Shown: positions 1 to 23,556 of the stretch, piece after piece
How the letters are laid out: each line of letters begins with the position of its first letter
Numbering within the stretch: the first letter of the stretch is position 1
Translations under genes and position numbers: made by a program
IMG/VR virus record: IMGVR_UViG_3300045999_003697
Span: 1 to 23,556 of that record
Source of the DNA: a virus
Length of the DNA stretch: 23,556 nt
Strand: one strand, 5' to 3'
Notes under the pieces: model-generated
The model's database searches: none
The model's input: the letters and a program-made list of their open reading frames with translations, nothing else
What the model was told of the DNA's origin: nothing

Positions 1-42
1 GTGGATCACGATTCATACGGCTTGCTCCGCCGGACCACGTAA
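1..42 (+). CDS. 3' end of an upstream gene, possibly major capsid protein (partial)
   Basis: Frame 1 reads 13 codons (VDHDSYGLLRRTT) and stops at TAA 40-42, directly followed by a second stop, TAG. The other two + frames also stay open for some distance, so the choice rests on this frame ending just before an intrinsic terminator. A D-H-D-S-Y-G C-terminus resembles the tail of HK97-fold capsid proteins, and the next gene is a tail-tube-like protein, so a capsid gene here would be natural. The identity is inference from very little sequence. Confidence 0.4.
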   Translation: MDHDSYGLLRRTT

Positions 43-56
43 TAGAAACCCGGATT

Positions 57-85
57 AAGGGGAGGGGCTTCGGCCCCTCTCTTTT
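57..85 (+). terminator. Intrinsic terminator with TTCG tetraloop
   Basis: A 7-bp perfect stem GAGGGGC/GCCCCTC (62-68 and 73-79) closes a TTCG tetraloop, and weaker pairs extend it outwards. TTTT follows at 82-85. It lies 15 bases after the upstream stop and 19 bases before the next ATG, so it would end or attenuate transcription of the upstream (capsid?) gene. Confidence 0.8.
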
Positions 86-103
86 GTCCTTAAATTGAAA
101 CTC

Positions 104-628
104 ATGGCTTGTTCTATCACAATTTCGGGACGGGGTTTCCCCTGTAAGGACGCCATCGGTGGCGTTCGCAAATTCTGGACGGCTCCGTTCGACGAGGACG
201 GTTCGAAGTGGGCCGCTTCACCTACCTCTGGAGCTTTGTCGGGAGCTGCCGAGGCGATTACTTTCTACGGCTTCGAGCTTTCGCGTAACAACGCCTCATT
301 TACTCAAACTATCAACGCCAGCGTAGAGAACGGTTCGGTATTCTACGAGCAAGTGCTCGAGGTTACGATTCCGAAGATGGAAGCCGCAGTGAGCGCGGAG
401 CTTGCAGACTTGATGAAGGTTCGTCTGTTTATCATCGTCGAAACGATGAACGGCGAGAAGCTTTTGATGGGATACAAGAACGGCGCGGAAGGAACCGGCG
501 GAACAATCGTGACGGGTGCAGCTATGGGGGACCTCCACGGCTACACGCTTACCTTCACCTCACGCGAGAAAGTTCCCGCTCCCGTCATTACGGCTACGAC
601 GAACCTCACGTACACGCAGGAGACTTAA
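104..628 (+). CDS. Tail tube-like (major tail) protein
   Basis: A 174-aa protein starting MACSITISGRGFPCKDAIGG. A short N-terminus with an early Cys and a C-K-D-x-I/V-G-G signature is common in small major tail (tube) proteins of Bacteroidota phages, and the rest is an alternating beta-strand pattern with no membrane segment, as expected for a tube subunit that polymerises into the tail. ATG 104 is chosen over an in-frame TTG at 95 because it gives the typical M-A-C start. It sits between two intrinsic terminators, so it may be transcribed as an abundant single-gene unit. An alternative is another virion protein of similar fold. The structural role is fairly likely and the exact role is inferred from family resemblance. 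Confidence 0.6.
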   Translation: MACSITISGRGFPCKDAIGGVRKFWTAPFDEDGSKWAASPTSGALSGAAEAITFYGFELSRNNASFTQTINASVENGSVFYEQVLEVTIPKMEAAVSAELADLMKVRLFIIVETMNGEKLLMGYKNGAEGTGGTIVTGAAMGDLHGYTLTFTSREKVPAPVITATTNLTYTQET

Positions 629-651
629 GGGTGGTTGTTTTGGTTAGAACG

Positions 652-680
652 GGCCTCGCGTACTGCGGGGCCTTTTCTTT
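652..680 (+). terminator. Intrinsic terminator after the tail tube gene
   Basis: The stem GGCCTCGC (652-659) pairs with GCGGGGCC (665-672) with one G-T wobble, loop GTACT, followed by TTTTCTTT (673-680). It lies in the gap between the tail-tube stop (628) and ATG 686. An upstream start at 635 for the next gene would put this hairpin inside coding sequence and is therefore unlikely. Confidence 0.8.
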
Positions 681-685
681 GCAGT

Positions 686-1339
686 ATGATTTACGCAGGT
701 ATGGCGATGCTCCCGGATAGGTTTCCGGAATCGCTCCTCTCGGTCCAGAGCATCCTCCCGCAGGTGGACCGCCTCTTCCTTTGTTTGAACGGCTTCGACT
801 CTATCCCCGAAGAGCTGGTACACGAGAAGGTTGAGGTATGGCACTACGGAAAGAACCTCGGGGATCGTGGGAAGTTCTTTTGGCCGTTCGGAAACTACCG
901 GGCTTTCCTGACGCTGGACGACGACCTCATCTATCCCTCTACCTACGTCGCGGATTTCGTGGCTACCTCCGAGCTGTTTCGGGACGTAATTCTAACCCAT
1001 CACGGGAAGATTGTACCCGACCGTGTACGCGACTACTGGACCGACTGCAAGAACGTGGTTCACTGCCTACGCAGGAACGACGAAAACGTACGCGTAGATA
1101 TCCCGGGCACCGGTGTAGCTTACTACCCTCAAGATATCTACAAGCAATTCCAGCCAAACCACGACTGGAACCGGGCCGACCTCTACGTTTACGGGCAGAT
1201 GAAACGCCTCGACGTTCGTGCCTATGCACTCCGGCATCCAGCGGACTACTTTGGCTATATCGCGCCGCCGAAAGGGACCACGATTTGGGAGCAAACGCAA
1301 GCCGCGGATATGACTGCTATATTCCACACCTACGAATGA
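686..1339 (+). CDS. GT-A fold glycosyltransferase (first of two)
   Basis: A 217-aa protein. It starts MIYAGMAMLPDRF, a glycosyltransferase-2-like N-terminal strand and helix, followed by a strand ending CLNGFD, then a DxD-type metal/nucleotide-sugar motif in LTLDDDLIYPSTYV around residues 78-91. The C-terminal half contains several Asp/His/Trp residues but no membrane segment, so a soluble enzyme is expected. It would transfer a sugar from a nucleotide sugar to an unknown acceptor, perhaps a virion protein or modified DNA. It follows a terminator and joins the next glycosyltransferase through an ATGA overlap, so the two are probably co-expressed. ATG 686 is preferred because an earlier in-frame start (635) would read through the terminator hairpin. 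Confidence 0.65.
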   Translation: MIYAGMAMLPDRFPESLLSVQSILPQVDRLFLCLNGFDSIPEELVHEKVEVWHYGKNLGDRGKFFWPFGNYRAFLTLDDDLIYPSTYVADFVATSELFRDVILTHHGKIVPDRVRDYWTDCKNVVHCLRRNDENVRVDIPGTGVAYYPQDIYKQFQPNHDWNRADLYVYGQMKRLDVRAYALRHPADYFGYIAPPKGTTIWEQTQAADMTAIFHTYE

Positions 1340-2022
1340 AAATAGCACTACACATACCCGTATGGAAGCGGCTCGAGCTCACGCGAGCCTGCTACGAAGG
1401 GATCAAAAGGATTCAAAAGGAGTTCGCCGAAGGTGGCGCGGAGCTCATTCCGTATATCGCCGTTTCTGAGGACGAACACGAGGAGCTCGCTCAGGAATAC
1501 GGGTGGAACTACAAGTGGTTCGAGAACGAGCGTCTGGGGACAAAGAACAACGAGCTTCTCGACTGGATGCGAGGGGCCGAATGGGACTTTCTCCTTCAGC
1601 TCGGTTCCGACGACTTCATCCTTCCCGGAGGCGGGACGCATATCCTGGAGCTCATGGCAGAGCACGAGTTCGCAGGATCGAGAAACATCTATATGTTCCG
1701 CGCGGACACCCGAGAAGGGACCCTATTTCGGGGATACGCTTCGGGGGCTGGACGGTTTATGAGCCGGAGGATAGTGGACAAGGTGCCTGTGATGTGGACG
1801 GACCGGAACGTAGGGCTCGACGGGTGTTCCCGGATGCACGTGTGGGAGAAGACGAAGGTCGAGCCTTTCTGGAGCCAGACCCCAACAGTCGCAGATGTAA
1901 AGAGTTCGGTTAATGTTAGCGCGTTCGCTCGTTATAAGTACAGCCCCGAGAACTACGACCTTGACGAGATAGTTCCCGAAGCACACCTAATTCCTCGAGA
2001 TGTTGTACTTAAACTCGAATAG
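1336..2022 (+). CDS. GT-A fold glycosyltransferase (second of two)
   Basis: A 228-aa protein with the start MKIALHIPVWKRLELTRACY, a typical glycosyltransferase-2 first strand and helix. It has a nucleotide-sugar motif LLQLGSDDFILPGG near residues 90-103 and a later aromatic/acidic segment with DRNVGLDG. There are no membrane segments. It overlaps the previous gene by ATGA and the next by 23 bp, so it belongs to the same virion-gene transcript. The sequence is clearly different from the first glycosyltransferase, so this is not a recent duplication. Acceptor and sugar cannot be told from sequence. Glycosylation of capsid or tail proteins is the simplest hypothesis given the neighbours. Confidence 0.65.
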   Translation: MKIALHIPVWKRLELTRACYEGIKRIQKEFAEGGAELIPYIAVSEDEHEELAQEYGWNYKWFENERLGTKNNELLDWMRGAEWDFLLQLGSDDFILPGGGTHILELMAEHEFAGSRNIYMFRADTREGTLFRGYASGAGRFMSRRIVDKVPVMWTDRNVGLDGCSRMHVWEKTKVEPFWSQTPTVADVKSSVNVSAFARYKYSPENYDLDEIVPEAHLIPRDVVLKLE

Positions 2023-2398
2023 CGGTACTCAAAGTATCTACTTGACGCTTCAGGACGCGGCGAGGGATTACACGTACACGCACTACCTGTTTAAGCTGGT
2101 GCACAGGATGAGCCAAGAGGACTTCTATTTCGTCGGGTACGTGATTACCGACAACCCTCGGTACACGAAAATCGACGTAGCTACGAACGCGACCACCACG
2201 AACAACGTCCTCCTTACAAAGACGGGCGATTACGACTACTTCGTGTACGTCCAGAACTCCAGCAGCAACAAAGACCCTCTAAACGCCGCGGTGGTGGCTC
2301 TGGTAGAACAAGGTACTTTGCGGGTTCCCGGCGCGGGCATTGTGACCCTGCCCACTATCTCCCTTGACGATAACGTGATTTTCTATGGCAACGAGTAA
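2000..2398 (+). CDS. Small beta-rich virion-associated protein, function unknown
   Basis: A 132-aa protein starting MLYLNSNSGTQSIYLTLQDA. It is rich in Thr/Asn/Tyr with regular alternating hydrophobic residues, which suggests a beta-sandwich. Similar small proteins that begin with a short strand followed by 'S-I-Y-L-T-L' occur among structural genes of Bacteroidota phages, and the position directly before the portal fits a virion protein. It overlaps the glycosyltransferase by 23 bp and the portal by 14 bp. It could be a decoration, adhesin or tail-fibre component. I do not recognise a specific family. Confidence 0.5.
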   Translation: MLYLNSNSGTQSIYLTLQDAARDYTYTHYLFKLVHRMSQEDFYFVGYVITDNPRYTKIDVATNATTTNNVLLTKTGDYDYFVYVQNSSSNKDPLNAAVVALVEQGTLRVPGAGIVTLPTISLDDNVIFYGNE

Positions 2399-4061
2399 AA
2401 GAATAACAGCCCCTCGAAATCCGGGAAGGGTAGAGTCCGTGAACCTCGCGAGCTACGTACCCAAATCCTACCGAGAGGGTACGCAAGGGGACTGGGTGAA
2501 CTACGGGGACGACAACCTCTACCCGCAGTATCTGGTAGACCTCTACCACGCGAGCCCGACCCACAACGCGCTCTGCACGACGATTGCGATGATGATTTTT
2601 GGCGAAGGCTTCGAGCCTGCCGACCTCAACGCGAAGCTCCTCGCGGCACAGTGGGACCTCGATTCCGAGCTCCGGAAGTGCGCTATCGATCTGAAAATCC
2701 AGAACGGTTTCGCTCTGGAGGTGAACTGGAGTCTCGACCGGAGCACAATCGCGAATATCTCTCACCTGCCGTTCGAGAACGTACGCTCGGGATTCTGCGA
2801 CGAGAACGAGGTGGTCGACTGGTACTACTACTCGAGGGACTGGATGGACAAGCGGCAGGAGCCGACTCCTATCGCGCGGTTCAATCCAGAGACCAAAAAC
2901 GAGTACCCGACTCAAATCCTGTACATGAAGCCGTTCTCGGTAGGTTCCTACTACTACCCGAAGCCGGACTATATCGGAGCTATCAACTATATAGAGCTCG
3001 AGAAGGAGATTTCGGTCTTCCACATCAACAATATCAAGAACGGCCTCTCTCCCTCGTTTGCTATCCACTTCAAGAACGGGATTCCTTCGGACGAGGAACG
3101 CCGCATGATTCGCCGGGATATCGAGAACCAAGCCGCGGGAGCACAGAACGCGGGGAAGTTCTGGATGACATTCTCGGATGAACCCGACCGGGCTCCTACG
3201 ATTGAGCCGTTTGCTCTTTCGGACGCAGACAAGCAGTACCAATTCCTCAGCGAGGAAACCACAGCGAAGATCATGATAGGCCACCGGGTGACGAACCCGC
3301 AGATGTTCGGCGTGATGGTGGCGGGCAAGTTGGGTGGAGGAAGCGAAATGGAAGCCTCTGCGGAGCTTTTTGACCAGCAGGTGGTGCAACCCTTCAGAAT
3401 GATTCTCGAAGACGCGGTAGAGACCCTTCTAAACGCTTCTGGAGCCACACCTACGCTGCTTTCAGAACAGGTGAACCTAGACGGGGCTTTTCAGTACCTA
3501 GAGGCGTGCGGAGAAGAAATCGGAGAGGACTGGATTTTGATTGACGAGCGGGAGGTGGACTACGATTGCGAAGAGGCTCACGACGCCCTCTGGAACTTCG
3601 CCCGTGCCCTTCGAAATAACCCTTCGGCCAAATCCTCGCAGGACAACGATATCGTACGGGTGCGTTACGCGTACGCTCCTACGACCCTCTCAGATTCGAA
3701 GAGCAGGGACTTCTGCCGGCGCATGATTGACTCGATGAAGGTCTACCGGAAGGAGGATATCGTGCAAGCCGGAAGGCAGGCGGTCAACCCGGGCTGGGGA
3801 CCTGAAGGAGCGGAGACCTACGATATCTGGCTCTACAAGGGAGGCGGCTCGTGCCGTCATTTCTGGATGCGGCAAACGTACCTGAAGAAGGATAACGGGC
3901 TCATCTCCGTAAACGAAGCGCAGCGGATTATCCGGTCTCTCCCTCCCGAAGAAAGGAAGGACAACCGTCTCGAAGAAAACGACCGCAAGGTGGCTCAGCG
4001 CCCACGAGATATGAAGAACCGCGGATTCCTGAAACCTCGCAAATTCACAACCCCGAGATAA
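2385..4061 (+). CDS. Portal protein
   Basis: A 558-aa protein, within the usual portal size range. It shows an N-terminal region with NYGDDNLYPQYLVDLYHASP (around 36-55), a pattern seen in portals of Bacteroidota phages, then the portal core, and a helix-rich segment GGGSEMEASAELFDQQVVQP (around 313-332) typical of the conserved portal stem/crown region, followed by a long polar C-terminus ending in basic residues. The portal forms the dodecameric ring through which the terminase packages DNA. It overlaps the upstream gene by 14 bp and shares one base with the connector gene. It lies about 10 kb from the terminase genes in this window, with the early region between them, which is unusual. Confidence 0.75.
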   Translation: MATSKRITAPRNPGRVESVNLASYVPKSYREGTQGDWVNYGDDNLYPQYLVDLYHASPTHNALCTTIAMMIFGEGFEPADLNAKLLAAQWDLDSELRKCAIDLKIQNGFALEVNWSLDRSTIANISHLPFENVRSGFCDENEVVDWYYYSRDWMDKRQEPTPIARFNPETKNEYPTQILYMKPFSVGSYYYPKPDYIGAINYIELEKEISVFHINNIKNGLSPSFAIHFKNGIPSDEERRMIRRDIENQAAGAQNAGKFWMTFSDEPDRAPTIEPFALSDADKQYQFLSEETTAKIMIGHRVTNPQMFGVMVAGKLGGGSEMEASAELFDQQVVQPFRMILEDAVETLLNASGATPTLLSEQVNLDGAFQYLEACGEEIGEDWILIDEREVDYDCEEAHDALWNFARALRNNPSAKSSQDNDIVRVRYAYAPTTLSDSKSRDFCRRMIDSMKVYRKEDIVQAGRQAVNPGWGPEGAETYDIWLYKGGGSCRHFWMRQTYLKKDNGLISVNEAQRIIRSLPPEERKDNRLEENDRKVAQRPRDMKNRGFLKPRKFTTPR

Positions 4062-4621
4062 TGGCAGAAGTACTATTCGTGAACCCGAACTATCTCAAGC
4101 GGGTGACACAACTCAACGGGGCCGTGGACGAGAACTATATCTCGCAGGCTGTAATTCTGGCTCAGGACAAGAACGTTCAGATCTATCTCGGCTCCGACCT
4201 GTACGACGCTCTGCGGACGAAGATTTCCGGCGGGACCCTCGCAGGGAACTACCTGACTTTGGTCGAGAACTACGTCCGGAAGGCTACGGCGTGGTGGACT
4301 ATGGTAGAGCTAATGCCGAGCCTCTACGTAAAGATTGACAACGGAGGGCTAGTGATTCGGTCTTCTGAAAATACGACGGCAATATCTCAGACGGACTACC
4401 ACCGGGAGCTCGAGCGTATGCGCCAGAACGCGAATTTCTACACGCAGCAGATGTACCTCTACCTCTGCCAGAACTCGAGCCTCTTCCCCGAGTATAGCAC
4501 GAACATCTATAACCGTATTTGCGCTCAGCCGTTCCGCTACTACCAGAGCGGGCTCTCTATCTCGGGCTCGTGGGACCGTCCTACGATTACTCCGGAGTAC
4601 GCGTACGCCATTAACCGATGA
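4061..4621 (+). CDS. Head-tail connector (adaptor)-like protein
   Basis: A 186-aa mostly helical protein directly downstream of the portal (the two share base 4061). The pattern FVNPNYLKRVTQLNGAVDEN followed by the motif QDKNVQIYLGSDLYDAL is typical of gp6/gp15-type connector proteins, which start with a helical bundle recognising the portal ring. Conserved-looking aromatic residues occur throughout, with no membrane segment. The stop overlaps the next small ORF by ATGA. Family assignment is by pattern and position; a precise fold match would need a profile search. Confidence 0.6.
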   Translation: MAEVLFVNPNYLKRVTQLNGAVDENYISQAVILAQDKNVQIYLGSDLYDALRTKISGGTLAGNYLTLVENYVRKATAWWTMVELMPSLYVKIDNGGLVIRSSENTTAISQTDYHRELERMRQNANFYTQQMYLYLCQNSSLFPEYSTNIYNRICAQPFRYYQSGLSISGSWDRPTITPEYAYAINR

Positions 4622-4767
4622 AGCAAGACCGAAAGACGAATATCGAACGGCTCAAAAAGTGGATAGATGGCAACGCTGGACGAGGTAGTGGACGCACTCG
4701 CGCGGATAGAGACGAAGCTCGACTTCCACAAAGAGAGCCTAGACAAGCACGAGGGAAAAATCCGTGA
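4618..4767 (+). CDS. Very small basic ORF overlapping the next gene
   Basis: A possible 49-aa protein that begins at ATG 4618 with an ATGA overlap of the connector stop. The first 20 residues (MKQDRKTNIERLKKWIDGNA) look like a plausible amphipathic helix, but from 4667 on it overlaps the holin-like gene in another frame and becomes Arg/Gly-rich, as expected of a shadow frame. The tight start junction favours translation, while the second half argues against selection on the protein. It may act only to couple translation to the gene at 4667. Confidence 0.35.
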   Translation: MKQDRKTNIERLKKWIDGNAGRGSGRTRADRDEARLPQREPRQARGKNP

Positions 4768-4849
4768 CCTCGAGGTGAAGTGGTGGGGGAGTTTGGGCGG
4801 CGTGTTCGTGGTGGCGGTTACTTGGTTCAAATCTCTTTTCAATGCGTAA
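4667..4849 (+). CDS. Holin-like (XhlA-type) coiled-coil and membrane protein
   Basis: A 60-aa protein with an N-terminal heptad region (about residues 5-36, DALARIETKLDFHKESLDKH) rich in charged residues, then a Trp-Trp-Gly junction and one hydrophobic segment (WGSLGGVFVVAVTWFKSLF). This coiled coil plus C-terminal membrane helix architecture matches the XhlA-type haemolysin/holin helper family. It overlaps the amidase start by 8 bp, the classical holin-endolysin arrangement. It would help the amidase reach or cross the inner membrane at lysis. Two further small membrane proteins follow downstream, so it is unclear which one is the main holin. Confidence 0.6.
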   Translation: MATLDEVVDALARIETKLDFHKESLDKHEGKIRDLEVKWWGSLGGVFVVAVTWFKSLFNA

Positions 4850-5273
4850 CCTTGATTTCATCGTTCTTCATTGCTCTGCTACTCCGGTATCTATGGATAT
4901 CGGCGCTAAAGAGATTAAAGGGTGGCACAAAGGGAAAGGGTGGAAGGATATAGGCTACCATTTTGTGATCCGTTTAAACGGAAAGGTGGAGCTCGGCCGG
5001 CCTCTGTACAAGGTAGGTTCTCATGTAATAGGCTGGAATACCGACTCCGTGGGAGTTTGCTACGTGGGCGGGGTAGAGGACAAGAAGCCGAAGGATACGA
5101 TGAACGCGGCACAGGAAGCAGCGTGGAGAAAGCTCGTTTCTACTTTACGGGCGCAATACGGCGCTCTGGAGGTTTTCGGCCACAACGATTTCACCGATCT
5201 CAAAGCGTGCCCTTCATTCAAGGTCGGAGAGAAGTTCGCAGATATGAAGCTTAATCCTAACACCCCTACATGA
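4842..5273 (+). CDS. N-acetylmuramoyl-L-alanine amidase (endolysin)
   Basis: A 143-aa Amidase_2 protein, close in size to T7 lysozyme. It cuts the bond between MurNAc and L-Ala in peptidoglycan. Visible zinc ligands are His10 in FIVLHCSAT, His114 in FGHNDF and Cys123 in KACPSF. Tyr39 in the GYHFVI motif and Lys121 match the catalytic tyrosine and lysine positions of the T7 enzyme. It has no signal peptide, so it needs holin help, and a holin-like gene overlaps its start by 8 bp. The next gene starts at an ATGA overlap. By analogy with T7 lysozyme it might also inhibit RNA polymerase, but nothing here tests that. Confidence 0.9.
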   Translation: MRNLDFIVLHCSATPVSMDIGAKEIKGWHKGKGWKDIGYHFVIRLNGKVELGRPLYKVGSHVIGWNTDSVGVCYVGGVEDKKPKDTMNAAQEAAWRKLVSTLRAQYGALEVFGHNDFTDLKACPSFKVGEKFADMKLNPNTPT

Positions 5274-6127
5274 AGCAGCTTTACCCTACGGTGTACATGA
5301 TAGAACCGAGCCTGCTTCCCGGAGAGGTAGGCCGGTTCCTTCTGATTTCAGACGTTCACTTCGACTCGACCCACTGCGACCGGGACCTACTTACGAAACA
5401 CCTCGATACGGCGCTCGCTACAAATGCGAGCGTTCTTGTTTTTGGAGACTGGTTCGACCTCATGCAGGGGATGTACGATCCTCGCAGAAGCTACTCCGGG
5501 CTACGTCCAGAGTACAAGTCCATCACGTACCTCGACGACGTGATAGAGGACTCGGCGGAGTACCTGAAGAAGTACAAGAATCAGATGAAGTTCTTCGGCC
5601 GCGGAAACCACGAGACGAATATCGAGAAGCGGCTTTCTACCTCTCCTCTGGACCGTCTATCTGCTCTGCTAGGAGCGGGCCACGTAGGGAGCTACGCCGG
5701 ATGGATCTTCTTCCGGTTCACGGAAACTACCGGAAGGAAGCGCGGAGCGGACTACACCTACAAGCTGCACTTTCACCACGGCTACGGAGGGAACGCGCCT
5801 AGGTCGAAGGGAGTTCTTGCGGTGGATATAGACCAGAAGGAATGGCCCGACGCAGATATGATAGTCAGCGGGCACACCCACCAAAAGTGGCACGTCCCGA
5901 TAACTGTGGAAAGGATTAACAAGTACGGCCGCATCCGGGACGGGGTAGTGCACCACATGAAGCTCGGGAGCTACAAGCAGCTGGACCGGTTCGCGGGATG
6001 GGAGGTAGAGAAGGGATTCCAGAAGCCGCGGCTCGGGGGCTGGTGGGTCGATATGAAGCCCACGAGAAGAATGGACGACGACGGCTACAATAGGAAGATA
6101 GAGGTCGTTATTAGAGAGGCTACTTAA
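5270..6127 (+). CDS. Calcineurin-like metallophosphoesterase
   Basis: A 285-aa enzyme with all the classical dimetal motifs in order: DVHFD (28-32), GDWFD (59-63), GNHE (112-115), HHG (169-171) and GHTH (201-204). It should hydrolyse a phosphoester or phosphodiester; the substrate is not visible. There is no signal peptide or membrane segment. Phage phosphoesterases of this type can act on nucleic acids (SbcD/Mre11-like) or on nucleotides. It overlaps the amidase by ATGA and lies between lysis-type genes, so its expression would be late, which is odd for a DNA repair enzyme. It could act on host nucleotides, on DNA ends, or on cell-envelope phosphates. Confidence 0.85.
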   Translation: MKQLYPTVYMIEPSLLPGEVGRFLLISDVHFDSTHCDRDLLTKHLDTALATNASVLVFGDWFDLMQGMYDPRRSYSGLRPEYKSITYLDDVIEDSAEYLKKYKNQMKFFGRGNHETNIEKRLSTSPLDRLSALLGAGHVGSYAGWIFFRFTETTGRKRGADYTYKLHFHHGYGGNAPRSKGVLAVDIDQKEWPDADMIVSGHTHQKWHVPITVERINKYGRIRDGVVHHMKLGSYKQLDRFAGWEVEKGFQKPRLGGWWVDMKPTRRMDDDGYNRKIEVVIREAT

Positions 6128-6144
6128 TCACTAAACACGCAAAA

Positions 6145-6303
6145 ATGTGGGATTTCTTCGCAGAAAACTGGGCCGAGCTGCTGCTGGCTCTGATAGGCTT
6201 TTTGGGAACGTTTACGGCGTTGACGGAGACCAAGAAGGACGACGCGATTCTGGATATCGCGAAGCGGATCCTGAACGCGGTATTCTTGGGTCGGAACAAG
6301 TGA
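6145..6303 (+). CDS. Small single-pass membrane protein, lysis candidate
   Basis: A 52-aa protein (MWDFFAENWAELLLALIGFL...) with one hydrophobic segment at residues 9-27 and a charged C-terminal amphipathic region. Such short M-W-x-F-x-x-x-N-W-A proteins are frequent in Bacteroidota phages near the endolysin. It may be a pinholin, spanin-like helper or superinfection-exclusion peptide. It overlaps the next gene through GTGA. The 17-bp gap before it is preceded only by the phosphoesterase stop. Confidence 0.6.
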   Translation: MWDFFAENWAELLLALIGFLGTFTALTETKKDDAILDIAKRILNAVFLGRNK

Positions 6304-6515
6304 ATCCGATACTATCGATTTTAAAGGGCCTAGATTTAACCGAAGCCTTCAAGACCAAGGGAGACCTTCGGCGGTGGTCCGCGAAGCGAACGGTGGGCGG
6401 TCTAATTGCGTCTACAGCCTGTTATGAGATTATCGAGTCAGGGGCTACGTGGCAGCTGGTAGCTTTGTGCGCTATTTCTGTGCTCCCTTTGTCGCTATCC
6501 TTCTTTGGGGAGTAG
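6300..6515 (+). CDS. Two-helix membrane protein, putative holin
   Basis: A 71-aa protein starting at GTG 6300, overlapping the previous stop as GTGA. A polar, basic N-terminus (about 30 residues) is followed by two hydrophobic segments (about 32-45 and 51-69), which fits a small class II-like holin. Starting at GTG is chosen because a longer frame reading begins in the previous gene. It is the last gene before a strong terminator, so it closes the virion/lysis transcript. Confidence 0.6.
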   Translation: MNPILSILKGLDLTEAFKTKGDLRRWSAKRTVGGLIASTACYEIIESGATWQLVALCAISVLPLSLSFFGE

Positions 6516-6555
6516 ATTCGCGCCGAACTATTCCGGTTCATCATTGTTGTTTGAT

Positions 6556-6592
6556 GGGGGCTGCTCCAAACGTGGGGCGGCCCTCTTTTTTT
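6556..6592 (+). terminator. Strong intrinsic terminator ending the late operon
   Basis: GGGCTGCTCC (6558-6567) pairs with GGGGCGGCCC (6574-6583), ten pairs with two G-T wobbles, loop AAACGT, followed by seven T (6586-6592). It separates the lysis genes from the next promoter region. It is the clearest terminator in the window. Confidence 0.9.
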
Positions 6593-6622
6593 GCCCTATG
6601 CAGAAAAATAATTCCGGATTAA

Positions 6623-6655
6623 TTTGGAGGAAAGGAAAAAGATTGTTTATCTTTG
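6623..6655 (+). promoter_or_regulatory. Bacteroidota-type promoter P1 (early)
   Basis: TTTG (6623-6626), 21 bases, then TATCTTTG (6648-6655), which matches the Bacteroidota primary sigma -7 element TAnnTTTG with the upstream TTTG (-33). Transcription would start a few bases after 6655, giving a leader of roughly 14 bases before ATG 6676. The leader holds TCAAACAAC. The same element order and spacing recur at 10361-10393. This is the main evidence for host phylum. Confidence 0.8.
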
Positions 6656-6675
6656 AGCCATCAAACAACCGGAAA

Positions 6676-6876
6676 ATGAACAACTTCGATTTCACCCAGT
6701 ACAGCGAGCAGCTCACGGACCTAATGGGATTCATTCAAGCTCGCGGCTTGACCTTCTCTACCCCTGAGGAGCTTCAACAAATCATGATTGACTGGCTGAA
6801 CCACGGAACCCGCGTTATTGCGCAGCTCCAGCAGCCCGCAGTTATCGACTCCATGTACCGCAAAATGTTCGCATAA
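6676..6876 (+). CDS. Small early leader protein, unknown function
   Basis: A 66-aa acidic, mostly helical protein (MNNFDFTQYSEQLTDLMGF...) with no membrane segment or Cys. It is the first gene after promoter P1 and is followed at once by a hairpin (6878-6891), so it may be produced in large amounts early, like host-takeover peptides. I do not recognise its family. Confidence 0.65.
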   Translation: MNNFDFTQYSEQLTDLMGFIQARGLTFSTPEELQQIMIDWLNHGTRVIAQLQQPAVIDSMYRKMFA

Positions 6877-6877
6877 C

Positions 6878-6899
6878 GGGGCCTCGGCCCCTCTATTTG
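6878..6899 (+). terminator. GC hairpin with short T tract, probable attenuator
   Basis: GGGGC/GCCCC (6878-6882 and 6887-6891) closes a CTCG loop, one base after the stop of the leader gene. The following tract TCTATTTGT is only partly T, so read-through into the next genes is likely and the site may set a step in expression. The stem resembles the terminator at 57-85. Confidence 0.6.
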
Positions 6900-6907
6900 T
6901 CTCAGCA

Positions 6908-7078
6908 ATGCAACGACCAGAATTCAAGCAGGACGTGAACGAGCTGTACTCGTTCTTCCTCAAGCTCCTCGCAGAAGGGGAGCCCTACGGTATCGAATGG
7001 CACATCCACAACGTGGACGTAGCTATCGACCACCTAAACAAGTTCATCGAAACACACCCTAAAACTTTACAGCAATGA
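6908..7078 (+). CDS. Small early protein, unknown function
   Basis: A 56-aa protein (MQRPEFKQDVNELYSFFLKL...). It is hydrophilic, helical and His-rich in the middle (WHIHNVDVAIDHLN). ATG 6908 is used because the longer open frame starts inside the previous gene. It ends in an ATGA overlap with the next gene. There is no recognisable domain. Confidence 0.6.
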   Translation: MQRPEFKQDVNELYSFFLKLLAEGEPYGIEWHIHNVDVAIDHLNKFIETHPKTLQQ

Positions 7079-7437
7079 AGATTGCAGAGATTCAGCAGAG
7101 CGGAACGTGGGAGTCACAGTACGGACTCATGTACCGCATGGAAGTAACCCTCGAGGACAACCGCGCCGGAGAGGTAAACGCAAAGAAGCCCGACGCGTGG
7201 AAGGTCGGGGATGAGGTAGAAATCGTGGACGCGAAACCGAACCCGCGCGGCCTCACGAAATGGAAGCTCCAGCGACCGGAGCAAAAGAGCTTCGGAGCTT
7301 CTCCGGACACACAGCGCCGCATCGACGCAAGCTGGTCCGTAGGTCAAGCTATCGCTCTCGGATCGAGAACACCGGAGGATATCGAATCGACGGCTATCGG
7401 GCTTCTGGAGCTTCGCGACAAAATCGCATCCCGTTAA
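7075..7437 (+). CDS. OB-fold-like early protein, possible single-stranded DNA binding role
   Basis: A 120-aa protein. Its N-terminal 70 residues (MKIAEIQQSGTWESQYGLMY... then VGDEVEIVDAKPNPRG) follow the beta-strand order of a small OB/Sm-like barrel found in many phage early proteins, ending KWKLQRPE. The C-terminal half is a helical region with DTQRRIDASWSVGQAIAL. Phages often keep such an OB protein next to replication genes, where it binds single-stranded DNA. Here the initiator is three genes downstream. No acidic C-terminal tail of the SSB type is present, so this is not a canonical SSB. The function is inferred from pattern. Confidence 0.55.
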   Translation: MKIAEIQQSGTWESQYGLMYRMEVTLEDNRAGEVNAKKPDAWKVGDEVEIVDAKPNPRGLTKWKLQRPEQKSFGASPDTQRRIDASWSVGQAIALGSRTPEDIESTAIGLLELRDKIASR

Positions 7438-7610
7438 TGGCCCGACCCCTTGCACAGGACAAAACAACTCAGACGGATTTGCGGGTGTACTGGAGGACCA
7501 GCCCGTTCGCAAACCTGTCTGGGTTGATGCGTCTCGGAAACCTAACCCGCGAAGAAGCGGAACAATTCATCCAACAATGCGAAAGCCTACCGAACTCCAA
7601 ACCGTTCTGA
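7437..7610 (+). CDS. Small early protein, unknown function
   Basis: A 57-aa protein (MARPLAQDKTTQTDLRVYWR...) starting at TAATG, sharing one base with the previous gene. It has a basic N-terminus and a helical C-terminus ending LTREEAEQFIQQCESLP. It overlaps the next gene by 34 bp. There are no membrane segments and no recognised domain. Confidence 0.55.
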   Translation: MARPLAQDKTTQTDLRVYWRTSPFANLSGLMRLGNLTREEAEQFIQQCESLPNSKPF

Positions 7611-7798
7611 GATTTCACTTCGGGACCTTGACCAGAGCCGCGGCCTACTTCGGAGTCACAGAAGCGTGCATCCATAACTGGGGACGCAAGAACCCGGCTC
7701 CGTTCCTGAAGCACATTCGGGAGTTTCATCGATATTCGGGACTCTCTTACGGCGAGATCGCAGAACTCGTAACCCGTACCGAGCAACAAATCGAATGA
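7577..7798 (+). CDS. Small helix-turn-helix DNA-binding protein
   Basis: A 73-aa protein. The segment LTRAAAYFGVTEACIHNW (about 18-35) fits the helix-turn-helix of Cro/YdaS-type regulators (A-A-x-x-F-G-V-T-x-x-x-I-x-N-W), and the C-terminus is helical. It overlaps the initiator gene by 4 bp (ATGA) and so is translated with it. It could regulate early promoters or replication. There is no divergent repressor or integrase in this window, so it is not clearly part of a lysogeny switch. Confidence 0.65.
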   Translation: MRKPTELQTVLRFHFGTLTRAAAYFGVTEACIHNWGRKNPAPFLKHIREFHRYSGLSYGEIAELVTRTEQQIE

Positions 7799-8559
7799 AC
7801 CACGGTCTCTGGATTCCGGAACGCATCTGGGCGCTCCCTCTCTCCCTCCACGAACGCATCTTCCTCGCGGTGATTCAATCCTACGCCGATACAGGCAAGG
7901 ATTGTTTCGCTTCGAATGAATTCCTCGCGCAACGGTGCGATACCTCGGAGGTGCAAATCCGAAAGACAATCAAGAAGCTTCTGGACCTCGGATACCTCTC
8001 TCGGGACGGTTACGCATCCAGCCGGAAGTTGTTCATTTCTGAACTTGTTCAAAATGGAACTTGTTCAATTCTGAACTCCAAAAGTTCAAATCTGAACTCT
8101 GAGAAGTTCAAATCTGAACCTGAAGAAGTTCAAATCCGAACACATACTATAAAGACTACTAAAAAGAGTAGTTTAAAGGATACTAGAAAGAACACGCGTG
8201 CGCGTGGTGTGGTGGAGGAAAAAAAGGAGGAGGTTGTTCTTCCATTCGATTCTTCCGACTTTTCGAATGCGTGGGAGAACTGGAAAGAGTACCGGGCGAA
8301 AGAGTTCGGGTTTAAGTACAAGTCCCACGTATCACAGCAGACCGCTTTACATTCACTTCAGAAACTCTCAGACAACAATGAGCGAACGGCAATTGGGATT
8401 ATCGGCCAGAGCATCGCAGCCGGGTGGCGCGGTCTCTTTCCCCTCAAAGGCAACGGAGGCGTTAACCTTACGCGAGAGGGATTCACACGGCATTTTGAAA
8501 GTAGGGGAGCCGGAGGTAATCCACCGGCATGGACTGAGCGTTTCACGGGCGAAATCTGA
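7795..8559 (+). CDS. Replication initiator with origin inside the gene (lambda O-like architecture)
   Basis: A 254-aa protein. Residues about 5-80 form a winged helix-turn-helix (FLAQRCDTSEVQIRKTIKKL with the wing at YLSRDGYAS), which would bind the iterons. Residues about 83-148 are a polar, low-complexity Ser/Lys/Glu linker encoded by the iteron DNA itself. Residues about 155-215 form a conserved C-terminal domain (AWENWKEYRAKEF... to IIGQSIAAGWRGLFP) seen in phage replication proteins, likely contacting the helicase or loader. An initiator gene whose middle part is the origin is exactly the arrangement of lambda O. It would bind the six repeats at 8031-8141, melt the AT-rich stretch and recruit the replisome. 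It is preceded by a HTH gene and overlaps the next gene. Confidence 0.8.
   Translation: MNHGLWIPERIWALPLSLHERIFLAVIQSYADTGKDCFASNEFLAQRCDTSEVQIRKTIKKLLDLGYLSRDGYASSRKLFISELVQNGTCSILNSKSSNLNSEKFKSEPEEVQIRTHTIKTTKKSSLKDTRKNTRARGVVEEKKEEVVLPFDSSDFSNAWENWKEYRAKEFGFKYKSHVSQQTALHSLQKLSDNNERTAIGIIGQSIAAGWRGLFPLKGNGGVNLTREGFTRHFESRGAGGNPPAWTERFTGEI
8031..8141 (+). repeat. Six 14-bp iterons (origin of replication)
   Basis: Copies of the dyad GTTCAAATCTGAAC or close variants start at 8031, 8047, 8063, 8084, 8106 and 8128. Each keeps GTTCA at the left and most keep TGAAC at the right, so every unit is a near palindrome. The first three are 16 bp apart and the last three 21-22 bp apart, i.e. about two helical turns. 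They lie inside the initiator gene and are followed by an AT-rich segment. This is the layout of a lambda-type origin. Confidence 0.85.
8142..8190 (+). other. AT-rich stretch next to the iterons, probable unwinding element
   Basis: About 48 bases that are visibly A/T-rich compared with the surrounding sequence, directly downstream of the last iteron. They include a small hairpin ACTACT-AAAAAG-AGTAGT at 8155-8172. The same positions code for a Lys/Thr/Ser-rich part of the linker. In lambda-type origins the duplex opens in an AT-rich segment at this location. Confidence 0.65.
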
Positions 8560-9025
8560 AGACCTCACCTACCTCCGGGCGCTCCTCGGGCGCGAGCTCG
8601 TGCAGCTCATGCGGGCGGTAAAGGTCAATAACACGTTCTCGAACGAGGAGGATATCTACACAGCAGTCGACGATATCATCGAGGAGTTCAAGACGCTCAA
8701 AGTGGAGGAGGTGGTTCACGTCTTCGCGCAGATCCGCCGCGGGAAAATCGAAATCTACGGGCGGCTGGACACTCCAACGATTTGCAAAGCGCTCCGAGAC
8801 TACGACGTAAACGTGGCGTGCGAGTTCAGGGAGAAGCACTACAAGGAAGCCATCCAAGAGGAAGCCCTCGCGTCACGGTCTTTTCAGGAGATTATAGACT
8901 CCCTCCCGGAGGTTCGGCCTACATTCGCCGAAATCCTCTCACGCCGGCCGAAGTTGGGGCCGCAGGAGCGCGAAGAAATCAAAGCCAGAGACCGAGAAAG
9001 ATGGCAACAAAGCGGGCAGCCCTAA
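8378..9025 (+). CDS. Probable replication-associated protein, unknown family
   Basis: Up to 215 aa. The convincing part begins about residue 55 (SRAKSEDLTYLRALLGRELV...), a helical region with NTFSNEEDIYTAVDDIIEEF and a segment VVHVFAQIRRGKIEIYGRLD that resembles small replication-linked proteins of Bacteroidota mobile elements. A C-terminal acidic/basic tail follows. Its place right after the initiator parallels the lambda O-P order, so a helicase-loader-like role is possible; this is inference only. The start is uncertain: ATG 8378 overlaps the initiator by 182 bp, whereas a later non-ATG start (e.g. TTG near 8495) would cut that overlap. It overlaps the next gene by 25 bp. Confidence 0.6.
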   Translation: MSERQLGLSARASQPGGAVSFPSKATEALTLRERDSHGILKVGEPEVIHRHGLSVSRAKSEDLTYLRALLGRELVQLMRAVKVNNTFSNEEDIYTAVDDIIEEFKTLKVEEVVHVFAQIRRGKIEIYGRLDTPTICKALRDYDVNVACEFREKHYKEAIQEEALASRSFQEIIDSLPEVRPTFAEILSRRPKLGPQEREEIKARDRERWQQSGQP

Positions 9026-9399
9026 TCGCGAAGCTGGACAAGGTGTTCTCGCACTACGTCCGCCTACGGGTGTGTGACGAGTACGGATTCTCCGACTGCT
9101 TCACCTGCGGAACCCGGAGGCACTGGAAGGAAGTCGACGCGGGCCACTTCATCACGCGAGCGAAATTCGCGACGCGGTGGGATCCGGTGAACGTTCAGTT
9201 TCAGTGCAAGCGGTGCAACATGAACGGAGGCCAGCAGTACGCGTTCTCAAGGAAGCTGGACAGCACCTACGGAGAAGGAACGGCCGAAGAGCTGTACATC
9301 AAGTCTCAGGCGCGAGCGGGTTATAGCAATGAAGATTTACAGGGAATGATAGCCCTGTTTTCGAAAGAACTCCGTGAACTCGAAGGCCTCGTGGGATGA
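9001..9399 (+). CDS. ninG: NinG-like (Rap) recombination nuclease
   Basis: A 132-aa protein. Zinc-binding Cys pairs are visible: C33/C36 (CFTCGTRR) and C69/C72 (QCKRCNM), with the diagnostic DAGHFITRA motif (His49) between them. This pattern is that of lambda NinG/Rap, a structure-specific endonuclease that cuts recombination intermediates. The length is shorter than lambda NinG because the N-terminal extension is reduced. It overlaps the upstream gene by 25 bp and the downstream gene by 26 bp. In the replication module it would process branched DNA during replication and recombination. Confidence 0.8.
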   Translation: MATKRAALIAKLDKVFSHYVRLRVCDEYGFSDCFTCGTRRHWKEVDAGHFITRAKFATRWDPVNVQFQCKRCNMNGGQQYAFSRKLDSTYGEGTAEELYIKSQARAGYSNEDLQGMIALFSKELRELEGLVG

Positions 9400-9871
9400 C
9401 TTTGTCACCAAAGAATATCGGTACCTGCTGAAAATCGCGGGAAGGTTCACGGCGGACAAGCACGACCTTGTGAACCACGTCTACCTCCGTGTGATAGACA
9501 AGACCTTCCCCGAGAAGCCGATGGGGTACTTTTGTACCGCGATGTACATGGAGGCCACCAGAGGGAAGTTCAAGAGCCTCTACAACATCCAAGAAACCCC
9601 CGAAGGGAAGGAGCCGGTGTACGAGCCCGGGATGGAAAGGTCGCTGAAGCTGGAGCAAATAGAACTCTTCATCGACCGTCTTCCGTGGTTCGACAAGATG
9701 GTAATCCGGCTTTACCTCGACGGCCACAAGCTCTCGGAGGTAGCGCGGGAGGCAGATATCCACCCGGCTACCCTATATCAGTCCCTTCACCGAACCAAGA
9801 AAATCCTCGCAAATGCTGTTAGCATCGCAAAACACAAGGGCCGCGCGTCTGGAGATATGCAAGGGCTGTGA
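9374..9871 (+). CDS. Sigma-70-like transcription factor (ECF/ArpU type), likely late regulator
   Basis: A 165-aa protein beginning at GTG 9374. The N-terminal half has a sigma region 2-like helix set (YRYLLKIAGRFTADKHDLVN, then VYLRVIDKTFP). The C-terminal half has a sigma region 4-like helix-turn-helix (LPWFDKMVIRLYLDGHKLSE followed by VAREADIHPATLYQSLHRTK, about 113-152). A single-polypeptide region 2 plus region 4 is the plan of ECF sigma factors. Such proteins in phage early regions commonly switch on late genes. It overlaps NinG by 26 bp and the next gene by 59 bp. Confidence 0.65.
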   Translation: MNSKASWDDFVTKEYRYLLKIAGRFTADKHDLVNHVYLRVIDKTFPEKPMGYFCTAMYMEATRGKFKSLYNIQETPEGKEPVYEPGMERSLKLEQIELFIDRLPWFDKMVIRLYLDGHKLSEVAREADIHPATLYQSLHRTKKILANAVSIAKHKGRASGDMQGL

Positions 9872-10289
9872 GCACTTCAACCCCTCTACCAGATCGTGCG
9901 GAACGCTCCTCAAGCGAAAGAAGGTCAAAGGAGGAACCCTGTGCGGGTGCTTCATGCCCGCAAAGGCTTCGCTGAAATCAGAGGCGTGCCCCATCGGGAA
10001 GTGGGGGCCTACCGTACGGCCGGAGGACCTTGCAGAGATTCGGGAGTTCGTGAACTCGCTGGAGAACTATATCTCCAGAGAGCAAAACGCGATGCTGGTG
10101 GAGATGTACAACCGTACCTACGGCACGAACGAGGTACCGAGTAATTGCTCATCTTGCGTTCGGGGAATGATAGAGAACCTTAAAAAGACCGTCAATGCCG
10201 ATACCGAAACCTACATCCAGCGAGAAACAGAGCGAGTTTATCAGTCGCTGCATGGGGGACCCGACAATGGTTCGGGAGTTCCCGGATGA
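9813..10289 (+). CDS. Cys-rich zinc-binding protein, unknown function
   Basis: A 158-aa protein. The N-terminal 65 residues hold a Cys cluster: CKGCEHF, then a single Cys (RSCGTL), LCGCFMP and ACPIGKW. This C-x2-C...C...C-x-C...C order recurs in Bacteroidota phage proteins of unknown function and should bind zinc. A helical middle region and another CSSC near residue 112 follow. It overlaps the sigma-like gene by 59 bp and ends the early transcript just before a hairpin and promoter P2. It may bind nucleic acid or the transcription machinery, but no catalytic motif is visible. Confidence 0.65.
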   Translation: MLLASQNTRAARLEICKGCEHFNPSTRSCGTLLKRKKVKGGTLCGCFMPAKASLKSEACPIGKWGPTVRPEDLAEIREFVNSLENYISREQNAMLVEMYNRTYGTNEVPSNCSSCVRGMIENLKKTVNADTETYIQRETERVYQSLHGGPDNGSGVPG

Positions 10290-10331
10290 GAAACAGAGAG
10301 CCGTAGTTTGCTACGTCTCATGGGAGAAGTA

Positions 10332-10354
10332 GGAGAAAGGGTAAAAATTTCTCC
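10332..10354 (+). promoter_or_regulatory. Inverted repeat just upstream of promoter P2
   Basis: GGAGAAA (10332-10338) and TTTCTCC (10348-10354) are perfect 7-bp arms around a 9-base A-rich loop. There is no T run after it, so it is a weak terminator candidate at best; it ends 7 bases before the promoter's TTTG and may be an operator. Confidence 0.45.
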
Positions 10355-10360
10355 GAAATA

Positions 10361-10393
10361 TTTGGAGGAAAAGAAAACTTTTCTCTATCTTTG
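10361..10393 (+). promoter_or_regulatory. Bacteroidota-type promoter P2, same geometry as P1
   Basis: TTTG (10361-10364), 21 bases, TATCTTTG (10386-10393). The distance from the last G to the ATG is 21 bases in both P1 and P2. Both promoters share TTTGGAGGAAA at the left end and TCAAACAAC in the leader. The shared parts extend beyond the sigma contacts, which suggests a duplicated cassette or a common regulator site. Confidence 0.8.
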
Positions 10394-10413
10394 GAAGGTC
10401 AAACAACAAGACA

Positions 10414-10596
10414 ATGGAACAGAAACTTTCCCCCGAGCAGCGCGAGCAACTTCGCGATATGTTCACCGAAGCCCTCAAGCTCCACTCGGAGTCTTACCAT
10501 CACTTGATGGAGCACAACCTCACAGGCTACGACCAAAAGCGCGACGAGCTTTTCCAAGTTCGCATGAAGTTTGACCGTCTGGTAAGCTCACTGTGA
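10414..10596 (+). CDS. Small early leader protein, unknown function
   Basis: A 60-aa protein (MEQKLSPEQREQLRDMFTEA...), strongly helical and hydrophilic with heptad-like spacing, no Cys and no membrane segment. It is the first gene of the P2 transcript and like the P1 leader gene sits 21 bases after the -7 element. It joins the next gene by a one-base overlap. Confidence 0.65.
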   Translation: MEQKLSPEQREQLRDMFTEALKLHSESYHHLMEHNLTGYDQKRDELFQVRMKFDRLVSSL

Positions 10597-10841
10597 TGCA
10601 AATTGATAGCAAGACCCTCAGAATCCTCGAAGAAACGTTCGGGGATTTTCAAGTCCGCATCACGAAGTGGGATGAGAACCAGCTCACCTTCCGCTTCGGC
10701 TACTGGAGGGAGTGCGATGTGGAGCTCATGCGAAACATCCTGAAGGAAAACCACGTACTCGGCTACATGACCGAGAACTGGATTGAGGACGACGACTGCG
10801 GATATCAGTACTACTACGTCTTGAAAAACTTCCAACACTGA
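10596..10841 (+). CDS. Small acidic early protein, unknown function
   Basis: An 81-aa protein (MQIDSKTLRILEETFGDF...). It is acidic with alternating strands and aromatic residues (FRFGYWRE, GYQYYYVLKNF). ATG 10596 (TGATG junction) is chosen; a GTG three bases earlier is also possible. DNA-mimic-like acidity is noticeable but not decisive. The family is unrecognised. Confidence 0.6.
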   Translation: MQIDSKTLRILEETFGDFQVRITKWDENQLTFRFGYWRECDVELMRNILKENHVLGYMTENWIEDDDCGYQYYYVLKNFQH

Positions 10842-10845
10842 ACCG

Positions 10846-11028
10846 ATGCCGAATATTCAAAGCACCTCCTACCCGGAACGTCCCGCGAAGGATTTTAACG
10901 ACTGGCAGGAAGACCTTCAATGGGAGCGCGACCTCGAGCGGCTGCTCGAAGACTTCAAGCGCTCCATCGGCCAAAGGATCCGGACGGCCTACTACGCCTC
11001 GAAAGATGAAAGCCACACTAGAGTTTAA
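10846..11028 (+). CDS. Small early protein, unknown function
   Basis: A 60-aa protein (MPNIQSTSYPERPAKDFNDW...), helical and charged, with the segment WERDLERLLEDFKRSIGQRI likely forming an amphipathic helix. It starts 4 bases after the preceding stop and overlaps the next gene by 23 bp. No domain is recognised. Confidence 0.55.
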   Translation: MPNIQSTSYPERPAKDFNDWQEDLQWERDLERLLEDFKRSIGQRIRTAYYASKDESHTRV

Positions 11029-11230
11029 CCTTCCCGAAGAGTGGGAGGAATACAACCACGCTACGGATGGTCACAATGTGGTTATCGCGGTACGGAGGCA
11101 TCTCTACAACCTACGGATGAAGCTCAAGCACGAAATCCAGAACGACGAAGAAGCCCGAATCGTGGAACGGTGCCGCGCGGAACTTTACGAATGCCTCGAC
11201 GCTCAAGGAGTCACACACCTCATCAACTGA
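11006..11230 (+). CDS. Small conserved early phage protein (MKATLEFNLPEE family)
   Basis: A 74-aa protein. The N-terminal strand MKATLEFNLPEEWEEYNHA is a signature of a very common family of small phage early proteins of unknown function, followed by helices with NLRMKLKHEIQNDEEA. It overlaps the previous gene by 23 bp and shares one base with the next (TGATG). Conservation of the first strand across phages is from memory. The biochemical role is unknown. Confidence 0.65.
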   Translation: MKATLEFNLPEEWEEYNHATDGHNVVIAVRRHLYNLRMKLKHEIQNDEEARIVERCRAELYECLDAQGVTHLIN

Positions 11231-11454
11231 TGGAGCTCTCAGAGTGGGATATGCGGGTTGAGCTCTTGAGGCTTCAAGAAGGTTCGGTACTCTGGGACGA
11301 CGCACCCACAGAGGATGCGATTCTCCACTCGGAGATGACGGAGGACCTTTACGAACGTCTCAAGGCTCGACTCCTCACCCACCGGGCGCGTCCAGATATG
11401 AGGGGAGTTTACAGCCAGACCGATATGGCACGATTTCTATCATACGTCCTATAA
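11230..11454 (+). CDS. Small early protein, unknown function
   Basis: A 74-aa protein starting at ATG 11230 (TGATG junction), MELSEWDMRVELLRLQEGSV. Acidic N-terminal helix, basic middle (LKARLLTHRARPD). The longer open frame starts inside the previous gene and is a shadow there. No recognised motif. Confidence 0.6.
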   Translation: MELSEWDMRVELLRLQEGSVLWDDAPTEDAILHSEMTEDLYERLKARLLTHRARPDMRGVYSQTDMARFLSYVL

Positions 11455-11463
11455 CATCAAGCA

Positions 11464-11646
11464 ATGACACACGAAGGAATGCTCGCCTCAATTACGCGAG
11501 AGCTTGTTCGAACCGAGATTCAGATCCACGCACAGAACCCGGAGATGGCTCTGGGGATGGCTATGGCCCGAAGAATCATGGAGAGGCAGTACGCGGAGAA
11601 ACTCGCACAAGGAACCGCTAAGGAATCCTTAGGAGTTCAACCCTGA
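11464..11646 (+). CDS. Small helical early protein, unknown function
   Basis: A 60-aa protein (MTHEGMLASITRELVRTEIQ...), Ala/Met-rich and fully helical by pattern. It is the last of six small genes that follow P2. The inverted repeat at 11649-11678 comes 2 bases after its stop and may end the transcript or regulate the methyltransferase gene. Confidence 0.55.
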   Translation: MTHEGMLASITRELVRTEIQIHAQNPEMALGMAMARRIMERQYAEKLAQGTAKESLGVQP

Positions 11647-11648
11647 AC

Positions 11649-11678
11649 CGTTGTAAAAACACAGTAGGATTTACAACG
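11649..11678 (+). promoter_or_regulatory. 9-bp inverted repeat upstream of the methyltransferase
   Basis: CGTTGTAAA (11649-11657) and TTTACAACG (11670-11678) are perfect arms 12 bases apart, ending 8 bases before ATG 11687. The right half as GATTTACAACG recurs inside the gene at 11716-11726, 48 bp downstream. Another related dyad GTTGTAA/TTACAAC is at 11960-11980. An operator for autoregulation fits, a hairpin terminator is possible but lacks a T run. Confidence 0.55.
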
Positions 11679-11686
11679 AACCCGCA

Positions 11687-12376
11687 ATGACAATACACGA
11701 AATCGGAAAGGTCAAGATTTACAACGGTGACAACCTCGAAGTCTTGAGCTCGCTAGAGCTTGATTTATCTCGCTGCATTTTTGTGACCGATCCTCCCTTC
11801 AACGTAGGATATCACTACAACGAATACGAGGACAAGATGGACGAAAAAGAATACTACAAGTGGCTCGTGGAAATCTTTGGAACTCAAAGGCACGTAGTAG
11901 TCCACTATCCCGAATCTCTGTATTTATATTCTCACTATGCTCACCAGATACCTCAGAAGGTTGTAAGCTGGGTTTACAACTCAAACACGGGTAAACAGCA
12001 CCGGGATATCGCATTCTTCAACGTCAAGCCTGATTTCCGAAAGGTTAGCCAGCCGTACAAGAATCCAAACGACAAGCGAATCGCAAAGAGGATTAGCGAA
12101 GGCAAGACGGCGCGGCTTTACGACTGGTGGGAAATCAACCAAGTAAAAAACGTGAGCTCCGAAAAGACGGAGCACCCTTGCCAAATGCCACAAAAGGTTA
12201 TGGACAACGTGATAGGGATACTTCCGGAAGGTTACACAATCGTTGACCCCTTCCTCGGAAGCGGAACCACGGCTCTTTCTTGCATGAAGTATGACCGTGA
12301 TTTTATCGGTATTGAGATTGACTTCAAGTATTTCGAGATTGCAAAGCAGAGGATACAAAACACCGAGCCAAGATGA
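11687..12376 (+). CDS. Beta-class DNA methyltransferase (N6-adenine or N4-cytosine)
   Basis: A 229-aa enzyme. Catalytic motif IV is DPPF (35-38, in FVTDPPFNVGYHY) and the SAM-binding motif I is DPFLGSGTT (187-195), in the order IV before I that defines the beta class; DPPF suggests adenine-N6 methylation. The KTEHPCQMPQ segment (160-169) is the usual motif before the SAM site. The recognition sequence cannot be read from it, and there is no partner restriction gene, so it is a solitary phage methyltransferase that probably protects DNA. Its sequence looks more A/T-rich than the surrounding early genes, hinting at separate acquisition. It overlaps the next ORF by ATGA. Confidence 0.88.
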   Translation: MTIHEIGKVKIYNGDNLEVLSSLELDLSRCIFVTDPPFNVGYHYNEYEDKMDEKEYYKWLVEIFGTQRHVVVHYPESLYLYSHYAHQIPQKVVSWVYNSNTGKQHRDIAFFNVKPDFRKVSQPYKNPNDKRIAKRISEGKTARLYDWWEINQVKNVSSEKTEHPCQMPQKVMDNVIGILPEGYTIVDPFLGSGTTALSCMKYDRDFIGIEIDFKYFEIAKQRIQNTEPR

Positions 12377-12519
12377 ATAGTACAGAACTCATCGGAAGAG
12401 CAAGAGACCGCTGGAACGAGATAGACCACGAAGACCTCGACTGGTTTTCTTTCTTTAACGGCTGGCTGGAAGGCAGGGCAGATATTGCCTACTCAAAGAA
12501 AGAAGCTGGTGACTATTAA
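12373..12519 (+). CDS. Small acidic protein, unknown function
   Basis: A 48-aa ORF (MNSTELIGRARDRWNEIDHE...) beginning at an ATGA overlap with the methyltransferase stop. It is helical, with aromatic cluster WFSFFNGWLEG, and ends EAGDY. Its last codons are the first copy of the repeat array at 12504-12561. Translational coupling makes it likely to be expressed. It may be a short partner of the methyltransferase. Confidence 0.55.
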   Translation: MNSTELIGRARDRWNEIDHEDLDWFSFFNGWLEGRADIAYSKKEAGDY

Positions 12520-12561
12520 CTCTAGCTGGTGACTATGGCTGCGACTATGGCTGGTGACTAT
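12504..12561 (+). repeat. Short imperfect repeat array (AGCTGGTGACTAT unit)
   Basis: Full copies at 12504-12516, 12524-12536 and 12549-12561 (the last begins GGCTGG) plus a shortened copy GGCTGCGACTAT at 12537-12548. The units are adjacent or 7 bases apart. They span the end of the 48-aa ORF and the gap after it, so they are not explained by a protein repeat alone. Confidence 0.7.
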
Positions 12562-12563
12562 TC

Positions 12564-12591
12564 CACAGAGGGAAATGAGTTTCCTTCTGTG
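12564..12591 (+). other. 12-bp stem-loop after the repeat array
   Basis: CACAGAGGGAAA (12564-12575) pairs with TTTCCTTCTGTG (12580-12591) with a single G-T wobble around a TGAG loop. No T tract follows, so it is not a standard terminator. It may be an RNA processing site, a protein-binding hairpin, or part of a replication/packaging signal together with the repeats. Confidence 0.6.
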
Positions 12592-12632
12592 ACCCTAAAC
12601 AACACCCAAACAGCGAGCAACAAGCCTTAAAC

Positions 12633-12773
12633 ATGAACTACCTCGGCTACCTCGATACGTGGAGCGTCTTCGACTTCACCGGCTGGTACCTCTTTGTTTC
12701 ACTCTTTTTCTTCGTCCTACGAGATGAGCTATACAAAAGCAGAACGCGCGGAAATCGCGAAGAACATTCGTGA
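12633..12773 (+). CDS. Small membrane protein, unknown function
   Basis: A 46-aa ORF (MNYLGYLDTWSVFDFTGWYL...) with one very hydrophobic segment about residues 18-29 (WYLFVSLFFFVL) and a basic C-terminus (RDELYKSRTRGNREEH). It is the first plausible gene after the repeat/hairpin region. Its 3' half overlaps the next gene by 50 bp in another frame. It could be a membrane-targeted small protein of superinfection exclusion type, but nothing proves it. Confidence 0.45.
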   Translation: MNYLGYLDTWSVFDFTGWYLFVSLFFFVLRDELYKSRTRGNREEHS

Positions 12774-12951
12774 GTACGCCAAAGAGCGGCGCATCGAATA
12801 CTGGAAGAACTACAACCTCAAAGACGACGAGGACACACGGTGCTTCACCAGATACGCCACGAACTACGATTACCTTTGGCTGCAAGCCGTCGCAGACGAC
12901 GTACTCGGAAAAATCAAGCACGATGAACTCCACTGGATTGACAAGGGTTAA
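12724..12951 (+). CDS. Small charged protein, unknown function
   Basis: A 75-aa protein (MSYTKAERAEIAKNIREYAK...), helical with many Lys/Glu/Tyr residues. ATG 12724 is preferred over 12694 because the longer start would add a hydrophobic stretch read mostly in the overlapping membrane ORF. It overlaps the ParB-like gene by 29 bp. No recognised domain. Confidence 0.55.
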   Translation: MSYTKAERAEIAKNIREYAKERRIEYWKNYNLKDDEDTRCFTRYATNYDYLWLQAVADDVLGKIKHDELHWIDKG

Positions 12952-13468
12952 GCTCTCCCAACTCAAGAGTAACCCAAACAACCCGCGAATAATCAAGGAC
13001 GATAAATTCCGGAAGCTGGTTCGGTCGATCACAGAGTTCCCCGAGATGCTCGAAGCCCGACCTATCGTCTGTGACCCCGACGGGGTAGTTCTAGGAGGCA
13101 ATATGAGGCTCAAAGCGTGCCGGGAGGCAGGGCTCAAGGAAGTACCCGCCTACGTCGTTACATGGGAGGAAGCGAAGCAGAGGGAGTTCATCATAAAGGA
13201 CAACGTAGGGTACGGAGAATGGGACTGGGACGAGCTCGCAAATACGTGGGACCCCGTCCAGCTCGAAGAATGGGGGCTCGATGTGTGGCAACCGGAAGAA
13301 GAGCCTAGTTTGGAGGACTTATTAGGCGAAGAGAAAGACAACCCTGCTAGTATGAAGATTACTTTTGCAAGCCCGGAGCAATTACAAAGGGCCGAAGTAG
13401 TAATACAGGAGTATCTTGATCGGGAATGCCCGGGCTCGTACTTTTCTATTTCGGTCGGTGCAGCATGA
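12923..13468 (+). CDS. ParB/Srx-fold protein
   Basis: A 181-aa protein. The N-terminal domain has the ParB nucleotide-binding signature: LKSNPNNPR (about 14-22), then VVLGGNMRLKACREAG and VPAYVV, equivalent to the GGxRR/GxR box of ParB-like proteins. A middle segment with KDNVGYGEWDWDEL and LEEWGLDVW is typical of the phage ParB-like family, which is often linked to DNA methylases. The C-terminus (MKITFASPEQLQRAEV... ) forms a small alpha/beta domain. ParB-fold domains bind and hydrolyse CTP or act as nucleases. It overlaps both neighbours (29 bp and ATGA), placing it in the modification operon. There is no ParA, so plasmid-like partitioning is unlikely. Confidence 0.75.
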   Translation: MNSTGLTRVKLSQLKSNPNNPRIIKDDKFRKLVRSITEFPEMLEARPIVCDPDGVVLGGNMRLKACREAGLKEVPAYVVTWEEAKQREFIIKDNVGYGEWDWDELANTWDPVQLEEWGLDVWQPEEEPSLEDLLGEEKDNPASMKITFASPEQLQRAEVVIQEYLDRECPGSYFSISVGAA

Positions 13469-14025
13469 CTATAAAGCCAGCGAGCCGCAAAGCGATAGAA
13501 TACGCGTGTCTAAATTTTCATTACGCAAAGACCGTTCCTTCTGTTTCTGTTGCTCACGCGATTTTTGAGGAGGACGTTTGGTGCGGTGTTGTTCTTTACG
13601 GACCGGGAGCAAGTGCGAAAATGGGAGAAAGTATAAACCTAAAACAAGGGCAGTTTCTTGAGCTGGTTCGGGTAGCCTTAAACGGAAAGCAGAAGGCTAC
13701 AAGTCAAGTTCTCGGCGCAAGCCTAAAAAAGCTAAACAAAACGGCCCCGGGAGTTCAAGCTGTAGTCAGCTACGCCGATAAAGGTCAAGAACACAAAGGA
13801 ATAATCTATCAGGCGACCAACTGGACCCTTGTAGAAGATATCGAAAGCTCCGGAGTAGAGTATTTTTATCTTGGGGAATGGAAACACGACCGCGGTAGAT
13901 ACGGATGGAAAACCGACTTTAGAACGTTACCTAAGAGAAAGAAAGCAGGAAAATACAAGTACATCTATTTCTTTAATAAGAAGCTCAAGAAACAATTCCC
14001 GTCTCTGCCATATCCAAAGAAATGA
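13465..14025 (+). CDS. Mom-family DNA adenine hypermodification protein
   Basis: A 186-aa protein. Features matching phage Mu Mom relatives are the N-terminal motif CLNFHYAKTVPS (15-26), ELVRVAL (66-72), and PGVQAVVSYADKGQEHKGII (95-114) followed by YQATNW, which is a GNAT-like acyl-transfer core. Mu Mom converts adenine to N6-methylcarbamoyl adenine and blocks many restriction enzymes. Here it would modify phage DNA at a site chosen by itself or with the upstream ParB-like protein or methyltransferase. Its sequence is visibly more A/T-rich than neighbours. ATG 13465 is chosen since the upstream start at 13426 reads in the ParB gene. It abuts the small terminase (ATGA), so modification and packaging genes are coupled. 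Confidence 0.72.
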   Translation: MTIKPASRKAIEYACLNFHYAKTVPSVSVAHAIFEEDVWCGVVLYGPGASAKMGESINLKQGQFLELVRVALNGKQKATSQVLGASLKKLNKTAPGVQAVVSYADKGQEHKGIIYQATNWTLVEDIESSGVEYFYLGEWKHDRGRYGWKTDFRTLPKRKKAGKYKYIYFFNKKLKKQFPSLPYPKK

Positions 14026-14354
14026 GCTCCACAAATTCTACACGTAAAAAGGACCTCTTAGACGCTCTGGAGCGTTCACTCGGCATCGTGTCCACAGCTT
14101 GCGAGAAGGTGGGTGTAGACCGCAAGACCCATTACAACTGGCTGAAGGACGATGCCGAATACAAGGAGGCGGTTCGAGCTATCGAAGAGCGGACTATCGA
14201 TTTCGCAGAATCGCACCTACACGCGCTCATCAAGGACAAGAACCCCGCCGCGACTATCTTCTTCCTAAAGACCAAAGGGAAGAACCGCGGCTACGTAGAA
14301 CGTCAAGAAATCGAAGTCAACGAGCCTCGGCCGCTTACGTGGTTTAAGGAATGA
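14022..14354 (+). CDS. Terminase small subunit
   Basis: A 110-aa protein with an N-terminal helix-turn-helix (LERSLGIVSTACEKVGVDRK, then HYNWLKDDAEY, about 16-47), the classical DNA-recognition part of small terminases of the phBC6A51/Tc3-like type. The rest is helical with an AESHLHALIKDKNPAATIFF segment of the oligomerisation region, ending NRGYVERQEIEV. It recognises the packaging start and loads the large subunit. It overlaps both the Mom-like gene and the large terminase by 4 bases. Confidence 0.82.
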   Translation: MSSTNSTRKKDLLDALERSLGIVSTACEKVGVDRKTHYNWLKDDAEYKEAVRAIEERTIDFAESHLHALIKDKNPAATIFFLKTKGKNRGYVERQEIEVNEPRPLTWFKE

Positions 14355-15496
14355 CCCTTGCACAGTCTTACTACGACTGCAAGAACTCGGCCTCACGCAT
14401 CCAGATACATCAAGGAGGCACCCGGTCGGGGAAGACCTATTCTATACTCCTTTGTCTTATCGAGTTCTGCTACAAGAACCCGAACGCGGGAGCCGTCGTT
14501 ACCGTAGCCCGGAAGACCTTCCCGGCTCTGCGTGCTTCCGTCATGCGGGACTTCTTTTCTATCCTCGAACGGGAGGAGATATACAACCCCGAGCTCCACA
14601 ACAAAAGCGACGCTACCTACCTCCTCTTCGGGAACCTCGTGGAGTTCATCTCCGTAGACCAGCCCCAAAAGGTGCGAGGCAGGAAGCGGGATATCCTTTT
14701 CATAAACGAAGCGAACGAGGTCTCTCTGGAGGACTGGAGGCAGCTCCTCCTTCGGACTACCCTCAAGGCAATAATCGACTACAACCCTTCGGATGAGTTT
14801 CACTGGATTTACGACGAAGTAATACCCCGAGACGATGCGCAATTCTTCAAGACGACCTACCGAGACAACCCCTTCCTACCGGCGGAACTCGTCGCCGAAA
14901 TTGAACGGCTACAAGTGGCCGACGAGAACTTCTGGAGGGTCTACGGACTCGGAGAGCGAGGAGCATCCCGAAGCACCGTCTTCACCCACTACACCACAGT
15001 AGACCGCGTAGGCCCGGAATGGAAGCTCGTAGCCTACGGGCTAGACTTCGGGTATACGAACGATCCGACCGCGGTGGTAGGAGTCTACACCGACGGATAC
15101 GGGTACCTTCTCGACGAGGTGCTCTACCGAACCGGACTCTCGAACCGGGAGATATCTAAGCTGCTCGAGGTAGGGAAGGCTCAGGTGATAGCCGACTCCG
15201 CAGAACCCAAATCTATCGACGAGCTCCACGGGTACGGGCTCAACGTCCACCACGCAAGGAAGGGCCCCGACTCCGTACGGGCGGGGATTCAGTTCCTTCA
15301 ATCTCGACCCCTTGCGGTGACCTCTGGGAGCGTGAACCTCATCAAGGAACTGAGGAACTACAAGTGGAAGGAAGACAAGAACGGGAAGGTCCTAAACGAG
15401 CCCGTGGACGCGTTCAACCACGCTATCGACGCGGCGAGGTACGCGGCTATGTTCAATCAGTCAAACCCCAACTTCGGGAGGTATCGGATAGGCTAA
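14351..15496 (+). CDS. Terminase large subunit
   Basis: A 381-aa packaging motor. Walker A GGTRSGKT (22-29), Walker B ILFINE (115-120, catalytic Glu120) and then a coupling region define the ATPase. The nuclease (RNase H-like) domain starts about residue 225 with LDFGYTNDPTA (Asp232), ADSAEPKS (Asp282) and DAFNHAIDAARYA (Asp353 and Asp360), the expected acidic triad. It pumps DNA into the prohead through the portal and cuts it. It is a compact TerL of the PBSX/Terminase_3 type. It is followed by a possible promoter at its 3' end. The corresponding portal gene is far away at 2385. Confidence 0.92.
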   Translation: MTLAQSYYDCKNSASRIQIHQGGTRSGKTYSILLCLIEFCYKNPNAGAVVTVARKTFPALRASVMRDFFSILEREEIYNPELHNKSDATYLLFGNLVEFISVDQPQKVRGRKRDILFINEANEVSLEDWRQLLLRTTLKAIIDYNPSDEFHWIYDEVIPRDDAQFFKTTYRDNPFLPAELVAEIERLQVADENFWRVYGLGERGASRSTVFTHYTTVDRVGPEWKLVAYGLDFGYTNDPTAVVGVYTDGYGYLLDEVLYRTGLSNREISKLLEVGKAQVIADSAEPKSIDELHGYGLNVHHARKGPDSVRAGIQFLQSRPLAVTSGSVNLIKELRNYKWKEDKNGKVLNEPVDAFNHAIDAARYAAMFNQSNPNFGRYRIG

Positions 15497-15501
15497 CTTT
15501 G
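15494..15501 (+). promoter_or_regulatory. Possible Bacteroidota -7 element before the tail module
   Basis: TAACTTTG (15494-15501) fits TAnnTTTG and overlaps the terminase stop codon. No good TTTG lies at 21 bases upstream; TTCGGGAGG at 15474-15482 is the closest. It is 32 bases before ATG 15533, in the longest gap of this stretch. It may be a late promoter that needs an activator. Confidence 0.35.
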
Positions 15502-15532
15502 AGGAATCCACCCTCTTCCGTTATTCTCTCGT

Positions 15533-16206
15533 ATGAACATCCCCTACCGCTGGGCAGACCTCACGCTCGGAGACCTTCAGGTACTAATGTCGAACGCGCC
15601 CGATCTGGAAAAGGTCGGCCACGTATGCCGCCTCTCGAAAGAGGAGGTACTGAAGCTCCCGATGGGAACCGTACTCGACGCGCTCAACAGGATTAACCAC
15701 ATCCCCGAAGTAGCCCGGCACGAGCAGGTGATCACAATCGAAGGGAAGAAGTACGGCTTCGTAAAAGACTGGGACGAGTTCACCACCGGGGAGTGGATAG
15801 ACTGCGAAAGCTATCAGGAGGACTTCTGGCCGAACGCTCACAAAATCATGGCCGTTCTCTACCGTCCTATGAAGTACCACGTAGGGAAAGAATACAGCCT
15901 AAAGAAGTACACGGCCAAAGAGGACGCGGAGCCGTTCAAAGGGATGCCAGCCGACCTCTTTTCAGGTGCGCTGCTTTTTTTTTGGAATACAAGAATAACA
16001 CGTCTGCAAACTTTGCAAGCGTCTTTGCTGGAGGTGACGGAGGGAGTTCTCAATTCTACGAGAAGTGGAAGTGGTACCCGATCCTCTACACGCTCGCGAA
16101 CAACGATGTTCTCCAGATGGATAAAATCACGGAGCTTCCGGTTCACGTCGTACTTCAGCACCTCGCGTTCCTCAAAGACCTAGCTATAGAGCAAAAGAAG
16201 AGATGA
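15533..16206 (+). CDS. Frame-switching gene, candidate tail assembly chaperone
   Basis: Two frames join into one protein of about 224 aa. The first frame is coding-like from MNIPYRWADLTLGDLQVLMS to FSGALLFF at the T run 15975-15983; after it the same frame turns into a Ser/Arg/Thr-rich shadow to 16183. The -1 frame, a shadow before the T run, becomes coding-like afterwards (LEYKNNTSANFASVFAGG to 16206). A -1 slip at T_TTT_TTT would give the fused product. An early-tail gene with a -1 slip upstream of the tape measure fits a G/GT-type chaperone, which holds the tape measure before tube assembly. However, both frames stop close together, so a homopolymer sequencing error or a T10 allele is an equally good explanation. 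Confidence 0.6.
15975..15983 (+). other. Run of nine T, slippery site
   Basis: Zero-frame codons CTT TTT TTT TGG cover the run, so T_TTT_TTT at 15976-15982 is a perfect slippery heptamer; the -1 frame continues TTG GAA TAC. A stem with one mismatch (ACGTCTGCAA 16000-16009, TTGCAAGCGT 16013-16022) starts 17 bases downstream. Nine T is also long enough for RNA polymerase slippage. Confidence 0.65.
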
Positions 16207-18257
16207 TCACACTAAACACGATTGTAAAGAGGTTCGAGGACTTCGCAGATAACCACTTCTTCATCCGCTCCTTCTCGTTTGGAGGGCCGGAGGATGTGGA
16301 TCTGGAGAAGTTCGACCAATACCCTCTCCTTCACCTCATCTACACGGGAGCGACGTACGAGGACACTACCAAGACCCTCGACTTCGAGGTATATATCTTC
16401 GACCTTCCTTCGGCCTATGAGGACAAGAACGAGCGCCAGAAGGAGGTAGTAAGCGATGCGGAACAATGCGCAGAGGATATCCTCGCAGATATCGCGAACG
16501 GGCAGAACATCTTTATCGACTCGGAAGACTACGAGATAGCGAACGCCAGCGTCACTCCCCTTCAGGAAGCGAACTCGAACGTACTCGCGGGCGTTCTTCT
16601 GGAGCTTTCTATCACGCTACCCTACGATCGCTCTGCGTGCGATGCACCGATTAACGGTGTACAGCCGGAGGGAGGCGGGTTCGTCTACCAGCGCCGCGGA
16701 TTGCTCCGGGTTCTCACGCAGAACGGGACGGTAGATGTTCTTTCGGTGAATACTATCAAGGTCACGAACGGAACCCTCACGGACGAGGGGAACGGCGTGG
16801 TCTCTATCGACACGGGAGGAGGCGGAGGCGCTACGAATCTGGACGACCTCGCAGACGTGATTATCACGGACCCTCTGGACCACGATTCTCTCGTGTACGA
16901 CGAGGTAACCGGAGACTGGATTAACGGAGCCCCGAAAGCTCTCGATATGCCGGTCTATAACGGCAGCGGAGCTATCATTTCGAAGGGAGCCCTATGCAAG
17001 GCTATCGGAACGCATGGAGACCGCGTTTCTGTGGGTCTCTTTGACCTCGACGTAGACGACCCAAAGGTTCTCGTGGGTCTAGCTACGGCACAGCTCGCCA
17101 TTGCAGGAACGGGACACGTACGGACCTACGGAGAGCTTCGCGGAATTGCTACCGACACGTACCCAGTCGGAACGATTCTATACGCTTCGGGGACTGCGGG
17201 AACCCTTTCCTCTACCGCGGGTTCTCCAGAGCTCGCCATTGCTATCGTGACCAGATCACAACAGAATACCGGGCGGCTCTTCATTCGGTCGTGGACCCCG
17301 AACTCGGGAAAGGCATTCCGGTATGTTACTGCGGGCGGGAATACACTCGAAGCGGAGAAGCAAGAAGATACCTTGACGCTTACCGCGGCGGGAGGTATGA
17401 CTATCACGAGCGTAACGGGAACCGATACTATCACGCTTGATTCCGCTCGGCTTGACGACGACGACGTAACGCTCTCGGGCATTCGGGAAATTGACCTGAA
17501 CGGAGAGAACCTAAATTTTACTAGTTCAGGCTTTGATATACTGCTAGTGGAAGCCGATGGGGTTAGTATGACCGACCCGGTAATTCGCAACTACACCGGC
17601 GGAACGGGTGGAAAAATTACCCTCGCAGAGGCTACCACGAACGGGGGAAGCTCAATTGCAATCAAGGCACCTGATTCACTTGCAGCTACCACGACCTACA
17701 CCCTCCCTTCAGCCGACGGAACCAGCGGGCAGGTACTCGCGACGAACGCGGCGGGAGGTCTTTCGTGGACCACACGGGCGGCGAATAGCTTTGAGACCAT
17801 CGCGGTAGCTGGGCAGTCGCCTATCGTGGCGGACACGCATACGGATACGCTCACGATTGTAGCGGGCTCGGGTATCACGCTCACGACGAACGCAGGAACG
17901 GACACGCTCACGATTGCATCCACTGGAGGAGGAGGTGGCAGCTCTTACAGCGTGGTACGCACACAAAGCGGAACAAGCTACACCCTCGCTGCTAGTGATG
18001 CAGGGGCCTATATTTTAACTTCAGGCACTACGACGGTAACTATAACCGTCCCGCCTCAATCCTCCGTGACGTGGGCAGCAGATACGGAAATCTACTTTGA
18101 GCAAAACAATACCGGCCAAATTGCAATTCTAGCAGGCACAGGAGTGACCGTCAACACGAGCGAAACGCTCAAGACGGCTGGCCGATATGCCGTTATAGCT
18201 CTGAAGCGCGTAGCTTCTGACACGTGGACACTCACCGGTGAACGCCAGCTCGCATGA
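16203..18257 (+). CDS. Tail-terminator-like domain fused to a tail fibre
   Basis: A 684-aa protein that appears to be a fusion. Residues 1-150 (ITLNTIVKRFEDFADNHFFI... LLELSITLPYDRS) look like the stand-alone tail-terminator/completion proteins of Bacteroidota phages, with a beta-alpha plan and the YPLLHLIYTGATYED strand. From about 150 on it is a Gly/Thr/Ser-rich beta-repeat fibre with two Gly-rich hinges (near 205-209 and 575-580) and repeated T-D-T-L/I-T-L/I strands (e.g. DNA repeats at 17841-17861 and 17898-17918). It overlaps the preceding gene and the LamG gene by 4 bp. The fibre half likely projects from the virion toward the host. A frame error that fuses two genes cannot be excluded, although the reading frame is clean. 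Confidence 0.6.
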   Translation: MITLNTIVKRFEDFADNHFFIRSFSFGGPEDVDLEKFDQYPLLHLIYTGATYEDTTKTLDFEVYIFDLPSAYEDKNERQKEVVSDAEQCAEDILADIANGQNIFIDSEDYEIANASVTPLQEANSNVLAGVLLELSITLPYDRSACDAPINGVQPEGGGFVYQRRGLLRVLTQNGTVDVLSVNTIKVTNGTLTDEGNGVVSIDTGGGGGATNLDDLADVIITDPLDHDSLVYDEVTGDWINGAPKALDMPVYNGSGAIISKGALCKAIGTHGDRVSVGLFDLDVDDPKVLVGLATAQLAIAGTGHVRTYGELRGIATDTYPVGTILYASGTAGTLSSTAGSPELAIAIVTRSQQNTGRLFIRSWTPNSGKAFRYVTAGGNTLEAEKQEDTLTLTAAGGMTITSVTGTDTITLDSARLDDDDVTLSGIREIDLNGENLNFTSSGFDILLVEADGVSMTDPVIRNYTGGTGGKITLAEATTNGGSSIAIKAPDSLAATTTYTLPSADGTSGQVLATNAAGGLSWTTRAANSFETIAVAGQSPIVADTHTDTLTIVAGSGITLTTNAGTDTLTIASTGGGGGSSYSVVRTQSGTSYTLAASDAGAYILTSGTTTVTITVPPQSSVTWAADTEIYFEQNNTGQIAILAGTGVTVNTSETLKTAGRYAVIALKRVASDTWTLTGERQLA

Positions 18258-18988
18258 TGTTCCTTAAAGCAGTAAGCGCCGCACGGCTTGAGGGAATCGT
18301 TACGACGAACCTCTCGCTGTATCTCTCGGCGCACGATACGGACAGCTACCCGGGCTCTGGCACTACGTGGACAGATTTAAGCACGAACGCGAACAACGCG
18401 ACGCTGTACAACAGCCCGACCTTCCTAACCGACAACGGCGGTATTTTAGATTTTGACGGCGTCAACGATTACGGCGACGGAACCACAGCCACGGGCACAC
18501 CATGGGCATTTGGTAGTGGTGCCTTTACGGTTGAACAATGGATTAAATGGGATTCTACAACCAGCGGCTATAGAACGGCTGCTATTGACGCACGAAACCG
18601 AAATCTTGCAATTTCACAGTCACTTAATTTTGGCTTTTCTGATTACATAAATTCGTCCAATAAGTACACGATATTCCGCGCAACGAGTGACGTCTTTGTA
18701 TCAAATGCAAGTATTAGTGGGGCTACTTGGTATCACATTGTTTTTAGCAGGAACAGCACGGCCACAAATGATGCGCGGCTGTACATCAATAATGTACTTG
18801 ATAAAACAGCTACACAAGGCCAAACGTGGAGCGATTACGGTTCCTACTATATCGCTCGAATCATTAACGCTACGCCGCTTTATTTTAACGGAAAGCTGGC
18901 GCAGCTACGCGTATACAAAGGCAAAGCGTTGACGGCCGCAGAAGTGACAAGAAACTGGAACGCACACCGAAGATTGTACGGACTATGA
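18254..18988 (+). CDS. LamG/concanavalin A-like lectin, putative receptor-binding protein
   Basis: A 244-aa protein. Signature strands of a LamG jelly roll are present in order: ILDFDGVNDYGDG (about 64-76), FTVEQWIKW, TWYHIVFSRN, ARLYINNVLDK, then the C-terminal LAQLRVYKGKALTAAEVTRN, which closes the domain. Residues 1-60 are a short N-terminal attachment segment. These domains bind glycans and are common on phage tail fibres, so this is probably the cell-recognition protein riding on the fibre encoded just upstream (ATGA overlap). The gene is more A/T-rich in its second half than its neighbours, which fits exchange of receptor-binding modules. Confidence 0.75.
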   Translation: MMFLKAVSAARLEGIVTTNLSLYLSAHDTDSYPGSGTTWTDLSTNANNATLYNSPTFLTDNGGILDFDGVNDYGDGTTATGTPWAFGSGAFTVEQWIKWDSTTSGYRTAAIDARNRNLAISQSLNFGFSDYINSSNKYTIFRATSDVFVSNASISGATWYHIVFSRNSTATNDARLYINNVLDKTATQGQTWSDYGSYYIARIINATPLYFNGKLAQLRVYKGKALTAAEVTRNWNAHRRLYGL

Positions 18989-19227
18989 GCGACAGATACT
19001 ACCGCATAATTTCCCGCGAAACCTTTGACCGAGCGCCCCTTGGTGGGATTAAAGGCAACCGCGATAGCCAGCGGATGAGCATTGATCAAACACAGGTTAT
19101 TGTTGAACGCGCCGCAGAGCTTCGCGCCAATGACCGCTGGGTTGATGAAGTTGAGGCATTACAAATAGTCAGCGGACCGGAATGGTCGGAAGCTGACCCC
19201 TACGCATGGTGCCGTGAGCAAGCCTAA
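18985..19227 (+). CDS. Small protein downstream of the lectin, unknown function
   Basis: An 80-aa protein (MSDRYYRIISRETFDRAPLG...), hydrophilic and charged, ending in YAWCREQA. It starts 4 bases before the lectin stop (ATGA) and so is coupled to it. It may be a fibre chaperone, a common neighbour of fibre genes, but no domain is visible. Confidence 0.55.
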   Translation: MSDRYYRIISRETFDRAPLGGIKGNRDSQRMSIDQTQVIVERAAELRANDRWVDEVEALQIVSGPEWSEADPYAWCREQA

Positions 19228-19354
19228 AGCACAAGCGGCACCCGTTCGGATTGAGCGGAAGATTTCGCGGCCCGGAGTGCACGCGAAGACAAAGCAGGGA
19301 ACTCACAAAGGCTCTAAACTGTACAAGAAGACCTATAAGGGTCAAGGACGATGA
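19214..19354 (+). CDS. Small basic protein (RPGVHAKTK...KGQGR type)
   Basis: A 46-aa ORF starting at GTG 19214, overlapping the previous gene by 14 bp and the next by ATGA. The Lys/Arg-rich sequence (RKISRPGVHAKTKQGTHKGS, ending YKKTYKGQGR) matches a tiny basic protein found before gp10-like genes in Bacteroidota phages, as I remember it. Its role is unknown; virion-DNA or nucleic acid contact is possible. Confidence 0.6.
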   Translation: MSKPKAQAAPVRIERKISRPGVHAKTKQGTHKGSKLYKKTYKGQGR

Positions 19355-19929
19355 GCAAGGAAGCTTCGAAGCTGTGGGTGGAGTTTGCTCAAGAGGTGCT
19401 GGATGCCTCGAAGCGTGAGCTCGGAACGAAACGTATCGGGAAGAACAAGAACTACGGGGTAGCTACGAGGACCCTCCAGCGGTCGCTCGCGTTTAAGTTC
19501 CGTTTCGGGAAGACCGGAGTCTCGGAGATTCAGCTCTACGCGAAAGGGAAAGCTTCGAGCTATGCCTCTTTCGTGCATTGGGGAGTGAACGGGACGCAGG
19601 TACGCCACGGCTCCCCTTTCTCCTTTACTACAAAGCAACCTCCTACCGAAGCGGTACGGGCGTGGATGAAGGTGAAGCCGATTCGTCTCAGGGATCCGAA
19701 GACGGGAGCGTTCATAAAGCCTACGGAGGCGAAGCTGAACTCGGCCGCGTTCCTCATCGCTCGAGGCATCAAGCGTAAAGGAATCACACCGCTCCGTTAT
19801 TTCATCAACGGGTACGACTGGGCCATTCGCCGCAAAGGGGACAAGCTCGCTCAAGCGGTAGGTGAGGATTTCGTTCGGAAACTCGTAGCTACGGCAAGCC
19901 CGGTGACTCTTACTGTGAAGCCCAAATAA
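19351..19929 (+). CDS. HK97 gp10-like head-tail joining/tail component
   Basis: A 192-aa protein. It carries the pattern of HK97 gp10-family proteins: a helical N-terminus, YASFVHWGVNGTQVRHGSPF (about 70-89; F-V-x-x-G and Gly-rich turn), and a C-terminal RGIKRKGITPLRYFINGYDW. The protein is basic, as is typical. It would sit at the head-tail interface or bind the tail terminator. It starts 4 bases before the stop of the small basic ORF and is one base from the next gene. Confidence 0.6.
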   Translation: MSKEASKLWVEFAQEVLDASKRELGTKRIGKNKNYGVATRTLQRSLAFKFRFGKTGVSEIQLYAKGKASSYASFVHWGVNGTQVRHGSPFSFTTKQPPTEAVRAWMKVKPIRLRDPKTGAFIKPTEAKLNSAAFLIARGIKRKGITPLRYFINGYDWAIRRKGDKLAQAVGEDFVRKLVATASPVTLTVKPK

Positions 19930-19930
19930 C

Positions 19931-21172
19931 ATGGCCGCCTCATTTACCTCGAACCCTACGGAGACGTTCTACCCGGCTGGGCAGCCTCTCATCTACACGC
20001 TCCAAACGTCTGTCACGATTACCGACACGTTTGCCTTTATCGTGCAGGTAGAGGAGAACGCTGTTGAGATTGGGAAATACTACCTCAAAGCGAACTCGAA
20101 TAACCGCGCCCACTTCGACCTCTCCCGCATTATTGAGGGACGGACGAAGGTGGACCCTTCGGTGTATTCTGCGACCACGTTCCTGCATGACTACGGCGCG
20201 AACTACTACACCCGCGCGAATACCGGGCTAAACAAGTACACGGTAAAAATCGGGGAGTACACCGGGACGGAGGCCCTGAATCAAGCCTCGAAGAACATCT
20301 ACGTAACAGACGGGTACGAGCAAGTTTCGGCTGGCTTGCATCCTTCCTTCTCGGACTACTTCGGGACCGCCTCCACCAAGAAATACTGGCTCACGGACCG
20401 CGCGCCGGTAAACAACATCATTACCATGTACGCGGCGGACGAGGACGAGGGATTCATGGCCCTGATAAATAAGGATTCGATTCACTCGAACACGGTCTCG
20501 GACGTGACTCGACTTCAGTACGTGATTGTACGGCCCGGGACCTCCCCGCTTACCGTCCAGAAGGATTTGAACACGACGAACGGCGCACAGCTTCCGAGCG
20601 CTTCGACCCCTACGAACGGGTTCCTCGTATACGCGGCTGTAATGCCCTCTCAAGTGCTCGCTCTAAACAGCGTAACGGCGTGGTCGGAAATCATTATCAC
20701 TCCACAGAACGCTTCGGGGGTTCAGGAAGGGAACCAAATCCAGATCCTGCCTAGCTGCCCGGGCACTCGGGGAAGCGGAGCACAGGTAGCCTTTGCCAAC
20801 TCGCGGGGAGGGTGGGACTTCCTCCGGTTCGACGGGTACACGCGCAAGACAATTCGGACGGAGGAAAAGACTTACCGAGCAATCCTCGGTGACTACGCGG
20901 CCACGACCTACACGTTCAACTCGTACGCACCGGAGACGGTAGCCTACCAGAAGACCGCGGTTCAAGCGTACGCGCTCTCTGGGGTATTCGACCCTGCCGA
21001 TGCCTACCTCATCCCCTACCTGTTAAGGTCTCGCCAAGTGTACGCGAAGATTGACGGGGTATGGAGCCCGGTTCGCATCACGGATGGATCTGCGCCGTAC
21101 AAGACCACGCCCGACTCTCAGGTTACGCAGTTTACGATGAACGTAGAACTCGCACAGACAATCCGATGCTAA
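19931..21172 (+). CDS. Tail structural protein
   Basis: A 413-aa beta-rich protein (MAASFTSNPTETFYPAGQPL...) of a type that precedes the large distal tail proteins in Bacteroidota phages. The N-terminal half has repeated strands (YTLQTSVTITDTFAFIVQVE; NRAHFDLSRIIEGRTK), while the C-terminal part (YAATTYTFNSYAPETVAYQK; VRITDGSAPYKTTPDSQVTQ) is Ig-like in pattern. No catalytic motif is visible. It starts 1 base after the gp10-like gene and overlaps the next by 7 bp. Confidence 0.55.
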   Translation: MAASFTSNPTETFYPAGQPLIYTLQTSVTITDTFAFIVQVEENAVEIGKYYLKANSNNRAHFDLSRIIEGRTKVDPSVYSATTFLHDYGANYYTRANTGLNKYTVKIGEYTGTEALNQASKNIYVTDGYEQVSAGLHPSFSDYFGTASTKKYWLTDRAPVNNIITMYAADEDEGFMALINKDSIHSNTVSDVTRLQYVIVRPGTSPLTVQKDLNTTNGAQLPSASTPTNGFLVYAAVMPSQVLALNSVTAWSEIIITPQNASGVQEGNQIQILPSCPGTRGSGAQVAFANSRGGWDFLRFDGYTRKTIRTEEKTYRAILGDYAATTYTFNSYAPETVAYQKTAVQAYALSGVFDPADAYLIPYLLRSRQVYAKIDGVWSPVRITDGSAPYKTTPDSQVTQFTMNVELAQTIRC

Positions 21173-23313
21173 CCCTTCTCGCCTATCGGACTACGTGGAA
21201 GCCCGTCGAGCTCTACGAGTTCGAGCCTGTGAACCTGAATTACTCGTTTACGGATATCACGAAGGTCAATTCCCCTACGTCGAACTACTCGCAGACCTTC
21301 CGCGTACCTCTCACGAAGACGAACGAGGACGTATTCGGGCCGTACGACCTCTCACAGGTACCTTCCTACGACTTGAAAGCGAAGATACCCGCCCGGCTCA
21401 TGGAGGGAGGGGTGGCGATTATGACGGGCTTTATTCAGGTGAAAGGGTGGTTCGTCCAGAAAGGCAGGTTCGTAGACGTGGAGCTCGCATTTTTTGGGGA
21501 GCAAGCCGACCTAGCGAAGAGCATCGGGGAGGATTTGCTTTCGGATATCGACTGGAGCGCACTCGACCACGACCAGAACTACACGAACGTAACTGCAAGC
21601 TGGACCGGATCCCTGCTTTCGGGGAATATCCGGTACGGACTCGTAGATAGAGGCAAGAACTGGGATGCAACAATCAATCCCGGGAATACCAAAATTTACC
21701 CTCTCGACTTCACTCCGTTTATTCGGGTGAAGAAAGTGGTAGACGAGATATTCAGCGGCTCCGGGTTCACGTACGATTCTACCTTCCTAACCGGGCAGAC
21801 GGACCTCTACATGATGCTTCACGCGGGAGGCCCTTCCGTACAAGTTACGGACGATACCGAAAGCATAAAATTCTGGATAGGAAGGGTTTCAGATTTGACT
21901 TTGACAGCTCCGACGGCTTGGACCGATGTAAACCTACAAGAAACGAATCCGTTCTACGACGTGGGGGCGGATTACGCAGCGCCTACGTGGACAGTTCCCT
22001 ACGACGGCTTCTATACCCTCCAGTTTTATTTTACGTTTACATTAAGCGCGGCGGGAGCTTCGGTAGCTTTTAGGCTCACGAACGGAACGACGCACTACAC
22101 CCTGAACAACGTCTATACACAACTGTCGCAGAACTTCACCGCGGGAAGCACTTGGAAGATACAGGTTCAAGTAAGCACCGGGAACGTCACCCTTGTAGCA
22201 AATTCGGGAACGCTTGGATCGGGCGGTACGTGGTGGAAGATTGCATCTGCTTTCCCGTATTCTGGAGAGGTTGATATTGCTCGCAACTTTCCAAAGATGA
22301 AGCAAATCGATTTCTTGATGGGGCTCCAGAAGTGCTTTAATCTCGTCTTTATTGCTGACAAGCTCAACCCAAAGAAGATTTATATAGAACCTTACGGAGA
22401 TTACATGGCTACGGGGGATGTGAAGGACTGGACCGGCAAAATCGATATGAGCATGGACCTCTCTATCACACCTACCGCCGACCTCCAGAAGAAGCGGTAC
22501 GTATGGACCCACTCGGAAGGGGAGGACTTTGTAAACGTCCGGTTCTTGGAGTCTACCTCGCGGATTTACGGGCAGCACGAAATTCTGGATCCGGGGAACG
22601 ATTTCGCTACGGGTGAAGAGCGGATAGAAAGCGGATTCGCTCCGTTCTGTACGTCTCTTGTACCGACTACGGGATTCAACATACTTCGCTTGATTTCAGA
22701 CGGCACCGACGAGGACCTTTCACTTGCAGAAGTAAAGCCACGACTTGCTTACTGGAACGGGCAACTCGACGTTAATACGCTAATCGATAACGCAGGAGCA
22801 CCGGCTACTGTGGACCTTCCTTTCTTCAGTCAGTTTAACACGAACAATACTCAAGACGCAGACGTAAATACCTATTCTTTAATGTTCGGTATAGAGCTGC
22901 CCTTCTTTGCGATTACGGCGAATCCTTATTACACTCTTTATAACCAGTACTGGCAGCAATACGCAAACCAGCTCTATTCTTCCGATGCTCGGCTGCTTAC
23001 CGCTTACTTCAAGCTCTCTACGCTCGATATCTCTACGTTCGAGTGGTCGGACAAAATCTACCTTTTCAACAGCTACTGGAGGATTCTCGAGATCTCCGCA
23101 TACGACCCTACTTCGGAAGGGACGGTACAGGTGAAGCTCCTGAAGATTCTCGGGACTATGCGGGACTGTACCTACCTCCCGGCTACAGGAAGGACGGGAA
23201 GGATTGAGTTCACGACCTCCACCGGATCGGGAATCTTCACCGTCAACCGCACCTGCTGCGAGCGATACGGATTCGTTTACGACAACGCTACCGCCTACTG
23301 TTACCAGCCATGA
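21166..23313 (+). CDS. Large distal tail structural protein
   Basis: A 715-aa protein, chosen from ATG 21166 (earlier in-frame starts lie inside the previous gene). The N-terminal part NLNYSFTDITKVNSPTSNYS followed by QTFRVPLTKTNEDVFGPYDL is a repeatedly seen signature in Bacteroidota phage tail proteins. A beta-sandwich insertion is evident about 290-380 (YDGFYTLQFYFTFTLSAAGA; LGSGGTWWKI), of C1q/lectin-like character, and the C-terminus has two close Cys (RTCCERYG) plus a Cys near the end, which may form a disulfide. Being just before the tape measure, it is likely a tail tip/hub or adhesin-bearing component. The A/T content rises in the insertion, which suggests module exchange. Confidence 0.6.
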   Translation: MLTLLAYRTTWKPVELYEFEPVNLNYSFTDITKVNSPTSNYSQTFRVPLTKTNEDVFGPYDLSQVPSYDLKAKIPARLMEGGVAIMTGFIQVKGWFVQKGRFVDVELAFFGEQADLAKSIGEDLLSDIDWSALDHDQNYTNVTASWTGSLLSGNIRYGLVDRGKNWDATINPGNTKIYPLDFTPFIRVKKVVDEIFSGSGFTYDSTFLTGQTDLYMMLHAGGPSVQVTDDTESIKFWIGRVSDLTLTAPTAWTDVNLQETNPFYDVGADYAAPTWTVPYDGFYTLQFYFTFTLSAAGASVAFRLTNGTTHYTLNNVYTQLSQNFTAGSTWKIQVQVSTGNVTLVANSGTLGSGGTWWKIASAFPYSGEVDIARNFPKMKQIDFLMGLQKCFNLVFIADKLNPKKIYIEPYGDYMATGDVKDWTGKIDMSMDLSITPTADLQKKRYVWTHSEGEDFVNVRFLESTSRIYGQHEILDPGNDFATGEERIESGFAPFCTSLVPTTGFNILRLISDGTDEDLSLAEVKPRLAYWNGQLDVNTLIDNAGAPATVDLPFFSQFNTNNTQDADVNTYSLMFGIELPFFAITANPYYTLYNQYWQQYANQLYSSDARLLTAYFKLSTLDISTFEWSDKIYLFNSYWRILEISAYDPTSEGTVQVKLLKILGTMRDCTYLPATGRTGRIEFTTSTGSGIFTVNRTCCERYGFVYDNATAYCYQP

Positions 23314-23501
23314 ACCAATTCCAAGTAAAGGGGTGCAAGGACTTCGGTTACATTATCGATGCGTTCCATCTTTTGAGGCAGCCGGGGAAGCCGCGGTGGG
23401 TGAAAATCCTAGACGCGGTTTTGGCTTCTCTGGTCTTCTTTGGGTGGTACGGCGCACTCGGTTACCTGCTGGTGAAAATCATTCTCTGGACCCATGGCTA
23501 A
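23310..23501 (+). CDS. Small membrane protein upstream of the tape measure
   Basis: A 63-aa protein with a basic N-terminal half (FHLLRQPGKPRWVKILD) and one long hydrophobic segment (about 36-60, VLASLVFFGWYGALGYLLVK). It overlaps both neighbours (ATGA and 8 bp). A membrane peptide inside the tail operon is unusual. It could help DNA entry, act as a tail-tip pore component, or be an additional holin. Confidence 0.55.
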   Translation: MNQFQVKGCKDFGYIIDAFHLLRQPGKPRWVKILDAVLASLVFFGWYGALGYLLVKIILWTHG

Positions 23502-23556
23502 GAAGAACGAGGTAGTAGTAGATATCAAAGCGGACACGTCCAAACTCGACAAAGCT
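23494..23556 (+). CDS. Tape-measure protein, 5' end only (partial)
   Basis: Twenty-one codons (MAKKNEVVVDIKADTSKLDK and one more residue) run off the window end. The pattern 'V-x-V-D-I-K-A-D-T-S-K-L-D-K-A' is the standard start of phage tail tape-measure proteins, which set tail length and often carry membrane or lytic domains. The position after the tail genes agrees. The rest of the protein is outside the window. Confidence 0.75.
   Translation, partial: MAKKNEVVVDIKADTSKLDKA

Follow-up and report, generated by a model that had tools for sequence, protein, structure and literature searches.

A predicted replication origin within the initiator gene of an uncultured phage and its counterparts in related initiators

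Does a cluster of six near-palindromes inside a phage gene mark the place where replication of that phage begins, or are the repeats regulatory sites, or do they only reflect the protein that they encode? The sequence analysed is the entire IMG/VR record IMGVR_UViG_3300045999_003697 (23,556 bases), here called the window. An earlier, sequence-only reading had proposed a lambda-type origin inside an initiator gene, in an apparently unrelated Bacteroidota phage. We conclude from sequence comparison that the array is very probably the phage's replication origin, lying inside its own initiator gene, and from this we infer the steps of binding, melting, helicase recruitment, and initiation.

The gene (7795–8559, plus strand) encodes an O-like replication initiation protein of 254 amino acids, which over its whole length matches the phrog_678 profile, "replication initiation O-like" (1e-17), and at residues 16–68 matches the Pfam family HTH_36 (3e-10). 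The N-terminal winged helix that had been claimed for this protein is present, the AlphaFold model placing it at residues 8–82 (7816–8040, plus strand) with pLDDT mostly >90. In the same model a C-terminal domain of three helices occupies residues 154–210 (8254–8424, plus strand) and is probably the partner-binding part of the protein. Residues 91–137 are disordered in the model, in a linker rich in S, N, K, and E; this disordered stretch is mainly what the iterons and the AT-rich tract encode, and the wing is touched by the first site only. The same three-helix domain is found in L013–L016, joined there to differing N-terminal domains, an arrangement pointing to likely domain shuffling among phage initiators.

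Within this gene we find six sites of the form GTTCN6GAAC, which start at 8031, 8047, 8063, 8084, 8106, and 8128 and are separated by steps of 16, 16, 21, 22, and 22 bp, in agreement with the six near-palindromes in two spacing groups first described. Iterons 1 (8031–8044, GTTCATTTCTGAAC) and 2 (8047–8060, GTTCAAAATGGAAC) belong to the 16-bp group and are followed by iteron 3 (8063–8076, GTTCAATTCTGAAC); iteron 4 (8084–8097), of the 21/22-bp group, and iteron 5 (8106–8119) both read GTTCAAATCTGAAC, and iteron 6 (8128–8141, GTTCAAATCCGAAC) adjoins the AT-rich tract. The arms are perfect over 5 bp (GTTCA/TGAAC) in the four sites at 8031, 8063, 8084, and 8106, and over 4 bp only in the two at 8047 and 8128. 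Elsewhere in the record GTTCN6GAAC occurs just once, at 11635. The array is the strongest cluster in the record among all dyads with 4-bp arms, and it is also the record's top tandem-like place, with a score of 0.77 against 0.57 for the next.

Could the repeats simply follow from the low complexity of the protein linker and have no function in the DNA? The linker is predicted to be disordered and has the composition that such an explanation needs. However, synonymous recoding of the initiator gave at most four sites and never six in 20,000 trials, and permuting the gene's own synonymous codons gave at most five (20,000 trials), so the protein sequence does not explain the array. The six sites use all three codon frames, two sites each. 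Together these results indicate that selection acted on the DNA: The initiator gene holds an array of repeated sites beyond what its protein dictates.

Directly after the array comes an AT-rich tract (ACATACTATAAAGACTACTAAAAAGAGTA...; 8142–8186), as the sequence-only reading had stated, which is a probable DNA-unwinding element. Its 45 bp are 73% A+T, compared with 51% across the initiator gene, and of all 45-mers in the record, the one starting at 8148 is among the two richest in A+T. In the relative L009 the first 29 nucleotides of the tract are identical. Of 54 genes compared, 52 have an equivalent tract behind the array, and across the homologues A+T climbs from ~0.55 to 0.75–0.78 over the 45 bp just after the arrays; an AT-rich tract adjoining the array is thus found in the window as in its relatives. 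The words AATAATACA, TACTAA, and ATAATA are common to the tract at 8142–8186 and those of homologues, far above their level in equally AT-rich stretches of genes, and are perhaps an unwinding or single-strand binding motif. A codon-frame test of AATAAT and TACTAA as signals was uninformative: The words are nearly always in one frame, which avoidance of stop codons can explain. Along the record, GC skew, which had been suggested as a check at the array, shows no clear switch and is uninformative on the origin.

In close relatives, the positions of the sites are kept while their letters change. The L009 initiator (81% amino acid identity) has sites at all six positions with the spacing unchanged; five of the six now start GTTCC (GTTCA/TGAAC having become GTTCC/GGAAC), and three are GTTCCAAATGGAAC in full. 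Its linker protein differs from that of the window, EKFKSEPEEVQIR being replaced by QKFQMEQLDVPNG. Alignment of homologues had been proposed as the check on an in-gene origin of lambda type, and this alignment supports that reading: The linker diverges, the six dyad positions are retained, and most of the sites change together. That the amino acids changed and the dyads stayed also argues against a by-product of the linker. L026–L028 (~50% identical) have five sites, with steps of 16, 21, 22, and 22 bp, and the positions of iterons 2 and 3 are among those kept in L026. In L030–L032 a different repeat, GTTGTAtAaAtcAGAAC, recurs every 22 bp in an array one unit shorter. The winged helices of L026 and L030 differ by only three changes in 80 residues (D50T, V54I, and T66A).

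More distant relatives, with sites unrelated to those of the window, were found by searching with the downstream protein (8540–9022). Four of their initiators (L134, L136, L139, and L141) have TTGCGCn6GCGCAA arrays in the same place, and four others (L078, L090, L098, and L115) have GCAACn4GTTGC sites. The first and last sites are 97 bp apart in the window, in L009, and in the four genes with GCGC sites, and 96 bp apart in the four with GCAAC sites. The homologues therefore hold an array at the same place, and in the GTTC, GCGC, and GCAAC families the layout is the same: two steps of 16 bp (or one of 32), then three of 21 or 22 bp. The GCGC group lacks the second member of the 16-bp pair, and L115 keeps the span with no clear second site. 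The common span and steps, together with these gaps among the upstream sites, indicate that the two-phase layout is conserved as a plan, its upstream part being the weaker one; the two-phase spacing noticed in the window recurs in initiators with different iterons. As far as their sequences tell, the relatives appear to form a clear natural series of specificity changes. We put forward tentatively, leaning slightly against it, a more specific reading in which the frame of 96–97 bp (two 16-bp and three 21–22-bp steps) is fixed and the sites are exchangeable words, rewritten across the whole array when a few residues of the winged helix change.

The window matches one relative, L011, up to position 8029, two bases before iteron 1, after which the portal region follows in reverse. 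At this junction (L011:3231–3235) window position 8029 is joined to 3071 on the other strand, and there is a second reversal near L011:306–319. The junction is either an assembly chimaera or a real rearrangement at the predicted origin.

In-gene repeats extend well beyond these relatives. We collected 51 non-redundant initiators by their winged helix and compared their best internal repeat with the 95th percentile of 132 control genes. Forty-seven of the 51 exceed this threshold, with repeats just after the winged helix-turn-helix (wHTH), and 35 exceed all 200 permutations of their synonymous codons. Thirty-three initiators repeat best at a lag of 22 and nine at 23 (42 together); repeat lags in the control genes favor multiples of three, whereas 22 and 23 are no codon multiple. 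These lags and the recoding trials refute the explanation by a low-complexity linker, to which we attach next to no probability. A second sample, drawn with a different seed after the test was fixed, gave 36 of 39 initiators above a threshold that is lenient owing to AT-rich genes, and a best lag of 22 or 23 in 26 of them. By the same test lambda O has a lag of 23 and P22 gp18 a lag of 24. No clear array is seen in four of the 51 homologues, among them the gene of the Leptospira phage LE1. Initiators of the HTH_36 class in phrog_270, phrog_2880, and phrog_428 have the same winged helix as the window protein and, in those examined, in-gene arrays, but they differ from it in that iteron sequences vary from family to family, as do C-terminal domains.

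Significant dyad symmetry is confined to 18 of the 44 arrays, and many relatives have direct asymmetric repeats (for example, GGCAGACTT), so that universal dyad symmetry is ruled out and some members use direct repeats. In a partial Mantel analysis against iteron similarity, the recognition helix has a partial r of 0.38 and the rest of the domain 0.36; since the rest of the domain tracks the iterons as well as the recognition helix does, this correlation does not establish cognate recognition. Among initiators whose recognition helix is of the type FCQCSExKVS, many have in common asymmetric repeats with GCAGACTT or near variants, which follow the wHTH (L071, L072, L075, L076, L086, L110, L111, and L122). 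These repeats are suggestive of a second, non-dyad binding mode that may exist in the same class. In L037 (5356–5483), four GTTCAn4TGAAC sites, 22, 23, and 69 bp apart, lie in the linker of a winged-helix-like gene, a number reached in none of 200 shuffles. The L037 protein is only a marginal match to the window initiator (E = 0.013) and belongs to another PHROG (phrog_6969); GTTCAn4TGAAC seems to have been reached independently there, or borrowed.

How far does the window resemble known origins? As predicted for the window, the origin of lambda O, P22 gene 18, and Stx O lies in the initiator gene, behind the DNA-binding domain. The lambda-type origins likewise have inverted-repeat iterons of ~18 bp, about two helical turns apart, an AT-rich tract directly after them, and ninG further downstream. 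They differ in their steps (20, 24, and 23 bp in lambda, compared with 16, 16, 21, 22, and 22 bp in the window), in the C-terminal domain of the initiator, and in the next gene, which in the window is not P. The window protein scores 14.3 bits against the Pfam family Phage_rep_O (PF04492), below the cut-off of 28.7, while lambda O and P22 gp18 score 123 and 129. With Phage_rep_O below cut-off and the next gene not P, the window stands, on profile evidence, outside the strict lambda O/P module, nor is it a RepA_N member by Pfam. All three proteins match phrog_678 (1.7e-35 for lambda O and 2.5e-38 for P22 gp18), so the description of the phage as apparently unrelated to lambda has to be qualified for its initiator, which is remotely O-like. 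The Bacteroidota host proposed with it is not established, and in the bacterial genomes searched for the initiator no relative was confirmed. We judge that the window origin would work like the lambda origin and that its initiator belongs to the broad class of initiators with predicted in-gene iteron origins.

A variant of this arrangement can be considered. The origin could be in-gene and operate in the mode of DnaD-type Rep proteins (RepA_N; pSK41), the C-terminal domain recruiting primosome parts with no need of a phage loader. In pSK41 Rep the origin is also within the gene, where it encodes the linker between an N-terminal DNA-binding domain and a C-terminal helical domain (PMC5703833), as the origin would in the window. 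In a fold search the best matches of the window's N-terminal domain are the plasmid Rep structures 4pql, 4pt7, and 5kbj and DnaD (2v79), and the next gene carries no loader signature. These fold matches are weak, however (E = 0.007–0.04), and similar in significance to those of many MarR proteins. RepA_N (PF06970) is absent from the Pfam matches of the initiator at E up to 1, DnaD_N reaches 19.6 bits, under its cut-off of 27, the context is that of a phage, and DnaC-like loaders adjoin other members of the class. We consider this mode rather unlikely.

The product of the next gene bears on the same point. The conserved part of this gene (8540–9025, plus strand; phrog_35728, DUF6633-like) overlaps the end of the initiator gene, and its start codon lies upstream at an uncertain place. 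The gene comes after the initiator in the relatives checked and is conserved in the phage group; its equivalent in L078 is DUF6633-like, below cut-off. It has no Pfam match at cut-off and PHROG matches only to families of unknown function, and comparison with P, DnaC, and DnaB gave no match by Pfam, PHROG, or fold, the last with a poor structure model, which leaves room for a distant structural likeness to a loader. Elsewhere in the class, the gene that comes next to the initiator encodes a DnaC-like loader or DnaB-like helicase. Of the replication partner that the sequence-only reading saw here, therefore, the position stands and a match to P, DnaC, or a helicase is wanting; from its position, the product is possibly a helicase loader. 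A NinG/Rap-type endonuclease gene follows (9001–9399, plus strand; PF05766, 3e-11; phrog_5034, 4.5e-24), and in P22 ninG is likewise downstream of the replication genes. Further downstream of the replication genes, the window encodes a DNA methyltransferase (11687–12376) and a ParB_N-like protein just under the Pfam cut-off (12770–13468).

Winged helix-turn-helix repressors also bind dyads, and the sites might be operators, at which a winged-helix regulator bound to its own gene controls downstream transcription while replication starts elsewhere. A search of PDB sequences with the profile of the initiator found only general winged-helix regulators, the nearest of MarR type, and a search with the single protein found no match. 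Yet the profiles that match the initiator are of replication initiation, with no regulator family at cut-off; the array is deep in the gene with the AT-rich tract directly after it in nearly all genes compared; the neighbors in relatives are DnaC-like loaders and DnaB-like helicases; and the record has no second array of such strength. We regard operators as highly improbable.

For the in-gene origin, a mechanism can be proposed. The initiator would bind as dimers, its N-terminal winged helix contacting the six sites. Next to the AT-rich tract, three sites follow one another at two helical turns, a spacing that would place bound dimers along the same face of the DNA, and these sites would form the core of a compact complex. 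Upstream of them lie three sites at 1.5 turns, frequently degenerate in the relatives, which probably serve to bring in more initiator and to make the complex more stable. Stx phages have six iterons, of which two distal ones are bound poorly by O yet needed (PMC7466680), and the 16-bp group may act in a similar way. Wrapping would then open the tract at 8142–8186, and the replicative helicase would be recruited by the C-terminal helical domain, either by itself or together with the product of the next gene.

Lambda, P22, the Stx phages, and pSK41 already exemplify the principle of an origin within its initiator gene. Judging by the literature found, the novelty seems to lie in how widely the arrangement occurs among metagenomic phages and in a constant frame whose sites can be exchanged; our search of the accessible papers found the lambda, Stx, and pSK41 cases but no study that surveys in-gene iterons in phage metagenomes. 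Phage replication modules as such were reportedly reviewed by Weigel and Seitz in 2006.

The origins of uncultured phages are seldom located, and the rule that emerges here (repeats of 22–23 bp after a wHTH, then an AT-rich tract) is usable for finding them in many phage contigs. Near-identical winged helices with different sites provide a test set for joint change of domain and site, and the same series of relatives allows a test of whether replication specificity separates related phages. If the fixed-frame reading is true, new, mutually exclusive replication specificities would arise fast in phages that are alike in other respects, and each group of sites, half-turn or full-turn, would have a task of its own.

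Follow-up and report, generated by a model that had tools for sequence, protein, structure and literature searches.

A Mom-family gene beside a ParB-fold gene with an exchangeable tail: a candidate adaptor for DNA modification at a phage packaging module

Why should a phage gene for a DNA-modifying enzyme of the Mom family be joined to a gene for a protein with the ParB fold, directly before the terminase genes? Mom shields the DNA of phage Mu from restriction, the donor of the group that it transfers is debated, and how it handles DNA is poorly understood. In Mu, its product is methylcarbamoyl adenine (structure, PDB 8bv8). The present locus lies in a virus record of 23,556 bases, which was analyzed as a whole and is referred to here as the window, and which carries replication-type, NinG-like, terminase, portal protein and tail genes (Table 1).

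One report (PMC12783734) states, in its available portion, that it is unknown what a ParB domain does in or next to phage DNA-modifying enzymes, and describes the function of the ParBc genes located near the CmoX cytosine-carboxymethyl systems as unknown too. These systems likewise place a ParB-domain gene beside a phage DNA-modification enzyme, although the chemistry differs, and Mom is not mentioned in that portion of the report.

Table 1. Features of the modification and packaging region of the window.
Feature	Positions	Strand	Basis
Solitary N6/N4-type DNA methyltransferase, beta motif order	11687..12376	+	PF01555 2.9e-25
ParB-fold N-terminal domain, residues 1-122, resident in sisters	12923..13288	+	Foldseek, phmmer, sister DNA identity
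ParB-fold linker and C-terminal tail, residues 123-181 plus stop, Mom-associated	13289..13468	+	Tail cluster, co-swap
Exchange island, ParB tail and Mom, replaced in sisters	13304..14019	+	blastn breaks, G+C
Mom-family DNA modification enzyme, GNAT-like fold, 186 aa	13465..14025	+	PF25680, PHROG1384, 8bv8 fold match
Small terminase subunit (terS), right-hand border of exchange slot	14022..14354	+	PHROG terminase small subunit 1.9e-7
Large terminase subunit (terL), PBSX type	14351..15496	+	TIGR01547 8.1e-42

The Mom-family enzyme and its ParB-fold neighbour

The earlier note had proposed, from the letters alone, a Mom-like product for the ORF starting at ATG 13465, and a structural comparison with Mu Mom as a check. 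The product matches the Pfam family PF25680 (Mom) at 6.5e-31 and 108 bits, above the curated cut-off of 27.1, over profile positions 3-202 of 202, and it also matches PHROG 1384, "Mom-like DNA modification protein" (5.4e-46), and the sequence of PDB 8bv8, "Methylcarbamoylase mom" (1.7e-8, phmmer). When the AlphaFold2 model built on 53 aligned sequences (pLDDT 91.4, pTM 0.84) was searched with Foldseek, both 8bv8 chains came top at about 2e-12, followed by the next chain at 6e-5, and VIA-align superposed 171 residues on 8bv8 with Z 19.5, rmsd 3.2 and 23% identity, the next entry having Z 12.0. In the alignment with the 231-aa Mu protein, whose sequence and numbering were taken from the Mu genome, H19, Y20, E66, R69, S80, S102, D105 and Y115 of the window correspond to H48, Y49, E98, R101, S114, S136, D139 and Y149, all of them identical; S80 is kept in at least 90% of the 53 sequences, and the others are invariant. 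The title of 8bv8 names S124A as an inactive mutant, and Mu S114 would be this S124 by an offset of 10, which fits the entry numbering of 40-241. Judged by sequence and predicted fold, the gene encodes a Mom-family enzyme that shares the fold of Mu Mom and keeps its conserved residues, the counterpart of S114 among them, so that both the proposed identity and the structural likeness are borne out. Given that a score above the cut-off was reached in only 2 of 395 bacterial genomes of one phylum, Mom would be mainly a phage gene.

The surroundings are different from those in Mu, where mom pairs with Com at the genome end; in the window, mom pairs with the ParB-fold gene directly before terS. No com-mom operon of the Mu type was found, the gene that overlaps mom at its 5' end being the ParB-fold gene. 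Both overlaps that had been described by the earlier note are present as ATGA, at 13465-13468 between the ParB ORF (12923-13468) and the Mom ORF and at 14022-14025 between the Mom stop and the terS start, and the A/T-richer composition of the Mom gene was equally confirmed, at 44.2% G+C against 53.3% for the window.

The ParB-fold gene probably starts at ATG 12923, which gives a protein of 181 aa. Its Pfam ParB_N score of 25.3 bits is just below the curated cut-off of 26.3, and phmmer reaches Spo0J/ParB entries at about 2e-4; the best Foldseek match of its model is Myxococcus xanthus ParB with CTPyS (7bnr, 2.4e-6), and the fold matches begin with ParB, Noc and KorB, followed by sulfiredoxin. 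The ParB fold is clear in the predicted model despite the sub-threshold Pfam score. In this model, the N-terminal 120 residues are well predicted and the linker poorly, and the tail, which contains no CxxC motif, is predicted as one helix (151-168) with ill-defined ends.

In common with the canonical ParB/Spo0J CTPase clamps, the protein has the N-terminal fold and the Gly, Arg and Asn of the nucleotide pocket, conservation by which CTP binding is possible. It differs from them in its short length, in the lack of a match to a helix-turn-helix (HTH) or dimerization domain, and in the Asn found at the equivalents of M. xanthus Q52 and E93, which are N20 and N60 by a hand count from the alignment, with the mutant names taken from PDB titles. 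Since all 71 relatives keep N20-P21-R22, G59, R62 and N94 unchanged (N60 is kept in at least 90%) and Asn occupies the Q52 and E93 sites, nucleotide binding appears plausible and hydrolysis doubtful. A role as a partition ParB was rejected, given that Pfam returned neither an HTH nor a C-terminal dimerization domain in the 181 aa; a scan of selected window ORFs found no ParA.

Exchange inside the ParB-fold gene of sister phages

A natural experiment is offered by near-identical phages whose ParB tail and enzyme differ at this slot. Eight IMG/VR contigs (L035, L036, L037 and L039-L043), referred to as sisters, share with the window 95-100% protein identity in TerL over the aligned part (in L042 over 150 residues only), 87-99% in TerS and about 89-99% in the ParB domain, and the aligned piece that holds the ParB N-terminal domain is 89-97% identical in DNA in all eight (blastn). 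In every one of them, the blastn alignment breaks at 13290-13303, inside parB and after "...GLDVWQ", and resumes at 14019-14040, at the start of terS. The slot between these points is filled by the ParB tail and Mom in the window and in the near-identical L001, by an N6/N4 methyltransferase in frame with ParB in L035 and L041, and by a 20-residue CxxC tail with no enzyme in the remaining six sisters. By these alignments, the ParB N-terminal domain stays in place and the block from the ParB tail through the end of Mom is exchanged in all eight. The sister L041 also has a distant Mom between terS and terL, 23% identical to that of the window (PF25680, 2.5e-29).

The exchange island has 45.1% G+C, a value reached or undercut by 0.4% of 457 equally sized windows, and the ParB N-terminal domain has 54.9%. 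In ten pairs of relatives, dN was lower than dS for the tail and for Mom wherever either varied, a pattern of purifying selection on both in the pairs tested; L059 and L054 have an identical tail and strongly differing Mom proteins.

The beta-class methyltransferase that the earlier note had placed about 1.1 kb upstream is indeed there, 1.09 kb from Mom, with a DPPF motif near its N-terminus and FLGSGTT near its C-terminus, and its island (about 11680-12370) has 45.9% G+C. The A/T-richness is therefore real, and it is made up of two islands, given that the resident ParB N-terminal domain separates them, which goes against the suggestion that the region was acquired as a unit. The methyltransferase is continuous in L035 and L036, where the slot has no Mom, cleanly absent in L041, L042 and L043, and replaced in L039, the contigs of L037 and L040 not covering this region. 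Between the methyltransferase and ParB, at 12499-12561, there are three imperfect 18-base direct repeats (core AGCTGGTGACTAT/GGCTGGTGACTAT) spaced by 20 and 25 bases.

Some of these elements are already in print: ParB-methyltransferase fusions, ParBc genes near modification genes and a variable methyltransferase/acetyltransferase region in a packaging module. Phage fusions of the ParB fold with N6_N4 methyltransferases appear in the part of PMC12704722 (PNAS 2025) that was available. These have the same kind of ParB domain with a DNA-modifying enzyme, and L035 and L041 are such fusions, whereas in the window the enzyme is a Mom encoded by its own, overlapping gene, and ParB carries a tail in place of the fusion; neither Mom nor terminase occurs in the main text of that article. 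In a cryoconite Mu-like phage, the accessible sections of PMC7468147 describe a packaging module with a region of variable content, in which methyltransferases are gained and lost and one variant carries an "acetyltransferase", with ParB, TerS and TerL in the figure legend, although these sections connect the region neither with Mom nor with a ParB tail or a crossover within parB. The ParB-Mom combination as a functional pair with enzyme-specific tails was not found in the literature searched, which covers part of the field.

Pairing, effectors and tails across viral loci

The pairing was counted in a Mom-anchored set made up of the best 80 of 547 relatives, and hence skewed to close relatives, using profiles trained partly on the same contigs that were counted; a locus was scored as paired where the stop of a ParB-domain or tail gene fell from 60 bases upstream to 30 bases downstream of the Mom start. 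Such a gene ends at the Mom start in 77 of these best 80 loci, with the domain and the tail in a single ORF in 68 of the 80, and an exact 4-base overlap is present in 71 of the 77 pairs; of the three unpaired loci, two are within 20 bases of a contig end. In a mixed set of 110 distinct Mom cores (loci L001-L225, including ParB-fetched ones, with L013 split in two and L034 left out as a copy of the window), a ParB domain and/or tail is located upstream of 85, a ParB downstream of 6 and neither beside 19, two of which are at contig ends.

The pair is also found in records from Clostridia, Bacteroidota and Selenomonadales (L194-L199, L202, L203), and the association outlasts a change in gene order, given that parB follows mom in six Dehalococcoidia/Chloroflexota-type records (L216-L219, L221, L222). 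No ParB-Mom fusion was present among the tabulated ORFs; the long Mom ORF of L213 (522 aa) was rejected as a candidate, as its frame looks to have been extended too far upstream. Four loci (L204-L206, L024) have a Mom-type tail joined to an N-terminal part unrecognized by the ParB profile, which lacks a Pfam ParB match in L024, L205 and L206, L204 reaching only 0.039; by eye, this part contains a DGxHR-like motif. The Mom-type tail of L207 (2140-2481) belongs to an ORF in which no ParB domain was recognized. The ParB-like genes that adjoin Mom in L029, L208, L209, L210, L212, L213 and L214 were seen by eye only; the four compared with Pfam (L029, L208, L210 and L213) gave no ParB match, and these genes were not counted as ParB.

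Cultured phages are less uniform: among 15 Mom loci of named phages, ParB is adjacent in three (phiEf11, Appa and B2_17) and one gene off in Shade, and it was not seen beside Mom in the other 11, Mu included. In these four phages (L226, L227, L228 and L237; B2_17 being a Salinibacter phage, Appa a Microbacterium phage and Shade an Arthrobacter phage), the ParB that accompanies Mom ends in a zinc-ribbon-like CxxC tail and not in one of the window type. By eye, the CxxC tail is similar to the first of the CxxC motifs in Mu Com, and it also occurs without Mom in the sisters L036, L037, L039, L042 and L043.

From the side of ParB, the best 80 of each ParB-anchored search gave 139 distinct loci, with Mom adjacent in 47, a long C-terminal extension in 35, which matches PF01555 in all 35, another arrangement in 55, ten of which run straight into terS, and 2 loci that are cut off. 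The 38 downstream ORFs scanned from these best 80 per search (L090 and L099 omitted as near copies of L089) included TET-associated glycosyltransferase (TAGT, 16), C5 cytosine methylase (4), FkbM methyltransferase (4), Tet_JBP (3), glycosyltransferase group 1 (1), GNAT (1) and ABC/AAA ATPase families (2), families that may overlap within one protein, the remainder being without an informative match. Neither the FkbM methyltransferase nor certain others of the downstream genes count as established DNA modifiers.

The clustering of 102 tails (47 with Mom and 55 other, again from the best 80 per search) yielded one cluster of 43, of which 40 have Mom adjacent and three (L075, L140 and L174) lack a scanned effector, one of 7 that all belong to a second Mom subfamily, one of 9 with CxxC tails and no scanned effector, and one of 27 where glycosyltransferase, FkbM, C5-methylase and a few others are mixed. 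Given the cluster of 27, the tails are not enzyme-specific for every enzyme; a Mom-type tail with another scanned effector was not found among the 102.

On the ParB-domain tree, which is weakly resolved (138 rows, 117 columns, from the best 80 per search), the effector labels require at least 58 changes against a shuffled mean of 82, and the Mom label at least 5 changes forced by supported branches, so that the labels cluster and yet exchange is frequent. The covariation of enzyme and tail was followed in 5 independent pairs on supported branches, with about 3.7 concordant, none opposite and a median p of 0.125, too few for significance.

A proposed ParB-fold adaptor and the alternatives to it

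With modest confidence, we propose that the ParB-fold protein serves as an adaptor that brings modification enzymes to the phage DNA ahead of packaging, by tails that are specific to the enzyme and can be exchanged. In the docking and chemistry that we infer, the ParB-fold domain would bind nucleotide and DNA as a clamp or platform, the tail would dock Mom, and Mom would modify adenines in the phage DNA with a methylcarbamoyl group or a similar acyl group, late in infection and just before packaging, the modified virion DNA being expected to resist host restriction, as in Mu. In other phages, an N6/N4 methyltransferase, a glycosyltransferase, a C5-methyltransferase or a TET oxygenase may be carried on the same ParB platform through another tail or a fusion. 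Tentatively, and at somewhat less than even confidence, the platform may be an NTP-binding loader by the packaging genes, with enzymes that recognize their own tail or are fused to it, such that one crossover in parB would switch the virion chemistry. If so, modification would be processive or coupled to packaging, beyond the site preference of the enzyme itself, and the crossover would switch among Mom acylation, methylation, glycosylation and oxidation.

The weakest link of the adaptor model is that the co-transfer of tail and Mom may be plain linkage between two homologous flanks. The ParB-fold protein would then be an unrelated DNA-binding protein of the phage, and the stretch from its conserved 5' part to terS a recombination hot spot that takes in modification genes, where tail and Mom move together as neighbours, an explanation that is unlikely. 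The slot does have homologous flanks on either side, the ParB domain is kept in the six sisters without an enzyme, and Mom is missing beside three tail-bearing ParBs, but the pair persists with the same 4-base overlap far beyond this phage group (in the best 80 of 547) and also in the reversed order, Mom-type tails accompany Mom and no other scanned effector, and the ParB domain is fused to a methyltransferase in 35 of 139 loci, the last two counts coming from the best 80 per search. It is quite improbable that the C-terminal end of ParB is instead a translational regulator of mom, comparable to Mu Com, and the pairing a matter of expression control: the Com gene overlaps the mom start and is annotated as a translational activator of mom, and the four named-phage ParB tails have a CxxC like that of Com by eye, but the window tail lacks this motif, parB comes after mom in the Chloroflexota-type loci, an ATGA overlap couples translation by itself, and the ParB-methyltransferase fusions have no need of a regulator.

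We consider it very unlikely that the protein, of ParB/sulfiredoxin fold, is itself an enzyme and readies the group transferred by Mom in an ATP- or CTP-dependent reaction. Sulfiredoxin structures are among its fold matches, and ParB-fold members that bind ATP or GTP are reported in the available part of PMC12704722; against this, one ParB domain is common to SAM methyltransferases and glycosyltransferases, a diversity of chemistries which favours a generic ParB role, and no ParB is located beside Mom in the Mu stretch examined. The least credible alternative, to which we give hardly any weight, is that of the earlier note, in which the solitary methyltransferase, ParB and Mom act together and methylation selects the sites. 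The methyltransferase is only 1.1 kb away, and a combination of Mom and a methylase occurs elsewhere, given that the two genes are side by side in Polaribacter P12002L (L234, 655-1353) and Vibrio 1.187.O (L239, 2103-2834). Since the sisters gain and lose the methyltransferase independently of Mom, however (two of the eight have it without Mom, and four are without it), it belongs outside the ParB-Mom unit; it is a separate island, and in most relatives it has a weak match or none near Mom. Of that proposal, the coupling of Mom to the ParB-fold gene was upheld; on the sister mosaics, the methyltransferase failed as a third component, and the tripartite unit was rejected.

Under the adaptor model, the locus predicts a concrete and separable docking element on ParB, and phages would alter the chemical disguise of their DNA by swapping modules on one shared adaptor. 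If true, this would explain the quick change of anti-restriction chemistry by phages, offer a modular means of targeting DNA-modifying enzymes, and give Mom a partner protein that is easy to test.

Second, distant Mom genes without ParB are present in L041 (5424-6038, that between terS and terL) and in L072 (4750-5421, after terL). Finally, in L104 (1781-2953), a ParB relative is followed by an unmatched ORF and a 6-pyruvoyl tetrahydropterin synthase-like gene, and in L089 (4599-6589) by an unmatched ORF and a DUF3440/PAPS-reductase gene, neighbours that are possibly further modification chemistries at the same slot.
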